Source: Desulfonatronovibrio hydrogenovorans DSM 9292 (GTDB taxonomy: Bacteria; Desulfobacterota; Desulfovibrionia; Desulfovibrionales; Desulfonatronovibrionaceae). Taken from it: DNA of 64,000 bases. The position numbers and the translations under genes are program-made. This document shows positions 1-64,000 of the stretch, in pieces. Every line of letters begins with the position of its first letter. Position 1 is the stretch's first letter. The stretch is from positions 558,001-622,000 of the forward strand of contig NZ_JMKT01000008.1 of NCBI RefSeq assembly GCF_000686525.1. Reading direction: 5' to 3'. The notes below the pieces were generated by a model. It was not told the origin of the DNA, ran no database searches, and saw nothing but the letters and a program-made list of their open reading frames with translations.

Positions 1-452
1 CCCAGTTCCATGGTATCATAGGTGAGCATTTTTTTGGAAGACGCAACTGCTTGGAATCGTTTGGCCTTGAAAAGTTCATCCGGGATTTCAACTTTGATGT
101 CCTGTCTGACCTTGACCTGACAGGACAGCCTGACTTTATCCTTTATTTCCTGATCGCTCAGGTAAGGACTTTCAATGGGACTTACAGGGCCTCCGCCATT
201 CAGGACTTTGACCTTGCAGTAAGCGCAGCTCCCTCGGCCACCGCAGGCAGAGGGGATGAATATTTCGTTTTCAGCTAAAGAACCCAGCAGGCTGGATCCG
301 CCCAGGACGTCCAGTTTTTTTTGACCGTTGTTAACATCGATGGAGCATGGACCATAATTAAGGATCCATTTTTCAGCCAGGACCAGCAGCAGAGACAGAG
401 TCAGGGTGGTGCAGGTCAGAAACAGGAGGGCAACGGCAATGGAACTTAGCAT
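1..452 (-). CDS. nqrF: Na+-NQR subunit F, N-terminal part (cut by window edge)
   Basis: This is the NADH-oxidising entry subunit of Na+-translocating NADH:quinone reductase; only the first ~150 residues lie in the window. Seen: one N-terminal membrane segment (residues ~5-26), then a [2Fe-2S] ferredoxin domain with Cys70, Cys76, Cys79 (CGGRGSCAYC) and Cys111. As I recall the Vibrio protein, these four cysteines have the same numbering there. The FAD and NADH domains would lie beyond the window. The start is the ATG at 452, 12 bases after the nqrE stop. RnfB, its counterpart in RNF, lacks this plant-type ferredoxin fold, so this gene is the clearest sign that the operon is NQR and not RNF. Confidence 0.9.
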   Translation of the reverse strand, partial: MLSSIAVALLFLTCTTLTLSLLLVLAEKWILNYGPCSIDVNNGQKKLDVLGGSSLLGSLAENEIFIPSACGGRGSCAYCKVKVLNGGGPVSPIESPYLSDQEIKDKVRLSCQVKVRQDIKVEIPDELFKAKRFQAVASSKKMLTYDTMEL

Positions 453-464
453 AGGCTGAGGATC

Positions 465-1073
465 TCAGATGGTTATCATTCCGGAAAAACCCACAAAGGC
501 CAGGGACATGATTCCGATGATTATCAGGGTTATGCCTGGTCCGGCCAGACCTCTGGGCAGGGCGTTTTCATTGATTTTTTCCCTGATGCCACCGATGATC
601 ATGATGGCCAGAAACCATCCGAATCCGCTTCCAGCACCAAAGGCCAGGGCCTGGGAAAAGGTATAAGGCTGACCGAGCATGAACAGGGAAACTCCCAGAA
701 TGGCGCAGTTGACGGTTATCAGGGGCAGAAATATGCCCAGGGAGTTATAAAGAACCAGGGACACCCGCTCAATGATCATTTCCACCAGCTGGACAAAAGA
801 GGCAATGACCACAATAAAGGTGATGAGTCTCAGGTATTCCAGATCCAGAGGGATGAGAAGGTAGTTGTAAACAAGATAATTGATGCCCGAAGTACAGGTG
901 GTAACAAAGATCACTGCAGCCCCAAGTCCCATACTGGTGTCCACTTTTTTGGACACTCCAAGGACCGAGCACATTCCCAGAAACCTGGCCAGAAGAATGT
1001 TGTTGGTAAAGGCGGCCGACAGAAAGATCAGCAAGAGGGCAGTGAAAAATCCGCTTTCCAGTGTTGTTTCCAT
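465..1073 (-). CDS. nqrE: Na+-NQR subunit E
   Basis: An integral membrane subunit of 202 residues with about six membrane helices. It pairs with NqrD to hold an intramembrane [2Fe-2S] centre. Seen: Cys35 (LGMCSVLGVSKK) and Cys123 (LITVNCAILG), the two cysteine positions expected for that centre, and the NqrE-type stretch GIFLPLITVNCA. The C-terminal REKINENALPRGL resembles NqrE more than RnfA. The ATG follows the nqrD stop directly (TAAATG), so translation is probably coupled. Confidence 0.92.
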   Translation of the reverse strand: METTLESGFFTALLLIFLSAAFTNNILLARFLGMCSVLGVSKKVDTSMGLGAAVIFVTTCTSGINYLVYNYLLIPLDLEYLRLITFIVVIASFVQLVEMIIERVSLVLYNSLGIFLPLITVNCAILGVSLFMLGQPYTFSQALAFGAGSGFGWFLAIMIIGGIREKINENALPRGLAGPGITLIIIGIMSLAFVGFSGMITI

Positions 1074-1679
1074 TTAATTATCCTTGTCCAGTCTGGCCCT
1101 GGCCATCCAGGTCAGGATCCCCAGCATGAAAAAGGCCCCTGGCGGCATGACCATAATGGTCCACTGATACCACCAGATATCCCTTCCCGGCAGATCAACA
1201 CCCAGGATGGTTCCAAAACCAAGGGGCTCTCTTACCAGGGCAATGGCGATCAAGACCAGTGAATAGCCCAGTCCAGCAGCCAGGCCATCCAGAAATGAGG
1301 GCCAGGGGCGATTCTGGGAAGCAAAGGCCTCTGCCCGGCCCATGATGATGCAGTTAGTTATGATCAGACCTACGTATGGACCGATAAACCTGTGAATGTC
1401 AGGATTGGTGGCTTTGATGGCCACATCCACCATCATGACGTATCCGGCTATGATCAAAACCTGGGTGATCATTCTGACCCTTTTGGGAATATGGTTGCGA
1501 AGCACGGAAACAGTCACGTTGGACATGATGGTGGTGAAGATGACACCCACACACATGAACAGGGTATTGGCCAGAAGGTTGGTCACGGCCAGGGCTGAAC
1601 ATATTCCCAGAACCTGGCGGTAGACGGCGTTTTCTGAAAACACGCCCTGGACAAGTATATTTTTGGGGGTGTCTGCCAT
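1074..1679 (-). CDS. nqrD: Na+-NQR subunit D
   Basis: A polytopic membrane subunit of about 201 residues that shares the intramembrane iron-sulfur centre with NqrE. Seen: VLGICSALAVTN with Cys27 and LIITNCIIMGRAEAFA with Cys110, plus PSFLDGLAAGLGYS, all typical of NqrD/RnfE. I chose the ATG at 1679; a TTG two codons earlier (1685) is possible and would make the cysteines 29 and 112, as in Vibrio. It overlaps or abuts nqrC and is followed without a gap by nqrE. Confidence 0.9.
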   Translation of the reverse strand: MADTPKNILVQGVFSENAVYRQVLGICSALAVTNLLANTLFMCVGVIFTTIMSNVTVSVLRNHIPKRVRMITQVLIIAGYVMMVDVAIKATNPDIHRFIGPYVGLIITNCIIMGRAEAFASQNRPWPSFLDGLAAGLGYSLVLIAIALVREPLGFGTILGVDLPGRDIWWYQWTIMVMPPGAFFMLGILTWMARARLDKDN

Positions 1680-1681
1680 AA

Positions 1682-2323
1682 TCAATCCAGAAAACCGGTT
1701 TCACGGGTCAGCCGTTTAAATCCATCCAATTCCCTGTTCAAGGACTCCATCAGAGCCGTTGAGGTCTGGGTGGCTCCTGTAATGGCATCCACCTGGTTGA
1801 CAGGATCGGGATCCGGCGAAGGGCCGATGATGATTCTCTGATGAAGGGGTTTGTCCCAAGCAATCCTTAATCCCTGGAATTCCGCTTTGAACCATTCCTC
1901 TTCAATCCTGGCACCCAGCCCAGGTGTTTCATGCTGTTCAAGGAACTCAAGGGTCCTGATGTGCTCAAGGTCCTTATCCAGAACCAGAATTCCGGTGATC
2001 ACGTCCCAGACTCCCCGGCCCTGAAACTTGAAGCCAATCAGATGCTGTTCTTCATCTCTGGGGATATAAACCGTCCATTCCCTGTTTTCCAAAGACTGGG
2101 TTTGCACGTTCAGGCCGGACTCCACCGCTTGGATATAGTCTGAAGCAGCCGGGCCGGAAACTTCCAAAGAAAAGGCCTTAGCAAGTACCCGGTTGTGGTG
2201 CAGGAGTTCATTCTCTGCCAGCATGTCCTTGGTCAGGTGGTGAACCAGGGATACTCCGGTCCCGAAGACCAGAGTCAGGGTGGTGATAAAAAAGACCGTA
2301 TATGACGTGCTGTTTTTATTCAT
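1682..2323 (-). CDS. nqrC: Na+-NQR subunit C (covalent FMN)
   Basis: A membrane-anchored flavoprotein of about 213 residues, with one N-terminal helix (SYTVFFITTLTLVFGTG) and an FMN_bind domain. The flavin-attachment motif TGATQTS is present near residue 185; the threonine in GAT is the expected phosphoester link for FMN. The start chosen is the ATG at 2323, which overlaps the nqrB stop as ATGA; an in-frame ATG at 2359 inside nqrB is less likely. At ~213 residues it is shorter than typical NqrC (about 255) and close to RnfG in size. Confidence 0.88.
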   Translation of the reverse strand: MNKNSTSYTVFFITTLTLVFGTGVSLVHHLTKDMLAENELLHHNRVLAKAFSLEVSGPAASDYIQAVESGLNVQTQSLENREWTVYIPRDEEQHLIGFKFQGRGVWDVITGILVLDKDLEHIRTLEFLEQHETPGLGARIEEEWFKAEFQGLRIAWDKPLHQRIIIGPSPDPDPVNQVDAITGATQTSTALMESLNRELDGFKRLTRETGFLD

Positions 2324-3345
2324 ACTTTTTCCCGGTTTGCCCTGATTCTCTTCATCCACATATCAAGGGACGGAGCCAGCATGTTGCCCAGGAGTATTGA
2401 AAAGGCCACAGCTCCGGTAAAGATCCCCTTGTATCTCAAAAGAACGATCATGGCTCCGATGAACAGTCCATAAATCCACTGGGTCCGAGGACTCTTGGGT
2501 GCGGTGACCGGCTCAGTGACCATGAAGACCGCGGCAAAGAGAAGCCCGCCGGAAAGGATTACAAAAAGGGGATCAGGTACGGTATCGACTCCGGCCACGT
2601 GCTTCAAGAGCAGGGCAGTGAATAGGGCTCCCAGAATGGGTGAGAGCATGAGTCTTGGCTGGGCTGCTCTGGTGTACAAAAGCCAGGCACCTCCCAGGAG
2701 AATGGCCAGGGCGCTTACTTCGCCCATGGAACCAGCCCCCAGGACAATGGGATGGCCTTCTACCTGGATCAGACCGGAAATGTTTCCCAAAAAAAGAGCC
2801 CCAAGATCAGTGAATTGTCCATAGGTTTTGGCTGCGAACATGGGGGTGGCGGAAGTCAGGGCGTCCAGCCCGGCCCTGAGCAGGTAACCGGGCTGTTCCT
2901 GGGAGGAAATCATGCTCCATTGAGCAAACCCTCCGGGAAAGCCGGAAAATGAAGGCACGAATTTTGATGTCATATCCACTGGAAAGCAGATCCAGACAAA
3001 GGCCCGGCCCACAATGGCCGGGTTGAAAACGTTTTTTCCGAACCCGCCAAAGACCTCTTTGCCGAAAAGGATGCCTACAACAATGCCTACTGCAGCAATC
3101 CAGAAAGGTACAGTGGGTGGAAGGATCAGACAGTAGATCAGGGCTGTGACAAGACAGGCCTGAGTTACTTTGGCCTTTCTTCTGGAGGCAGTGATCCATT
3201 CGGTGATCAAGGCGAAGATTATGCATATCAGGACCAGAGCCAGGACCCTGAGACCGAAAAAGTATACAGCGCAGATAGTTGGAGGGATCAGGGCCACAAG
3301 AACCTTCTGCATGGGTTTTTGTTTCTGGAAACCTGGCTTGATCAT
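2320..3345 (-). CDS. nqrB: Na+-NQR subunit B (short form)
   Basis: The main Na+-channel membrane subunit. Seen: LPPTVPFWIAAVGIVVG, then GKEVFGGFGKNVFNPA and GRAF, which read as NqrB, and a flavin-attachment SAT motif (TSATPMF, Thr167). It has 341 residues, whereas Vibrio NqrB has about 415; the missing part is the N-terminal extension, so in length it is RnfD-like. No good ribosome site precedes the ATG (CTTTCGGATTAAC-ATG). A TTGACA at about 3453-3458 (minus strand) followed by TAAGAT could be a promoter, with an over-long 19-base spacer. It is the first gene of the visible nqr operon; no nqrA lies upstream. Confidence 0.88.
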   Translation of the reverse strand: MIKPGFQKQKPMQKVLVALIPPTICAVYFFGLRVLALVLICIIFALITEWITASRRKAKVTQACLVTALIYCLILPPTVPFWIAAVGIVVGILFGKEVFGGFGKNVFNPAIVGRAFVWICFPVDMTSKFVPSFSGFPGGFAQWSMISSQEQPGYLLRAGLDALTSATPMFAAKTYGQFTDLGALFLGNISGLIQVEGHPIVLGAGSMGEVSALAILLGGAWLLYTRAAQPRLMLSPILGALFTALLLKHVAGVDTVPDPLFVILSGGLLFAAVFMVTEPVTAPKSPRTQWIYGLFIGAMIVLLRYKGIFTGAVAFSILLGNMLAPSLDMWMKRIRANREKV

Positions 3346-3496
3346 GTTAATCCGAAAGAGTTGTAAAATGTTACAGAACAGCCTGGTTCAGGTAGAGCAG
3401 AACCGGGTTCTTCAGTCTATCTATGGATCTTATCCTTTTCCCACCGGTCCTTGTCAAGGAGTGATAAATAGCTGACACAGGACAATGGGCAACGGG

Positions 3497-3949
3497 TCAG
3501 ACAAATTTCCGGTCCAGGAGAAGATGGGTGAAATACCCGAAAACCGAAGCAAGATAAAAGGGCAAGAGGTTTTTCCAGGGGACCTCGTAAAAAACTATGG
3601 GAATTATGAATATGGCCATGGGGATGAGAAACATGGCCCACCATGTGTGAATCCAGCCCCTGTGTCTGGCCACCACCGGTAAAAGGGCGCAAAAACCCAG
3701 CACTGCCGCCCATTTGTAGTGTCCTAGAATCATCAGAGTTAAATTGATAATTGCCAGCAGGGAGTAAAACAGTTTCTGGCCTATGGAATCCGTGTCCACA
3801 TCTGGAAATAAAGCTCCCAAAACTACAAAACCCATCAGCAGCACTGCTGTTCCGGGATCAGGTCCGTACCATCCCAGCCAGTTGGCTGCGGCCAGAGTAC
3901 CGGCCCCCATGAGCAGAGCTCCTGCAGCGTGTCCCTTGTACCCGGGCAT
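3497..3949 (-). CDS. YdjM/DUF457-type inner-membrane protein
   Basis: 150 residues with about four membrane segments. It carries the scattered acidic and histidine residues of the YdjM (membrane-bound metal-dependent hydrolase-like) family: MPGYKGHAAGA, LGALFPDVDTDS, ARHRGWIHTWW and YFTHLLLD. The family is named a hydrolase, but the reaction is not settled. A good ribosome site (AGGAGG, 6-base spacing) precedes the ATG. It lies 151 bases upstream of nqrB on the same strand, in the place where nqrA would be expected. It has no resemblance to NqrA. Confidence 0.75.
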   Translation of the reverse strand: MPGYKGHAAGALLMGAGTLAAANWLGWYGPDPGTAVLLMGFVVLGALFPDVDTDSIGQKLFYSLLAIINLTLMILGHYKWAAVLGFCALLPVVARHRGWIHTWWAMFLIPMAIFIIPIVFYEVPWKNLLPFYLASVFGYFTHLLLDRKFV

Positions 3950-4118
3950 GTTCTGCCTCCTGCGTGAATCAGTAACGCCTCCAACAAGAGGCTGCGGATG
4001 CTGGTGTAAACCGGCAAAGTTCCATTTTTTTTGACTTGTTAAAAGATGCAGTGTAAAAATAAATATGCTTATGTCAACTGCTTAGTTCAAGGTTGATTAA
4101 ATTTCACGGGGAAGAACC

Positions 4119-5492
4119 ATGGACGACCAGATACCAGTGATTGACGTGTCAATGAAATGCCTGGACAAAAAAAGGTCCTTCCGGGTCCAGAAGAGAATGC
4201 ACGAAAAGATAGACGACTATGCTGAATATGATTTTACCTCCATTCAGAGCAGCGCCCTAAATGTCTTTTTCGATCTTTCCCAGGAGTTTGATTCCTTTGA
4301 AGACCTTCTTTCCATAATTGTGCTCATTCCCAAGGTCTTTTTTGATCTTGAATGCAGCCTGTATCTGCTCCGGGAGGGCCAGGCCGACAAGGTGGCCACC
4401 TGCTTTGATGCATGCCCATTGCCAAACCGCGATCCGGACAGCCTGGTTTTTTTTTCTACCCCCAAGCTGAGGGACAACTCCCTGTATCTTCCCATTAAAG
4501 GCAATAAACAGCTGATTGACCAAATCCCCTTTAATCCTCCCCATGGTCTTATGGGCGTACTGGAGATAATGCCAGCCCAGGACCTTTCCAGACATGAAAG
4601 GCTTTTTTTTGAAAAGTTTGCCAACAGGGTTGGTTTTCAGCTGCACATGCGGATGATCAGTAAAAAGAACCGTGAGCATCTGCAGTTTATCAAAACTCTG
4701 GTCAAGGACATTGGGCATAACGTCATTGTTCCTAATATGTTTTTCAAGCTGTTTTATCGCAGACTGGAAGCCAATATAAAAGCCCTGGGAGAGTTGAAAA
4801 ATGAGTTGCAGGCAGCTTATGCCCTTAATGAAGATCAGCAGATAATGGCCAAAATGGAGTACATCCACAATGGACTTCAAGAGCATTATGCTGAAATCTA
4901 TAGACACTATGAACAGACCAGCCTTTTTCTGGAGACACTGCTCAGGAGAAGTCATTTTGAGCAGGGTAAATATGTGCTGGAAAGAAAGGCCTGCAATTTT
5001 AAAAGCCAGATTATTGACCCCCAGGTCCAGAGGTACAGCCATGAGTTCAAGGAAAAGGGGATTGAGATCGCCCTGGCAGGAGTGCCAGACCAGGAAATTG
5101 AAGTGGTGGCTGATCCGGGACTCATCAGCCAAGTTTATGCCAACCTGTTTTCCAATGCAGCAAAGTATACCAGGGAAGTTGATGATTTTGCCGGCAACAG
5201 GGTAAAGTTCATTTCTTACGGATGGGAGCACAAGCCTGATTACTTCGGGCCTGACAGACACGGCATAAAATTGAATGTTTTCAGCACAGGGTCCCATATT
5301 CAGCCTGAAGACAGGGAAGGCCTGTTCCGGGAAGGATTTCGAGCTGGAAATATTGGAAAAGAACAGGGGACCGGTCACGGCCTTTTTTTTATCAGGGAAA
5401 TCGTTGAACTGCACGGGGGAGTGGTGGGATATGAACCTACTCCTTTGGGCAATAATTTTTACTTTGTCCTGCCCCTGACTGGTCAGGCCTGA
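4119..5492 (+). CDS. Sensor histidine kinase, soluble
   Basis: 457 residues with no membrane segment. Residues ~35-175 look like a divergent GAF-type sensor domain. A candidate phospho-acceptor His200 lies in VKDIGHNVIVP, followed by a helical stretch. The C-terminal ATPase domain shows the N box (SQVYANLFSNAAKYT) and a G2-like box (GTGHGLFFIREIV). The usual DxGxG (G1) box is not evident; NVFSTGSHIQPED stands in its place. Ribosome site GGGGAAG. It precedes a large hybrid kinase by 95 bases, so the two may be co-transcribed. No response regulator is adjacent, and the input signal is unknown. Confidence 0.8.
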   Translation: MDDQIPVIDVSMKCLDKKRSFRVQKRMHEKIDDYAEYDFTSIQSSALNVFFDLSQEFDSFEDLLSIIVLIPKVFFDLECSLYLLREGQADKVATCFDACPLPNRDPDSLVFFSTPKLRDNSLYLPIKGNKQLIDQIPFNPPHGLMGVLEIMPAQDLSRHERLFFEKFANRVGFQLHMRMISKKNREHLQFIKTLVKDIGHNVIVPNMFFKLFYRRLEANIKALGELKNELQAAYALNEDQQIMAKMEYIHNGLQEHYAEIYRHYEQTSLFLETLLRRSHFEQGKYVLERKACNFKSQIIDPQVQRYSHEFKEKGIEIALAGVPDQEIEVVADPGLISQVYANLFSNAAKYTREVDDFAGNRVKFISYGWEHKPDYFGPDRHGIKLNVFSTGSHIQPEDREGLFREGFRAGNIGKEQGTGHGLFFIREIVELHGGVVGYEPTPLGNNFYFVLPLTGQA

Positions 5493-5587
5493 TGATTAAG
5501 AAGCCTGGATCTGGAATTGAACTGTTCAGCTGCACTCCCCCGAGCAATTTGCATGATATTGAGCAATCCTGATCCCGACTGGTTCGG

Positions 5588-8500
5588 ATGTTGGTTCCGA
5601 TGAAAATCAAGCAAAAAATGTTTCTGCCCCTTCTGGCTCTGATTCTGATCCTGGCGGTCCTTGGGCTGTTCATGGCAGACAGACAGGCCAGCAGACTTAA
5701 AGAATCCTTTATTACCAAGCTTGGCTGGGAAAAGCAGCAAAAGGTGTATCAGTTCATGGACACTGTAGCCATGAAAAACATGGAACAGGCTGCTGTCTTT
5801 GCCATGCTTCCCCAGGTTATGACCGCCTATGAAAAGGCACTGTCCGGTAATATTGACGATCCCTTAGATCCCATGGTCCAGGAGGCCAGAGAGGATATAA
5901 GGGCGGCCCTGGGCGGACATCTTCTGGGCCAGTCCCTGGTTCATGGTTCCGGGGAGGTGCTGAGACTGCATTTTCACCTTCCCAATGGATACAGCTTTGT
6001 CAGAATGTGGCGGGAAAAAAATGTTTTTCAGGATGGATCCTACCTGGATATGTCCGAAGATCTCAGACAGTTTCGGGATACCATAAACTGGGTCATGGAT
6101 AAAAGGGAGCCGATCTACGGTTTTGAAGCTGGAAGAGGAGGTCCTGCCCTTCGAGGTGTCCTGCCCATCCATTCGCCGGCAGGAAAGTATCTGGGCTCGG
6201 TGGAAGTTCTCTCTGATTTCAATTCTCTCTGGGAATTACTCGATCTCAAGGAGGGACACCGGCTTCATCTATTTATGGGCCGGGACCTGGCAGGTGTAAT
6301 TCAGGAGTGGAATGACGGACAGACAGGGATTGATTGGGAGCAGGACTATGTCCTGGTGGCCGGACAGGATCACAGGTGGGCAGCATCCATCACTGGTCAG
6401 GATCTGGATAGGGGCATCCAGGATTTATATGTTCGGATTCAGGGGAGAGAGGCTCTTGCGGCTTTCCCGCTGCCCGATTTCAGTGGGCAGGATATGGGCG
6501 TGGTGGTCCTAATGATGGACATTACTCAGGAACAGGCTGTGCTGAATACCCAGCGTGTCGTTCTCTGGGCGTTTCTGGCTTCCGTTATGGTGATGTTCTT
6601 TTTTTTCAGCAGACATTTTCTGCAACGAAGCGTTCTTGATCCCATCAGCCGGATGAGGACCCAGATGCGGGCCATTCAGGCTGGAAGCAATGATCCCGGA
6701 GCAAGGCTCAAGGAATCGGGAAGTGACGAGATTGCTGATCTGGCCAGAGACTTTAATGGGCTTATTGACAGCTTCTACCAGGTTATGAACATGAACAGGA
6801 TAGTTCTTAACGCCATTCCTGATCCGGTCTTTGTGGTTGGGCCTGACTTCAAGTTCATCCAGGGAAACCATGCAACCAAGAATCTGGCCGGGATCAGGGA
6901 AACCAGGGACCTTCAGAAACTGACCTGCAGCGAAGTGTTCAAGGCCGACTGTTGTGACAGCGATTTATGCCCGGTGGAAATCCTGAAAAGAGGCCAGAGG
7001 GTTGATCCAGACAAGATCATCCGCTGGGAGCGTGAGGACGGCCAAGCAATCTATATAAGGCCAGTGGCCAGAAAGCTGAAGGATCGCAGTGGTAATGTGG
7101 TGGGTTACCTGGAGCTGGCTCAGGACGTCACCAGGCATGTGCTCAGGGAGAAGGACCTGGAGCAGAAAAATCGTCTCCTGGAAGAGCTTAATGAGCGCCT
7201 TGAAGATACTATGCGCAAGTACATGGTTGCGGCAGCCGCATCTGAAATCGCCAACAGGACCAAGAGTGAATTTCTGGCCAATATGAGCCATGAAATCAGA
7301 ACTCCCATGAACGGGATAATGGGCATGACTGAGCTGGCCCTGAACACTGAACTCACCCCGGAGCAGCGTGAATACCTGTCCATAACCAAGACCTCGGCGG
7401 AATCTCTGCTCAGCCTGATTGATGATATTCTTGACTTTTCAAAAATTGAGGCCGGCAGGCTGGATATTGACCACGTCAGTTTCAAGCTCAGGGATACTGT
7501 TGATGACTCCATCAGGACCCTGGCTGTTCAAGCCCATGCCAAGGGACTGGATCTGAATGTGAGGATTCAGCCATCCTTGGAAGACATGTACCTTGGAGAT
7601 CCGGACAGATTGAGACAGATCCTGATCAATCTGGTGTCCAATGCCATAAAATTCACTCAAAAAGGTGAAGTAGAGATTAAAGTTCAGGAAGCCCGGGAAA
7701 GAAAGGGCCAGATGGATCTGCCTCAAGGCCATGGGCCAGCAAAGCTGATCCATTTCACGGTTTCTGATTCTGGAATGGGCATTGCTCATGAAGATCAAAA
7801 AAGGATATTTGAAACCTTTGTGCAGCTGGATGGGAGTTCCACCCGCAAGCAGGGCGGGACAGGACTCGGACTGGCAATCTGCAAAAATCTGATTTCCTTG
7901 ATGAATGGAACGATCTGGGTTGAAAGTGAGCCTGACAGTGGAAGCAGTTTTCATTTTGTCCTTCCCCTTGAGCCGGCCAAGGATCTTCCCTTAAGCAATA
8001 TATTTGGAGACATTTCCCAGCTAAAGGGAGTCAGGGTTCTGGTTGTAGATGATAATGCCACCAACAGGAAGATACTAGAGGAAATCCTGAGCTACTGGGG
8101 AATGGATCCTGTATCAGCTGAAAACGGGGCGCAGGCTCTGGATACCCTTGAAAGGGAAGAAAAGGAAAACAGTGGGCCGGGATTCGGCCTGATGATTCTG
8201 GATATTCATATGCCGGGCATGGATGGCTTTGAAGTCCTGGAAAGAATGACCAGGGCAGGCCTGGCCAGGGAAACCCAGGTGATTGTTCTGACATCTGGAG
8301 CAGGGAAAAGGGATACTGCCAGACTAAAGGGTGTTGATGTCTTCAGCTTCATGATGAAACCCGTGAAACAGTCGGAACTTTTGTCGACCATTATCAATGC
8401 CTTGAACATAAACACTCAACAGGATCATGACCTGAATCTGGAGCAGGAGGATATGCTCCTGCCAGTACCTTCAGAGTTGAATATCCTTCTGGCCGAGGAC

Positions 8501-9232
8501 AATGAAATCAATCAGAAGCTGGCTGTTCACCTTCTGAAAAGGCGCGGACACAATGTTGTGGCGGTGTCCAACGGCAGGGATGTCTTGCAGGTGCTTGATG
8601 AGAAAAGTTTTGACCTGATCCTTATGGATGTACAGATGCCGGAAATGGACGGCCTGGAAGCAGCCAGAAGAATACGCAAAACCGAGAACAGGACCGGCAG
8701 ACGGATTCCCATAATTGCAGTTACTGCTCATGCCTTGAAAGGGGATCGGGACCGCTGCCTTGAGGCTGGTATGGACAGTTATGTTCAGAAGCCCATGCGT
8801 GAGGAAGAGTTGTTCAGGGAAATAGCCAGAGTGCTCAATGAAATGGCCAGGGTTTCTCCAGCCCGGTCTGAAAAAGAGGACCTGACTGGCCCGGTTAATT
8901 TAGAAGCTGCTTTGGCCAGGATCGGAAATGATGTTCAGCTGATGGCCGAACTAGGAAGGAATTTTCTGCAAACCTGCCCAGGCTATGTTCAGGAATTGGA
9001 GAAGGCTTTTGAGAACGCAGACCATGAAAAACTTGCTTTGAACGCCCATACCCTCAAAGGAATGCTGGGGGTTTTTGCTGCTGAAACAGCTTTAGGTACA
9101 GCCAGGAAACTGGAATTAATGGGCAGGAACACAGACATGGACGGAGCGCAGGCTCTTCTGGTTAGGCTCAGAGAGGAGATCAAGGCTGTGGAAACCGTTA
9201 TCAGGGATTTTATCAGAGATCCCCAGGGGTGA
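5588..9232 (+). CDS. Hybrid sensor histidine kinase (Cache-HAMP-PAS-HisKA-HATPase-REC-REC-Hpt)
   Basis: 1214 residues. Order seen: TM1 (~10-27), a periplasmic double-Cache-like sensor (~30-320), TM2 (~326-346), HAMP (~347-400), PAS (~410-530), HisKA with His568 (ANMSHEIRTPMNG), HATPase (~640-800; NLVSNAIKFT, DSGMGI, GTGLGLAI), receiver 1 with Asp872 (LDIHMPGMDG), receiver 2 with Asp1014 (MDVQMPEMDG) and a C-terminal Hpt with His1154 (NAHTLKG). It is a complete intramolecular phosphorelay whose output partner is not adjacent. The PAS contains a cysteine cluster (TCSEVFKADCCDSDLC). The ATG at 5588 or the ATG at 5600 could be the start; neither has a strong ribosome site. Confidence 0.93.
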   Translation: MLVPMKIKQKMFLPLLALILILAVLGLFMADRQASRLKESFITKLGWEKQQKVYQFMDTVAMKNMEQAAVFAMLPQVMTAYEKALSGNIDDPLDPMVQEAREDIRAALGGHLLGQSLVHGSGEVLRLHFHLPNGYSFVRMWREKNVFQDGSYLDMSEDLRQFRDTINWVMDKREPIYGFEAGRGGPALRGVLPIHSPAGKYLGSVEVLSDFNSLWELLDLKEGHRLHLFMGRDLAGVIQEWNDGQTGIDWEQDYVLVAGQDHRWAASITGQDLDRGIQDLYVRIQGREALAAFPLPDFSGQDMGVVVLMMDITQEQAVLNTQRVVLWAFLASVMVMFFFFSRHFLQRSVLDPISRMRTQMRAIQAGSNDPGARLKESGSDEIADLARDFNGLIDSFYQVMNMNRIVLNAIPDPVFVVGPDFKFIQGNHATKNLAGIRETRDLQKLTCSEVFKADCCDSDLCPVEILKRGQRVDPDKIIRWEREDGQAIYIRPVARKLKDRSGNVVGYLELAQDVTRHVLREKDLEQKNRLLEELNERLEDTMRKYMVAAAASEIANRTKSEFLANMSHEIRTPMNGIMGMTELALNTELTPEQREYLSITKTSAESLLSLIDDILDFSKIEAGRLDIDHVSFKLRDTVDDSIRTLAVQAHAKGLDLNVRIQPSLEDMYLGDPDRLRQILINLVSNAIKFTQKGEVEIKVQEARERKGQMDLPQGHGPAKLIHFTVSDSGMGIAHEDQKRIFETFVQLDGSSTRKQGGTGLGLAICKNLISLMNGTIWVESEPDSGSSFHFVLPLEPAKDLPLSNIFGDISQLKGVRVLVVDDNATNRKILEEILSYWGMDPVSAENGAQALDTLEREEKENSGPGFGLMILDIHMPGMDGFEVLERMTRAGLARETQVIVLTSGAGKRDTARLKGVDVFSFMMKPVKQSELLSTIINALNINTQQDHDLNLEQEDMLLPVPSELNILLAEDNEINQKLAVHLLKRRGHNVVAVSNGRDVLQVLDEKSFDLILMDVQMPEMDGLEAARRIRKTENRTGRRIPIIAVTAHALKGDRDRCLEAGMDSYVQKPMREEELFREIARVLNEMARVSPARSEKEDLTGPVNLEAALARIGNDVQLMAELGRNFLQTCPGYVQELEKAFENADHEKLALNAHTLKGMLGVFAAETALGTARKLELMGRNTDMDGAQALLVRLREEIKAVETVIRDFIRDPQG

Positions 9233-9241
9233 CAGAGGAAA

Positions 9242-9278
9242 GGCAGTCCCGGTCAGAATGATCCAGACCAGGACTGCC
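9242..9278. terminator. Shared hairpin between convergent genes
   Basis: Inverted repeat ggcagtcc-c-ggtc / gacc-a-ggactgcc with an 11-base loop, between the stop of the hybrid kinase (9232) and the stop of the GYD gene (9285). There is no clean T-run on either side (TTTCCTC on the minus side), so termination is plausible but not certain. Confidence 0.45.
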
Positions 9279-9284
9279 CTGGAA

Positions 9285-9569
9285 TCAGACTGTTTTTTTT
9301 ACAAACTCGTCGATTTTCATGGCCGGGAGGCTCAAGAGCTGGACAGAACCCCTTGAACCCAGCTCCACGGACATTTTCAGGATGGTCTCGTTGTCCGGAG
9401 CTTGAACAATGTTTACAAAATCATATTGACCAAGTACGGCAAACTGCTCCAGGACCTTGACTCCCATCTGTTCAAGCTCCTTGTTCACCTCCATGATCCG
9501 GCCGGGATTTTTTTTCAGGGTCTTTCGGCCTTCATCCGTGAGTTTGCTGAGAATCACGTAATGTGCCAT
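9285..9569 (-). CDS. GYD-domain protein
   Basis: 94 residues matching the GYD domain family in layout: a beta-alpha-beta ferredoxin-like fold with the signature region LGQYDFVNIVQAPDNETI and the start MAHYVILSKLTDEG. The family's biochemical role is not known. Strong ribosome site AGGAGG. A hairpin (9592-9620, ggttatca/tgataacc) lies between it and thiE upstream on the same strand, so it may be transcribed separately. Confidence 0.85.
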   Translation of the reverse strand: MAHYVILSKLTDEGRKTLKKNPGRIMEVNKELEQMGVKVLEQFAVLGQYDFVNIVQAPDNETILKMSVELGSRGSVQLLSLPAMKIDEFVKKTV

Positions 9570-9591
9570 GGCTCCCTCCTAAAAGCTTAAG

Positions 9592-9620
9592 GGTTATCAG
9601 AAGTTACTGCTATGATAACC
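9592..9620. other. Small hairpin upstream of the GYD gene
   Basis: Perfect 8-bp arms ggttatca/tgataacc with a 13-base loop between the thiE stop and the GYD ribosome site. It could be a weak terminator for thiE, an operator or an mRNA-stability element. No T-run is present. Confidence 0.4.
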
Positions 9621-9654
9621 TGGCAGAAGGTTAATGGCAAGGAAAAAGGAAAAT

Positions 9655-10296
9655 TCAGATGGTCTGCCGGGACTGTCTGATTAGGTCCATCAGCTGGCGG
9701 GCAGCCTTTTCAGGAGAAGGTGCGCTGCATACTGCAGATACCAGAGCTACTCCATCCACTCCTGTTGCCATAACTTCCTTAATATTTTCAGGCTTGATTC
9801 CGCCGATAGTGATAAGGGGTTTTGAGGTCATTTTTCTGGCCTTTTCAAGGCCTTTTAAACCAAAGGGTGCTGAAGTATCGGTTTTGGTCGGGGTTGGGAA
9901 CACCGGACTCATGCTGAAATAATCCACAAGGTCACTGGACTGGCTAAGCTGGTCAAAGGAGTTGATGGAGATTCCCAGGATTTTGTCCGGTCCCATGATC
10001 TCCCTGACCCTTGGAAAGGGCATATCACTCTGGCCAACATGTACTCCGTCGGCATCAGCTGCAAGGGCCACGTCAACCCGATCATTTATGATCAGGGGGA
10101 TATTTTTTGGGGCCAGGTTTTTTCTCATGGCCACGGCCAGTTCATAAAAAGCTTTGGCCGAGGTATTCTTTTCCCTGATCTGGACAATGGTCACCCCTCC
10201 TTGCACTGCCTCCAGGACCACATCCATAATTTTTCGCCCAAGGCAGAGGGCCTGGTCTGTGACCAAATATAATGAGTAATCAACTTGTCTGGTCAT
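9655..10296 (-). CDS. thiE: Thiamine-phosphate synthase
   Basis: 213 residues. ThiE joins the pyrimidine (HMP-PP) and thiazole phosphate moieties to give thiamine monophosphate in the cytoplasm. Seen: a TIM-barrel order with VTIVQIREKN, LIINDRVDVALAADADGVHVGQSD, SPVFPTPTKTD (substrate loop) and a phosphate-binding end (TIGGIKPENI, GVDGVALVSAV). The length is normal. No TPP riboswitch was recognised in the 250 bases upstream, and no other thiamine gene is adjacent. Confidence 0.95.
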   Translation of the reverse strand: MTRQVDYSLYLVTDQALCLGRKIMDVVLEAVQGGVTIVQIREKNTSAKAFYELAVAMRKNLAPKNIPLIINDRVDVALAADADGVHVGQSDMPFPRVREIMGPDKILGISINSFDQLSQSSDLVDYFSMSPVFPTPTKTDTSAPFGLKGLEKARKMTSKPLITIGGIKPENIKEVMATGVDGVALVSAVCSAPSPEKAARQLMDLIRQSRQTI

Positions 10297-10491
10297 GATT
10301 TAAATATAGGGCATCAAGCCATACCAGGCAAGCATAAATAGCAGCGTAAGCTGGTTTTAGCCGACAGACTTAAAAAATGAACCAGTCAATCCTCTTCTGA
10401 CCCTGACAGGCCCGGAAGCAATTCCATTTCACAGTCTGGTCAGACCATGAATGGCCAGAGGGGGCAAGTGCCGCCAGGGTACCTCTTCACA

Positions 10492-10522
10492 TAAAAAGCG
10501 CACCCGGAAATCCGGGTGCGCC
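10492..10522 (-). terminator. Intrinsic terminator of the PfpI gene
   Basis: Perfect hairpin gcgcacccgg-aaat-ccgggtgcgc at 10498-10521. It is followed on the minus strand by TTTTT (10497-10493), some 27 bases past the stop of the DJ-1/PfpI gene. Confidence 0.9.
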
Positions 10523-10548
10523 AAATCAGTTCCGGTCACTGACCAGGA

Positions 10549-11073
10549 TCATAATTCCCGGGTTCTGGCTATTACGGTACGCATGAATGCAGGCAGGTCA
10601 TCCGGAGTCCGGCTGGTGATTAGGTTGCCGTCAACCACAACCTCTTCATCCACCCATTGCGCTCCAGCGTGGATCAGGTCGTCTTTTATGGCAAAGAAGG
10701 AAGTCATTTTTTTGCCTTTTAATATTCCGGCTGAGGCAGGCAACCAGCCAGCATGGCAAATGGCTGCGATGATTTTGCCCTGCCCGTACATTTCACGGAC
10801 CAGATCGACCATGGCCCTGTGTCTGCGCATGTGATCCGGTGCATAGCCGCCTGGAATGACCATGACCGAGAAAGCTTGGGGATCGGCCTGAGCAGCAGAC
10901 AGGTTTGAGCTGGCTTGAGTTCCTTCTTTACCCGGGTATTTTTTATCGGCTTCAGGACCGACAACATAAGTTTCAGCTCCGGATTCCAATAGACGGTAGT
11001 ATGGATAAATGAATTCATAATCGTTGTACATCTGCTCCACAAGGATCATGGCTTTTTTTCCTTTGAGTTCCAT
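10549..11073 (-). CDS. DJ-1/PfpI family protein
   Basis: 174 residues from the ATG at 11073, which has AGGAGG five bases upstream; the in-frame extension to 11124 lacks this. The class-I glutamine-amidotransferase-like fold shows the nucleophile elbow IAAICHAGWLP (Cys) and the early Glu in MILVEQMYND. These proteins include PfpI-type proteases, deglycase/glyoxalase III-like and chaperone members; the exact activity cannot be told from sequence. Flanked by its own intrinsic terminator. Confidence 0.88.
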   Translation of the reverse strand: MELKGKKAMILVEQMYNDYEFIYPYYRLLESGAETYVVGPEADKKYPGKEGTQASSNLSAAQADPQAFSVMVIPGGYAPDHMRRHRAMVDLVREMYGQGKIIAAICHAGWLPASAGILKGKKMTSFFAIKDDLIHAGAQWVDEEVVVDGNLITSRTPDDLPAFMRTVIARTREL

Positions 11074-11144
11074 ATGAACCTCCTTTTTAAAACAGATGGT
11101 ATCAGCCCTTGGCTTTTTAAGCAAGGCACCCCCATTTTTGGAAT

Positions 11145-11170
11145 AAAAAAAGGGACGGTGGAACCGTCCC
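11145..11170 (-). terminator. Intrinsic terminator of the Mrp operon
   Basis: Hairpin gggacggt-gga-accgtccc (11152-11170) followed on the minus strand by seven Ts (11151-11145). It sits about 35 bases after the stop of the last gene of the antiporter operon. Confidence 0.9.
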
Positions 11171-11204
11171 TTGATAGATGCTTGAAAAACCTATGCCAGG
11201 ATAA

Positions 11205-12920
11205 TCACCAGATAACTAGAATGAACACCAGCACAGTAACCAGAATGGTCAGGAACATGGATGAAGACAGGGGCTGCCGGTCCAGATTTTCATCGTAATC
11301 CCTGGATGGATACTTGAAGGTCCTCAGGACCTGAACCGGATGTCTGGCCAGTCTTGATACGTTATGGGCAAGATCAAAGGCTTTGACTTCACAGACCTCG
11401 TATATTCTGTTGATACCGCCAACAAAAACCAGTCTGGCTCCCGGAGCAGCCTTGCGGTAGAACCAGTCCACGTCCAGGGAGATCTTGTTTTTGGGGGTCA
11501 GTTTGGCCCTGACCATCCAGAAGGCCAGGAAGGTCATGATTAGTATTTGTATTACCTCCACCAGGTGTGGAATGGTGAAGGGATTGTAATCCATAACATA
11601 GGGAAGTTCCACATACAAAGCCTTGGGAAATATCCCGTAGAATATGCACAAAAAGGAGGTGACGGCCATGGCCACCATCATGCCTTTGGGAACAGGCTTG
11701 ACCGTATGTTCTTTTTTGGGAGTGTGGAACCAGGTATAGTAGGGAAGCTTGATGCCAACAGAAAGAAATGTACCCACAGAGGCCAGAATAAGAAGCATTT
11801 TGGCCAGATAAAGATGACTCTGACCAGCTGCTTCAACAATAATGGCCTTGCTGATGAAGCCGTTGAACAAAGGCGCTCCGGAAATTGACAGGGCGGCAAC
11901 CATATAAAATATCAGGACCCATTTCATTCGGGAGGCTAGCGCACCTAATTCGTGAAGTTTGGTGGTGCCTACACTGTAAAGGACTGCTCCGGTGCCCATG
12001 AAAAGCAAAGCCTTGTAGAGAATATGGCTGAAGGCATGGGCTGTGGTCCCGTTTATGGCCAGTTCAGTACCTATGCCCACTCCAGCCACCATGTATCCCA
12101 CCTGACTCATAATGTGGTAGGCCAGGATCTCACGAATGTCATTGGCCAGAAAAGCAAAAGTGACTCCGTAAAGGGTCATGGTCACCCCAAGGACAAGCAG
12201 AATGGGCCAGCCTGGAAAGAGTGAGGCCAGGACATACACCGCGGTTTTAGTGGTAAAGGCGCTTAAAAAGACCGATCCGGTGACAGTTGCTTTTGGGTAA
12301 CTGTCAGGCAGCCAGGCATGCAGGGGAAACACGGCTGCATTAAGGCCAACACCAGCCAGAATGAACCAGGCGGCCATGGATTCACCTGGTGCAAAATCCG
12401 TCAGCAGGATAGAACCTGAAGAGTGGATTTGCATGATGATCCCGGCCAGAAGGAGACTGCCCCCAAAGAGATGCATGAGCAGATATCTCATTCCAGCCTT
12501 GTCTGAGGCAACAGTTCGTCTGGCCCAGATAAGATAGGTCGAGCCAATAGCCATGAGTTCCCAGAACACGAACAGGGTGAAAAAATCACCGCAAAAGGTC
12601 ACGCCCAGGGCACCGCCGGCATATATCAGTGCAGCTGCCTGCTGACCGGTTTCCTTCATGTGCATGGAATAAATTCCGCCCAGAAATGCAATAAGGGCGA
12701 AAATGATCCCAAAGACACGGCTGAGCTGGGTTATCTTGAAAATGATAAACTCATACCCGAAAATATTCAGGGTTTTTTCCGTGCCCACTGGCGTGGTCAG
12801 GATGATGGCCAGGGCCAGGAAAGGAAAAAGGATGAACGCTTTGGGCCTAATATCCCTGGGAAGAAAGGGCAGAATTATCAGTCCAAGCCACATGACCAGG
12901 ACAGGAGGCAGCTCAAACAT
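11205..12920 (-). CDS. Mrp-type antiporter, proton-channel subunit (third MnhA/D-like)
   Basis: 571 residues with about 14 membrane helices. It belongs to the proton-translocating NuoL/M/N - MrpA/D family. Seen: the conserved Glu region FVFWELMAIGSTYLIW, the His/Pro/Trp loop AAVFPLHAWLPDSYPKATVTGSVFLSAFTTKTAVY (lysine helix, positions ~195-230) and LAYHIMSQVGYM. The C-terminal ~100 residues are soluble-looking and basic. Last gene of the minus-strand Mrp operon, overlapping the small gene upstream by 8 bases. In Desulfovibrionales such genes are usually annotated as antiporter subunit D; which of the three paralogues carries Na+ cannot be said. Confidence 0.88.
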   Translation of the reverse strand: MFELPPVLVMWLGLIILPFLPRDIRPKAFILFPFLALAIILTTPVGTEKTLNIFGYEFIIFKITQLSRVFGIIFALIAFLGGIYSMHMKETGQQAAALIYAGGALGVTFCGDFFTLFVFWELMAIGSTYLIWARRTVASDKAGMRYLLMHLFGGSLLLAGIIMQIHSSGSILLTDFAPGESMAAWFILAGVGLNAAVFPLHAWLPDSYPKATVTGSVFLSAFTTKTAVYVLASLFPGWPILLVLGVTMTLYGVTFAFLANDIREILAYHIMSQVGYMVAGVGIGTELAINGTTAHAFSHILYKALLFMGTGAVLYSVGTTKLHELGALASRMKWVLIFYMVAALSISGAPLFNGFISKAIIVEAAGQSHLYLAKMLLILASVGTFLSVGIKLPYYTWFHTPKKEHTVKPVPKGMMVAMAVTSFLCIFYGIFPKALYVELPYVMDYNPFTIPHLVEVIQILIMTFLAFWMVRAKLTPKNKISLDVDWFYRKAAPGARLVFVGGINRIYEVCEVKAFDLAHNVSRLARHPVQVLRTFKYPSRDYDENLDRQPLSSSMFLTILVTVLVFILVIW

Positions 12921-13131
12921 CAGTCTCCTCCTTGTAGTAATCAGGTTTGTGGCTTACCATGACATGTCCCAGAAGCTTGGCAACAAACATCAAAAGCAGA
13001 CATCCCACAAATCCGAAGATGGCAAAAAATCCCAGAATTCTTTCCCACCAGTAATATGGATCAGTCAGGATCTGGGCAACAAGGGTCATGACCAGAACAG
13101 CGATCAGGGTTATCCAGTGAATGGTCTTCAT
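12913..13131 (-). CDS. Small membrane protein of the Mrp operon, unknown
   Basis: 72 residues with two predicted membrane helices (~5-22 and ~31-56) separated by DPYYWWERILG, and a charged C-terminal tail. It overlaps both neighbours by a few bases (13128-13131 and 12913-12920), so it is embedded in the operon. I do not recognise the family. It could be a small accessory helix subunit of the antiporter, as small subunits are in complex I and Mrp. Confidence 0.75.
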   Translation of the reverse strand: MKTIHWITLIAVLVMTLVAQILTDPYYWWERILGFFAIFGFVGCLLLMFVAKLLGHVMVSHKPDYYKEETDV

Positions 13132-14654
13132 ATGCCTCTACCGGTTAGTATCACTTGAGGATTAATATTCATAACACTTTGAGTTATTCCCTGGGCCAGG
13201 TCGAACATGTTGAAGAACAGGTTGGGATACAGACCAAGGGCCAGGGACAGGAAAGCAACTATGCAGATGGGGATGACCATCATCAGGGAAGCTTCACCGT
13301 GTTTTTCCAGGTCTTTTCCGCCCGGCCTGAAGAATGCCCGGTGGATAATGGGGAAAAAGTAGGCTGCGTTTAACAGTCCGCTGGTAATAAATATGAACAA
13401 AATGATTATCTTGTCCGCTTCCAGGGAGCCCATGCACAGGAACCACTTGCTGATAAAGCCGTTTATGGGAGGGACTCCTGCCAATCCCAGAGCTCCAATG
13501 GTAAAGGCACCCATGGTCCAGGGCATGACCTTGCCTATGCCGTCCAGCTGAGAAATTTCAGTCTTGTGCAGATTGACGTATATTGCCCCGGCACAGAAAA
13601 AGAGGGTGATCTTCATGGTGGCGTGGTTGGCCAGGTGCAATAGTCCGCCAGTAAAGGCTTCTGGTGATATTAAGGCCAGACCCAGGACAATATAGGACAG
13701 ATGCCCCACTGTTGAATAGGCCAGCCGGGCTTTGAGGTTGTCCTGCTTCATGGCAATGATGGAGGCCAGAAGAATGGTTCCGCCGGCAAAGATGGCCAGA
13801 ATTAGATCCAATCCGAAAATCTGCATATTTTCAGGTCCCATGGTGTAGCCGACCACTCTGACCACACCAAAAACACCTGACTTAACAACAGCTACAGCAT
13901 GGAGCAGAGCACTGACAGGCGTAGGAGCGACCATGGCTGCAGGCAGCCAGCTGTGCAGAGGCATGATGCCCGCCTTGACCCCGACTCCGGCTATGAACAG
14001 AATAAATATGGTCTTGGCCACCCACGGGTCATTAATCAGCCCGTCCAAGAGGCCTCCAGGTTTGAAATCAAGGGTGCCGGCCAGCATATAGGTCCAGCCT
14101 ATGGCGGCAATAAGCACCAGGCCGGCGGTCAGAGCGTAAGTCAGGTACTGCCGACCAGAGCGGATTGCCTCCTTGTTTTCCTTATGGATGACCAAAGGAT
14201 AGGTGGCAATGGAGAGGATTTCGTAAAAAATCAAGAAAGTTAAAAGGTTGGCTGAGAAAGCTATGCCTATGGTGGCTGAAAGGCAGACAGCAAAGCTGGC
14301 AAAGTACCTTGTCTGCTTTTTTTCATTGCTGCCGCGGACATAACCTATGGAGTAGAAGCAGGTTAAGATCCAGAGGCCTGATGCAATGAGGGCGAAGAAA
14401 ATGCCTACAGGATCAGCTTTGAGTTCCAGGGCTATGCCTGGTGAAATTTCAATGATGGTGAACTGGGCAACTTTGCCGGCAAAGGCGTCAGGCAAAAGGG
14501 AAAGAACCAGAGGAAATTTGATGAAGGCTGCAGCCAGGGTCCAGAATTCCCTAAGGTTGGGCTTTTTGGAAGACAACAGAATCAGGGGGACCGCTGCCAA
14601 AGATACGATTACCGCCAGAAACGGGATTGATGATGTATAAACTTCAGGGCTCAT
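13128..14654 (-). CDS. Mrp-type antiporter, proton-channel subunit (second MnhD-like)
   Basis: 508 residues with about 14 membrane helices, of the MrpD/NuoN class. Seen: the Glu-bearing FLIFYEILSIATYPLVIH, the lysine/His helix region KAGIMPLHSWLPAAM with TPVSALLHAVAVVKSG (~230-255), and LAYSTVGHLSYIVLG. Starts 8 bases after the stop of the upstream mnhD and ends overlapping the 72-aa gene. It is a close functional analogue of the neighbouring subunit, probably from an old duplication. Confidence 0.9.
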   Translation of the reverse strand: MSPEVYTSSIPFLAVIVSLAAVPLILLSSKKPNLREFWTLAAAFIKFPLVLSLLPDAFAGKVAQFTIIEISPGIALELKADPVGIFFALIASGLWILTCFYSIGYVRGSNEKKQTRYFASFAVCLSATIGIAFSANLLTFLIFYEILSIATYPLVIHKENKEAIRSGRQYLTYALTAGLVLIAAIGWTYMLAGTLDFKPGGLLDGLINDPWVAKTIFILFIAGVGVKAGIMPLHSWLPAAMVAPTPVSALLHAVAVVKSGVFGVVRVVGYTMGPENMQIFGLDLILAIFAGGTILLASIIAMKQDNLKARLAYSTVGHLSYIVLGLALISPEAFTGGLLHLANHATMKITLFFCAGAIYVNLHKTEISQLDGIGKVMPWTMGAFTIGALGLAGVPPINGFISKWFLCMGSLEADKIIILFIFITSGLLNAAYFFPIIHRAFFRPGGKDLEKHGEASLMMVIPICIVAFLSLALGLYPNLFFNMFDLAQGITQSVMNINPQVILTGRGI

Positions 14655-14662
14655 GGTTCCTG

Positions 14663-16171
14663 CTATAATCCTATGGGTATCATAAATTCAATGAAGTTGG
14701 ACACGATCCAGACGTTAAATACTCCCAGCACAAGGAGGGAAACCGCCAGCAGCATAACAGGGCCGAGCATGGACCAGGGGGCCTCTTTGCGACCCCAGGT
14801 GGGGGACTCAGCCTGTTCCTGGGCCTTGATCATTTCCTCGCTCTGGGGCCTGATGTACATTTTCTCTATGATCCGGAAGAAATATACTGCATTCAGCAGA
14901 CTGCTCACCAGGAGAACCACCAGGAAAATCCAGGCTCCCTGTTCTATGCTGCCCAAAGCCAGATACCACTTGCTGAAGAAACCGGCAGTGGGGGGCAGGC
15001 CGATCATGGAGATGGCTGCCACCACAAAGGCCACTGCTGTCCAGGGCATAGTGATGCGCAGGGAATCTTCAAACTTAGGAATCCAGGAATGGCCCAGACG
15101 AAAACGCAGACAGCCACTGATGAGAAACAGACAGGCCTTCATGCAGGCATGATTGAGGATGTGCAGGACCGCCCCGATAAAGCCAAGGGGAGAAGCCAGG
15201 CCGATCCCTATTCCAATGTAGCCCACCTGGGCAACCGAGCTGTAGGCCAGCATGGTTTTCAATTCCTTCTGGCAGATGGCCAGGATGGAACCCCAGATGA
15301 CTCCGATGGCACCAAGGTAGCCGACAATCTGAGCCAGGGGAAGTTCACCGGCGGAATAACCTGGCTCAAACACATCGAACATGATGCGCAAAAGGACATA
15401 AGCTGAGACCTTGGTTCCAATGGGAGCGATCAGGGCAGTTGCTGCTGATGAGGCGTAGGAATACGCATCCGGCATCCAGGCATGCATGGGAAACAGAGCC
15501 ATTTTCAAACCAGTTCCCAGGACAATCAGGCTTAAGCCGATCATGACCGGCACAGTGTGGTCTACTAGGTGAATGACCGAGGCTACGTCGGCCATATTCA
15601 GAGTGCCGGTACTGATGAAAATGAATGAAACACCCAGGAGGTAAAAAGCAGCACCGGCCGTACCCAGGGTCAGATATTTGAAGGCCGCCACCGGAGCCCT
15701 TTTGTCGCCGATGGCCACAAGGGCGTAACCAGCCAGGGCGCTGATCTCCAGGAAAACATAAAGGTTGAAGAAATCTCCGGTCATGACCATACCGGTCAGG
15801 CCCATCAGCAGGAGCATGGCCAGGGCGTAAAAAGGCATCTCCTTGTCCGGAGTTTCGAATTTTACGATTTTTCTTGAGAAGAATAAAACCACAGTGGTCA
15901 CTGCTGTGATCACCAGGCAGATGAAAGCGGATAATGGATCAAGAACATACTCGATTCCAATGGGTGGAACCCAGCCCGAAAGGTGGTAGCTCACTGCTCC
16001 GTGTTCAATGGTGTGCATGAGGCCGGATGCAGAATACCAGGCAGCCAGCAGAGATGCCAGGAGAGCGGGATAAATGGAAAGAGACCGCTTCCAGAGGCCC
16101 ACCATGGGGACCGCCAGGGCAGCAAACATGAAAACTGCCGGTATGAGGACAGGAATATTTGAAGTGTTCAT
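14663..16171 (-). CDS. mnhD: Mrp antiporter subunit D
   Basis: 502 residues with about 14 membrane helices. Typical MrpD features: FFNLYVFLEISALAGYALVA (key Glu), the channel loop KMALFPMHAWMPDAYSYASSAATALI, VSAYVLLRIMFD, LAYSSVAQVGYIGIG and the conserved HILNHACMKACLF. The ATG overlaps the stop of the mnhC gene upstream. The order C-D matches classical Mrp operons, so this is the orthodox D subunit. Confidence 0.93.
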   Translation of the reverse strand: MNTSNIPVLIPAVFMFAALAVPMVGLWKRSLSIYPALLASLLAAWYSASGLMHTIEHGAVSYHLSGWVPPIGIEYVLDPLSAFICLVITAVTTVVLFFSRKIVKFETPDKEMPFYALAMLLLMGLTGMVMTGDFFNLYVFLEISALAGYALVAIGDKRAPVAAFKYLTLGTAGAAFYLLGVSFIFISTGTLNMADVASVIHLVDHTVPVMIGLSLIVLGTGLKMALFPMHAWMPDAYSYASSAATALIAPIGTKVSAYVLLRIMFDVFEPGYSAGELPLAQIVGYLGAIGVIWGSILAICQKELKTMLAYSSVAQVGYIGIGIGLASPLGFIGAVLHILNHACMKACLFLISGCLRFRLGHSWIPKFEDSLRITMPWTAVAFVVAAISMIGLPPTAGFFSKWYLALGSIEQGAWIFLVVLLVSSLLNAVYFFRIIEKMYIRPQSEEMIKAQEQAESPTWGRKEAPWSMLGPVMLLAVSLLVLGVFNVWIVSNFIEFMIPIGL

Positions 16172-16563
16172 TTCATCCGCTTCAGTATGGTTGGTTCGTC
16201 AAGGGATTTGAAGTTTCTGTAAATGGATACGACCAGGGCAAATGAGACTCCCAGGGTGACTACAGCCACAACAATGGCTGTAAGCATCAGGGTGTGGGGC
16301 AGCGGGTTTATGTACAGATCCGGGTTGTCCACCGGGATGGACTTGTCCATGATGGGAACTGTCCCGCCATGTTTATAGGCAGCTACAATCCAGACCATGA
16401 TGGTTGCGCTCTGCACCATGGACATGCCCATGATCTTTTTCATGAAGTTTTTTTTCATCATCATGGCATAAAGTCCGATGACAAAGAGAAGCATCAAAAA
16501 GAAATAAGCGTAATGACCTTGAATTAATTCCAACATATTATCAGGACCCCAATAAGTCGTCAT
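16168..16563 (-). CDS. mnhC: Mrp antiporter subunit C (NuoK-like)
   Basis: 131 residues with three membrane helices, homologous to NuoK. Seen: GLYAMMMKKNFMKKIMGMSM and the MrpC stretch DPLPHTLMLTAIVV-like (NPLPHTLMLTAIVVAV) followed by a third helix. It overlaps mnhB by 23 bases and mnhD by 4 bases. The likely start is the ATG at 16536, reading MLELIQGHYAYFF, since the nine N-terminal residues from 16563 lie inside mnhB. I keep the longer frame as the outer limit. Confidence 0.9.
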   Translation of the reverse strand: MTTYWGPDNMLELIQGHYAYFFLMLLFVIGLYAMMMKKNFMKKIMGMSMVQSATIMVWIVAAYKHGGTVPIMDKSIPVDNPDLYINPLPHTLMLTAIVVAVVTLGVSFALVVSIYRNFKSLDEPTILKRMK

Positions 16564-16969
16564 AGATTGATATCAGCGCAGTCATGACAGCCATGGTTAC
16601 ACCGACTTCAATAAAGAGGATGGCGTAGTAGCGCAGGTCTGCAGCCTCAAATCCCGGCACAGGAAGATAAGCGTAGTCCATGAAATTGCCGCCAAACATC
16701 AGAGCCACAAGTCCGGTGCCGGCAAAAATCAGGGCACCAATGGCGCACAGGAGGATGGTCTTTCTGGAGGGCAGCTGAAGCTGACTGTTATCAAATCCAA
16801 TGGACATCCTGAGCAGAAGTACCCCTGCTGCCAGCAGCACTCCCCCCTGGAATCCACCACCAGGTCCATAGTGTCCATGGAAAAAAACATAGATCCCGAT
16901 GAGTTGGATCACCGGAGCCAGTCCTCTGGCCGCAACTTCGATTATCGGGCTTTCAGTCTGGGATTTCAT
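16541..16969 (-). CDS. mnhB: Mrp antiporter subunit B
   Basis: 142 residues with four membrane helices; MnhB family (DUF2108/MnhB domain). Seen: VIQLIGIYVFFHGHYGPGGGFQGGVLLAAGVLL, where HGxxxPGGGFQGG is the family signature. It overlaps the preceding small subunit (stop at 16966) as ATGA. Confidence 0.93.
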   Translation of the reverse strand: MKSQTESPIIEVAARGLAPVIQLIGIYVFFHGHYGPGGGFQGGVLLAAGVLLLRMSIGFDNSQLQLPSRKTILLCAIGALIFAGTGLVALMFGGNFMDYAYLPVPGFEAADLRYYAILFIEVGVTMAVMTALISIYDDLLGS

Positions 16970-17259
16970 GGTCTTCTCCTTAAGACGAAAAAGCAGCCGA
17001 TGGCTCCAGCAAAGACAACGATAACCTCACCCAGAGTATCAAAGGCCCGGTAGTCGGCCAGGACTACGGCCACGATGTTGGGTGTGTGGGTGTCCTTGTA
17101 GGCCTGTTCAATGTAATGAGCCCCAGCAACAGGAGTACCGGCCGGATTGATTTTCTGCTGGACCGGAGCCCCGATGTCTCCCCGGGGGGGCAGTTCAGCC
17201 ACGGCCACGAACAGAAAACCTGCCATGACCAATAGTATGAGGTATTGTAACGGCTTCAA
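16966..17259 (-). CDS. Mrp/Mbh-type small subunit (MbhE-like, MrpA C-terminal equivalent)
   Basis: 97 residues. There is no in-frame ATG near the start. I choose the TTG at 17259, which overlaps the TGA stop of the upstream gene (gaTTGAag) and has AAGGAAGAG six bases upstream. One N-terminal helix, a soluble loop with the hydrogenase-E/MrpA-C-type motif THTPNIVAVVLADYRAFDTLGE, and a C-terminal helix. In standard Mrp this sequence is the far C-terminus of the large MrpA; here it is a separate gene, as in archaeal Mbh-type modules. Confidence 0.85.
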   Translation of the reverse strand: MKPLQYLILLVMAGFLFVAVAELPPRGDIGAPVQQKINPAGTPVAGAHYIEQAYKDTHTPNIVAVVLADYRAFDTLGEVIVVFAGAIGCFFVLRRRP

Positions 17260-17501
17260 TCGCAACTCTTCCTTGATGTTTTGAATATGGCTACAACGTT
17301 GAATATCCCTACCACTCCAGCTCCGACCACAGCTTCGGTAAAGCCCACGTCCAGGGCGCCCATGGAGATCATTATCAGGGCGGCCATGAAGCTGAAAATG
17401 GTCAGGGTGACCACTGCGGCCAGAAGGTTTCTGATGCCCAGGGCAACCAGAGCGGCAACAATCAGGATGATGAAAAGGAGAAATTCTATCTGCCACTGCA
17501 T
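17256..17501 (-). CDS. DUF4040 subunit (MbhD-like, part of MrpA)
   Basis: 81 residues with three helices, DUF4040 type. Seen: ALGIRNLLAAVVTLTIFSFMAALI and ALDVGFTEAVVGAGVVG, a signature normally found near the C-terminal end of MrpA. Strong ribosome site GGAGGAGAA before the ATG. It overlaps the next gene at a TTGA junction. Together the two small genes supply the part of MrpA that is missing from the three channel subunits. Confidence 0.88.
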   Translation of the reverse strand: MQWQIEFLLFIILIVAALVALGIRNLLAAVVTLTIFSFMAALIMISMGALDVGFTEAVVGAGVVGIFNVVAIFKTSRKSCD

Positions 17502-17503
17502 GA

Positions 17504-17821
17504 TTATTCTCCTCCTTTTTCCCTAGTCCAGGGCTTGACTCCAAAGACCAGGGCCCGTCTGGCCAGAGCATGGGCTGCCACAGGGCTGGTCATGGCAACA
17601 AAAACAGCGATGAGCAGAAGCTTCAAGCTGATGAGGTTGAACCCTTCAAAAAACATCAGGCCCAGGATGAAGAGCATTATGCCCAGGGTATCGACTTTTC
17701 CAGAGGCATGAGCTCTGGTGTAGAAATCAGGGAACCTGTTTACACCAATGCTTCCCACCAGCATGAAAAACGCTCCGAGAAGAACAAAGACTATGGCAAA
17801 AAAGTTGGCTATTGTTTCCAT
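17504..17821 (-). CDS. mnhG: Mrp antiporter subunit G
   Basis: 105 residues with three membrane helices. Typical MnhG: GSIGVNRFPDFYTRAHASGKVDTLG, then FLILGLMFFEG-like helices and SPVAAHALARRAL. It lies between mnhF (3 bases upstream) and the DUF4040 gene (2 bases downstream), so translation is tightly coupled. Confidence 0.93.
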   Translation of the reverse strand: METIANFFAIVFVLLGAFFMLVGSIGVNRFPDFYTRAHASGKVDTLGIMLFILGLMFFEGFNLISLKLLLIAVFVAMTSPVAAHALARRALVFGVKPWTREKGGE

Positions 17822-17824
17822 GAA

Positions 17825-18091
17825 TTAATGCCTTTTGGATGCCTTGAAATATTTGGCCATGGCAATGGCACCGACAAAGTTGAGGATTGCATAGCCTAGG
17901 GCTATGTCAACAAACATGTCCAGACGATCATAAACCAAGCCGAAAAGAAGAACCAGGGTTATGGTCTTGGCTCCAACTGCTGCGGCCCCGAGCAGCCGGT
18001 CAAAAACAGTGGGCCCTTTATATACTCGGTAGAACGGAATGAGTAGCACCAAGGCCAAAATAGCGGCTATGACAACAAAAAAATCATGCAT
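17825..18091 (-). CDS. mnhF: Mrp antiporter subunit F
   Basis: 88 residues with three membrane helices. Characteristic MnhF sequence: RVYKGPTVFDRLLGAAAVGAK, then DIALGYAILNFVGAIAMAKY. Two bases separate it from mnhE, and three from mnhG. Confidence 0.93.
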   Translation of the reverse strand: MHDFFVVIAAILALVLLIPFYRVYKGPTVFDRLLGAAAVGAKTITLVLLFGLVYDRLDMFVDIALGYAILNFVGAIAMAKYFKASKRH

Positions 18092-18093
18092 GA

Positions 18094-18723
18094 CTATTTG
18101 CGCTCTCTTATTTGAATTTGATCTTTAGCCTCGCGAAATGACTTGAGGATGGCAATATCGGTGCACATCTGCTCTGGGGTGCAGTGGTCCAGGTAAAGTC
18201 TTCCCACCCTGGCTTCCATGTCGCCGCTGACCAGTTCCTCTTCAGTGTCATCAATAAGGGCGTGAACTGTAAAAAAATCATCTCTGATGTCCACGGTCAG
18301 GGTACCGGGGGTCAGGGTAATTGAGTTACCCAGGATGACCTTGGCCAGGGGATTAGGCAGACTGCTTCTGAATCTGACAATCATGGGATTGATGGGCATT
18401 CTGGGATGCAGGGTCAGGTAGGCTACAAAGGTTCCAGACTTGACGATCTGAATGACCAGCCAGAAAAGGTAAAGAATCAGACGGTGAACAATTATACAGC
18501 TTCCAGAAAGACAGTCTCCGTTGCTCATGGGGATGTGCCTGACCCGGTAGTTAAGCCAGACAACAAGAGCTACAGAAAGGGCTCCGTATATGATATGCTC
18601 AAGGTCGAAATGCCCGCTCAGGATGAGCCATAAGGCCATGAGGAGGAAGGCCTGAAAGATAATGCCCCTGAATCGTTTGAAAAAGCCTGACTGTACCTGT
18701 TCCGCAGTTGTTGGTTGAGACAT
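18094..18723 (-). CDS. mnhE: Mrp antiporter subunit E
   Basis: About 209 residues from the ATG at 18723 (MSQPTTAEQ); an in-frame extension to 18804 is possible but has no extra homology. MnhE pattern: two or three N-terminal membrane helices with WLILSGHFDLEHIIYG, then LTLHPRMPINPMIVRF, the family core LPNPLAKVILGNSITLTPGTL, and a soluble tail with DDTEEELVS. It is the first gene of the operon, so the promoter should lie in 18724-18800. I see no convincing -35/-10 pair there. Confidence 0.92.
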   Translation of the reverse strand: MSQPTTAEQVQSGFFKRFRGIIFQAFLLMALWLILSGHFDLEHIIYGALSVALVVWLNYRVRHIPMSNGDCLSGSCIIVHRLILYLFWLVIQIVKSGTFVAYLTLHPRMPINPMIVRFRSSLPNPLAKVILGNSITLTPGTLTVDIRDDFFTVHALIDDTEEELVSGDMEARVGRLYLDHCTPEQMCTDIAILKSFREAKDQIQIRERK

Positions 18724-19018
18724 GTTTTCAATTCCGGAAGTTAGAATTAATGTACAAGGCAACGATAGTCTGAGGCTTTTAGTTTTATTTGCCTGAGCTG
18801 TCAAGAAAAAAACTTAAATATGTTTCATATCAGGCCGTTAGGCCGGCATTGACTGGTTCTGAATGAAACAGAATGGCACATTTCTGTCTGTTTGGTTTGC
18901 CTGATGATCTGGGTGAAGGATTATTGACGCTTAGTAATAAAAGGAATAATCTATGCAGATGCTTTTTGGATTGAGGCTGCTGGTCACTCAACCCTAACCA
19001 CGCCCTGAGAGTTTTTTC

Positions 19019-19942
19019 ATGATGGTTATTTTGGGCAGGAGTTTGTTTTTTCTTGCGTTTGGCATTGTGCTCTTTTCCTTCCCGGTCCAGGCAATGCAAA
19101 GCCCTCCCAGCTGGACTAAGGAAGAGACATGCCGTTCCATATCCGGCAGGCTGGCCAGTGTCGGATTAAGGGACTGCCTTGAAGGTGGCTTGATTAGTTC
19201 CGGGTGGCATTCGGTCAACAACGTCCCGATTCTTGTCAAGGAATATCCCCCTCTGGAAACCAGGCAGCCTCAGAGCCGCGTCCTGGTAGTAGGCGGCACT
19301 CACGGGGATGAGTACTCATCCATAAGTATAGTTTTTAAGTGGATGCAGATCCTGGATATCCACCATTCCGGTCTTTTTCACTGGATATTCATTCCTCTGC
19401 TCAATCCCGACGGCCTGTTTTCGGATGGCGCCACCCGGACCAATGCCTCAGGCGTTGACATAAACAGGAATTTCCCTGGTCCGCTTTGGCGTGAGGTTGG
19501 ATATGACCGGTGGAAGACCTACACCAATGAAAACCCTAGGTACTATCCTGGGCCGTATCCCATGAGCGAGCCCGAGACTGGATTTTTGGTCCACCTGATT
19601 CGTGAATTCCGGCCTGACGCAATCATATCCGTCCATTCTCCCCTTGATCTGGTCGATTATGATGGACCAGGCAGGCCCCCTTCATCCATTGGCGGACTGG
19701 GTCTCCGGCGGCTGGGCAACTTTCCTGGAACCCTTGGTAATTTTGCCGGGATTCAGCTGGGTATTCCAGTAGTAACCCTTGAGCTGGCCTCGTCGGTGAG
19801 GATGCCCGGAGATGGTGAAATATCCTCCATGTGGAGGGATCTGGTCCGGTGGCTGATCAACAATACCCCGGTCCGCAAGGACCCCGGACAGCTCCAGGCT
19901 GTCGACGATCTTGAACTCCAAAAAGAATTTTTTGGAAAATAG
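19019..19942 (+). CDS. Exported M14-family zinc peptidase (MpaA-like)
   Basis: 307 residues with an N-terminal signal peptide (helix to about residue 25, VQA-M cleavage likely). Zinc carboxypeptidase/succinylglutamate-desuccinylase fold. Metal ligands His95 and Glu98 (GGTHGDE) and His206 (IISVHSPLD), substrate Arg in VDINRNFPG, and the catalytic Glu255 (VVTLELAS) are all present. The closest known role is murein-peptide amidase A or a related cell-wall peptide amidase acting in the periplasm; the substrate is an inference. Ribosome site GAGAG. It stands alone. Confidence 0.83.
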   Translation: MMVILGRSLFFLAFGIVLFSFPVQAMQSPPSWTKEETCRSISGRLASVGLRDCLEGGLISSGWHSVNNVPILVKEYPPLETRQPQSRVLVVGGTHGDEYSSISIVFKWMQILDIHHSGLFHWIFIPLLNPDGLFSDGATRTNASGVDINRNFPGPLWREVGYDRWKTYTNENPRYYPGPYPMSEPETGFLVHLIREFRPDAIISVHSPLDLVDYDGPGRPPSSIGGLGLRRLGNFPGTLGNFAGIQLGIPVVTLELASSVRMPGDGEISSMWRDLVRWLINNTPVRKDPGQLQAVDDLELQKEFFGK

Positions 19943-20141
19943 TCTGATTTCCCTGCCCCGCATCCTTAAAGCCTAGTCTCCATGCTCAGCCCTGTTTTTT
20001 CAGGGTTGTCTTTGGACATCCTTGTGATTATGGATAGATCATAATGGATATTCCCCTGAAAATAAGTGGATAAATACAGCCTGTTCAGATATCTTCTAGA
20101 TACCAGGTGGATTTTAAACCCCCTACCCTTAGGAGTTGGTC

Positions 20142-20663
20142 ATGAATACCGATAATTTTAAAAAATGGGTATGTACGGCAATAGAGATGGAAGAAAAGGG
20201 CCGGAAGTTTTACGCAGAAGCAGCAAAACAGTGTGTTCCGGGGCTTGGAAAAGATATTTTTTCCATGCTCAGGGATGACGAAGTCAGGCATGTTCAGCGG
20301 ATCAGGGAGATTGAAAAGGCCCTGAGCAGTGGAGATGATCCGGAAGAAGCCTGTGTCCTGCCGGACCAGCCCATGGATGCCGGAAAAGTTTTTAAAGAGA
20401 TGGCAGCCAGGTCGGAAACTTCCAAAGCCTGTGCCGGGACTCTCAAAGCCTTGAATACAGGGATTGATTTTGAGCTGGCTCTGGTTAAGTTTTACGAAGA
20501 TGCCCTTGAAAGGGCTCAGGGAGAAATTGAAAAAGAATTTTTGAAGAAGATGATCCAGGAGGAAAAGAGTCACTATATCCTTTTAACTGATCTGAACTAC
20601 TATTATGAGGACCCTGAAGGCTGGTCCATGGGACAGGACAGGGCAGGGCTGGATGGTGCATAA
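20142..20663 (+). CDS. Ferritin-like (rubrerythrin-family) protein
   Basis: 173 residues starting at the ATG at 20142, six bases after AGGAG. It is a four-helix bundle with the diiron pattern: EMEEKGRKFY, RDDEVRHVQRI (ExxH), a third helix FELALVKFYEDAL and EEKSHYILL (ExxH). There is no C-terminal rubredoxin domain, so it is an erythrin-only type. Expected to reduce peroxide or protect iron under oxygen stress in anaerobes. It lies 13 bases before korA. Confidence 0.85.
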   Translation: MNTDNFKKWVCTAIEMEEKGRKFYAEAAKQCVPGLGKDIFSMLRDDEVRHVQRIREIEKALSSGDDPEEACVLPDQPMDAGKVFKEMAARSETSKACAGTLKALNTGIDFELALVKFYEDALERAQGEIEKEFLKKMIQEEKSHYILLTDLNYYYEDPEGWSMGQDRAGLDGA

Positions 20664-20676
20664 GTCCGGAGGTGAG

Positions 20677-22353
20677 ATGCGCAGAGAATTGAATATTCTG
20701 ATAGGTGGAGAGGCAGGCCAGGGCCTGGTTACTGTTGGAGAGCTGCTGACCAAGGCCCTGATAAGGTCTGGATATAATGTTCATGTTTGTCAGGGATACA
20801 TGTCCAGGATCAGAGGAGGACACAACACCTTTGCTGTCAGGGCTGGAGTGGAAAGGGTCCTGGGCCCTGTTTCCAAGATAGACATCCTTGTGGCTCTGAA
20901 CCAGGAGACCATAACTCTCCATAAAGGACAGATGAGGGAAGACGGTCTGGTTTTAAAGGACAAGGAGATTGAAATGGAAGGGGACGGGCTGCTGGAGATT
21001 CCATTTAAGGAACTGGCCCCCAGCCCCCTTTTTGAAAACGTGGTGGGACTGGGTTTTTTAAGTGCTTTGCTGGGGTTGGACAAGGCTGTGCCTCAGGGAT
21101 GCATCAAGGACATATTCGGCAAGAAAAAGCCCGAGGTGGTGGAAAAGAACCTGGACGTTCTGGAGGCAGCCTACTCCTTTGCCCGGAAACAGGGCATCCA
21201 GTCCCACAATCTTGCCCGGACCGACCAGAAACCCGGGCTTATGCTCACTGGCAATGACGGGGTCATCCTCGGGGCCATGGCTGCAGGAGTGAATTTCTGC
21301 TCATACTATCCTATGACTCCCTCCACCGGCATTCCCATGACCCTCAATGCCAAGGGCAAGTCTTTGGGAATCGTGGTGGAGCAGGCAGAAGACGAAATAG
21401 CAGCCATCAACATGGCCATTGGAGCGTCCTATGCCGGGGCCAGGTCCATGGTGGCCACCTCTGGCGGTGGATTTGCCCTGATGTGTGAAGGGGTCAGCCT
21501 GGCCGGGATGACCGAAACGCCCATAGTCATTGTTGTCGGACAGAGACCCGGTCCTGCAACAGGTCTGCCCACCAGGACTGAGCAGGGAGATCTGAACCTT
21601 GTCCTGTACTCAGGACACGGCGAGTTTCCAAGGGCCATCTTTGCTCCGGGCAACCCTGAGCAGGGCTTTGACCTGACTGTCAGGGCTTTTGACCTGGCTG
21701 AAAGATCCCAGGGTCCGGTTTTTGTGCTCACGGATCAGTATCTGGCTGATTCCTACCGAAACGTGCCCCCTTTTGACCTTTCAAGGGTGAAAGGACCAGC
21801 CAGTCCCGGGGATTCCTGGCCGGATCCCCAGACCTACCAGAGATACGCCCTGACTGATGACGGGGTTTCCCCACGGCTCGTTCCCACTCTGGGACCATAC
21901 CTGGTGGTGGCGGACAGTGATGAGCATTATCCGGACGGGCATATCACCGAGGACCTGGAGGTCAGAACAGCGATGACCGAAAAAAGGTTGAGCAAGGAAA
22001 AGATTATCAAACAGGATGTGGTACCTCCTGACTATTACGGTCCCGACCAGGTGCAGACACTTCTGGTCTGCTGGGGATCTACCCTGGGACCGGCCCTGGA
22101 AGCACAGGGCAAGGCTGGGAAAAATAAAGTCGGAGTCCTGCATTTTACCCAGGTCTGGCCGCTTGACCAGGACCATTTCAGGGAGAGGATGGGTTCTGCC
22201 GGCAGGGTTGTCTTTGTGGAATCCAATGCCACGGCTCAGTTTGCCAGGCTGCTGGAGAGGGAGGTGGTGCCGGACTCAAAAAATTACATCCTCAGGTATG
22301 ACGGCCTGCCCCTGGATGCCGAATACATTCTGGCCAGGCTGGACCTTTCTTGA
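20677..22353 (+). CDS. korA: 2-oxoacid:ferredoxin oxidoreductase, fused gamma-alpha subunit
   Basis: 558 residues from the ATG at 20677 with a GGAGGTGAG ribosome site. Residues ~1-180 are the gamma domain (GGEAGQGLVTVGELL, RIRGGHNTFAVR). Residues ~190-558 are the alpha subunit with SYYPMTPSTGIP and VEQAEDEIAAINMAIGASYAGA. It oxidatively decarboxylates a 2-oxoacid to acyl-CoA and reduces ferredoxin together with KorB. The substrate (2-oxoglutarate, branched-chain or pyruvate-like) cannot be fixed from sequence. No separate ferredoxin (delta) subunit is encoded nearby. Confidence 0.9.
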   Translation: MRRELNILIGGEAGQGLVTVGELLTKALIRSGYNVHVCQGYMSRIRGGHNTFAVRAGVERVLGPVSKIDILVALNQETITLHKGQMREDGLVLKDKEIEMEGDGLLEIPFKELAPSPLFENVVGLGFLSALLGLDKAVPQGCIKDIFGKKKPEVVEKNLDVLEAAYSFARKQGIQSHNLARTDQKPGLMLTGNDGVILGAMAAGVNFCSYYPMTPSTGIPMTLNAKGKSLGIVVEQAEDEIAAINMAIGASYAGARSMVATSGGGFALMCEGVSLAGMTETPIVIVVGQRPGPATGLPTRTEQGDLNLVLYSGHGEFPRAIFAPGNPEQGFDLTVRAFDLAERSQGPVFVLTDQYLADSYRNVPPFDLSRVKGPASPGDSWPDPQTYQRYALTDDGVSPRLVPTLGPYLVVADSDEHYPDGHITEDLEVRTAMTEKRLSKEKIIKQDVVPPDYYGPDQVQTLLVCWGSTLGPALEAQGKAGKNKVGVLHFTQVWPLDQDHFRERMGSAGRVVFVESNATAQFARLLEREVVPDSKNYILRYDGLPLDAEYILARLDLS

Positions 22354-22434
22354 CCGGGGACCGGATCAAGACGACCATCATCTGGATGGTCACGGCCTTC
22401 TGGCTCAACAAAAAACAAGTTCCGGAGTAATTAT

Positions 22435-23283
22435 ATGGTTTCAGTTGATGATTATGGAGATTTTGAAACAGCCTGGTGTCCCGGGTGTGGAAATCATTCC
22501 ATTCTAAAGGCAGTGAAAAAAGCCCTGGCCTCCATGGGGCTTGAACCCCATGAGTCGATCTTTGTTTCAGGTATTGGCCAGGCAGCCAAGTCTCCCCACT
22601 ATCTCAAGGCCAACGTGTTCAACGGTCTTCATGGCCGGGCCCTGCCTGCTGCCACTGGCATCAAGCTGGCCAATCCCAGGGCCAATGTCATTGTTCAAAG
22701 CGGAGACGGGTGCAATTACGGAGAGGGAGGCAACCATTTTCTGGCTGCCATCCGCAGAAATATCGGCCTCACCCTGCTGGCCCATGACAACCAGATTTAC
22801 GGACTGACCAAGGGCCAGGCCAGCCCTACCACCACCCAGGGACATGCCACCAAGGCTCAGCCCGGAGGTAACCCGTCAGCCCCTTTCAATCCAGTGGCCG
22901 TTGCTGTAACCATGCAGGCCAATTTTGTTGCCAGGGGTTTTTCTGGCATGATTGACCATCTGGCCGATCTTATAGTCCAGGCCATAAATCATCCCGGGTT
23001 CAGCCTGATTGATATAATGCAGCCCTGTGTCACCTTCAACAAGGTCAATACCTTTGCCTGGTACAAGGAGCGCTGTTACGAGCCTCAGGGGCATGACCCG
23101 GAAGACTGGGAACAGGCCATCAGGCTTGCAAACCAATGGGGTGACAGGATCCCGGTGGGAGTAATCTACAGGGGCACCAGGCCGGCCTTTGAACAGACCC
23201 TGCCTCATCCCACCAATGACCTGCTCTACAAGAACCGTCCTGCCAGGGATGTCCTGAAGGAGATCATGAATGTCTACTCTTAA
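22435..23283 (+). CDS. korB: 2-oxoacid:ferredoxin oxidoreductase, beta subunit
   Basis: 282 residues. TPP-binding subunit: CPGCGNHSILKAVKKAL with cluster-type cysteines, FVSGIGQAAKSPHYLK, HGRALPAATGIKLANP and the TPP/Mg motif SGDGCNYGEGGNHFLAA..N, followed by DNQIYGLTKGQASPTT. Ribosome site GGAG before the ATG. Its end overlaps the start of the thioredoxin-like gene by 14 bases, so the operon runs on into redox-protection genes. Confidence 0.92.
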   Translation: MVSVDDYGDFETAWCPGCGNHSILKAVKKALASMGLEPHESIFVSGIGQAAKSPHYLKANVFNGLHGRALPAATGIKLANPRANVIVQSGDGCNYGEGGNHFLAAIRRNIGLTLLAHDNQIYGLTKGQASPTTTQGHATKAQPGGNPSAPFNPVAVAVTMQANFVARGFSGMIDHLADLIVQAINHPGFSLIDIMQPCVTFNKVNTFAWYKERCYEPQGHDPEDWEQAIRLANQWGDRIPVGVIYRGTRPAFEQTLPHPTNDLLYKNRPARDVLKEIMNVYS

Positions 23284-23869
23284 GATGGGCAGGTCTGACC
23301 TGCCGAGCCTGAAAAGGGTACTGATATGCGTGCCGGTAATTTTGGCAGTATGCCTGCTGATCTGGAACAGACCGGGTTTTGCTGCAAATATTTTTCCGGA
23401 CCTGGAACTTCCGGTTCCTGACAGTCCTGGCCAGGTCGAGTACCTGGGTTTTTCCGACAGGATGGAAAAGACATTCATCCTGAAGGATATCAATGCTCAG
23501 CTGGCCCTGGTCCAGATCTTCAGCATGTATTGTCCGGTCTGCCAGCGGGAAGCCGAGACTGTGAACAGGCTTTGTCATCTTATTGCTGAGCAGGGGCTGG
23601 AGGGACAGATCAAGGTCTTGGGGATAGCCCCGGGCAACTCGGAATTCGAGGTGAGTGTGTTTCAGGATAATTACCAGATTCCCTTTCCACTTTTTCCAGA
23701 TCCGGATTTTGAGTGGCATAAGCTGATCGGGGAAGTGGGCACACCATACTTCTTGACTGTCAGGATTTCAGACGGACAGATACTCAAGACCCACAAAGGA
23801 CCATTTGGCCCTCCCCAGGAATTTCTGGAGTTCCTGAAAAAATTACTGGATGGTGCTGACCCGGCTTAA
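23270..23869 (+). CDS. TlpA-type membrane-anchored thioredoxin-like protein
   Basis: 199 residues. An N-terminal membrane segment (VLICVPVILAVCLLIW, ~17-33) probably anchors it on the outside of the membrane. The thioredoxin fold shows the active site MYCPVCQRE (CPVC) and the cis-Pro region GTPYFLTV. Likely a periplasmic thiol:disulfide reductase. It overlaps korB by 14 bases and precedes an exported peroxiredoxin by 17 bases, which suggests it could keep the peroxiredoxin reduced. Confidence 0.83.
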   Translation: MSTLKMGRSDLPSLKRVLICVPVILAVCLLIWNRPGFAANIFPDLELPVPDSPGQVEYLGFSDRMEKTFILKDINAQLALVQIFSMYCPVCQREAETVNRLCHLIAEQGLEGQIKVLGIAPGNSEFEVSVFQDNYQIPFPLFPDPDFEWHKLIGEVGTPYFLTVRISDGQILKTHKGPFGPPQEFLEFLKKLLDGADPA

Positions 23870-23886
23870 ACTTCAAGGAAGTGAGC

Positions 23887-24474
23887 ATGAGAATTCTGAT
23901 TTCAGCCAAAATACTGGTGTTGACTGTTGGACTGCTTTTTCCTTTAACTGCAGCGTCCTTTATTGATGGTGTATATCGGTCACCAGAGCAGAAACCTGTT
24001 GACAGTCAGCTCAAGGTGCAGGTAGGTGATGTGTCCCCGGATTTCACCCTGCCCTGTATTTGCGGGGAGGACATCACCCTGTCCCAATACCGGGGCCGGA
24101 AAAATGTGATGCTTTCCTTTGTGCCGGCTGCCTGGACTCCGGTCTGTTCTGACCAGTGGCCTGGATACAATATTGTTGAAGATTATTTTGCCAGGCATGA
24201 TGCAATTATTCTGGGCATAAGCGTGGACAGCGTTCCCACCCTTTATTCGTGGATGCAGGCCATGGGCGGGCTCTGGTTTCCAGTGCTTTCCGATTTCTGG
24301 CCTCATGGAGAGGTTGCTGAAAAGTTCGGGGTCCTTAGAACCGACGGTACCGCTGAACGGGCTGTAGTCCTGATTGATAAACAAGGGGTCATCCGGTTCG
24401 TCCATGTTGAGGACATTAATGTCAGGCCCAGACTGGAACTTCTGATAAATGCCCTGGAAGATCTCCCAGGGTAA
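23887..24474 (+). CDS. Exported peroxiredoxin (AhpC/TSA family)
   Basis: 195 residues from the ATG at 23887 (AAGGAAG ribosome site); a GTG two codons earlier is possible. Hydrophobic N-terminus (~4-22) reads as a signal sequence or anchor. The peroxidatic motif VPAAWTPVCSDQWPG has the catalytic Cys in PVCSDQ. An early CIC pair in LPCICGED could bear a resolving Cys. Reduces peroxides outside the cytoplasm, paired with the TlpA-like protein upstream. Confidence 0.85.
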   Translation: MRILISAKILVLTVGLLFPLTAASFIDGVYRSPEQKPVDSQLKVQVGDVSPDFTLPCICGEDITLSQYRGRKNVMLSFVPAAWTPVCSDQWPGYNIVEDYFARHDAIILGISVDSVPTLYSWMQAMGGLWFPVLSDFWPHGEVAEKFGVLRTDGTAERAVVLIDKQGVIRFVHVEDINVRPRLELLINALEDLPG

Positions 24475-25036
24475 CCTGTCAGACCAGTCATTTTTTTATT
24501 GCAGCTGCCTCATATATATTGATTCAGACGAGACAATTTTCTTGAATATACCTTTCAGATTCAGTCTGAAACGCTTTACCCGCTACTGGTACCTAAAGCT
24601 GTCCAGAATTCGCGAGAGTCCCCATTCCGTGGCCATGGGGCTGTCTGTAGGGGTATTTGTAGGCTGCCTGCCCATCATACCTTTTCAGACCGTGGTGGCC
24701 CTGGGCCTGGCTTTTGCTTTCAGATGCAATAAGATTGCCGCTGCCCTGGGCACCTGGGTTACCAATCCTCTGTATGCCCCTTTTGTATATTATGGTCTTT
24801 ACCTGGTGGGCAAAATGATCATCCCTGTGGGGCGAAAGGAGTTTGATCCAGAAGATCTGACCCTGATGAACATAGTCGGAATAGGGTGGGATTTTTTCGG
24901 GTTGATGCTTTTCGGGGGGATTGTTGTGGGCTTGGTCCTTTCCATGTCCACCTACCTGGCTTCTGTCAGGATTATCCGTTCATACCATGACCGGCGGGCC
25001 CGGATAAGACGGGAAAAAAGGCTGAAAAGGATATGA
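24449..25036 (+). CDS. DUF2062 membrane protein
   Basis: Up to 195 residues. The recognisable DUF2062 part begins near residue 36: RFTRYWYLKLSRIRESPHSVAMGLSVGVFVGCLPI, LPIIPFQTVVALGLA, then WVTNPLYAPFVYYGLY and a final helix. The start is unsure: the ATG at 24449 overlaps the peroxiredoxin and adds ~31 atypical residues, while the TTG at 24542 would start at NIPFRFSL. Function unknown; the family often sits near glycosyltransferases. Ends overlapping the rsmA start (ATGAG). Confidence 0.82.
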   Translation: MPWKISQGNLSDQSFFYCSCLIYIDSDETIFLNIPFRFSLKRFTRYWYLKLSRIRESPHSVAMGLSVGVFVGCLPIIPFQTVVALGLAFAFRCNKIAAALGTWVTNPLYAPFVYYGLYLVGKMIIPVGRKEFDPEDLTLMNIVGIGWDFFGLMLFGGIVVGLVLSMSTYLASVRIIRSYHDRRARIRREKRLKRI

Positions 25037-25809
25037 GTTTTTTGCCGGCCAAGAGGAGCCTTGGTCAGAATTTCCTTGTTGACCCTAATATCTGCAGGAA
25101 GATAGTTGACGCTCTGGAAATTCTTCCGGGTCAGACGATTCTGGAAATCGGTCCAGGTCGAGGAGCCCTGACAGGGCTGCTGATTCAGACAGGTGGCCCG
25201 GTCTTTGCTCTGGAAAAGGACTGGGAACTCTGCTGTTCAGTCCGGGCCGGATTTCCCGGGACAGAGGTGGTTTGCGCTGACGCCCTGCACTTTGACTGGT
25301 CCAGGTTGAGCTTCAGACCGGGAATAAAGGTAGTGGGAAATCTTCCCTATAACATTGCATCAAGGATTTTGTGGGACTTGGCCCATCAGGTCCGGGGTCT
25401 TGAAAGGGCAGTCTTCATGGTTCAGAAGGAGGTCGGCCAGAGGATCGTTGCCAGCCCCGGAAACAGGACCTACGGTGCATTGTCGGTCTGGATAAGATCC
25501 TTTTTAAAGCCCCAGCTGCTTTTTAATGTTCCTCCGCAGGTTTTCAGGCCAAGGCCAAAGGTCGACTCTGCAGTTTTGAGTTTTTTTCCTTTGGAGGAGG
25601 CAAAAAAAAATTTTTCCAGCACCAGTCTTTCCAGGCTGATCAGAATCATGTTTCAGAGCAGGCGGAAGCAGGTGGGCAAGATACTTAAAACATACTGGAA
25701 TGACAGAATAAATATCGTGTTTGACGAAATGGGTATCGACCTGAGAGCACGGCCTGAAGATCTCTCTCCAGAGGTTTTTCAGAGGCTTTCCAAGGTGATT
25801 TTCAGGTAA
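25033..25809 (+). CDS. rsmA: 16S rRNA adenine dimethyltransferase
   Basis: 258 residues. KsgA/RsmA dimethylates two adjacent adenines in the 3' hairpin of 16S rRNA using S-adenosylmethionine. Seen: SLGQNFLVDPNICRKIV, the SAM loop LEIGPGRGALTGLL, the catalytic NLPYNIASRIL, VQKEVGQRIVASPG and the C-terminal helical domain with MFQSRRKQVGKIL. Normal length. The start overlaps the DUF2062 stop. Confidence 0.95.
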   Translation: MSFLPAKRSLGQNFLVDPNICRKIVDALEILPGQTILEIGPGRGALTGLLIQTGGPVFALEKDWELCCSVRAGFPGTEVVCADALHFDWSRLSFRPGIKVVGNLPYNIASRILWDLAHQVRGLERAVFMVQKEVGQRIVASPGNRTYGALSVWIRSFLKPQLLFNVPPQVFRPRPKVDSAVLSFFPLEEAKKNFSSTSLSRLIRIMFQSRRKQVGKILKTYWNDRINIVFDEMGIDLRARPEDLSPEVFQRLSKVIFR

Positions 25810-26022
25810 AAAAAATAAATTTTGGCTTGACTTGAGCCGGGAAATTTTGTTTGTCCTATTTAACTTGCTTGCAATAAGGCTTCGATCTTTGTATGAAATT
25901 TCCTAGTCCGACGGATGATTGGCCATCTCTTTTTCAGGTTTGGTTGCTCTTTAAAGTAGTTTTTGCTTAAGTTGAGTGAAATGGCATATTTGGTATTAAA
26001 CTTTTGAAGGAGGAAGTTACGA

Positions 26023-26295
26023 ATGACAAAAGCCGATTTGGTATCCAAGATTGCGGAAAAAGCGGGTCTGACCAAGGCCGATTCTGAGAAGGCATTGAAT
26101 GCTTTTCTGGGGTCTGTACAGGACACTTTGGTTGGCGAAGGCAAGCTGACCCTGACCGGTTTCGGTACTTTTGCAGTGGAAGAAAGAAAGGCCCGCAACG
26201 GTCGAAATCCCCGCACCGGCGAGGAAATCAAGATACCAGCCTGCAAGGTAGTAAAGTTCAGGCCCGGTAAGATCCTCAAGGACGCCGTTAAGTAA
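26023..26295 (+). CDS. HU/IHF-family DNA-binding protein
   Basis: 90 residues, a typical [22 protein letters not shown], then [23 protein letters not shown], where RNPRTG is the DNA-wrapping arm, and [14 protein letters not shown]. Nucleoid-associated, bends DNA as a dimer. Strong AAGGAGGAAG ribosome site. The 210 bases upstream (25810-26022) are AT-rich and should hold the promoter; TTGACT at 25827 has no well-spaced -10 that I can find. Confidence 0.96.
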
Positions 26296-26317
26296 CTTTT
26301 GAGGCTGGAGGTCCCTA

Positions 26318-26524
26318 ATGATTGACCTTAAATGGAAGACCATGATTCCCGGCGAAACCATCCAAAGTATGCTTCCTCAAGACATACCCTGGTGGATGGC
26401 CGACCATTTCGTCTTTTTCAGCGTATTGTATCTTGTCTTGCTGACCATCGGACTTGGAGTTGGAGTGGTGGTTGTGCAGTCCATAAGCGACACCCTGGCT
26501 GAAAAGAAAAAACTGGCCCAGTAG
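26318..26524 (+). CDS. Small single-span membrane protein, unknown
   Basis: 68 residues with one clear membrane helix (~31-54, FVFFSVLYLVLLTIGLGVGV) and a short charged C-terminal tail. GGAGG ribosome site about 8 bases upstream. It lies 22 bases after the HU stop and directly before a strong terminator, so it is probably co-transcribed with HU. I do not recognise the family. Confidence 0.72.
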   Translation: MIDLKWKTMIPGETIQSMLPQDIPWWMADHFVFFSVLYLVLLTIGLGVGVVVVQSISDTLAEKKKLAQ

Positions 26525-26550
26525 ATCTGAGCGGTTTTAAGGAATTGAAA

Positions 26551-26580
26551 AGAGGGCTTAATCAAGCCCTCTTTTTTTTC
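26551..26580 (+). terminator. Intrinsic terminator after HU and the small membrane protein
   Basis: Perfect 9-bp hairpin agagggctt-aatc-aagccctct followed by a run of eight Ts. It ends the HU transcription unit and separates it from the rpsU operon. Confidence 0.93.
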
Positions 26581-26706
26581 TTGCATTATTTTTGTTTGAG
26601 AGATAGGTATACACTCTTGGCCTGAGGGATGCATGTTCAGATGCACCCGGGCCGCTGGAGCCCAGCAAGCAGGGCTTGGTAATGAAAAGTAAGGAGGTGA
26701 GTCTTA

Positions 26707-26907
26707 GTGCCGGGAGTTATTCTTGGAGAAAATGACAACTTTGACTATGCGTTGCGCAAGTTCAAAAAACAGGTTGAAAAGGCCGGTATCCTTTCTGAAC
26801 TGAAGAAAAGGCAGCATTATGAAAAGCCCAGTATTCAGAAGAAGAAAAAAGAAGCCGCAGCCAGAAAAAGATTGATGAAAAAAATGCGCAAGATGCAGAT
26901 GATGTAG
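26707..26907 (+). CDS. rpsU: 30S ribosomal protein S21
   Basis: 66 residues, starting with GTG at 26707 behind an AAGGAGGTGAG ribosome site. The small, very basic protein reads as S21: [31 protein letters not shown] and a Lys/Arg-rich tail. It helps base-pairing of 16S rRNA with mRNA leaders during initiation. First gene of the macromolecular synthesis operon. Confidence 0.95.
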
Positions 26908-26909
26908 TT

Positions 26910-27359
26910 ATGCGGATAACTGATCAGATTGAAAAAGACTTTATCCTTGCTTACAAAAACAAAGAAAATGAAAAAGTGGCTGTCTTGCGCCTGATCAAGG
27001 CAGCCTTTAAAAATCGACAGGTTGAGCTAAAAAGGGAATTATCCGACGCCGAAGCTCTGGACGTTCTGATCAGAGAAGTCAAGCAGAGGCAGGAGTCGGT
27101 TCGCCAGTACAGCCAGGCCGGACGGGAAGATTTGAGCAGCAAGGAGTCGGCTGAAATCGAGATGATCAATGCTTATCTGCCGGCTAAACTCACCACCGAG
27201 GAAATGAAAGAAGTCGCCCTGGAAACGATAAACCGGCTTCAGGTCCGGGATCTCAAGGGGATGGGCCAGGTGATGAAGGTCATAGGCCAGAAATATCCGG
27301 GCCGAACCGATGGCCGGGAATTGAGTGTAATTGTCCGAGGGCTTCTTTCTCCCCAATAG
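26910..27359 (+). CDS. yqeY: GatB/YqeY-domain protein
   Basis: 149 residues, all-helical, related to the tRNA-binding C-terminal domain of GatB. Seen: ALRLIKAAFKNRQVEL-like (AVLRLIKAAFKNRQVE), LIREVKQRQESVRQY, EIEMINAYLPAKLTTEE and MKVIGQKYPGRTDG. Two bases after the rpsU stop. YqeY beside rpsU and dnaG is a common arrangement; its exact role is unproven. Confidence 0.93.
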   Translation: MRITDQIEKDFILAYKNKENEKVAVLRLIKAAFKNRQVELKRELSDAEALDVLIREVKQRQESVRQYSQAGREDLSSKESAEIEMINAYLPAKLTTEEMKEVALETINRLQVRDLKGMGQVMKVIGQKYPGRTDGRELSVIVRGLLSPQ

Positions 27360-27486
27360 GTATTTTTATTCAACCGGTTTCAAGTCCGGATGTCCCCATT
27401 CCTTTATTCCTTCTTGATTTCTTTTCTTGAAATCTTTGGCAGCAGATTAAAAAACAGTCCCTCAGGGGGCAAATCAACAGGATGCC

Positions 27487-29793
27487 ATGGAATCTAGAAC
27501 CATCAAGCTGTTAGAGTTTTCCAAAGTTCTTCAGTACCTGAGTCAGGAGGCTGTTTCTGATCCTGGAAGGCGTATTTGTCTCCAAACTGCGGTTTATCAG
27601 GATCCCCAGCAGCTGGATACCCAGATCCGTCTGCTGCAGGAAGCGGTTTCTTTTCACAGGGAGCATCGACCCTCGCTCAATTCTTTTCCAGATTTGGACC
27701 CGCTCATTGCTCGAGGGGCTCGGGCTGAACCAGATCTGACTATAGAAGATTTCTGGTCTTTTCTTTCTTTTCTCGGAGAGCTCAGCAGGTTTTTTGCAGT
27801 TATGGAAAAGATCGATCCCCAGAGATATCCTCTGTTGAAAGGGATGAGCCAGGATCTCATGATCCCGGATAAGTTTCTGGCTGCCCTGAAGAGATGTATC
27901 GGTCCTTCCGGTGAGATCCGGGATGAAAGTTCACCAGACCTGTATGCGGTTAGAAAGGAAATCAGGGGCATCCGGGAGATGTGTGCCAAAAAAGTCAATG
28001 AATCCCTTACCCACTCCAATATTTCCCACTATCTTCAGGATGAGTACCTGACCATATCTTCGGACCGGTATGTCCTGGCCCTCAAGGCCAATTTCAAAGG
28101 AAAGCTTGAAGGCATCATCCATGATTATTCCCAGACCGGAGAAACATGTTATTTTGAGCCTCTTTTCCTGATGGATCTTAATAACAGCCTGCAAAGACTA
28201 AGGCATAGAGAAAAGGATGAACTGCACAAGGTCCTGACATACCTGACTGGTCTGTGCAGGGAATCCCTTGATCTGATTCGAAATTCCTTTGAATGGCTGA
28301 TTTCAATGGATTACATCCTGGCCAAGGCCAAGTTTGCCCAGAGGTTAAAAGCCGGCCCTTTGCATGTATCATCATCAGGCCGGCTGCATTTAAAAAATAT
28401 CCGTCATCCTCTGCTGGCCCTGGGAGGATTTCAGGTTGTTCCCATGGATATCAAGCTGGAGCCAGGCCAGCATGTCCTGGTGGTGTCCGGCGGGAACGCC
28501 GGAGGCAAGACCGTGTGTCTTAAAACTCTCGGACTGGCCGCATTAATGGCCCTGTGCGCTTTGCCCGTGCCTGCGGATGAGGGCAGTTCGATTCCATTTT
28601 GGGACAAGATTTTTGTGTCCATGGTTTCCGAACAGAGTGTTGAGGAAAGCCTGAGTACTTTTACAGCCCAGCTGCACCATTTCACCCGGTTCTGGCAAAG
28701 CACCGATGAAAATACGCTGGTTATCCTGGACGAGTTTGGTGTGGGAACTGATCCCAGTCAGGGGGCCGCCCTGGCCCAGGCAGTGGTGGACGGTCTTATG
28801 CAGCGGGGGACATGGGTGGCTACAGCCACTCATTTTCCGGCCTTAAAGGCCTACTCACTGTCCAGACCCGAAGTCAGAGCAGCTTCAGTCCTCTTTGACG
28901 ACCGGACCGGCAGGCCCATGTATCAGCTGGCCTATGATCAGGTGGGTTCCAGCCTGGCCTTGAGCGTGGCCAGGGAACAGGGTTTTCCAGCAGAGATTAT
29001 TGCCGGAGCTGAGAAATATCTGCTGGTGGAAGGAAGGGATCAGGAGCAATTGTTTGAGAGGTTGAACCATCTGGCTGCGCAAAGGGAAAAGGAACTCAAA
29101 CGGCTTGAAAAAAAAGAAGCCCTTTTGGATGAGAAGTATCAGAAAAGACAGATGGAACTGGTTAATGAGAAGAACAGGCTTTTTTCCGAGATCCGTAAGA
29201 CCTCCCAGGAAATAGTCCGAAAATGGCAGGAGCAGAAAATAGGGCGGAAAAAGGCCTTGAAAGACCTGGCTCAGCTCAGAAAGCAGCTTGGATCCTCCCT
29301 GGAGGATGGCAGCAGATCAGTTGAAGCTAATGACGGGCTGACCTGGGAGGATATTTCTGCAGGCGCTCTTCTGGTCTATAAGCCATGGAACAGGAAGGGG
29401 CTTATCCTGGAAAAGGATGATAAAAAAAAGCAGATCAAGATTGATATGGGCGGTATTTCCATCTGGGTTGACCCCAAGACCCTTGAAGAGGCAGGGACCA
29501 GGAACAGCATATCCAGCTCTAAAACAAGCTTTGAAAGGTCCGGGCCGTCTGTATCCATGAAACTTGATCTGCGGGGAAATTTTGCAGACGAGGCCCTGGC
29601 CAGGCTGGAACAGTATATTGACCAGGCAGTGCTTGCCGGGCAAAAAAGACTGGAGATCGTGCATGGCAAAGGCACTGGAGCGCTGAGGGCGGCTGTGCAC
29701 AAGTATCTTGAGTCAAATTCGGCTGTAGCCGGGTTCAGTTCAGCTTCTGAGGAGTCCGGGGGGTGGGGGATGACCGAGGTGGAGCTAAGGTAA
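27487..29793 (+). CDS. mutS2: MutS2 (Smr-domain MutS homologue)
   Basis: 768 residues. Order: helical clamp region (~1-310), ATPase with Walker A VSGGNAGGKTVCLKTLG (~340), Walker B LVILDEFGVGTDPSQGAALA (~415) and the dimer-side TATHFPALKAYS, a coiled coil (~515-610) and a C-terminal Smr nuclease domain with LDLRG (~695) and HGKGTGALR. It lacks the mismatch-binding domain I of MutS1. Linked to recombination control or ribosome-collision rescue in the family. It sits between yqeY and dnaG, an unusual but not unique member of this operon. Confidence 0.95.
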   Translation: MESRTIKLLEFSKVLQYLSQEAVSDPGRRICLQTAVYQDPQQLDTQIRLLQEAVSFHREHRPSLNSFPDLDPLIARGARAEPDLTIEDFWSFLSFLGELSRFFAVMEKIDPQRYPLLKGMSQDLMIPDKFLAALKRCIGPSGEIRDESSPDLYAVRKEIRGIREMCAKKVNESLTHSNISHYLQDEYLTISSDRYVLALKANFKGKLEGIIHDYSQTGETCYFEPLFLMDLNNSLQRLRHREKDELHKVLTYLTGLCRESLDLIRNSFEWLISMDYILAKAKFAQRLKAGPLHVSSSGRLHLKNIRHPLLALGGFQVVPMDIKLEPGQHVLVVSGGNAGGKTVCLKTLGLAALMALCALPVPADEGSSIPFWDKIFVSMVSEQSVEESLSTFTAQLHHFTRFWQSTDENTLVILDEFGVGTDPSQGAALAQAVVDGLMQRGTWVATATHFPALKAYSLSRPEVRAASVLFDDRTGRPMYQLAYDQVGSSLALSVAREQGFPAEIIAGAEKYLLVEGRDQEQLFERLNHLAAQREKELKRLEKKEALLDEKYQKRQMELVNEKNRLFSEIRKTSQEIVRKWQEQKIGRKKALKDLAQLRKQLGSSLEDGSRSVEANDGLTWEDISAGALLVYKPWNRKGLILEKDDKKKQIKIDMGGISIWVDPKTLEEAGTRNSISSSKTSFERSGPSVSMKLDLRGNFADEALARLEQYIDQAVLAGQKRLEIVHGKGTGALRAAVHKYLESNSAVAGFSSASEESGGWGMTEVELR

Positions 29794-29922
29794 CTGGTCT
29801 GGCCGGTCTGGCTTGCAGATGCTAAACAGGAGATCAGATTTTCAGACGCGGACTGGACAAAACAAATCCTTGTCTTAATAGAACCATAGTGCTGTTCAGG
29901 GAGAGCATTTTCAGGTGGCTTG

Positions 29923-31620
29923 ATGGGGACCATTGATTCCAGATGCATTGCTGAAATAAAGTCCAGACTGTCCCTGGTCGATATAGTGAACAGGTTTGTT
30001 GAACTAAGGCCTGTCGGAGACAGATGGACTGCGCCCTGTCCCTTTCACCAGGAAACAAAACCCTCTTTTTCGGTCAGCCCGGATAAGGGTTTTTATTACT
30101 GCTTTGGATGCCAGGCATCAGGTGACCTGATTGAGTTTTATAAAAATATAAATGGGCTGGACTTTGCCGAGGCAGTAAGACAGCTGGCTGATGAAGCTGG
30201 GGTGGTAATCAGCGTTGAGGACAGCCGGAAAAACAGAAAAGACCAAAGCGAAGTAACCACTGCCCAGGAAGTCAATTCCCTGGCAGGTAAGTTTTTTCTG
30301 GACCAGCTGTGGTCCTCTCAGGGTGATGAGGCCAGAAAATACCTTCATTCCAGAGGAATGACCAAGAAAATTGTCCAGGATTTTCGCCTGGGATGGAGTC
30401 CGGATGGCTGGCAGTCTCTGGGAGACTTTCTCAGAGAAAAAGGGCACTCAGCCGATGACGGGGTCCTGGCCGGGGTGCTCAGCCAAAACCAAAAGGGCAG
30501 GATATACGACCGGTTCAGGTCCAGGCTGATTTTTCCGATTATCAGCCTTTCAGGTATGGTGGTTGCCTTTGGCGGCCGGATCCTGGACCATGGTGAGCCC
30601 AAATACCTGAACAGCAGCGAAAGTCCGGTATATAAAAAGGGAGAGCATCTTTACGGCCTGTTTCAGGCCAGAAAGCACATTACTCAAACCAGGAAGGTCC
30701 TGCTGACCGAAGGCTACCTGGATGTGATGGCTCTGCACCAGCACGGATTTGCCAACAGCTGCGGAGTGCTGGGTACGGCCTTGACTCCGGCTCAGGTCAA
30801 GAGACTGGGGGGGCTGGCCAGAGAGGCGATCCTTCTTTTTGACGGAGATCAGGCTGGCCGGAATGCCGCCTTGAGAAGTGCTGAAATGTTTCTGGCTGCA
30901 GGCATGAACTGCCGGGTTGTTCTATTTCCTGAAGGAGAAGATGCCCACAGTCTGCTTTTTTCCCAAGGCGCAGAGGCCCTTGAAAGGCTTTTGTCTGGTG
31001 CTGATTCAGGGCTTAATTATTGCCTTAAGATGGTCAAAGATCAGAAATCACCCAGAGAGGTCATGGCCTGGGTGGTCAGCTTCCTGGGGAAGCTGGAGGA
31101 TTTTTCCCTTAAGACCTACTATATTCCGAAGCTGGCCGGAAGTCTTGGATTGACCGAGGTTGAGCTGAGAAAAGGGCTCCAGGGCAAGGGTTCTATTGCC
31201 GGACCAGCTGCGGATTCAGGAGACAAGAAGAATCAGCCTGAACAGAGGGATAAAGAGATCCTGACCTTTGCAGTCTGCTGCCCGGAATTCAGAGAGAGTC
31301 TGGATCAGTTGAATCTTGACCCAGTTCTGAGATCTGACTGGGCCAGGACCTTTTGGAGCAAGATCAAGCATGGAAGCGGCCGGGATGAAGACCTGAAGCT
31401 TGATCACCATGAATCTGATTTTTACGTCAGGGCCAGGATGGAGCAGGATCAGATCCGGGAAAACAGACTTCAGATATTTAAAGAGCTTGAGGAATTCATC
31501 ATTCAGAAGGCCGGACAAGTGACCAAGAAGAATCTGAAGCAGGCCCTGGTCAGGGCGCAGCAGAACCAGGATCATAACGAAGTCAAAAGAATTCTGAGTC
31601 TTATGCAGAACAGTCTATAA
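29923..31620 (+). CDS. dnaG: DNA primase
   Basis: 565 residues from the ATG at 29923 (a TTG one codon earlier is possible). N-terminal zinc finger CPFH...CFGC (~38-63), the RNA-polymerase core with the toprim motifs LLTEGYLDVMALHQHG and LFDGDQAGRNAA (~260-315), and a helicase-interaction C-terminus. It makes RNA primers for replication. The 129 bases upstream after mutS2 contain no feature I recognise. Confidence 0.96.
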   Translation: MGTIDSRCIAEIKSRLSLVDIVNRFVELRPVGDRWTAPCPFHQETKPSFSVSPDKGFYYCFGCQASGDLIEFYKNINGLDFAEAVRQLADEAGVVISVEDSRKNRKDQSEVTTAQEVNSLAGKFFLDQLWSSQGDEARKYLHSRGMTKKIVQDFRLGWSPDGWQSLGDFLREKGHSADDGVLAGVLSQNQKGRIYDRFRSRLIFPIISLSGMVVAFGGRILDHGEPKYLNSSESPVYKKGEHLYGLFQARKHITQTRKVLLTEGYLDVMALHQHGFANSCGVLGTALTPAQVKRLGGLAREAILLFDGDQAGRNAALRSAEMFLAAGMNCRVVLFPEGEDAHSLLFSQGAEALERLLSGADSGLNYCLKMVKDQKSPREVMAWVVSFLGKLEDFSLKTYYIPKLAGSLGLTEVELRKGLQGKGSIAGPAADSGDKKNQPEQRDKEILTFAVCCPEFRESLDQLNLDPVLRSDWARTFWSKIKHGSGRDEDLKLDHHESDFYVRARMEQDQIRENRLQIFKELEEFIIQKAGQVTKKNLKQALVRAQQNQDHNEVKRILSLMQNSL

Positions 31621-31674
31621 CGGTTTATTTTAAGCTATTTCAGCCAGATATAACATTATCTCAGGGGGAGGGTA

Positions 31675-33441
31675 ATGCGCAGCATCAAGGATGTTCAACA
31701 GATCAAGACACTCATTGCCGAAGGAAAGAAAAAGGGGTTTCTGACCTTTGAAGAAATAAACAAGGCCCTGCCTTCGGATGTGACCACGCCTGAGCAGATT
31801 GAAGAGATCATCTCCATATTTGATCAGCTGGACATAGCCATAGTGGACGGGAAGCTGGGCAAGCCCCTGACAGTGGTGCCCGAGGATTCAGATTCACTGG
31901 CCGAGACTCTGGCCATCAACCTGGAGAAGCTGGAAGATGTTTCTGATACTCTATCCAGAAGCAGCGATCCGGTCCGCATGTACCTGAGGGAGATGGGAGC
32001 AGTAGGTCTTTTGGACCGGGACGGGGAAGTGGTCATAGCCAAGAAGATCGAAGCCGGAGAAATGGAAGTCCTGTACTCCCTTGTTGAAGTGCCGGTGGCA
32101 GTGGAGGAGCTTATCTTTGTTGGGGAAGACCTGAAAAAGGAAAAAGTTAAACTCAAGGATGTAGTTAAGACCATTGAAGAGGATGATCCGTCTGAAGAAG
32201 AGATGAATCAGCGCGAAAGGGTGATTTCTCTGCTGGAAGAAATCAAGAATATCTATCGTAAACGGAAAGGCGTCTACGACAAAATGAATGATTGCGCCAG
32301 GACGGATCGGAGGGTCTACGGAATCCAGAAGAAGATCATGGAGTACAAGGAAGAGGTTGTGGAGTGTCTTCGCAACATCAAGCTTGAAAAGACCCTCATT
32401 GACAGAATTATTGAAACCGTTGGCGATTATGTCCGCCAGATGCATAACTGTCAGAGAGACCTGAGTGCCTACATCCTGTCCCTGGGACTTTCCAATGAGG
32501 AACTGTTCACCCTTCTGGAGAAGCTGGACAAGAGAGAGGTCAATCCAGTGGCAGCTGCTGACCAGCTGGACATGACCATTGAGGAACTTTTTTCCTTCAA
32601 GGAGATGATCTACGGTAAGACCGAAATCCTCCAGAGACTGGAGCAGAAATGCCAACACAATGTCCATGAGCTGGAAGAAATTCTGTGGAGGATAAGAAAA
32701 GGCAATGAGGATGCCCTCAAGGCCAAGCAGGAACTCATCCGGGCCAATCTCCGTCTGGTGGTCAGCATTGCCAAGAAATACACCAACCGGGGTCTGCAGT
32801 TTCTGGATCTGATCCAGGAAGGGAACATCGGCCTGATGAAGGCGGTGGATAAATTTGAATATCAGCGCGGCTATAAGTTTTCCACTTATGCCACCTGGTG
32901 GATCAGGCAGGCCATAACCCGGGCTATTGCAGATCAGGCCAGGACCATCCGCATTCCTGTGCATATGATTGAAACCATTAATAAGCTGGTTCGGACTTCC
33001 CGCTATTTGGTCCAGGAACTGGGCCGTGATCCTAGTCCTGAAGAGATTGCCGAACGTATGGATTATCCTCTGGAAAAGGTGAAAAAAGTCCTGAAAATAG
33101 CCAAAGAACCCATTTCCCTGGAAACACCCATTGGTGACGAAGAAGATTCCAGTCTTGGAGATTTCATTGAGGATAAGAAGGCCGTGGCTCCTGCAGAAGA
33201 AGTGGTTAATTCCAAGCTTTCAGAGCAGATCGCCAAGGTTCTGGCGGAACTCACACCCAGGGAGGAACAGGTCCTGCGCAAACGTTTCGGCATCGGGGAA
33301 AAGTCCGACCACACTCTGGAAGAGGTGGGCAAGCTGTTCAATGTGACCAGGGAAAGGATCAGGCAGATCGAGGCCAAGGCCCTGCGCAAACTCAGGCATC
33401 CTGTGCGCAGTTCCTGCCTTAAGACTTATTATGAGACATAG
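31675..33441 (+). CDS. rpoD: Primary sigma factor sigma-70
   Basis: 588 residues. Region 1.1 at the N-terminus, a non-conserved acidic segment (~100-320), region 2 with [22 protein letters not shown] and [19 protein letters not shown], region 3, and region 4 with the [23 protein letters not shown]. The set of regions marks it as the housekeeping sigma. GAGG ribosome site. Last gene of rpsU-yqeY-mutS2-dnaG-rpoD, the classical macromolecular synthesis layout. Confidence 0.97.
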
Positions 33442-33553
33442 AGTTCCTGGGCTTTTCAGCTGACAGGGGGACCTGGGTGAGAATGGATCCATGCTGAGGA
33501 TTTCCTGTCCTGATCTGAACAAGCCATAAAATCCCAACTTGCTGGCGGATAAA

Positions 33554-34204
33554 ATGAAATTTGCAGCAAAACTGTTTATTGGCTCTTTATTCGTTTTTCT
33601 GCTGATGGGGACTGTTGATGCCGGCCAGGTCAGGGTGGCCTGGGTGCCGGACGGTGACACCCTGATTCTGGAAAACCGGGATGTGGTCAGGCTTAAAGGC
33701 ATAGATGCTCCTGAGACAGGATACAATGGAGGACCTGCCCAGTATTTTGCCCTTGAAGCTGCCCAGAGACTGCAGGAGCTGGTCAGGGGCAATGTAATCA
33801 CCCTTGAACCGGGAGAGCCTCCCCAGGACCGGTATGGACGGATCCTAGCCTATGCATATCTTCCGACAGGGGAGAACATTAATGTTCTTCTGGTCAGAGA
33901 AGGGTATGCCTTTTATTTCCCCCATCAGAACCAGAACCAGGAAATCTCAAGCCAAATCCTGGCTGCCCAGCAGAAGGCCATGGAAGAGGGAAGGGGATTC
34001 TGGCCCGGGGTTCTGGCTGTTGACAAGCCCGGAAAAGAGTATGTGGGCAACACCAGAAGCAAGCGTTTTCATGTGCTGGACTGCGGTTATGGTCAGAGGA
34101 TATCCAGGGCCAACCAAAGATTTTTTTCTTCTCTTTACCAAGCCTTTTATGAAGGATTCGCACCCTGTCGAAGATGTACTCCCTGGCCGGATGAAAAGAG
34201 GTAG
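33554..34204 (+). CDS. Exported thermonuclease-family (SNase) protein
   Basis: 216 residues from the ATG at 33554. Signal sequence (~4-24, LFIGSLFVFLLMGTVDA). Staphylococcal-nuclease core: VPDGDTLILENRDVVRLKGIDAPE with the calcium/catalytic Asp and Arg, then YGRILAYAYLPTGENINVLLVREGYAF. The C-terminal part YVGNTRSKRFHVLDCGY...CRRC is a small add-on of the Ada-like/nuclease-associated type, with paired cysteines. Probably degrades DNA or RNA outside the cytoplasm. Confidence 0.85.
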   Translation: MKFAAKLFIGSLFVFLLMGTVDAGQVRVAWVPDGDTLILENRDVVRLKGIDAPETGYNGGPAQYFALEAAQRLQELVRGNVITLEPGEPPQDRYGRILAYAYLPTGENINVLLVREGYAFYFPHQNQNQEISSQILAAQQKAMEEGRGFWPGVLAVDKPGKEYVGNTRSKRFHVLDCGYGQRISRANQRFFSSLYQAFYEGFAPCRRCTPWPDEKR

Positions 34205-34299
34205 CCCTGGGGCTGTTATGGACTAGGCACCGGGCTTGCCTCAAGGACAAAGAGAGGATAAAGGGAGTCATCAGTTTTATTACACCAAGGAGAATCAAT

Positions 34300-34485
34300 A
34301 TGGACGACTGGGTAGTTGTGGCTGTTTTTGATGAAATGAACGATGCAGTGCAAAAAGAAAAGGCCAGAATAGAAGATATCGCCCTGGATGTGGGGCTTAT
34401 GCCGGAAAAGGTGATCAGGGTGGAGGATAAAGGTAAAATCGAAATCCTAGTTCACCCAGAATTCTATACATACTACGAGGGATAG
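34300..34485 (+). CDS. Small acidic conserved-looking protein, unknown
   Basis: 61 residues with many Asp/Glu, compatible with a small alpha/beta fold, and no membrane segment. AAGGAGAATCAAT ribosome region before the ATG. It lies 7 bases before a SHOCT-type membrane protein gene, with which it is likely co-transcribed. I do not recognise a family. Confidence 0.6.
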   Translation: MDDWVVVAVFDEMNDAVQKEKARIEDIALDVGLMPEKVIRVEDKGKIEILVHPEFYTYYEG

Positions 34486-34492
34486 CCCGGCA

Positions 34493-34828
34493 ATGATCCA
34501 GGAAGTTTTTCTGATTCAATTTTTGTCCGTGTTCAGTTTCAGTGATGTGGACTGGAGCTACTGGCCCTTTGGGGAGGGCATGACCGGAAGCTGGATACTG
34601 ACCCTGACCAAATTCATTTTCATCGGGGTGATCCTGGCTGTGATCCTTGGTTTTTTAAGGGTGCTATTCGGTCCTAAAGGTTTTTTCCGTGACGAGGAAA
34701 TGGACCGGGAGGCTGAAGAGGAACGGCAAAGGGTCAGGGAAGCGGTGGATGTGCTCCGGCAGCGCTTGGCCAACGGTGAGATAACCGAAGACGAGTTTCA
34801 GCGCAGGAAATGGCTGTTGGAGAAATGA
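34493..34828 (+). CDS. Membrane protein with C-terminal SHOCT motif
   Basis: 111 residues. One strong membrane helix (~38-61, FIFIGVILAVILGFLRVLF), then a charged helix (EEMDREAEEERQRVREA) and a SHOCT-type end, VLRQRLANGEITEDEFQRRK, which is a short domain thought to mediate oligomerisation. The ATG at 34493 is preceded by only a weak ribosome site; coupling to the 61-aa gene is likely. Its stop overlaps the next start as ATGA. Confidence 0.78.
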   Translation: MIQEVFLIQFLSVFSFSDVDWSYWPFGEGMTGSWILTLTKFIFIGVILAVILGFLRVLFGPKGFFRDEEMDREAEEERQRVREAVDVLRQRLANGEITEDEFQRRKWLLEK

Positions 34829-35607
34829 GGGATTTTGCCTGGCATGAATCCCTGTTCTCTTCCTACTGTCAAAGTTTTTCTGGGCTGATTTCTGACAAAG
34901 ATCCCAACCTCATCCTCAAAAAAAACCATTCCAGCAATGTTTCTTTGCAGGCCCGGCTTCTGGCTGAATATGAAGGCTTTGGAGACGGGCTTGTTTTTTT
35001 GACCCGCCTGTCCGGTCTGCTTCACGACATGGGACGGTTTGAACAGTATGCCAGGTACAGGACTTTCAAAGACACCGAATCAGTGGACCACGCTGGCCTG
35101 GGCTTCAGGATTCTGGGGCACCATCCTGTGCTGGCTCCTTTGTCCGGACAGGAGAAACGCTGCGTCCGGCTGGCGGTGCTGTTCCACAACAGGATGAAGC
35201 TGCCCAGGGGGCTGCCCCGGGATATCGAGATGGTGGCCAGGGCAGTGCGTGATGCGGACAAACTGGATATCTTTCCCATAATGCTCTCCCATCTCGAGCC
35301 GGGCTGCCCGGAAAACAGGGTGGTCACCCTGGGTCTGGATGATGAAGACTGCATAACTCCTGAAATATTCTGTCAGGTCCGGAAGGGCCATTTGGGTGAA
35401 TATTCAAGGATGCGTTACCTCAATGATTTCAAGCTGCTTTTATGCTCCTGGGCCTATGATCTGAACTATGCCTACTCCAGCAGGATTGTCCTGGATAAGG
35501 GCTACATTGCCAGGCTGTTTAAAATGCTGCCGGAAAAACCTGAGCTGATAGAGCTGGAGGACCGGATCACCGGTTATCTGGAAGGCTTTTCCGCCAAAGT
35601 CAGGTAG
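34825..35607 (+). CDS. HD-domain phosphohydrolase
   Basis: 260 residues from the ATG at 34825, which overlaps the upstream stop (ATGA) behind GGAG; an ATG at 34810 is an alternative. The HD signature is seen: an early His, GLLHDMGRFEQY (HD), DHAGLGFRIL, VLFHNRMKLPRG and DADKLDIF. It is a metal-dependent phosphohydrolase of unknown substrate, possibly a nucleotide. It ends convergently, overlapping the BPL_N gene by 34 bases. Confidence 0.83.
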   Translation: MRDFAWHESLFSSYCQSFSGLISDKDPNLILKKNHSSNVSLQARLLAEYEGFGDGLVFLTRLSGLLHDMGRFEQYARYRTFKDTESVDHAGLGFRILGHHPVLAPLSGQEKRCVRLAVLFHNRMKLPRGLPRDIEMVARAVRDADKLDIFPIMLSHLEPGCPENRVVTLGLDDEDCITPEIFCQVRKGHLGEYSRMRYLNDFKLLLCSWAYDLNYAYSSRIVLDKGYIARLFKMLPEKPELIELEDRITGYLEGFSAKVR

Positions 35608-36839
35608 ACCAGCCGGTCCAGATCTCTGATCAGTCTGCCGTACCTTCCTCCATACCCGGGAAACGAGCCGAACAGGTCTGTTTTCTGTTTCTGGAGCAGT
35701 CCATCTGAACTGGCTTCCGGTGAAGACTGGCTCATGGTCAGGGCCAGCCTTTCATGGCCCAGGTATTCCTTAAGCTCTGCAACAAAACCGTTCATTTCCA
35801 GGTCAAATTGATCAGCTGCAGTTTCCCAGAATTCTGCTGCCTGGGGAGAGGGCAGCCTGGACATGGCCTGGCAGGACAGGGCGTACAAAAAATTTATGGG
35901 TGAGCCTGGAATGCCTCTTCTCCATCCCAGAAGCCATGAGTTTCTCCAGAACAGGAGAAACTGGCTTTTTCCCAGCTCTATGACCTGGTCCAAACCCTGT
36001 CTGGACCTGACCAGAACCGGATGGTTCCAGGCCGGCACGGTGTTTTTCAGATCCCAGGATAAAGGTCTGGAAGTTTTTCCCTTTAAGCTTCGGCCCAGCC
36101 ACTGCTCAAGGATGTCTTGCAAAAGGGAGTTGGCAGGGCTTGAGCCGGGAGTTTCAAGGTGGGAGTAGCTTAGAATGTATTTGCCCTGACCATAGTCTCC
36201 CATGATAATGCATGGCTCTTGGGTGAGCAAGGCAGGATCCAGGTTTATCCCATATACAGACTCCCATTTTTTCAAATCAGCAGGGTCCACCAGAGACAGG
36301 TTCAGATCTGAGCTCCAAAAGTCCTGTCCGGGTCTCAGATAGCTGGCCAGGATTTTGACACTTTGGTCCTCAGGACAGGGCTCAAACTGGGAAGGCCACC
36401 ATACCGGCAGGAAGAGTTCCTGTTTCTGGTCCAGGTTCAGTCCTGTCACCCTGCAAAGGACGTGACCGCTGAAATTGGGTAGACGTTCCTTAAAGGGCTT
36501 TCTCTGCCAGGAGCAAAGGTCTAGGCAGGAGGTTCTGGATGTTGATTTCAGTGCAAGCCCGGCTCCACCGCAGAAGCCCAGATACTTTCCTCCGGAGTCC
36601 ACATAGTCTCTGATGTTCTGCAGGCCCGATTTCCCCAGACGTTCAGCCTTGAGCCTGGCCCATCCTCCGGGCACCAGCAGGCCGGCTGGAGGGGCATGGT
36701 CCAGAATTCCTGATCTGATTTCTGAAGCATCCACAATTTTGAGCGGTGTACCCATCTGTGCCAGGGCCTGCCAGAGCATGACACCCCAGAGATGAGATTC
36801 GTCCCATAAAAGATAGAAAAATCCTTGTGAATCAGACAT
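35574..36839 (-). CDS. BPL_N/GATase-like protein downstream of metXW
   Basis: 421 residues from the ATG at 36839 (MSDSQGFFYLLWDESH); an ATG six codons earlier is possible. Residues ~1-230 resemble the BPL_N domain (N-terminal, class-I amidotransferase-like part of some biotin ligases): GLLVPGGWARLKAERLG, DYVDSGGKYLGFCGGAGLAL with a Cys at the nucleophile-elbow position, and a later MGDYGQGKYILSYSH. The remaining ~190 residues are helical and unrecognised. It follows metW by 13-31 bases on the same strand, so it belongs to the metX-metW operon. No biotin-ligase catalytic domain is present. Confidence 0.7.
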   Translation of the reverse strand: MSDSQGFFYLLWDESHLWGVMLWQALAQMGTPLKIVDASEIRSGILDHAPPAGLLVPGGWARLKAERLGKSGLQNIRDYVDSGGKYLGFCGGAGLALKSTSRTSCLDLCSWQRKPFKERLPNFSGHVLCRVTGLNLDQKQELFLPVWWPSQFEPCPEDQSVKILASYLRPGQDFWSSDLNLSLVDPADLKKWESVYGINLDPALLTQEPCIIMGDYGQGKYILSYSHLETPGSSPANSLLQDILEQWLGRSLKGKTSRPLSWDLKNTVPAWNHPVLVRSRQGLDQVIELGKSQFLLFWRNSWLLGWRRGIPGSPINFLYALSCQAMSRLPSPQAAEFWETAADQFDLEMNGFVAELKEYLGHERLALTMSQSSPEASSDGLLQKQKTDLFGSFPGYGGRYGRLIRDLDRLVYLTLAEKPSR

Positions 36840-36869
36840 GGTTTCTCTTAGCAGCAAGCCGGTGCCCGT

Positions 36870-37532
36870 TCAAGGGGAATCCGTTCCATCCGACAGGCAG
36901 AACAGAGCCAGGGAGCTCCTGAGATTTGGCAGCAGGGTAATGGGGCTGAACTGCTTTCGTGGTCCCTGACCGGCAAAATGCTTATGAGTGATGTCGGCCC
37001 TGATTTGTTTACACAGGGCAGTGAAGTCATCCACTGTGGCCAGCCTGATGTTGGGGGTTTCATGCCATTCATAGGGCAGGTCCCTGTTGACCGGCAATCT
37101 GCCCTTGAACAGGATCTGCATCCTGACTCGCCAGTGGGCAAAGTTGGGAAAAGTGACAGCCACCTTTCTGCCTATGCGCAGGCTGTGCCGCAAAAGCTGC
37201 AGTGGGCTGGCAACGCTCAGCAGGACCTGGTTCAGGATGACCAGATCGAAATGATTGTACCCGAAGTCAGCCACACTTTCTTCAAGATCCCCCTGGATCA
37301 CCCGGAGTCCCCTGGACAGACAGTCAGCCACATATTCTGAATCCAGTTCAATCCCGAGTTCATTGATTTGTTTGTGTCGTTTAAGTTCAAGGAGGAGCTC
37401 TCCCCGCCCGCAGCCGAGGTCCAGGACCTGGTCCTGAGGTTTGGCCAGTTTCAGGATAAATGGGTCAAAATACCTGTCTCGGTCCAGGCTTTTTGACCAG
37501 TCAATGCTAAAGCCTTTGGTTGAACTTTTCAT
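36870..37532 (-). CDS. metW: Methionine biosynthesis protein MetW
   Basis: 220 residues. A class-I SAM-dependent methyltransferase-like fold: VLDLGCGRGELLLELK (motif I), IELDSEYVADCLSRGL, GDLEESVADFGYNHFDLVILNQ, then FPNFAHWRVRMQILFKGRLP, which is diagnostic for MetW. MetW works with MetX in the methionine pathway, though its own activity is not fully settled. The start overlaps the metX stop by 4 bases. Confidence 0.93.
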   Translation of the reverse strand: MKSSTKGFSIDWSKSLDRDRYFDPFILKLAKPQDQVLDLGCGRGELLLELKRHKQINELGIELDSEYVADCLSRGLRVIQGDLEESVADFGYNHFDLVILNQVLLSVASPLQLLRHSLRIGRKVAVTFPNFAHWRVRMQILFKGRLPVNRDLPYEWHETPNIRLATVDDFTALCKQIRADITHKHFAGQGPRKQFSPITLLPNLRSSLALFCLSDGTDSP

Positions 37533-38701
37533 AAGTTGACCTCATTCTCCAGCCTGGTCAGAAAACCTGAAATCACCTCGCCCATGCGGTTTCCAGGAAG
37601 CAGAAAAGCATCGTGCCCCTGGTCACTGCCAATATTGCAGTAAGAGACGTTTTTTCCGGCGGTCCTGAGGGCCTTGACCAGTTCCTGGGAGCAGGAAGGA
37701 GGAAAGAGCCAGTCACTGGTAAAGGAAATAACCAGAAACGAGCACTGGCAATGGCTGAAAGCTTTTTCCAGGTTGCCATAATCGCTCGGCAGATCGAAAT
37801 AATCCATGGCCCTGGTGATGTAGAGATAGGTATTGGCATCAAACCGGTTCACAAAGGTGCTGCCCTGGTGGTGCAGGTAGCTTTCCACCTGGAAGTCGGC
37901 TTCAAGCTTGTAGCCCCGCTGGCTGCCGTTAATGAATCGTCTGGAAAATTTTCTGAGCATGGCTTCTTGTGAAAGATAGGTAATATGACCGATCATCCTG
38001 GCCAGAGCCAGGCCTGAGGCTGGTTGATGCTCGGGCTGATAAAGTCCGAAATTCCACTGGGGATCGCTCATGATAGCCTGTCTGGCAACCTCGTTGAAGG
38101 CGATGGCCTGGGGGGACATGCGTGCGGTTGTGGCAATGGGCAGTGCTCCGACCACCATTTCCGGAAAGGTAATGGCCCACTGGAGGACCTGCATCCCGCC
38201 CAGAGATCCGCCGATGACTGCCAGAAGCCTTTTGACGCCAAGATGGTCCAAAAGCCATTTCTGGACCTTGACCATGTCTTTGACAGTGTAAAATGGGAAA
38301 TGAAGCCCATATGGTTTTCCTGTGGCCGGATTGATTTCTGCCGGACCAGTGGTCCCCTTGCATCCTCCCAGGAAATTGCTGCAGATTACAAAGTAGCGCC
38401 GGGTGTCCAGGGGTTTGCCGGGACCAATAAGCATGTCCCACCAGCCGGGCTTTTCCTTGGGGTCATGGGTATGCCGGCCTGCGGCATGGGCGTCACCGGT
38501 CAGGGCGTGGCAGACCAGGACTGCATTGTCTCTGTCTCTGGACAGCTGGCCATAGGTTTCATAGGCTACGGTTACGGGTGAAAGAGTCTTTCCTGATTCT
38601 AGTTTTAATATGAAGTTGTCACCCTGAAAGGTGACCCTGTTGGTTTCCACCAGGCCTGCACTCTCCTGATAAGCAGGTTTGGAAGTGGATTCTGGTTTCA
38701 T
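37529..38701 (-). CDS. metX: Homoserine O-acetyltransferase
   Basis: 390 residues, an alpha/beta-hydrolase enzyme making O-acetyl- (or possibly O-succinyl-) homoserine. Seen: the nucleophile elbow AVIGGSLGGMQVLQW (Ser), the oxyanion region VCHALTGDAHAAG, NFLGGCKGTTGP and the C-terminal catalytic Asp/His part (GSDQGHDAFLL). Ribosome site AGGAG. Starts the operon metX-metW-BPL_N; faces metY across a 521-base gap. Confidence 0.94.
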   Translation of the reverse strand: MKPESTSKPAYQESAGLVETNRVTFQGDNFILKLESGKTLSPVTVAYETYGQLSRDRDNAVLVCHALTGDAHAAGRHTHDPKEKPGWWDMLIGPGKPLDTRRYFVICSNFLGGCKGTTGPAEINPATGKPYGLHFPFYTVKDMVKVQKWLLDHLGVKRLLAVIGGSLGGMQVLQWAITFPEMVVGALPIATTARMSPQAIAFNEVARQAIMSDPQWNFGLYQPEHQPASGLALARMIGHITYLSQEAMLRKFSRRFINGSQRGYKLEADFQVESYLHHQGSTFVNRFDANTYLYITRAMDYFDLPSDYGNLEKAFSHCQCSFLVISFTSDWLFPPSCSQELVKALRTAGKNVSYCNIGSDQGHDAFLLPGNRMGEVISGFLTRLENEVNL

Positions 38702-39222
38702 TGGTCACTCCTGAAGACATTTTGAATGAGAATCATGAACAAAGGGGCCGGGATCAAGGCAGTCGTCCAGGCAGGACAGATGATCCTGGTATATGCAGTA
38801 GATTCTTCTATGTGGTCTAATTTGAGTCAAACAAGCATGGACGGGGCGGCCTAGCCGCAAATTTTGAGTAAACTGATCTGAAGGCCGGACTGCGACCATC
38901 AGATCCCTGGCATGCAGCATAGGCATAAATCTCCCATCTGCATCAGCGACTGGCGGAGAAAAGAGTCGATATGATTCATGACTTTGGCTCAATCAAACAA
39001 GGCATGCATTTAAAAATCCCGAGCTTGACCGGCTCTGCAGGTGTCTCGGGGTCTGGGACTTTTCCATTGGAGCAGGGATGATTCCCTGAAGATCCTTTTC
39101 TTGTCAAGGGCCTTTCGGCCTGATAATTTCGGGGATCAATGGTTTAACCAAATAATTCTTGACCAGTCTGGGAAAACATAGCAACTAATTTATTAGTGAC
39201 AGACAAAATAAGGAGGTATGAT
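38702..39222. other. Divergent control region between metX and metY
   Basis: 521 bases without a supportable gene. Plus-strand hairpins in the metY leader: cccgag/ctcggg (39018-39050) and caggga-tgat-tccctg (39073-39088). Minus-strand hairpin in the metX leader: gatctga/tcagatc (about 38870-38905). No known SAM-riboswitch core was recognised. A weak sigma-70-like TTGACC (39160) lies upstream of metY. A reading frame on the minus strand at 38705-38992 begins with TTG and looks non-coding. Confidence 0.5.
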
Positions 39223-40533
39223 ATGGATGTCAAGCAGAACGGATTCATGACCAAGGTCCTGCATGCCGGTCATCATCCTGACCAGGAAACCGGTTCAAGG
39301 GCTGTTCCTATATACCAGACCACCAGCTACATGTTCAGGGACAGCAATCACGCAGCCGACCTTTTTGCCTTGAAGGAGCCGGGATACATATACACAAGGA
39401 TCATGAACCCCACCACCGAGGTCCTGGAAAAAAGACTTGCAGCCCTCCATAACGGATGCGGAAGTCTGGCCGTGGCATCGGGCATGGCTGCAATATTTTA
39501 TGCAGTGACCAATATCGCCGGGGTTGGACAGAATATTGTTTCAGGCAGCAATCTTTATGGAGGGACCCATACCCTGTTCAGCCATACCCTGAAAAGATTC
39601 GGCATAGAAGTCAGATTTGTGGATTCGAGTGACCCTGGCAACTTTGCCCGGTCCACTGATCAGAACACCAGGCTTTTGTTCACCGAGTCTGTTGGCAATC
39701 CCAGATGCAACATTGACGATCTTGAAGCCATGGCCAGGGTGGCTCATGACCATGGCCTGCCTCTGGTTGTTGACAACACTTCCACGCCTCCTCCCCTGTT
39801 CAATCCATTTGACTGGGGAGCGGACATTCTGGTCTATTCTCTGACCAAGATGGTCGGAGGTCATGGGACCTGCATCGGAGGAGCCATAGTGGAAAAAGGC
39901 GGGTTTCCCTGGGAAAGTCATGGCAGGTATCCTGAAATGACCGGACCCGATTCTTCCTATCATGACCTGAATATGTGGGAAGCTATGGGGTGTGACAAGA
40001 AAGGGAAACAGGAGTGTCCGATTTTTACCCTTAAGGCCAGAACCGGCCTGCTTCGGGACACTGGTGCAGCCTTGTCCCCCATGAACAGCTTTCTGATCCT
40101 CCAGGGACTTGAAACTTTACCCCTTCGGGCTGCAGTTCATGCTGAAAATGCACTCAAGGTGGCTGAGCATCTGGAAAAGCATCCCCTGGTCAGCTGGGTT
40201 AATTATGCGGGTCTTCCTTCTCATCCTGATCATGAAAGGGCCCGGAGGATGTTTCCCCGGGGTTGCGGGGCTGTGTTCGGGTTCAGAATAAAAGGCGGCC
40301 TGGAAGCTGCAAGAAAATTTGTTGAATCAGTCCGGTTATGTTCTCATCTGGCCAATATCCTGGATGCCAGGACATTGGTGATCCACCCGGCCGGAACAAC
40401 CCATCAGCAGCTTTCACCAGAGGAACAGGCTGCAGCCGGAGTCAGCCAGGACATGATCAGGATTTCAGTGGGGCTGGAAGACATTGAAGATATCCTGGCT
40501 GATCTGGACCAGGCTCTGGAAAAAACTCAATAG
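39223..40533 (+). CDS. metY: O-acetylhomoserine sulfhydrylase
   Basis: 436 residues from the ATG at 39223, six bases after AGGAGG. PLP-dependent Cys/Met metabolism enzyme: YTRIMNPTTEVLEKRLAAL, SGMAAIFYAV, NLYGGTHTLF, VVDNTSTPPPLFNPFDWGAD and the PLP lysine in SLTKMVGGHGTCIGG. It makes homocysteine from O-acetylhomoserine and sulfide, which fits a sulfide-rich anaerobe. Divergent from metXW. Confidence 0.93.
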   Translation: MDVKQNGFMTKVLHAGHHPDQETGSRAVPIYQTTSYMFRDSNHAADLFALKEPGYIYTRIMNPTTEVLEKRLAALHNGCGSLAVASGMAAIFYAVTNIAGVGQNIVSGSNLYGGTHTLFSHTLKRFGIEVRFVDSSDPGNFARSTDQNTRLLFTESVGNPRCNIDDLEAMARVAHDHGLPLVVDNTSTPPPLFNPFDWGADILVYSLTKMVGGHGTCIGGAIVEKGGFPWESHGRYPEMTGPDSSYHDLNMWEAMGCDKKGKQECPIFTLKARTGLLRDTGAALSPMNSFLILQGLETLPLRAAVHAENALKVAEHLEKHPLVSWVNYAGLPSHPDHERARRMFPRGCGAVFGFRIKGGLEAARKFVESVRLCSHLANILDARTLVIHPAGTTHQQLSPEEQAAAGVSQDMIRISVGLEDIEDILADLDQALEKTQ

Positions 40534-40537
40534 TTAA

Positions 40538-40677
40538 GATTCAGCCTGATCCAGGGTATAAGGACTGTTCACATTCAGAACCAAATGGGCTATCCATTCC
40601 AGGTTACTGAACAGCTCCGACCAGGGCCGGCCACGGCCTCTGATCCAAACCAGAAAAGGCAGCTCTTAGGCTGAATC
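40538..40677 (+). ncRNA. Structured fdhD leader, riboswitch candidate
   Basis: 140 bases closed by a perfect 10-bp stem gattcagcct (40538-40547) / aggctgaatc (40668-40677). Inside, a nested arm is formed by ctgttca (40565)/tgaacag (40608), aacc (40579)/ggtt (40602) and aatgg (40584)/ccatt (40594) with a 5-base loop. A GC hairpin gggcc-ggccac-ggcct follows (40624-40639). The closing stem ends 20 bases before the fdhD ATG, close to its ribosome site (AAGGGTG), where pairing could control translation. The class is not assigned. Confidence 0.5.
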
Positions 40678-40697
40678 GAGAATGACAAGGGTGAATC

Positions 40698-41459
40698 ATG
40701 CCAACTATTGACTGTTCCACCATCCTGATGACCCCCGCCGGATCGAGTGTTCTGGAGGAAAAGGTTTTGGATGAACGCCCCTATACTGTTACCCTTAATG
40801 ATGAAACCATAGGCTCGGCTATGGTTCTGGCCAGGGATCTGAAAGAGTTTGCAGCCGGCTATCTTTTTGGTCAGGGTCACCTGGAAAAAGATACCCGGAT
40901 TTTTCAGATCGAGGTCTGCCCCGATGGAAGGGTGGATGTCTATGCAGATGTCCAGGTTCAAAAGGATCAGGACATGATCACCACGTCCGGGTGCGGAGGG
41001 TCGGGTAAAATCGCCCGGAAGCTGCTGGAAGGAAACTATCCGGAGCTGTCCCATTTTGTCATGAACTTCAGCCGGATCAGTGAGCTGGTCCGAAGGACGC
41101 TCTCCAATTCCAGCTTGCAGCAGGAAACCCATTGCGTCCATGGCTGCGGTTATTTGACTGAAAATGGTTTTGAAGCCTGTTTTGAGGATGTGGGACGGCA
41201 CAATGCTGTAGATAAGGTCATGGGAGCCATTCTTCTGGGCAGGTTTCCCAGGGCAGGGGCAGTTTATACTACCGGGCGGCTGACTTCGGACATGGTTCTG
41301 AAATGTGCCAGGATGGGCATTCCCGTTGTCCTTTCCAGAACGGCCCCCTCATCTTTGGGTATTGAAATCGCCCGGCAGGCCGGGATTACTCTTGGGGCCT
41401 ACGTCAGACCGGGCCGGGTCAATGTCTTTAATGCTCCGGAAAGGATCATCAACGACTGA
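40698..41459 (+). CDS. fdhD: Formate dehydrogenase accessory sulfurtransferase FdhD
   Basis: 253 residues. FdhD transfers sulfur to the molybdenum/tungsten bis-MGD cofactor of formate dehydrogenase. Seen: LARDLKEFAAGYLFGQG, HCVHGCGYLTENG, ACFEDVGRHNAVDKVMGA and GRLTSDMVLKCARMGIP, ending with GRVNVFNAPERI. The family CxxC is represented here by Cys99-G-G-Ser102 (TTSGCGGSG), so the second cysteine is replaced by serine. No formate dehydrogenase structural gene is adjacent. Converges tail-to-tail with pyrC, 6 bases apart. Confidence 0.92.
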   Translation: MPTIDCSTILMTPAGSSVLEEKVLDERPYTVTLNDETIGSAMVLARDLKEFAAGYLFGQGHLEKDTRIFQIEVCPDGRVDVYADVQVQKDQDMITTSGCGGSGKIARKLLEGNYPELSHFVMNFSRISELVRRTLSNSSLQQETHCVHGCGYLTENGFEACFEDVGRHNAVDKVMGAILLGRFPRAGAVYTTGRLTSDMVLKCARMGIPVVLSRTAPSSLGIEIARQAGITLGAYVRPGRVNVFNAPERIIND

Positions 41460-41465
41460 CAGGGC

Positions 41466-42737
41466 TCAGATCCGGCTGAAGATCTCTTTTCCAGCCATGA
41501 AATGGGCCATTACCCTGCCCTGGAGCATGTCTCCCTGACAGGGAGTGTTTTTGCCCTTGGAGAGCATGGTTTGAGCATTGACAGGCCATTGGTGTTCAGG
41601 ATCCACCAGGATGAAATCAGCCGGGTCACCGGGCTGAAAGCTGTTGGCTGGAAGGCCGAATATCTTACCCGGGGAAGAGGCCATAAGTCTGGCCAGGTCT
41701 TTGAGTTCAAATACATTTTTCCGGACCAGTCCCAGGCAGAGGGACAGGGCCGTATCCAGGCCGGAGATACCGTTGGGAGCCTGGGCAAAAGGGACCTGTT
41801 TTTCAAAGTCGGCATGGGGGGCATGGTCAGTGGCTATGATGTCAATCACTCCCTGTCGCAGGGCATCCTGAAGGGCGGATGTATCCTGCCTGGTCCTGAG
41901 GGGAGGATTGACTTTGGCCATGGTGTTGTATCCCTGGACCTGTTCTTCGTCCCAGACCAGGTAATGAGGACAGGTTTCCGCAGTGACCGGTATGGACTTC
42001 TGTTTTGCCCAGGCGATCAGCTCCACTGATTTTCCAGAGCTGATATGGGCCAGATGCACAGGTGTGTCCAGCTGGGCGGCCAGCAGAATGTCCCTGGCGA
42101 CCTGCAAAGTTTCAGCTGTGTCCGGAATTCCCTTCAGTCCCAGATAGCTTGAGATTTTTCCTTCATTCATTACCCCGTCTCCGGCCAGACAGGGATCTTC
42201 ACAATGGTCAATAACCACCATTTCCAGGTCTGAGGCATATTCCAAAGCCCGGCGGAACAGCTCATTATCCCTGACTGGAAGGCCGTCATTGGAAAATGCA
42301 CGGCATCCGGCCTCCTTGAGTTCAGCCAGAGGGGCAAGTTCTTTTCCTTCAAGGTTTCTGGTCAAAGCACCAACTGGATGCACAAAAGGGCCGTGAGGAT
42401 GGTGCCAGCTGGCCTTTTCCAGCATCAGCCGGGTAACAGATGCATTGTCATTGACCGGATTTGTATTGGCCATGGCCAGGACCTGGCCAAACCCTCCTCC
42501 TGCTGCTGCTTTCAAGCCGGAATTAATGTCTTCCTTGTATTCAAAACCAGGTTCGCGCAAATGGACGTGTACGTCGATCAGGCTGGGCAGAAGGTGATAT
42601 CCCCGGCCATCATATAATTTACAGGAAGAAGAGTCCCCGGGTTCTCCTTCCTGGAAGGCCATGATCCTGTCATCTTCCAGCAAAAGAAAGCCTTTCTTCT
42701 GGTTCAGGACCGTATTTCTGATGATCATGCGTGCCAT
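41466..42737 (-). CDS. pyrC: Dihydroorotase
   Basis: 423 residues, class I dihydroorotase of pyrimidine synthesis (carbamoyl aspartate to dihydroorotate). Metal ligands are visible in DVHVHLREPG, VIDHCED and LAHISS, with the catalytic Asp in IIATDHAPHADFEK and the substrate loop ANTNPVNDN. Directly follows pyrB without a gap, so the two form an operon and may associate physically as in other type-I systems. Confidence 0.95.
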   Translation of the reverse strand: MARMIIRNTVLNQKKGFLLLEDDRIMAFQEGEPGDSSSCKLYDGRGYHLLPSLIDVHVHLREPGFEYKEDINSGLKAAAGGGFGQVLAMANTNPVNDNASVTRLMLEKASWHHPHGPFVHPVGALTRNLEGKELAPLAELKEAGCRAFSNDGLPVRDNELFRRALEYASDLEMVVIDHCEDPCLAGDGVMNEGKISSYLGLKGIPDTAETLQVARDILLAAQLDTPVHLAHISSGKSVELIAWAKQKSIPVTAETCPHYLVWDEEQVQGYNTMAKVNPPLRTRQDTSALQDALRQGVIDIIATDHAPHADFEKQVPFAQAPNGISGLDTALSLCLGLVRKNVFELKDLARLMASSPGKIFGLPANSFQPGDPADFILVDPEHQWPVNAQTMLSKGKNTPCQGDMLQGRVMAHFMAGKEIFSRI

Positions 42738-43685
42738 TTAGCCCTCCGGAAGTTCCTGTTCAGTTTTGGAGCCGGCCAGATAAAGGTAAAGCAGGGCCAT
42801 GCGAACGGCCACGCCCGACTCAACCTGGTCCAGGATGAGACTGTCCCGGGAGTCGGCCAGGTCAGATGCTATTTCAATACCCCGGTTCATTGGTCCGGGA
42901 TGCATGATTTTAACCCCAGGTGCAGCCAGCTCAACATGCCTCCGGCTCAGGCAGAAGCGGGCAGCGTATTCACGGATGTCCGGCAGGAGCCCGGCTTTTT
43001 GACGCTCCAGCTGGAGTCTCAGGCTGATTATCGCATCCACCTCCCGGCAGGCCTGATTCAGATCATTGAAGACTTTTACAGGCCATGTTTCCGCCCTGGC
43101 AGGCAGAAGAGTTCTTGGAGCACAGATGCGGACCGTGCAGCCCAGCCTGGAAAAAAGTTTTATGTCTGATCTGGCCACCCGGCTGTGGGCAATATCGCCC
43201 AAAATGAGGATGGTCTTTCCGCTGAAATCCTCCCAGATCCGGTTCAGGGTAAAGCCATCCAGCAGGGCCTGAGTTGGATGGGCGTGCCATCCGTCACCGG
43301 CATTTATGACGCTGCACTGGAGATGTTCTGCAACAAAAGCAGCTGAACCGCTCAGACTGTGGCGGATGACTATGGCGTCGGGCTTCATGGCCTCCAGGGT
43401 CAGAACCGTGTCCTTAAGGCTTTCACCTTTTTTCAGGCTGCTTCCGCTGGTGGCCAGGGAGAAGCTGTCAGCTGACAGGCGTTTGGCAGCCATGTCAAAA
43501 GAGGTCTTGGTCCTGGTTGATGGCTCGGCAAAAAAAAGGACAACACTCTTGCCCTTGAGGATTGGAACTTTTTTTATACTGCGGGAGTTGATTTCGATAA
43601 ATCTGGAAGAAGTGCTGAAAATATGCCTGATCTCATGGTCTGACAAGGATTCAATGTCCAGAAGGTCCTTGTGTTTCCAGTTCAT
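42738..43685 (-). CDS. pyrB: Aspartate carbamoyltransferase catalytic subunit
   Basis: 315 residues. Carbamoyl-phosphate site [20 protein letters not shown] and the aspartate-domain sequence [11 protein letters not shown] are seen, with [16 protein letters not shown]. Length is normal for a catalytic chain; no regulatory PyrI is adjacent. First gene of pyrBC. Confidence 0.96.
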
Positions 43686-44094
43686 GGTCCACCTTTTTGG
43701 GCTCTTGGGTTAATGAACAAGCGGCAGGGATATTTGCGACCGGGCACACGAATAAATTCTAATGCAATAAAATAAGATGCGCAAGGGCATAATTAAGAGC
43801 ACAGCCCGGCGACCCCTGGCAGGGGAAAACTGGCCATCCGCCGTTTTGGTAATGAAAAAGCATGCTTTTTCATTACCATATCTACAGGCTGGTTGATTTC
43901 TGCCTGGTTTGGATCAGTACAGGACTGAACTCCGGATACCGGCCAGGCAAAATAGGCTCAGTGGCTACTTCACCTTGACCTCGGGCCGATAAAAAGTCAA
44001 AAAAAGGAGTTGCCACGGTTTTTTATAATCCGGATTTTGAAGACTTTTGCCTTGCAGGGTCCTGGGGCAGGCAGGGTAAAAAGGGGGGAAAGAG
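43686..44094. other. Divergent intergenic region between pyrB and livK
   Basis: 409 bases with no supportable gene. It holds a 32-bp perfect palindrome (43847-43878), an AT-rich stretch near 43750-43790 and a TATAAT (44024-44029) without a matching -35. It must carry promoters for both the pyrBC and the livKHMGF units. Confidence 0.6.
43847..43878. repeat. 32-bp perfect palindrome
   Basis: tggtaatgaaaaagca is followed at once by its exact complement tgctttttcattacca, with no loop. It lies ~160 bases upstream of pyrB and ~217 bases upstream of livK. It could be a regulator's binding site or a cruciform-forming element. No T-run follows, so it is not a normal terminator. Confidence 0.85.
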
Positions 44095-45237
44095 ATGAAA
44101 AAGATATTGGCTGGACTTATTGTAGCGTTGCTTTGTTTTTCTGCTGGCCAGGCTTTTGCCGGGGAGTCCATCAGAATCGGAGCAGTCGTTTCCGTTACCG
44201 GAGCTGCGTCTTTTCTGGGTGAACCAGAGCGTAACACCCTGATCATGCTTGAGGATCAGATAAATGCTTCAGGAGGGATCCTGGGCAAGAAGCTGGAAAT
44301 AATTATTTATGATGATGAAACCGAGGTGAACAAGGCTGTTCTGGCTGCTGACCGGCTCATCCGCAGGGATAGAGTTCAGGCCGGAATCGGGGGGACTACC
44401 TCTGGAAACACCCTGGCCATCATGAACAACTTTGCCCGGGCCGGAGTCCCGCTGGTGTCCATGGCAGCTGCCGAAAGGATAGTCAATCCCATCAATCCCT
44501 GGATATTCAAGACCCCCCAGTCGGACCGCCACGCAGTTACAAGGATCTTGAAACATGCTAGAGAGCAGGGGCATGAGCGTATCGCCATTATCACTGTGTC
44601 CGACGGTTTTGGTCAGGCCGGTCGGGAAGTGTTGAGGGAGCTGGTCCCGGAGATGGGCTTCACCCTGGTTGCTGATGAGATTTTTGGTCCCAGGGATACG
44701 GATATGACTTCCCAGCTGACCCGGATCAGAAATCAGAGTCCCGATGCTGTGATCTGCTGGGGAACCAATCCAGGGCCGGCGGTCATAGCCCGCAACAGGC
44801 AGCAGCTCAGGCTTGATGTCCCCCTGTACATGAGCCACGGAGTCGCTTCCAGAAGATTCATCGAGCTGGCCGGCAGTTCTGCCGAAGGTCTGCTTCTTCC
44901 ATTGGGAAGGCTTTCAGTGGCTGAGCAGATTCCTGAAGATCATCCCCAAAAGGAACTTCTGACCAATTACATTAATGATTATGAATCCAGGTTCAATGCC
45001 CCGGTATCATCTTTTGGAGGATACGCCTGGGATGCCTTGATGCTCATTAAGGAGGCTATAGAAATGGGACAGTCAGCCGAACCCAGGGATATACGGGACA
45101 ACCTGGAAAAAATTCAGGGATTTGTCGGAACCGGTGGGATATTCAACCTGTCTCCCCAGGATCATAATGGCCTTGATGAATCATCTTTTGTCATGGCCGA
45201 GATACGGGACCAGGACTGGATAATCGTATCAGAGTGA
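44095..45237 (+). CDS. livK: ABC-importer substrate-binding protein, Leu/Ile/Val-type
   Basis: 380 residues with a clear signal peptide (MKKILAGLIVALLCFSAGQAFA). Periplasmic-binding fold type I, LivK class: IRIGAVVSVTGAASFLGEPERN, IINASGG-like (INASGGILGKKLEIIIYDDE), and GQAGREVLRELV. The specificity could be a branched-chain amino acid or an aromatic acid. GGGGAAAGAG ribosome site. First gene of a five-gene importer operon that leads into an acyl-CoA ligase gene. Confidence 0.92.
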   Translation: MKKILAGLIVALLCFSAGQAFAGESIRIGAVVSVTGAASFLGEPERNTLIMLEDQINASGGILGKKLEIIIYDDETEVNKAVLAADRLIRRDRVQAGIGGTTSGNTLAIMNNFARAGVPLVSMAAAERIVNPINPWIFKTPQSDRHAVTRILKHAREQGHERIAIITVSDGFGQAGREVLRELVPEMGFTLVADEIFGPRDTDMTSQLTRIRNQSPDAVICWGTNPGPAVIARNRQQLRLDVPLYMSHGVASRRFIELAGSSAEGLLLPLGRLSVAEQIPEDHPQKELLTNYINDYESRFNAPVSSFGGYAWDALMLIKEAIEMGQSAEPRDIRDNLEKIQGFVGTGGIFNLSPQDHNGLDESSFVMAEIRDQDWIIVSE

Positions 45238-45284
45238 TTTCCAGGGCAGTTCACCCCTGAATACTTTTTACCCAATAAAAAAAC

Positions 45285-46166
45285 ATGGATCTAGGCAGTA
45301 TTCTTCAATATCTCATATCCGGCCTGACCGTTGGCAGTACTTATGGTCTGACTGCTCTGGGCTTCACCATTATTTTCAATGCCACCAGGGTCATAAATTT
45401 TGCCCAGGGCGAGTTCGTCATGATGGGCGGAATGCTTGCGGTTTTTTTCATGGCCTCTCTGGAAGTTGGCCTGTTCCCGGCCATTTTTCTGGCTGTGGCC
45501 TGCACCACCCTGACCGGAGTACTTATGGAGAGGCTGGCCATTCGGCCGGTCCAGGGAGCCAACGTCATCAATATCATCATCATCACCATCGGGGTATCCA
45601 TCTTTATCCGGGGGGTGGTGATGATTTTTCTGGGCAAGGACACCTTTGTTCTGCCGCCGTTCTTTGGAACTGAGGCCATTGAGTTTCTGGGGGCAGCTGT
45701 AATTCCTCAGAGCATATGGATTCTGCTCATTACCATGTTCGTTCTGGCCGGGCTCAGGTTCTTTTTCAATAATACCATTTTCGGCAAAGCCATGCTTGCC
45801 TGTTCCTTTGAACAGAAGGCTGCCCATCTGGTGGGGATAAGCGTGGACAGGATGGTCATGATTTCATTTGCTATTTCCGCCCTGGTGGGCTCCATCGGAG
45901 GTGTGATTCTGACGCCCGTAACCCTTACTTCCTATGACGTTGGCATCCTGCTTGGACTTAAAGGTTTTGCCGCCTGCATTCTTGGAGGACTGGGCAACCC
46001 CTTTGGTGCTGCAGCCGGTGGATTGATCATCGGAGTACTGGAATCCTTTGGAGCCGGGTTTATCTCTTCGGCCTTCAAGGATGCCTTTGCCTTCATCATT
46101 TTGCTGGTCATTCTCTTTGTCAAACCCTCGGGCATTTTCGGCCGGGCCGAGATTGAGAGGGTCTAG
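45285..46166 (+). CDS. livH: ABC-importer permease, LivH type
   Basis: 293 residues with about eight membrane helices. LivH features: GSTYGLTALGFTIIFNATRVINFAQGEFVMMGG and the EAA-like cytoplasmic loop near GISVDRMVMISFAISALVG. Translation starts at ATG 45285 with a poor ribosome site (AT-rich). Confidence 0.94.
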   Translation: MDLGSILQYLISGLTVGSTYGLTALGFTIIFNATRVINFAQGEFVMMGGMLAVFFMASLEVGLFPAIFLAVACTTLTGVLMERLAIRPVQGANVINIIIITIGVSIFIRGVVMIFLGKDTFVLPPFFGTEAIEFLGAAVIPQSIWILLITMFVLAGLRFFFNNTIFGKAMLACSFEQKAAHLVGISVDRMVMISFAISALVGSIGGVILTPVTLTSYDVGILLGLKGFAACILGGLGNPFGAAAGGLIIGVLESFGAGFISSAFKDAFAFIILLVILFVKPSGIFGRAEIERV

Positions 46167-46168
46167 CC

Positions 46169-47140
46169 ATGGAAGGCAGGAAGAGTCTTATCTCCCTTGT
46201 TTTATTCATGGTCATCACCTATGGCTTTCCCTGGGTCCTGACCAATGACTATTACCTGAGCATTCTGATTCTGTCCGGAATTACGGCCATTGGAGTGGTG
46301 GGCCTGAACCTCCTGCTCGGTTTTGCCGGACAGATATCAATAGGCCATGCTGCATTTTTCGGAATATCAGCATATACTTCAGCAATCTTGACCACAAATT
46401 ACGGATTTCCGGTTCTGGCCGGGGTTGTCTGCGGTGTTCTCCTGGCATCGACCATCGCCCTTATCATTGGTATCCCGGCGCTGAAGCTTAAAGCCCTGTC
46501 TCTGGCCATGGCCACCCTGGGCTTCGGGCTGATTGTGTATATTGTGCTGAACGAAACCATTACCCTGACCGGTGGCCCGTCCGGGTTCGTGGGCATCCCC
46601 AGGTTCAATGCCTTTGGATATGATTTTTACTCGGACCTGGCCTATTACTACCTGGTTGCAGGCGTTCTCACCATGGTCATCATTATTTCGCTGAACGTCA
46701 TTAACTCCAGGGCCGGCCGGGCCCTCAAAGCCATTCACTCCAGTGAAAAGGCTGCTCAGGTCATGGGAGTCAATGTTCAGAGATACAAGTTGTTTGTATT
46801 TGTTCTGTCCGCAGTGTTCGCCGCTGTGGCCGGGGGGCTCTATGCCCATTATCTCAGTTTTGTCGCTCCTTCTTCCTTTGACTTTCACTTTTCCATCAAG
46901 ATGATCGTCATGGCGGTGCTGGGGGGGATGTCCAGTGTCTGGGGCGGGGTGATCGGGGCTCTGTTTCTGACTTCCATGCCGGAGTTTCTGCGCATGTACG
47001 AGGAACTGGAAACCATTCTTTACGGCCTGATCCTGATTTTGTGCATGATGTTCATGCCCCATGGCCTGGTGGGCGGCATGAGCAGATTAGCGGGTTATAT
47101 GTCTGGAAAACTGTTTCGAGGTGGGGTGAAAGATGAATAA
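46169..47140 (+). CDS. livM: ABC-importer permease, LivM type
   Basis: 323 residues with about ten membrane helices. LivM features: GLNLLLGFAGQISIGHAAFFGISAYTSAIL, PALKLKALSLAMATLGFG and INSRAGRALKAIHSSEKAAQVMGVNV. Two bases after livH; overlaps livG by 8 bases. Confidence 0.94.
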   Translation: MEGRKSLISLVLFMVITYGFPWVLTNDYYLSILILSGITAIGVVGLNLLLGFAGQISIGHAAFFGISAYTSAILTTNYGFPVLAGVVCGVLLASTIALIIGIPALKLKALSLAMATLGFGLIVYIVLNETITLTGGPSGFVGIPRFNAFGYDFYSDLAYYYLVAGVLTMVIIISLNVINSRAGRALKAIHSSEKAAQVMGVNVQRYKLFVFVLSAVFAAVAGGLYAHYLSFVAPSSFDFHFSIKMIVMAVLGGMSSVWGGVIGALFLTSMPEFLRMYEELETILYGLILILCMMFMPHGLVGGMSRLAGYMSGKLFRGGVKDE

Positions 47141-47909
47141 TGATTCCACCTTGCTTTGGTGCGAGGAAATATATGTCCGTTTCGGCGGGGTAATGGCCCT
47201 GGCCGGAGTCAATTTCCAGGCAGCCAGAGGAACTATTTCAGCCCTGATCGGCCCCAACGGTGCAGGCAAGACAACCCTGCTCAACGTGATCTCCGGAATG
47301 GTGGACCAGACCGAGGGGCGGATTTTTTTCGGGACCAGCGACTTATCAAGTGTCCCAGCCCATGCCAGGTCCATGGCCGGAATGGTCAGAACTTTCCAGA
47401 ACCTGGAAATTTTTGCTCATATGACGGTTTTGGAAAACGTCATGACCGGGGCTCATAACCTCTACAGCTACTCCATGCTGGACGGCATATTCAAGACCCC
47501 AAAATATTTTGCCATGGAAAGGAAGTGCCGGGATGCAGCCATGGAAAAGCTCGAATTTGTCGGGCTGGAGAACGAAGCTGATCTGCCTGCCCAGGATCTG
47601 CCCTATGGCAAGCAGAGACTTCTTGAACTGGCCAGGGCCGTATGCGGTGAGCCGGAGCTTGTTCTGCTTGATGAACCGGCAGCAGGACTCAACCCCAAGG
47701 AAACCAGTGCGCTGGCTGAGATCATTGCTTCCATCAAGGAGAAGCTGGGCATCACCATAGTCCTGGTGGAGCATGATATGGATCTGGTCATGAGCATCAG
47801 CGACCAGATCACGGTCCTTAATTTCGGGCAGGTTATTGCAAAGGGGACTTCCAGGGACATTCAGAGTGATCCCGAAGTGATCAGGGCGTATCTGGGCAGC
47901 GAAGAATAA
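47133..47909 (+). CDS. livG: ABC-importer ATPase, LivG type
   Basis: 258 residues. Walker A GPNGAGKTTLLNVISG, the Q loop (MVRTFQNLEIF), a signature of LPYGKQRLLELARAV form, Walker B LVLLDEPAAGLNP and the H loop (VEHDMDLVM). Energises the LivHM permease. Confidence 0.95.
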   Translation: MNNDSTLLWCEEIYVRFGGVMALAGVNFQAARGTISALIGPNGAGKTTLLNVISGMVDQTEGRIFFGTSDLSSVPAHARSMAGMVRTFQNLEIFAHMTVLENVMTGAHNLYSYSMLDGIFKTPKYFAMERKCRDAAMEKLEFVGLENEADLPAQDLPYGKQRLLELARAVCGEPELVLLDEPAAGLNPKETSALAEIIASIKEKLGITIVLVEHDMDLVMSISDQITVLNFGQVIAKGTSRDIQSDPEVIRAYLGSEE

Positions 47910-48003
47910 GGCCATTTCAGGGGATTAACCGTGGGAGCATGGGGTGTCCGGTGGTGACAGCGAGCTGTACTTTCACAAGAATTTGAGGTCCGGAAAGAAA
48001 AGT

Positions 48004-48738
48004 ATGCTGGTTTTAAAGAATATAGATGTTTTTTACGGAAGCGTGCATGCAGTCAAGAAAGTTTCCATGCACGTTAACCAGGGGGAGATCGTGGCCCTGA
48101 TCGGGGGTAACGGTGCTGGCAAGACTACTCTTCTGAGTACGATATCCGGACTGATCAGAGCCAGAAGCGGACAGATCATCTTCAATGGCCGGGAGATTAA
48201 TAAGAGCAAGCCTGACAGGATCGTCAGGGCAGGTATTTCTCAGGTTCCTGAAAGAAGACTTGTCTTCAAACCCCTGTCAGTGGAGGACAATCTTGTCCTG
48301 GGTTCATATCACCGCTATCGCCCTGGCCGGGTCTCGACTATCATGCAGGAGGTGGAGGAGATTTATGCCATGTTTCCGGTACTGGGTGAGCGGCGCAGTC
48401 AAGCAGCCGGGACCCTGTCCGGAGGAGAACAGCAGATGCTGGCCATTGGCCGGGCCCTGATGGCCAAGCCGGAACTGCTCCTCCTGGATGAACCCGGCAT
48501 GGGGCTTGCCCCGGCTGTATCCCAGATGATTTTCAGGCATGTTGCCAAGCTCAGGGACGAGTTGGGGGTCACTGTGCTTCTTGTGGAGCAGAATGCCAGG
48601 AGTGCCCTGAAGATCTCTGACAGGGGCTATGTCCTTGAAACCGGCCGGGTCATTGTTCAGGGAACTTCCAGAGAACTTGCCCAGAATAACGACGTTCAGA
48701 GGGCTTATCTGGGAAGAGAAGCCAAAGACCGGGACTAA
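48004..48738 (+). CDS. livF: ABC-importer ATPase, LivF type
   Basis: 244 residues from the ATG at 48004 (GGAAAGAAA ribosome site); a 20-codon upstream extension has no homology. Walker A GGNGAGKTTLLSTISG, signature LSGGEQQMLAIGRALM, Walker B LLLLDEPGMGLAP and LLVEQNAR. Typical short LivF. Confidence 0.95.
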   Translation: MLVLKNIDVFYGSVHAVKKVSMHVNQGEIVALIGGNGAGKTTLLSTISGLIRARSGQIIFNGREINKSKPDRIVRAGISQVPERRLVFKPLSVEDNLVLGSYHRYRPGRVSTIMQEVEEIYAMFPVLGERRSQAAGTLSGGEQQMLAIGRALMAKPELLLLDEPGMGLAPAVSQMIFRHVAKLRDELGVTVLLVEQNARSALKISDRGYVLETGRVIVQGTSRELAQNNDVQRAYLGREAKDRD

Positions 48739-48797
48739 AGAGACATTGAGAAGCTGTTTCAGAAATAAAAGCCAATTGTCTTTAAGGGGGATTTCCC

Positions 48798-50093
48798 ATG
48801 TATTTTGATCCGAAGTATGAATGCATGAATCGCGAGGATCTCGACCAGCTCAAGCTGGAAAGACTCCAGGCAGCATTGACCAGGATATCCAAGAATGTGC
48901 CGTTCTATCGGAAAAAATTTGAAGAACTGGGCATTGACCCCTATGATTTTGACTCCCTCAACGATGTGTCCAGGCTTCCTCTGACCACCAAGTCTGATCT
49001 GGCAGGCCATGCCCCTTACGGACTTTTTGCTGTCCCCTTGAGGGAAGTGGTCAGGCTGCACGGTACCTACGGCCTGAAGGGAAAATCAGTTGTGGTTGGT
49101 TACACCATCAACGATATCCACCGCTGGTCCGGTCTGGCCGCCAGGGTACTCATGGCCGCTGGAGTAACCAAGGACGATGTGATCCAGGTGGCTTTCAACT
49201 ATGGACTGTCCACCAGTGGATTCGGAATTCATTACGGAGCCGAGGAAATGGGAGCAGCAGTGGTCCCGGCTTCCAGTGGAAACGTGAACCGCCAGATCAG
49301 TATTATCCAGGATTATAACGTGACCACCCTGGTCTGCATTCCCAGCTATGCCCTTTATCTTGCGGATCGTCTTGAGGAACTGGGGATAAACATCAATGCC
49401 CTGGCCCTGCGGACCGGCCTCTTTGGAGAAGAGGCCTGGTCTGAAAAAACAAGAGCAGAAATTCAGGACAGACTGAAGATCACCGCAGTGGACAGCTATG
49501 GTCTGAGCGAGGTCATGGGGCCGGGTATTGCCGGAGAATGTCTGGAAAGAAACGGGATGCACATAAATGAGGACCATTTTCTGGCTGAAGTCATAGATCC
49601 CAGGACTCTGGAGCCGGTGCTTCCGGGACAGACCGGAGAGCTGGTCATTACCACCCTGACCAAGGAAGCCCTGCCCCTGGTCCGGTTCAGGACAGGGGAC
49701 CTGACCAGGCTTATCCATGATCCCTGCCCGTGCGGAAGGACTTTTGTCCGGATGCAGCGTATCCAGGGGCGATGTGACGACATGCTTATCATCCAGGGAA
49801 TCAATGTTTTTCCGGAACAGGTCAGCCTTATCCTGTCTGAAACAGGGGACAGGATTCCAAACTACCAGATAGTTCTTGAGCGGGAGGGCCGGCTGGACAA
49901 GGCCACTGTGCTGGTGGAGGCTGATGTTCTGGTGCCGGATAAAATCAAGGAACAGCAGAGGTTCATTGAAAGGGTCAAGCAGCGCCTGGCCATGGACCTG
50001 GGTGTATTTTTTGAGGTCAGGCTGGTGGAACTCAAGAGCATGCAGTTTGAAGACGACCGAATCGTTCCAGTGGTTGACAAGAGGAAGTTTTAA
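48798..50093 (+). CDS. paaK: Phenylacetate-CoA ligase-type enzyme
   Basis: 431 residues, adenylate-forming enzyme of the PaaK family: YGLSTSGFGIHYGAEEMGAAVVP, DSYGLSEVMGPGIAGEC, ITTLTKEALPLVRFRTGDLT, the family cysteine pair in DPCPCGRTF, and DDMLIIQGINVFPEQV in the C-terminal cap. Expected to make aryl- or acyl-CoA from ATP, CoA and an aromatic acid such as phenylacetate or indoleacetate. It lies 60 bases after livF, so uptake and activation are probably linked. The phenylacetate specificity itself is not proven. Confidence 0.9.
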   Translation: MYFDPKYECMNREDLDQLKLERLQAALTRISKNVPFYRKKFEELGIDPYDFDSLNDVSRLPLTTKSDLAGHAPYGLFAVPLREVVRLHGTYGLKGKSVVVGYTINDIHRWSGLAARVLMAAGVTKDDVIQVAFNYGLSTSGFGIHYGAEEMGAAVVPASSGNVNRQISIIQDYNVTTLVCIPSYALYLADRLEELGININALALRTGLFGEEAWSEKTRAEIQDRLKITAVDSYGLSEVMGPGIAGECLERNGMHINEDHFLAEVIDPRTLEPVLPGQTGELVITTLTKEALPLVRFRTGDLTRLIHDPCPCGRTFVRMQRIQGRCDDMLIIQGINVFPEQVSLILSETGDRIPNYQIVLEREGRLDKATVLVEADVLVPDKIKEQQRFIERVKQRLAMDLGVFFEVRLVELKSMQFEDDRIVPVVDKRKF

Positions 50094-50098
50094 GCGGT

Positions 50099-51403
50099 TT
50101 GGTACAAAAAATCAGAGTCTTTACCAGAAGTCTGGGATGTCCCAAGAATCTGGTTGACACCGAGACCATCCTGGGCGGACTGGGGCAGGTTTATGAACCT
50201 GTGGAAGACATCTCCCGGTCTCAGGTGGTGCTCATCAATACCTGCGCATTCATCCGGCCTGCTGTGGAAGAGTCCCTGGACGTGATTTTTTCCACTCACC
50301 AGGAAATCAAAGAGTTGGAGAAGAGACCTCTTCTTGTGGTTACTGGCTGCCTGCCGGCCAGATACGGGCCGGGTCTTTCCCTGGAAATTCCTGAAGTGGA
50401 TGTATTTACAGGAATAAAGGATCAGGCAGAGCTGCCCGGACTGATCTTAAAAAAGCTGGGACTTCCCAGTGAGGGTTCCCGGTCCTGGAGAAAGGTCAGC
50501 ACGGCCCCAGGTTATGCTTACCTTAAAATCAGCGAAGGCTGTAATAACAGGTGCTCGTTTTGCACTATCCCGTCCATCCGGGGCAGGCATAAGTCCAGGC
50601 CCCTGGACGAGGTCATTGCTGAGGCCGGTCATCTCCTGGCCATGGGAGTCAGAGAGCTGATCGTGGTGGCCCAGGACAGTACAGCCTATGGCCGGGATCT
50701 GGGTTATAAACATGGCCTGGCTGAGCTGACAAAGGAGCTGTCAGGTCTGTCCGGACTTGACCGGCTGAGACTGATGTATCTCTACCCTTCCGGGCTCAGC
50801 CAGAAACTTCTGGAAAGCATGGCCCGGATCAGGGGACCCCTTGTTCCTTATTTTGACGTCCCCTTTCAGCATTCTCATCCGGATATTCTCAGAAAAATGG
50901 GCCGTCCGTTCAGGGAGGACCCTGAAATCATTATCCGGAGAATCCGCCAGATTTTTCCAGAGACAGCCATCAGGTCGACCCTGATCACCGGATACCCAGG
51001 TGAAAGCGAGGAACATTTTCAGCACCTGCTCTCTTTTGTCAAAAAAAACAGGCTGCAGCATCTGGGGGTCTTTCCCTATCACCCAGAGGAAGGGACCAGG
51101 GCGGCAGGATTTCCCGGTCAGATACCGGACCAGGTCAAGGCTAAAAGGGTGAAGAAGATCATGCTGACCCAGAAAAAAATCAGCAGGTCCCTGCTCAAGT
51201 CATTTGAGGGGCAGTATCTGGATGTCCTGGTGGATGAACCGCATGCTGAATGGCCGGGTCTTTACACCGGACGGACCTGGTTTCAGGCCCCGGAGGTGGA
51301 TGGAATCACCTATGTCAGCGGAGACGATGTCCGTCCGGGCAATGTAATCCGGGCAAAAATTCAGGAAACCAGGGATTATGACCTGGTTGCCCTGCAGGAT
51401 TGA
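50099..51403 (+). CDS. rimO: Ribosomal protein S12 methylthiotransferase
   Basis: 434 residues, radical-SAM methylthiotransferase acting on an Asp of S12. The N-terminal cluster cysteines appear in SLGCPKNLVDTE, NTCAFIRPA and TGCLPARY, the radical-SAM motif in CNNRCSFCTIPSIRGRHKSR, and a C-terminal TRAM domain. The only sensible start is a TTG at 50099, 6 bases past the paaK stop. Confidence 0.94.
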   Translation: MVQKIRVFTRSLGCPKNLVDTETILGGLGQVYEPVEDISRSQVVLINTCAFIRPAVEESLDVIFSTHQEIKELEKRPLLVVTGCLPARYGPGLSLEIPEVDVFTGIKDQAELPGLILKKLGLPSEGSRSWRKVSTAPGYAYLKISEGCNNRCSFCTIPSIRGRHKSRPLDEVIAEAGHLLAMGVRELIVVAQDSTAYGRDLGYKHGLAELTKELSGLSGLDRLRLMYLYPSGLSQKLLESMARIRGPLVPYFDVPFQHSHPDILRKMGRPFREDPEIIIRRIRQIFPETAIRSTLITGYPGESEEHFQHLLSFVKKNRLQHLGVFPYHPEEGTRAAGFPGQIPDQVKAKRVKKIMLTQKKISRSLLKSFEGQYLDVLVDEPHAEWPGLYTGRTWFQAPEVDGITYVSGDDVRPGNVIRAKIQETRDYDLVALQD

Positions 51404-51412
51404 CCAGCACCA

Positions 51413-51441
51413 GGCCTGGAAAATCCAGGATTTTCCAGGCC
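51413..51441. other. Hairpin after rimO
   Basis: Perfect 13-bp arms ggcctggaaaatc-cag-gattttccaggcc, ten bases after the rimO stop. It has no T-run, so it could be a Rho-dependent or mRNA-end stabilising structure. Confidence 0.55.
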
Positions 51442-51631
51442 ATGCAGCGGCTGCGGACAAACCAGGGCCTGTTTTCAGCTCCGGTGTTTCTGTCCTCTAA
51501 AAAAGGTCCAGATTCTTTTTTCTGATGCAGGACAACAGCATTAAATTTTTGAAATAACCATTATTCTTGTTGTCAATATGCCCAGTATCTGATACTTGTG
51601 CTCAAATTTATTTGTGTGTTAGGGGGTTTTT

Positions 51632-53380
51632 ATGCAAAACACAAACAACATGACCGATTCTCAAGAAAACTTGGACGCTGACCTGGATTTTGAATCCGCA
51701 CTGGAAGATTATCTTAATGCGGATTTTGGAGAGGTGCAGGAAGGCGGCATAGTGACCGGGGAAGTGGTCAAGGTTGAAAAAGATTACATCCTGGTGGATG
51801 TATGTTTCAAGTCCGAAGGTCAGATTTCTGTTTCCGAGTTTACCGACAGCGAAGGCAACGTTACTGTCAAGGAAGGGGACAAGATTGATGTCTTCGTGAC
51901 TCATAAAGATGAAAAGGAAGGGGTGATCACCCTTTCCAGGGAAAAGGCCAAAAGGGTCAAGCTCCTGGATGATCTGGAAGAAATCCTGGAAAACGAATCC
52001 ACCATCAAAGGCCGGATCGTCAAGAGGATCAAGGGCGGCTACAATGTTGATCTGGACGGTCTGGAAGCCTTTCTGCCCGGATCTCATGTAGATCTTCGTC
52101 CGGTTCCGGACATGGATGCCCTGGTGGGTCAGGAGTTCGACTTCAGGATCCTGAAAATCAACCGCAGACGCAGCAATGTTATTATTTCCCGCCGGGTCCT
52201 TCTGGAAGAAGAAAGGGAATCCATGCGCGAGGAGCTGCTCAATTCCATAGAAGAAGGCCAGACTGTCACCGGCAGGGTCAAGAATGTCACTGAATATGGT
52301 GTATTTGTTGATCTGGGCGGACTTGACGGTCTTTTGCATATTACGGACATGTCCTGGAAGAGGATCAGGCATCCCAAAGAGATGGTTCAGATCGGAGACG
52401 AGCTGGAACTCAAGGTCCTGGGTTTTGATCCTGAGGAGAAAAAGGTCTCTCTGGGTCTGAAGCAGCTTGTGGCCGATCCCTGGGAAGATATCCATACCAA
52501 ATACCCAGAAGGTGAAAAAATCACCGGTAAAGTCACCAACCTGGCAGACTACGGCGCTTTTGTAGAGCTGGGAGACGGGGTCGAGGGACTTGTGCATATC
52601 TCTGAAATGTCCTGGACCAGGAAACTCAGGCATCCATCCCAGATGGTCAAACCCGGCGACGAGGTTGATGTGGTCATCCTGGGCATTGATTCCGAACGCA
52701 AGCGCATCTCCCTGGGCATGAAGCAGGTCAATCCCAATCCTTGGGATGTGGTGGCAGAAAAATATCCTGAAGGAACCATTCTAGAAGCCCCCATCAAGAA
52801 TATCACTGAATTCGGTCTGTTCATCGGCATTGAGGACGGTATTGACGGCCTGATTCATGTTTCGGACATGTCCTGGACCAAAAAAGTCCGCCATCCTTCT
52901 GAAATGTTCAAAAACGGAGAACTGGTCCGGGCTAAGGTCCTGGTGGTGGACAAGGAAAACGAGAAATTCACCCTGGGTATCAAACAGCTTACTGACGATC
53001 CCTGGCTGGATGTTCCCAATCACTATCCAGTGGGTACCAATGTAACCGGGAAGATCACCAACATCACTGATTTCGGCTTGTTTGTTGAGGTGGAAGAGGG
53101 GATTGAGGGTCTTGTTCATGTGTCTGAAATGAGCCGCAAGAAGATCAAGAGCCCCAAGGAGTCCTTTGAAGAAGGCCAGGAGATTCAGGCCAAGGTCATC
53201 CATGTCAGTGCTGATGAAAGGCGTCTTGGTCTTTCCATCAAGCAGCAGCAGGAAGAAGAGGACAGAAAGAGGGGTGGTGAACAGCGGGCTAAAGCTGGTC
53301 CGGCTAGTGCCGGGAGCAATCTTGGCGATTTGATCAGGCAAAAGCTGGAAGCTGAGGATGGAGAAAACCAGTCAGAATAA
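51632..53380 (+). CDS. rpsA: 30S ribosomal protein S1
   Basis: 582 residues with six S1 RNA-binding repeats. Each repeat has the GxVxxIxxyGxFVdl..GveGLvHiSEMSW pattern; for example ITGKVTNLADYGAFVELGDG (~295) and ISEMSWTRK. Acidic N-terminus, C-terminal tail with Lys/Arg/Glu. It delivers mRNA to the small subunit. The 228 bases upstream hold the rimO hairpin and a loose TTGTCA/GATACT promoter-like pair (51570-51596, 15-base spacer). Confidence 0.96.
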   Translation: MQNTNNMTDSQENLDADLDFESALEDYLNADFGEVQEGGIVTGEVVKVEKDYILVDVCFKSEGQISVSEFTDSEGNVTVKEGDKIDVFVTHKDEKEGVITLSREKAKRVKLLDDLEEILENESTIKGRIVKRIKGGYNVDLDGLEAFLPGSHVDLRPVPDMDALVGQEFDFRILKINRRRSNVIISRRVLLEEERESMREELLNSIEEGQTVTGRVKNVTEYGVFVDLGGLDGLLHITDMSWKRIRHPKEMVQIGDELELKVLGFDPEEKKVSLGLKQLVADPWEDIHTKYPEGEKITGKVTNLADYGAFVELGDGVEGLVHISEMSWTRKLRHPSQMVKPGDEVDVVILGIDSERKRISLGMKQVNPNPWDVVAEKYPEGTILEAPIKNITEFGLFIGIEDGIDGLIHVSDMSWTKKVRHPSEMFKNGELVRAKVLVVDKENEKFTLGIKQLTDDPWLDVPNHYPVGTNVTGKITNITDFGLFVEVEEGIEGLVHVSEMSRKKIKSPKESFEEGQEIQAKVIHVSADERRLGLSIKQQQEEEDRKRGGEQRAKAGPASAGSNLGDLIRQKLEAEDGENQSE

Positions 53381-54254
53381 GTTCAGCCAGAGACATCCCC
53401 TGATCTTTGGTTTCATGTTGATAATAGCGGCTGTAGTCATCTTTATGATGGCTATGGCCGTTTTTAATTTTCTGTTCCTGGAAGACAGATCCCGGTTCAG
53501 AACTGGAGAAAAGATCGGAGTGGTCAATATCAGCGGACTGATCACCGACTCCAGGGAGATCGTGGACTGGATCAATGAGCTGAAAAGAAATGAATCGGTC
53601 AAAGGGGTTGTCCTGCGGATCAATTCCCCAGGCGGTGTGGTGGGTCCTTCCCAGGAAGTCTATGCAGCCGTGCAGGACCTGGCCCGGACCAGGACTGTAG
53701 TTGCCTCCATGGGAGCCATGGCTGCGTCGGGAGGGTATTATGTGGCCAGCCCGGCCCACCAGATTGTGGCCAACCCAGGGACCCTGACCGCCAGCATCGG
53801 GGTCAAGGCGACCCTGACCAATATGCAGGAACTGATGCGCAAGATCGGAATCCAGGATCAGGCCATTTACAGCGGTGAATTCAAAGATGCCGGTACAGTC
53901 ATGCGGCCCATGACCGACAGGGAAAAAGAATACTTCCAGGCTCTTATTGATGACATGCATGATCAGTTCGTTCAGGATGTGGCCCAGGGCCGGAACATGG
54001 CTCTGGAAGAAGTCATTGCCCTGGCTGATGGGCGGGCCATGACCGGAAGGCAGGCTTACCAGACCGGCTTAGTGGATGTCCTGGGCGGAATGAACGAGGC
54101 TTTGGAGCTGCTTCGGGAATTGACCGGGATAAAAGAGAGTGCCGGGCTGCTGGAGGGTCCTGTTCAAAAAGTTTCCCTTGTAAGAAGGATTCTGGGCGAG
54201 TTTTCCCTGACCCCTGACTTTGCCGGTCCCAGATGGATTTTTACTTATGAATAG
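53358..54254 (+). CDS. sppA: Signal-peptide peptidase SppA (short form)
   Basis: 298 residues with one N-terminal membrane helix (~15-37). Serine-protease S49 core: LRINSPGGVVGPSQEVYAAV, and SMGAMAASGGYYVASPAHQI with the nucleophilic Ser, and IGVKATLTN. It degrades cleaved signal peptides in the membrane. Start overlaps the rpsA stop by 23 bases. Confidence 0.92.
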   Translation: MEKTSQNKFSQRHPLIFGFMLIIAAVVIFMMAMAVFNFLFLEDRSRFRTGEKIGVVNISGLITDSREIVDWINELKRNESVKGVVLRINSPGGVVGPSQEVYAAVQDLARTRTVVASMGAMAASGGYYVASPAHQIVANPGTLTASIGVKATLTNMQELMRKIGIQDQAIYSGEFKDAGTVMRPMTDREKEYFQALIDDMHDQFVQDVAQGRNMALEEVIALADGRAMTGRQAYQTGLVDVLGGMNEALELLRELTGIKESAGLLEGPVQKVSLVRRILGEFSLTPDFAGPRWIFTYE

Positions 54255-55329
54255 TTCTTATCCAGTCATAAAAAAAGTTCTGGACAGCAAAAGAATCAAC
54301 CGGGAGGAGGCCCTTGAACTGGCCTTCAGTGCTTCCATCCATGACCTGGGGCAGGCTGCCCATGATGTCCGGACCCGTTTGTACGGGGATAAGGCCTTTT
54401 TCGTCTACAATCAGCATCTGAATTTCACCAATATCTGCGCCAATGCCTGCCGTTTCTGTGCTTTCAGCAAAAAAAACGGGCAAGAAGGAGCCTTCACCAT
54501 GAGCATCGCCCAGGTGGAGGACGCTGTCCGGTCCAGGATAACCGAGCCCATAGACGAGATCCATGTTGTGGGCGGGCTGAATCCTGAGCTGGAATATGGC
54601 TATTACCTGGACATGTTGAAGGCTGTGCGCAGACTGAGACCTGATGCCGGGATCAAGGCCTTTACAGCTGTGGAGATTGCATTTCTGGCTGACAAGTACG
54701 GGTATTCTGTTGAAAAGATCCTGGCTGATTTTGCCGGAGCAGGTCTGGACGCCCTTCCCGGGGGGGGAGCTGAGGTCTTTTCCCCGGAACTCAGGCAAAA
54801 GCTTTGTCCGGAAAAAGTTTCTGCCCAGAGGTGGCTGGATATCCACGAAACTGCTCATAAAATGTCCATACCCACCAATTGTACCCTGCTTTTTGGCCAT
54901 GTGGAGACCTGGGAGGACCGGATAGATCATCTTCTGGCCTTAAGGGAACTGCAGGACAGGACAGGCGGGTTTTTATGCTTTATTCCCCTTGCTTATCAGC
55001 CAGGGCACAATGATTTAAAGGCCACTGGTCCGGATGGAATTGATTTCTTCAAGATGACTGCTGTTTCCAGGATAGTCCTGGACAATATCCCTCATATCAA
55101 GGCCTACTGGGCTTTTTCCGGAATCAAGGCGGCCCAGCTTGGGCTGTGGTTCGGGGCTGATGATTTTGACGGGACCATTGTTGAAGAAAAAATCGGTCAT
55201 GCAGCCGGGGCAGACACCCCCAAGGGATTAACCATTGAACGGCTCAAGGCCTGTATCAAGGCGGCCGGGTTTGATCCGGGACAAAGGGATTCTTTTTTTC
55301 AAAGGCCCTTGCGGCTGAGAATATCCTGA
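54247..55329 (+). CDS. mqnE: Aminofutalosine synthase (futalosine menaquinone pathway)
   Basis: 360 residues from the ATG at 54247, which overlaps the sppA stop. Radical-SAM enzyme with the CxxxCxxC in NICANACRFCAFSKK, preceded by VYNQHLNFTN, then VGGLNPELEYGYY, LPGGGAEVF and CFIPLAYQPGHND. MqnE condenses the enolpyruvyl benzoate intermediate with an adenosyl radical. The other menaquinone genes are not in the window. Confidence 0.93.
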   Translation: MNSSYPVIKKVLDSKRINREEALELAFSASIHDLGQAAHDVRTRLYGDKAFFVYNQHLNFTNICANACRFCAFSKKNGQEGAFTMSIAQVEDAVRSRITEPIDEIHVVGGLNPELEYGYYLDMLKAVRRLRPDAGIKAFTAVEIAFLADKYGYSVEKILADFAGAGLDALPGGGAEVFSPELRQKLCPEKVSAQRWLDIHETAHKMSIPTNCTLLFGHVETWEDRIDHLLALRELQDRTGGFLCFIPLAYQPGHNDLKATGPDGIDFFKMTAVSRIVLDNIPHIKAYWAFSGIKAAQLGLWFGADDFDGTIVEEKIGHAAGADTPKGLTIERLKACIKAAGFDPGQRDSFFQRPLRLRIS

Positions 55330-55402
55330 GATCAGAGCAGGTAACGGCTGTGAATGTAACAGGATTTACCTGCCGGAGTTTTTTCTGAAACGCATCCAGG
55401 TC

Positions 55403-55432
55403 TTGACAAGATATGATTTTTTGGTTTTTAAT
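55403..55432 (+). promoter_or_regulatory. Sigma-70-type promoter of the 47-aa gene
   Basis: A perfect -35 TTGACA (55403-55408), an 18-base spacer and a near-consensus -10 TTTAAT (55427-55432). It lies 39 bases upstream of the ATG of the small membrane-protein gene. Confidence 0.7.
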
Positions 55433-55471
55433 TAGTGAAATATTTAACAACACATCTTTCAGGAGGCCGGT

Positions 55472-55615
55472 ATGCTTGTGGAGCTTTTAAGGGATATGTT
55501 CAGCAGCACCACCCAGGGGTATTTCGGAGTTACAGGAATTTATGTCTATTTCGTAGCCATAGTGGCTGCGGCTATTTATCGGATCAAGGAAGGCATGAAA
55601 GAGGGGCATCATTAA
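55472..55615 (+). CDS. 47-aa single-span membrane protein, unknown
   Basis: 47 residues, starting at MLVELLRDM after AGGAGG with 5-base spacing. One membrane helix (~17-36, with YVYFVAIVAAAIY) and a basic/His tail (RIKEGMKEGHH). The coding case rests on a perfect Shine-Dalgarno, an own promoter (55403-55432) and a strong terminator (55703-55746). I do not recognise a family; candidates would be a respiratory or transporter accessory peptide. Confidence 0.72.
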   Translation: MLVELLRDMFSSTTQGYFGVTGIYVYFVAIVAAAIYRIKEGMKEGHH

Positions 55616-55702
55616 TTTCCCAACCCCGTTCATCCGGACCTGAAATGCTGTCAGACTAAGCCGCACTTCCTGGTTCCAGATGCGCCTCCTTTTTATTGTT
55701 TA

Positions 55703-55746
55703 AAAGCCTGATCACCGGCCAGGGCCGGTGATCAGGCTTTTTTTGG
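55703..55746. terminator. Very strong intrinsic terminator
   Basis: Perfect 18-bp arms aaagcctgatcaccggcc-ag-ggccggtgatcaggcttt (55703-55740), with Ts continuing to 55745. It ends the 47-aa transcription unit. On the minus strand it is followed by a shorter T-run (CTTTTAAAC), so it may also stop the cupin transcript coming from the right. Confidence 0.93.
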
Positions 55747-55783
55747 TTTTTTTTAACGGTCCTGATCAGGGGGAGGAGCAGAC

Positions 55784-56122
55784 TTATTTCTGTTTAGCAG
55801 AGTATCTGTCTGGTTCATGGAAAAAGGTAATGTCTGCATAACCGGCATGAATCTTTCCGGAATGGAGCACTCCAGCCGGAATATGGTATATATCGCCGGT
55901 GGTGAAGGTCTTTTTTTGCCCGGCTATGGTCATATCGATACGTCCCTTGAGGACGAATCCGACCTGGGCTGCGTGACAGTGCTCAGGCAGGTCAGTATCC
56001 TCAGTAAATTCCATGAAAAGTATCTGGTGCTCTTTAGACTGGGACAGGTAGGCTTTGAGCCCGTTAATGGGTATGTCAGCCTGGGGAAGGTCTTTGATGG
56101 GATCTGGGAAAAATTTGCTCAT
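55784..56122 (-). CDS. Cupin-domain protein
   Basis: 112 residues from the ATG at 56122 (GGAGG ribosome site 6 bases upstream). Single small beta-barrel with the metal-binding pattern DLPEHCHAAQVGFVLKGRIDMTI and IYHIPAGVLHSGKIH. Function not assignable; often a sensor or a metal-dependent sugar/small-molecule enzyme. The gene upstream is phzF on the same strand. Confidence 0.8.
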   Translation of the reverse strand: MSKFFPDPIKDLPQADIPINGLKAYLSQSKEHQILFMEFTEDTDLPEHCHAAQVGFVLKGRIDMTIAGQKKTFTTGDIYHIPAGVLHSGKIHAGYADITFFHEPDRYSAKQK

Positions 56123-56176
56123 ATGGTCCTCCAAATATCCGGGCCTGACATGGATGCAGGGACCGGGCCAAGGGGA

Positions 56177-56971
56177 TTAATTGTCTGGCAGAAAAATTTC
56201 CCCCCGAAGATACAGGGCGGCCCGGCCTGATATCAGCACCCTTTGCCCTTTGTGTTGACAGAAAAGTTCGCCCCTGCGGTTTGAGATCTGCAAGGCGTGC
56301 AAAGAGGTTTTATTAAGTTTTTCAGCCCAGTACGGAACAAGTACACAATGGGCTGATCCGGTCACCGGGTCCTCGTTGATACCCACCCTGGGTCCGAAGA
56401 ACCTGGAGACAAAGTCGCACTTTTCACCCTGAGCCGTAATGATCACTCCCCGGCAATCAACCTGGCCCAGCAGTGCAAAGTCCGGACTGACCCGGCTCAC
56501 GGTCTGTTCGCTGTCCAAAACCACCAGCATATCCTCATCTGAACCGTATATTTCCAGGGGTTCAACCTCCAGGGCCTGGATCAGCCCTTTAGGCGGGGAC
56601 TGGCTGAAAATCGGAATAGCTGGAAAATCCATTTTCAGCAGATCTCCCTGCCTGGAAACGGACAGCAGGCCCCTGTGCCTGGTCTGAAAATGAACAGTAT
56701 CATCCGGATGATGATAAAAATTGAACAGAACAAAGGCGGTGGCCAGGGTGGCATGTCCGCACAGGGTCACTTCAATGGTCGGAGTGAACCACCTGAGCTC
56801 GAATATGTCCTCATTTTTTACGATAAAGGCGGTTTCAGACAGGTTGTTTTCCGCGGCAATATTCTGGAGGAGGTGATCATCAAGCCACTTGTCCAGGATG
56901 CAGACGGCTGCCGGATTGCCTGCAAAGACCCTGGAAGTAAAGGCATCAACCTGAAAAATGGGGATATTCAT
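56177..56971 (-). CDS. PhzF-family isomerase
   Basis: 264 residues, diaminopimelate-epimerase fold. MNIPIFQVDAFTSRVFAGNPAAVC and the catalytic Glu in ENNLSETAF, plus a C-terminal GPRVGINEDPVTGSAHCVL. Not a phenazine operon here, so a general isomerase is meant. AAGGAGC ribosome site. Confidence 0.87.
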   Translation of the reverse strand: MNIPIFQVDAFTSRVFAGNPAAVCILDKWLDDHLLQNIAAENNLSETAFIVKNEDIFELRWFTPTIEVTLCGHATLATAFVLFNFYHHPDDTVHFQTRHRGLLSVSRQGDLLKMDFPAIPIFSQSPPKGLIQALEVEPLEIYGSDEDMLVVLDSEQTVSRVSPDFALLGQVDCRGVIITAQGEKCDFVSRFFGPRVGINEDPVTGSAHCVLVPYWAEKLNKTSLHALQISNRRGELFCQHKGQRVLISGRAALYLRGEIFLPDN

Positions 56972-57123
56972 AAGGCAGCTCCTTTGGATGCTGAGGTGAT
57001 AAAATAGTGCCAGGCAATAATCAGGGTTAATGGATTTCAGTCAGCTTTTGTCCGGGACTGGTTGCAGTCTGAGGAGCTAAAAATTTGTTTTAATCTCAGA
57101 GCAGCAGGTAAAAATAAATAATA

Positions 57124-58311
57124 TCAGCCTGTTTTGGTCTCTGAAAATTCCTTAAGATCAGAATTAAGAATATATTCCAGCTCGTGGAAGTTTTCTTCTC
57201 TGGTCTCGGCAAACAGAAATCCGAATACCGGGTAGCAGCGATAATCGATTTTTCTGAGTTCCAATGGTTTTTCAAAGCCAGCCAGGACCTGGTCGTAGTT
57301 GAAGCTGGTGATGTTTTTTCCATCTATTCCGGTGGAGTTGTCCAGAACAATTATGCTGAACAGTTTGCCGTCCTTGTCCTGCAAGGCACTATCCCAGTCC
57401 GGCCTTTTCTGTTCATAATAGTAGAGATAAGGGTTAAACCCCCAGGCCTTGCAGGTCATGTCTGGTGTTGTGCACCAGCCTCCAAAGCGCAGGGGATTGA
57501 TTTCTATGGGCAGTATCTGGCCGTCCTGCTGCCGTCTGAGTTCCATATGGACCGGAAAGTTCTTTACCCCGGCAGCCTTGCCGATTTTTGAGGCGAATTC
57601 AGTGAATTCCCTGAGGTTGTTCTGTATAATATCCTTGGAGGTGGTGTAGACCCGGTCGCTGACATCAGCGTCCGAGGAAAAGATGTGCTTGAAGATTGAC
57701 AAGATAACAGGCTCGCCAGAAAAATCGTAATAGGCGTCAACAGCGAACTCCTCCCCCAAGATGCACTGCTCGATTACGAACCGGTCAGCATCCATGACCT
57801 CCCGGGGATAGATGCCCTGCACCATTTTCATCTCAGCCTGAATCGCTGCAAGGGTTTCCTGCCATTGCTGCCGGTCATCGACCCTGTGTACTCCCATGCT
57901 GAAAAATCCCAGGGCAGGCTTTATGATGCAAGGCACACAAAGTTCTTCTGTCTTGAAGTCTTTCAGGTCCTCAGCTGTAACTCCCTGAAAGTAAAAATCC
58001 GGGAATAAATGCCTGGTCAGCTCCCTGAACCCGAGCTTGTCCTTGAACTGGCTGATTTGCCGGGGCAGGGAGGTCTCATGAAGATACTTTGAGATCCAGC
58101 CCAGGGAATTTTCCGATGATGAGTAAACTGGCAGGCCGTTTGATTTTCTGGCCATTTCAACAGCTTCTTTTTCATCCACGATATTTGTTCCTGGCAAAAG
58201 GTCGAGTTCTTTTGCCGCTTTTGTGCCCACCACCGGAATCTGATGGTCTTTTAAAGTCTCTTTAAAGAAATCTGAAATATATGGTTTGTCTACGAAAAAC
58301 ATGAACAGCAA
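57124..58311 (-). CDS. ATP-grasp enzyme
   Basis: 395 residues. ATP-grasp fold with CVPCIIKPALGFFSMGVHRV (lysine and glycine loop, ~125-150), RFVIEQCILGEEFAVDAY and the metal-binding MELRRQQDG..PIEINPLRFGG (~260-285). It ligates a carboxylate to an amine or thiol; the substrate is unknown. The N-terminal region (~1-60) is a pre-ATP-grasp domain. PhzF and cupin genes lie downstream on the same strand (152-base gap), so they may be one unit. Confidence 0.82.
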   Translation of the reverse strand: MLFMFFVDKPYISDFFKETLKDHQIPVVGTKAAKELDLLPGTNIVDEKEAVEMARKSNGLPVYSSSENSLGWISKYLHETSLPRQISQFKDKLGFRELTRHLFPDFYFQGVTAEDLKDFKTEELCVPCIIKPALGFFSMGVHRVDDRQQWQETLAAIQAEMKMVQGIYPREVMDADRFVIEQCILGEEFAVDAYYDFSGEPVILSIFKHIFSSDADVSDRVYTTSKDIIQNNLREFTEFASKIGKAAGVKNFPVHMELRRQQDGQILPIEINPLRFGGWCTTPDMTCKAWGFNPYLYYYEQKRPDWDSALQDKDGKLFSIIVLDNSTGIDGKNITSFNYDQVLAGFEKPLELRKIDYRCYPVFGFLFAETREENFHELEYILNSDLKEFSETKTG

Positions 58312-58659
58312 TCCTTTTTACTTTTGTGTTTAGCAGGTATTATATTTATTGAATATTAATATTAAGATCAAGGTGATAAGGGTCGTTTTTTCCATTTGCC
58401 TGGCGCTGGGTTTTGTAGATCATTGATCCAGGCATAGATGATGATCTAGAAGCAGAGTCGTAGCGGAAGAAGAAGTGTGCTTTCATAAATATTCTGACAA
58501 GTTTACCAGGGGGGTATTGGCAAGTTATGTTGTGGAGAGCAGTCAGGGGATACTTTCCTCAGCAAAGAACCTGCTTAATGGAACTATCCTGTATGTGATT
58601 TTAGTCATGAGTAGAGTCAGAAACAGTCTAAAATATTTTGGGACATTTTCTGCCCTGAA
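58312..58659. other. Intergenic region with repeat copy A
   Basis: 348 bases with no supportable gene; AT-rich at 58320-58380. The right half is copy A of a diverged direct repeat (58480-58637). An open frame on the plus strand (58475-58729) coincides with the repeat and overlaps the YgjP gene, and it has no other support. Confidence 0.6.
58480..58637 (+). repeat. Diverged direct repeat, copy A
   Basis: About 158 bases matching 61061-61219 in the same orientation, including the shared cores ttggcaagttatgttgt and gcaaagaacctgcttaatgg. The two copies differ at scattered positions and at a few short gaps. In both copies the minus strand reads a C-terminus ending VPLSRFFAEES(I/V)P-stop. Confidence 0.8.
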
Positions 58660-59394
58660 TCAAGGAGTTGATCCGGACCGACCCGGAAAACCCTTGTACC
58701 CGGCAGGGGTAGCCAGCATCCTTCTGTAGTCCGGCCATCCAGGCAAAAACTTATCCATCAGAGCCTTGAACCGGCCATTATGACTCGGCTCCAGCAGGTG
58801 GGCCAGTTCATGGACAACAACGTATTCCAGACATTCCAGGGGTTGTTCGGCCAGGTTGGTGTTCAGCCTGATGGTCCTTTTACGGGTGTTGCAGCTTCCC
58901 CACCTGGTCTTCATGCGCCTGATAAATAGTTTTTCCACTTCAACGCCCATGACTTTTTCCCATTTTCTGATCAAGCCAGGGGCTGCCTGTCTGATTTGAT
59001 CCCTGTACCACTTTTCCACCACTGCCCGTCTTTTGTCCCGATCAGCTCCTGAGCGTATTTTCAGCACCATCCGGTCATGCTCAAGCATGACCCCTGAAGC
59101 TTTCTCACTGCTTTGCAGGGTCAGGAGATAGGGTTTCCCCCAGACATAATGAATTTCCCCTGCCAGATATTCACAGCAAGCTGAATTGTTCCGGGCCTGG
59201 ATCATGCCTGTCTGTTTTCTGATCCAGCCCAGCCTGGCCTGGATAAAGTCTCTGACTTCAGTTGTCTTCAGATGCTTTGGTGCGGAGACCTGGACTCTGC
59301 CGTCCGGAGATTTCACCCTCAGATAGACGTGTTTGATTTTCTTAAACCTTACGTCCACCTTTATATCATCAACGCCTATCAGCACTCCCGGCAT
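58660..59394 (-). CDS. YgjP/SprT-like zinc metallopeptidase
   Basis: 244 residues, DUF45/M48-like family. The zinc motif VVVHELAHLLEPSHNGRF gives HExxH-type HELAH and a third His; RMKTRWGSCNTRKRTIRLN is the family core. The N-terminal half is an immunoglobulin-like/beta part with RLGWIRKQTG. Genes of this family often travel with restriction-modification or mobile regions, but none is adjacent here. Weak ribosome site. Confidence 0.87.
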   Translation of the reverse strand: MPGVLIGVDDIKVDVRFKKIKHVYLRVKSPDGRVQVSAPKHLKTTEVRDFIQARLGWIRKQTGMIQARNNSACCEYLAGEIHYVWGKPYLLTLQSSEKASGVMLEHDRMVLKIRSGADRDKRRAVVEKWYRDQIRQAAPGLIRKWEKVMGVEVEKLFIRRMKTRWGSCNTRKRTIRLNTNLAEQPLECLEYVVVHELAHLLEPSHNGRFKALMDKFLPGWPDYRRMLATPAGYKGFPGRSGSTP

Positions 59395-59718
59395 GAGAAG
59401 TTATTTCCTGTCCCAGGCGGATTTGGCATGGTTTTCAAGTAGTCTTCCTCGTTTCTGTTCACCACATTTCTCTACTTTCAGATAAAGCCTGCATCCTGAT
59501 TTGTTTTCGCCATTGCTGCTTGTTTGACCAGCCATGAGCCCGTTAGTCAAAATCATGGACAAGAAAAACCTCAGGGCTACTTGAATAAATTAATGGTTTT
59601 GACTTACGGGCTCATGCTGGGAGTTTGCAGCAACTGAAAACAAATCAGGATGCAGGCTTACATCGCAGCATGGTGAATAGTTACCCTTCCTCTTCAAAAA
59701 GCTTGCCTGTGTAAAGTG
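59395..59718. other. Intergenic region holding a large inverted repeat
   Basis: 324 bases between the YgjP start and the stop of the AAA-ATPase gene. No gene is seen. Most of it is the inverted-repeat element at 59458-59677. Confidence 0.7.
59458..59677. mobile_element. 220-bp imperfect inverted-repeat element
   Basis: Two arms of roughly 90 bases face each other around a 37-base centre. They contain a perfect 24-base match (aagcctgcatcctgatttg... at 59486-59509 against 59638-59661) and an inner 23-base match with three mismatches (59534-59556 against 59593-59615, atgagcccgt...gtcaaaa). It could be a MITE-like element, an mRNA hairpin or a terminator-type palindrome. No target-site duplication was found by eye. 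Confidence 0.65.
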
Positions 59719-60879
59719 TCATCGCCCGCGAAAAAGGGCTGCTACTGGTATCAGACGGACATCTTCCACGGTTTGGTATTCTTCTCCAAGATAGAACAGA
59801 AACCGTTTTACCTTCAGATTTTTTTTCGGTTTAAAGTTCATCAGGCTGGTAATGTCGCTTCTTCCTGGATGCCTGGTGGATTTGACCTCAATTGCGTACA
59901 AACAGTCCCTGGTTTCAAAGATCAGGTCGATTTCGTGCCCTGAAGCGCTTTTGTAGTAGCAGAATTCGTCAGTGGAAATAAATCCCAGCTTGCGACGCTT
60001 TTCCAGTTCGGAAATGACGAAGTTTTCCAGAAGGGCGCCCGGCCCGGCCTGCGTCCTGAGACTGAAGATGATGCCGTTATCTGCAAAATATGTTTTGGTT
60101 GCTTTAATATAACGCTTTGCAGGCCCGAAATTGTATCCCCTCAATTGAAAGGTCAGCTGGGCCTGGTTCAGGGAGTTCAGATATTTTTTCGCGGTTGGAT
60201 GGCTGACTCCGGATTCCCTGGCAAAATTGGACACTTCAAGGTGGGATCCAAGGCAGTGGACCAGGTTGTGCAGAATCCCCAGCAGACCCTCAAGGTTTTC
60301 AATGTTGGACAGCTGCATGAGATCCCTGGTGAAGTAAGTATTCTTGTAGCGGATCAGTATCTTTGCCTTCCCATCTTCATTCTTCTGTTCAGCCACTTCC
60401 GGAAATCCGCCGAAGGTTACGGCCTGATCCAGCATTCTTGCCCCCTGCCTGAGCTGAACATGGTTTGCTTCTTCAATGAAAACATTATGGGTTGGGCGAC
60501 CCAGTTCCTCCCCCCAGCAAAGTGCAGGCAAAGACAGAATTTCAATCCTTCCGGCCATGGTGTCTGCTGCAGCATCCAGCAGCCCGATTGAACTGGAGCT
60601 GGTCATAAAAACTTTTGCATCCCTCTGATCAATGGCATGCTTGACCGCAATGGTCAGCCTGGGGGCGCGCTGAATTTCATCTATTATGCAGGAATTACCC
60701 AGGTCCTGGACAAAACCTTTTGGATCGCGTTCAGCCCAGTCCAGATAATCCAGGTCATCCAGGGTGGTGTAGTTGAAATCAGGGAACAATCCCCTGAGAA
60801 GGGTTGTCTTGCCAGACCGGCGGGGGCCGATGAGCAGACAGCTTTTGTCTGAAGGAATGGTCATCCATCTTGAAAACAT
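59719..60879 (-). CDS. AAA ATPase with DUF4143 domain
   Basis: 386 residues. Walker A LLIGPRRSGKTTLLRG (~17-32), Walker B-like CIIDEIQRAPRL (~64), and the C-terminal DUF4143 part with GHEIDLIFETRDCLYAIEVKS, a PD-(D/E)xK nuclease-like pattern (ExD...ExK). Such AAA_14 proteins are common in mobile regions. The predicted promoter puts the transcription start at the ATG (leaderless). Role unknown. Confidence 0.85.
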   Translation of the reverse strand: MFSRWMTIPSDKSCLLIGPRRSGKTTLLRGLFPDFNYTTLDDLDYLDWAERDPKGFVQDLGNSCIIDEIQRAPRLTIAVKHAIDQRDAKVFMTSSSSIGLLDAAADTMAGRIEILSLPALCWGEELGRPTHNVFIEEANHVQLRQGARMLDQAVTFGGFPEVAEQKNEDGKAKILIRYKNTYFTRDLMQLSNIENLEGLLGILHNLVHCLGSHLEVSNFARESGVSHPTAKKYLNSLNQAQLTFQLRGYNFGPAKRYIKATKTYFADNGIIFSLRTQAGPGALLENFVISELEKRRKLGFISTDEFCYYKSASGHEIDLIFETRDCLYAIEVKSTRHPGRSDITSLMNFKPKKNLKVKRFLFYLGEEYQTVEDVRLIPVAALFRGR

Positions 60880-60885
60880 AGATTT

Positions 60886-60932
60886 AAGATAGCCTGGATA
60901 TTTTAAAAGTCAAGTTTAAAAATATCCAGGCT
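60886..60932 (-). promoter_or_regulatory. Promoter with inverted-repeat operator of the ATPase gene
   Basis: On the minus strand TTGACT (60913-60908), a 16-base spacer and TATCTT (60891-60886), six bases before the ATG at 60879. A perfect 14-bp inverted repeat agcctggatatttt/aaaatatccaggct (60891-60904 and 60919-60932) flanks the -35. The layout suggests a repressor site. Confidence 0.55.
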
Positions 60933-61060
60933 GAATTGAAACTTAAGCTGATAATCCAGAATGCCTCTATCCATTAGTCACATAATGTCCGATTATTTCT
61001 CATCTTTGCTCAGCCTTGCCTGGGTCCGACCTAATAAAGAAACTCAAAAACCTGCAGAAG

Positions 61061-61219
61061 CTTTCTTAAATATTCCGGCAAGCTTGTTTACTATGGCTAT
61101 TGGCAAGTTATGTTGTAAGAACCAGTCAGGGAACACTTTCTTCCGCAAAGAACCTGCTTAATGGAACTGTCCTGAATTTGATTTTAATCATGAGTAAAGC
61201 CAGAAACAGTCCAAAATAC
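61061..61219 (+). repeat. Diverged direct repeat, copy B
   Basis: Same orientation as copy A, 2.4 kb to the right. Between the copies lie the YgjP peptidase, the 220-bp palindromic element and the AAA ATPase. Confidence 0.8.
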
Positions 61220-61405
61220 TCATGCAAGCTTTTGCTGATAAGCTCAACAGGAGTCTGTCCCATATTTCTTATTGGACAGCATCTGTACTAAAAAATGAAG
61301 CCTCTGACCGGAAAAACTGATTTTTCCGCTTGAAACAGTTGATTTTATTGAGTCAGTACGTCAATTTTTAAATTGTTTTGGACAGCAGTGACATGACCTC
61401 AAGAA

Positions 61406-61467
61406 ACACAACGGCGGGCATTCAGCAGCCGCGGCTGTTTGCGGTCTGCTGAATGCCCTTGTTCGCC
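61406..61467 (-). other. attC-like hairpin after hicB
   Basis: On the minus strand: GGCGAAC (61467-61461), then an imperfect hairpin with arms gggcattcagcag/ctgctgaatgccc, then GTTGTGT (61412-61406). The 62-base length and the AAC...GTT frame match a short integron attC. GGCGAAC is the exact complement of GTTCGCC at the other end of the hicAB unit (62141-62135), as expected for a cassette boundary. The core does not fully fit GTTRRRY. Confidence 0.5.
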
Positions 61468-61476
61468 GATTTGATT

Positions 61477-61878
61477 TTATTGATGTGATGACATGTATTC
61501 AGTAACGGCTTGACTCAAAAGCCCTGAACGTGTTTCTCCATGCTTTTTGGCAAAAGAATCTACAGAATTCAATAACCTTTCCGGCATGGTGATATTGATT
61601 CTTTTTGATTTAAGGGACAATTTACTTAGATCGACGTCAACGATTGCCCAGATACCGTTTTGAAATTCTTTTTTGTTTTTATGCTTTTCAATGATGGTGG
61701 CAACTGGGATAGGCTCAGAATCAAGTAGAATACCCTCGATATGGCATTCTGCCGCTTCTTGGGCATTTGCTAAAGCCTCTTCAATTGTGTCACCTGCAGA
61801 AAAACAGCCCGGTAAGTCAGGAAAAGTAACACCATAATCTGAATTTTTGTCTTTATGGATTACAACTGGGAATTTCAT
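61477..61878 (-). CDS. hicB: HicB-type antitoxin
   Basis: 133 residues from the ATG at 61878 (GGAGGTAAAACT ribosome site); a longer frame runs back through hicA and is not used. N-terminal partially degraded RNase-H-like domain (YGVTFPDLPGCFSAGDTIEEALANAQEA), then a C-terminal ribbon-helix-helix-type segment (INITMPERLLNSVDSF). It binds HicA and, by its DNA-binding end, the hicAB operator. Four bases separate it from hicA. Confidence 0.88.
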   Translation of the reverse strand: MKFPVVIHKDKNSDYGVTFPDLPGCFSAGDTIEEALANAQEAAECHIEGILLDSEPIPVATIIEKHKNKKEFQNGIWAIVDVDLSKLSLKSKRINITMPERLLNSVDSFAKKHGETRSGLLSQAVTEYMSSHQ

Positions 61879-61882
61879 AGTT

Positions 61883-62071
61883 TTACCTCCATTGCCAACC
61901 AGCCTGTCGGTAAATATTTCGAAGGGTCCCAACAGGAAGGTCTTTCCTGGGGTGGGGAACAGTGACCTTACCCGGCCTTTCCGGATGTTTAAACTGATGA
62001 TGGTCTCCCTTTGTATGATGGAGAACCCAGCCGTCACTTTTGAGCCTTTGTATTACCTCCCCACTTTTCAT
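61883..62071 (-). CDS. hicA: HicA-type mRNA interferase toxin
   Basis: 62 residues from MKSGEVIQRLKSDGW (ATG at 62071); the seven residues upstream of it in frame (from 62092) are outside the promoter-defined transcript. dsRBD-like fold with the catalytic His in KGDHHQFKHP and the family end HPRKDLPVGTLRNIYRQAG. It cleaves mRNA when free of HicB. Confidence 0.9.
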   Translation of the reverse strand: MKSGEVIQRLKSDGWVLHHTKGDHHQFKHPERPGKVTVPHPRKDLPVGTLRNIYRQAGWQWR

Positions 62072-62074
62072 GAT

Positions 62075-62108
62075 GTGTATTATACACACCAAATTGGCTG
62101 CTTGTCAA
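62075..62108 (-). promoter_or_regulatory. hicAB promoter with palindromic operator
   Basis: Minus strand TTGACA (62108-62103), an 18-base spacer and TATAAT (62084-62079), both perfect hexamers. The 13-base near-palindrome gtgtattatacac (62075-62087) covers the -10, a fitting HicB operator. The -10 ends seven bases before the hicA ATG, so the mRNA should be leaderless. Confidence 0.85.
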
Positions 62109-62134
62109 TAATTTAATAGGACATATCGTATTAT

Positions 62135-62182
62135 GGCGAACGTAAAAATCACCGGTTTATCCGGTATATTTTCTGGTTAGAA
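62135..62182 (-). other. Short attC-like hairpin after rhuM
   Basis: Minus strand TTCTAAC (62182-62176), hairpin with arms aaaat..accgg / ccggt.attttt, then GTTCGCC (62141-62135). At 48 bases it is below the usual attC minimum and may be a degraded site. GTTCGCC matches as complement GGCGAAC at 61467-61461. Confidence 0.35.
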
Positions 62183-62204
62183 TTAAGTATCATGACCCCG
62201 GAAT

Positions 62205-63251
62205 TCAATCTGTTTCCTTGTCTTTGCCTTCAAACTCCAATTGCTTTATCACCCGGTCGAAGTCACTCTCAAATAGGCGGTCCTGAACGATGCGGTATTT
62301 TTCGAATTCACTCTCGGCATGCGCCCTGGCCAGCTTGGCTGTTGCGTTACCGGAATCCTGCAGAATCTCACGGTCGTCGAATTCCAGAAACATATCCAGC
62401 CGCTTGGCCCAATCTTCCATGGTCATCGGGATTTTCCGTTTGGCTCGTTCTTCTGCCAAATCCAGATAGGCGTTGACAATTCGTCCCAGCGATTCCAACT
62501 CATCCCTGGCCAGATAGTTTTTAGCCACCGACACATCGGATTTCACAATCTTACCCTGCGGAGCCTTTTCCCATGTAGTCAGCCCCATATTGGTTTTAGT
62601 GCTATCGGCTCGCTGCATAATCAGCTCGGCGGCGGTGTTGCCGTGGACAGCAAAATGCAGTTTGTTCTGTACCTTGGCAAAGAACGCTTTGGTTGTCGGA
62701 GCGTCCTTGTTGTAGTCGAGGCTGGTGGCATAAATGTCGGTGATTTTCTGGTAAAAGCGGCGCTCACTGAGCCGTATTTCCCGAATCTCTTCAAGCAGGT
62801 GCTCAAAATAGTCCTCACCCAGAAAGGACCCGTTTTCCATGCGCTTTTTGTCCAGCACATAACCCTTTATGGCAAATTCACGCAGAACCTGGGTGGCCCA
62901 CTGGCGGAACTGCGTCGCCCGAACGGAGTTTACCCGGTAACCGACTGAAATAATGGCGTCGAGATTATAATGCTTTGTAGTGTAGGATTTGCTGTCTGCC
63001 GCAGTTATTCGGAATTTCCTAATAACTGAATCCGGGTCAAGTTCACCTGAATCAAAGATATTTTTTAAATGTTCGTTTATTGTTGGAATGGATACACTGA
63101 ACAGTTCTGCGATGAGTTTCTGGGTCAGCCAAATCGTTTCGTCCTCATACCGGGCCTCAATGCTCTGTTCACCCGCTTGCCCGGTAAAGATCAGGAACTC
63201 GGCCGTACTATTGCGTATCAGCTGTTTTCCTTTGTCTTTATCCTGTTTCAT
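62205..63251 (-). CDS. RhuM-family protein
   Basis: 348 residues. RhuM (virulence_RhuM) type: EARYEDETIWLTQKLIAELF, a winged-HTH-like TINEHLKNIF, HYNLDAIISVGYRVNS and FRQWATQVLREFAIKGYVLD (Bro-N/KilA-N-like), then MTMEDWAKRLDMFLEF in the C-terminal part. Function unsettled; often in mobile or phage-like regions. GAGG ribosome site. Confidence 0.85.
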   Translation of the reverse strand: MKQDKDKGKQLIRNSTAEFLIFTGQAGEQSIEARYEDETIWLTQKLIAELFSVSIPTINEHLKNIFDSGELDPDSVIRKFRITAADSKSYTTKHYNLDAIISVGYRVNSVRATQFRQWATQVLREFAIKGYVLDKKRMENGSFLGEDYFEHLLEEIREIRLSERRFYQKITDIYATSLDYNKDAPTTKAFFAKVQNKLHFAVHGNTAAELIMQRADSTKTNMGLTTWEKAPQGKIVKSDVSVAKNYLARDELESLGRIVNAYLDLAEERAKRKIPMTMEDWAKRLDMFLEFDDREILQDSGNATAKLARAHAESEFEKYRIVQDRLFESDFDRVIKQLEFEGKDKETD

Positions 63252-63331
63252 GATGAATCCTCAGATATCAAATTCCGTGCGGGACATGCTCTCACTGCCC
63301 GGATTCGGGACACCTTGCTTACTATCCTCTG

Positions 63332-63424
63332 CCCCAACAATCCGAATGCGAAGCCACCGTTCGTCGCTAACGTTGCCATAAGCCGCGCGAGGTACGAGCG
63401 TCGAATTTGATGGCTTTGTTATAC
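63332..63424 (-). other. attC-like site after the right-end gene
   Basis: Minus strand GTATAAC (63424-63418) contains the TAA stop of the right-end gene, as in many integron cassettes. It is followed by AAAGCCATCAAATTCGACGCT, an inner imperfect complement (TTAGCGACGAACGGTGGCTT) and GTTGGGG (63338-63332). Its 93 bases are within the attC range, but it departs from RYYYAAC/GTTRRRY at single positions. Confidence 0.45.
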
Positions 63425-64000
63425 CTTTTCTTGGTAATCGTCATCTATTTCTTTTGCTATCTGTTCAAAATGATTATGCTGTTCACGAACATAAAAGTGA
63501 TAAATCCTAGCGTCAGCATCAGACATACTTGAATCATCGCCTTTTAAATAGCTTTCTAATTTGTTCAATGCATGATTGTATTCATCAAGGTCATACTTGA
63601 TGTACTCATTGAGATCTCCTCTTTCTGATAAGGAAGATTCAAATCTCTGATATGTTTCCTGAATAGAATTTAGCATTGATAAAGCAAAGACAGCATTGCT
63701 GCCGTGAAGTGAATGAATTCCCTCTGCCACTTTGCTGATGGTATAACTTATTGATGAGTGAAATATGTCTACCAGCAAATTGTCTTTGTATTTTTCTCTA
63801 TGCACACGATCGGCCTCTTTTAGCTTTTCATCCAATAGCTTGTAGCTTGCTTCAATGTCTTTGAGTTGATCATGAATTAGTGAGTAAAGATCAACATCAA
63901 CAAACTCATTGCTTCCCTGATCGTAGCTTCGCATTAATGTAAAGCCTGCCTTGGATAGCGTGATCCTTGAAATGTAGTTGTAGTACGTTGAACCTTTGGT
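63419..64000 (-). CDS. Unknown protein, 5' end outside the window
   Basis: The frame is open from 64000 to the TAA at 63421-63419. The last 171 residues start at an internal ATG (63934), and about 22 more residues (TKGSTYYNYISRITLSKAG...) are coded upstream before the edge, so the real start lies outside. No family recognised. Helical, acidic (CKL-free, E/D-rich), with an AT-rich base composition unlike the rest of the window, which suggests transfer. Confidence 0.7.
   Translation of the reverse strand, partial: TKGSTYYNYISRITLSKAGFTLMRSYDQGSNEFVDVDLYSLIHDQLKDIEASYKLLDEKLKEADRVHREKYKDNLLVDIFHSSISYTISKVAEGIHSLHGSNAVFALSMLNSIQETYQRFESSLSERGDLNEYIKYDLDEYNHALNKLESYLKGDDSSMSDADARIYHFYVREQHNHFEQIAKEIDDDYQEKV

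Follow-up and report, generated by a model that had tools for sequence, protein, structure and literature searches.

CydX, the small subunit of cytochrome bd oxidase, is a very short, single-pass membrane protein of energy metabolism encoded within the cyd operon. The TorE/NapE "crutch" proteins are small membrane proteins that aid a respiratory system (PMC6134056); they have one helix, with conserved residues on one face. AtpI and AtpZ are likewise small membrane proteins co-regulated with the Fo subunits. We analysed a 64,000-nt stretch of the Desulfonatronovibrio hydrogenovorans DSM 9292 genome (the window) that carries a gene for a 47-aa protein resembling all three in these respects, its co-regulation with Fo being predicted from sequence motifs. 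Unlike CydX, it is encoded by a gene that stands alone, has no CydX match and occurs in genomes without CydA. It differs from TorE/NapE in having no Pfam match and no tor or nap neighbours, and in its lineage and conserved residues. The same genomes encode AtpI and AtpZ as separate proteins, and no sequence similarity between these two and the small protein was found. At the level of regulation, the closest described system is the Desulfovibrio Rex regulon (Ravcheev et al. 2012), which, as far as it is described in a citing paper (PMC4215793), has the same operator and the same co-regulated genes. We propose, with a probability of about one half, that the 47-aa protein is controlled by Rex and serves as an accessory to the membrane energy machinery.

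The transcription unit and its conservation

The unit is encoded on the forward strand. Upstream of it lie rpsA, sppA and mqnE-like radical SAM genes, and a cupin gene converges on it from the other side. A -35 element TTGACA (55403-55408) is followed, after an 18-nt spacer, by a -10 element TTTAAT (55427-55432), giving 11/12 to consensus; the automated promoter scan passed over TTTAAT because it demands A at position 2 of the -10 element. The Shine-Dalgarno sequence AGGAGG (55461-55466) lies 5 nt before the ATG at 55472, which opens the frame of the single-helix membrane protein MLVELLRDMFSSTTQGYFGVTGIYVYFVAIVAAAIYRIKEGMKEGHH (55472-55615). An intrinsic terminator of 18 perfect pairs with a 4-nt loop and a T-run occupies 55702-55741, and its symmetry may allow it to end the convergent cupin gene as well. 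The feature is read as a monocistronic gene for a single-pass inner-membrane protein. The initial annotation had listed both promoter elements, AGGAGG with its 5-base spacing, the 47-codon frame and the 18-bp terminator, and each was found in its place; the operator-like palindrome at 55433-55450 is a new addition.

A search with the 47-aa query found a homologous frame in 33 of 61 related genomes, and a profile search extended this to 174 of the class's 247 genomes, which represent 42 of 50 genera and carry a single copy each. Divergent members, for example in Desulfonatronum-like genomes, were recovered later. When 58 distinct homologs were aligned, L5, G19, V20, I23 and R37 were invariant and S12, G16, Y26 and H46 nearly so, and a strong ribosome-binding site preceded nearly all homologs. 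The pooled pN/pS over close pairs of homologs was about 0.095, and in the pair formed by the window and locus L031 both other frames contained stops. Because of this distribution, the low pN/pS and the stops in the other frames, the gene stands beyond chance, and comparative sequence data make it virtually certain that the frame is real and under selection. A non-coding RNA or a chance ORF would suit the short length, and a well-formed promoter and terminator would befit an sRNA. A sub-threshold Rfam BSnc120 match was also present (window 55689-55760, reverse strand; E 1.2e-4, 28.8 bits against a gathering score of 114), but it covers the terminator alone and is explained by the terminator hairpin. 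Set against the preservation of the frame across 42 genera, the pN/pS value and the conserved Shine-Dalgarno sequence, the probability of such a reading is close to nil. The frame-breaking changes that would mark a non-coding transcript were thus not borne out, and the frame was kept in relatives. The comparative evidence supports the earlier claim, a protein-coding gene of small size under a promoter and terminator of its own. That claim is understated, in that the gene represents an unnamed family present through most of an order and predicted to belong to the Rex regulon.

The initial annotation also knew no family for the protein, and this stands: no significant match came from Pfam, NCBIfam, PHROGs, PDB sequences or Foldseek, and neither PDB sequences nor Foldseek yielded a similar solved structure. 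A scan of viral contigs found no relative, and a viral origin was rejected. A scan of genome contigs gave 36 loci, all from Desulfovibrionales or loosely classified delta/Proteobacteria MAGs; it used a subset of the homologs, the first alignment being too diverse, and its two peptide patterns favour close relatives, so that restriction to the order is not proven by this result. A sensitive search of 40 non-carriers produced nothing convincing, the weak profile matches (E 0.007-0.6) falling mainly on an FtsW-like segment. The result is a conserved protein family that has no library name and that strong selection has maintained in most of a sulfate-reducing order. Reading raw sequence can therefore reveal conserved genes that family libraries do not cover.

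Rex-type sites at the promoter and in the genome

The palindrome TAGTGAAATATTTAACAA (55433-55450) directly follows the -10 element and lies across the expected transcription start. It matches the Rex operator TTGTGAAATATTTCACAA at 16 of 18 positions and TTGTGAAnnnnTTCACAA at 12 of its 14 defined positions. The Rex motif was fixed beforehand. At a threshold of at least 10/14, sites were found in 20 of 49 non-redundant upstream regions of homologs, compared with 3.3 ± 2.5 for 1500 composition-matched random motifs and with 35 of 549 (6.4%) upstreams of other genes at the same loci (Fisher 2e-10); these p-values are too small because of shared ancestry, species not being independent data points. 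The sites are spread over several families and differ in position, and Desulfonatronum-type loci have four further sites at about -30. More than half of the homolog upstreams are without a clear site, and not all clades have one. Counts at up to 3 mismatches in the 64-kb window alone are at chance (4 versus 3.8 expected), so it is the comparative evidence that carries the case for Rex; within the window, only the site at 55433 has 2 mismatches.

The same genome encodes a Rex protein (PF06971, 71 bits), and a Rex-type site closely precedes the rex gene itself. At up to 3 mismatches, the Rex pattern occurred genome-wide 170 times per strand and the control 74 times, making it about twice as frequent. 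Approximately 18 sites with up to 2 mismatches include those of rex, atpI-atpB-atpE, atpF, adk and the small gene, and another lies one gene upstream of dsrM. Several of the rest fall within genes and probably reflect chance. Rex is known to co-regulate Rnf and many sulfate-reduction genes in Desulfovibrio, and the sites of this genome agree with that published regulation (PMC4215793). A CRP-type reading of the palindrome also scores, but the predicted co-targets favour Rex. Taken together, motif and regulon context make it very probable that the small gene is under Rex control.

We suggest that Rex bound over the start site would repress the promoter and would be released when NADH/NAD+ rises, and that this regulation may be shared with atp, adk, dsrMKJOP and rex, as judged at the level of motifs. 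Since Rex leaves DNA when NADH is high, the small gene should rise under reducing conditions. The earlier expectation that it is expressed well is therefore to be amended: the promoter does look strong, but expression appears conditional, under putative repression by Rex. The candidate operator would tie an unnamed small protein family to the core energy regulon. A further Rex-type site with 2 mismatches, ATGTGAAGCCCTTCACAT (L154 site 1501, in the window's genome), was seen between divergent Hsp20-like genes and a small multihaem cytochrome (YVGSEACGRCH...), and L058 has a gene for a similar cytochrome close to the small gene.

Helix face, co-occurrence and gene neighbourhood

The protein has one hydrophobic segment, at residues ~16-38 (Kyte-Doolittle maximum 1.98), and AlphaFold2 with 33 homologs modelled one continuous helix over residues 2-44 (mean pLDDT 84.9). 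The conservation moment of residues 4-38 peaked exactly at 100 degrees, and none of 20000 permutations gave one as large. This period indicates that one helix face is constrained, as would be the case for a subunit that packs against a partner or against another copy of itself, and the protein is probably such a packed subunit or an oligomer. Conservation and the model together suggest that the face formed by L5, M9, S12, G16, G19/V20, I23, Y26, I30 and R37 would pack against a protein partner, and that the short charged, His-containing tail is probably cytoplasmic. Alternatively, the face could contact itself or a non-respiratory partner, the protein being a homo-oligomer or a free-standing membrane modulator such as a small protein of redox stress that targets a transporter or protease. 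The small-residue spacing S12-G16-G19 on one face would fit this, as would a stand-alone gene in variable neighbourhoods; however, Rex control points to energy metabolism, and R37 and the terminal His are conserved across the order more tightly than is expected of a generic stress peptide, which leaves this alternative unlikely. The favoured reading is a small accessory subunit or an assembly or stability factor of the core membrane energy machinery.

A panel of 80 genomes was profiled for Rex, CydA, RnfD/NqrB, AprA and DsrA. Rex was present in 75 of the 80, and many carriers were without RnfD/NqrB. CydA was missing from two carriers (G027 and G180) and present in nearly all non-carriers. AprA did not exceed the cut-off in seven carriers (G080, G094, G109, G170, G177, G232 and G242), and DsrA was missing from the carriers G170, G177, G191 and G059. 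Single absences in draft genomes can be assembly gaps, and it is the agreement of several that counts. The profiles of CydA, Rnf, AprA and DsrA did not follow the small gene in this panel. This speaks against a strict requirement for cytochrome bd, Rnf, Apr/Qmo or Dsr as a partner.

Rex controls cyd genes in some bacteria, and a CydX-like subunit of cytochrome bd oxidase would have similar size and topology. The two carriers without CydA, the many CydA-bearing non-carriers, a location away from cydAB and the missing CydX family match make this very improbable. An accessory subunit that anchors or stabilises another Rex-regulated membrane complex, chiefly DsrMKJOP (sulfite reduction) or QmoABC, would be in line with the Rex-type site near dsrM in the same genome and with the presence of dsrA and aprA in most carriers. 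Against it, G170 and G177 carry the small gene without either marker, G094, G109, G232, G242 and G080 fall below the aprA cut-off, the family members in these carriers are all clear, and many sulfate reducers do not have the small gene; we consider it quite unlikely. Both G170 and G177 belong to Desulfovibrionaceae, measure 2.5-2.6 Mb and are 96-100% complete; lacking aprA as well as dsrA, they apparently represent non-sulfidogenic members of that family.

In most genera, the small gene stands alone beside unrelated genes, the neighbourhood varies, and no operon partner was found among the neighbourhoods of the homologs. Neighbours included mqnE, rlmD, rplU-rpmA-obg, a sugar nucleotidyltransferase and a PilZ-like protein, named by sequence recognition except where Pfam was run. 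In the genera g20, g24, g39, g41 and g42, it forms part of a block consisting of rplU-rpmA-obg, the small gene, rlmD and atpZ-atpI-atpB-atpE-rex, and in g41 it is directly divergent from the atp operon. In L189 it is divergent from atpZ-atpI-atpB-atpE-rex; a single gene separates it from the Fo operon in L187 and L188, and it lies within 7 kb of that operon in L058, L062, L082, L085 and L090. A single ancestral arrangement, which also held rlmD and rplU-rpmA-obg, may account for the genera in which the small gene is near Fo. The same block is intact in g12 and g36, where the small gene is missing between rlmD and rplU and no ORF resembles it. Many complete genomes (Desulfovibrio-like g12, g34 and g36) keep ATP synthase and Rex without the small gene, which indicates that the gene is dispensable or replaceable. 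A clean absence at an otherwise intact rex-atp-rlmD-rplU-rpmA-obg block was observed in L195, L196, L198, L199 and L200.

For the accessory-protein reading, the F1Fo-ATP synthase is the most likely partner, a tentative choice that, as a step on its own, we hold at somewhat less than even odds. It is favoured by elimination, because it appears co-regulated and is the Rex target expected in all carriers, and because the Fo operon is nearby in five genera; the solitary position of the small gene in most genera and the retention of ATP synthase by non-carriers speak against an accessory subunit. No residue of AtpE or AtpB was found that separates carriers from non-carriers. In its specific form, an extra lineage-specific Fo subunit or assembly factor of Desulfovibrionales whose level would be set by NADH/NAD+ through Rex and which was cleanly lost in some genera, the proposal is rather doubtful. 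Should the protein prove to be a subunit of ATP synthase or of some other coupling complex, a component is missing from the structures and the energetic models of these bacteria.

A second, weak CydA-like match (profile positions 6-230 only) recurs across the order in frames of ~450 or 830-1300 aa, the example at G000:C1:12483-13127 being from one of many genomes, and is possibly a CydA-like quinol domain in a larger protein. Two proteins of the NQR2/RnfD/RnfE family are encoded ~6 kb apart, one at 2347-3327 on the reverse strand of the window and the other just outside it (G000:C8:553315-554235), which suggests that the window's genome has an Nqr-type complex and an Rnf-type complex in close proximity.
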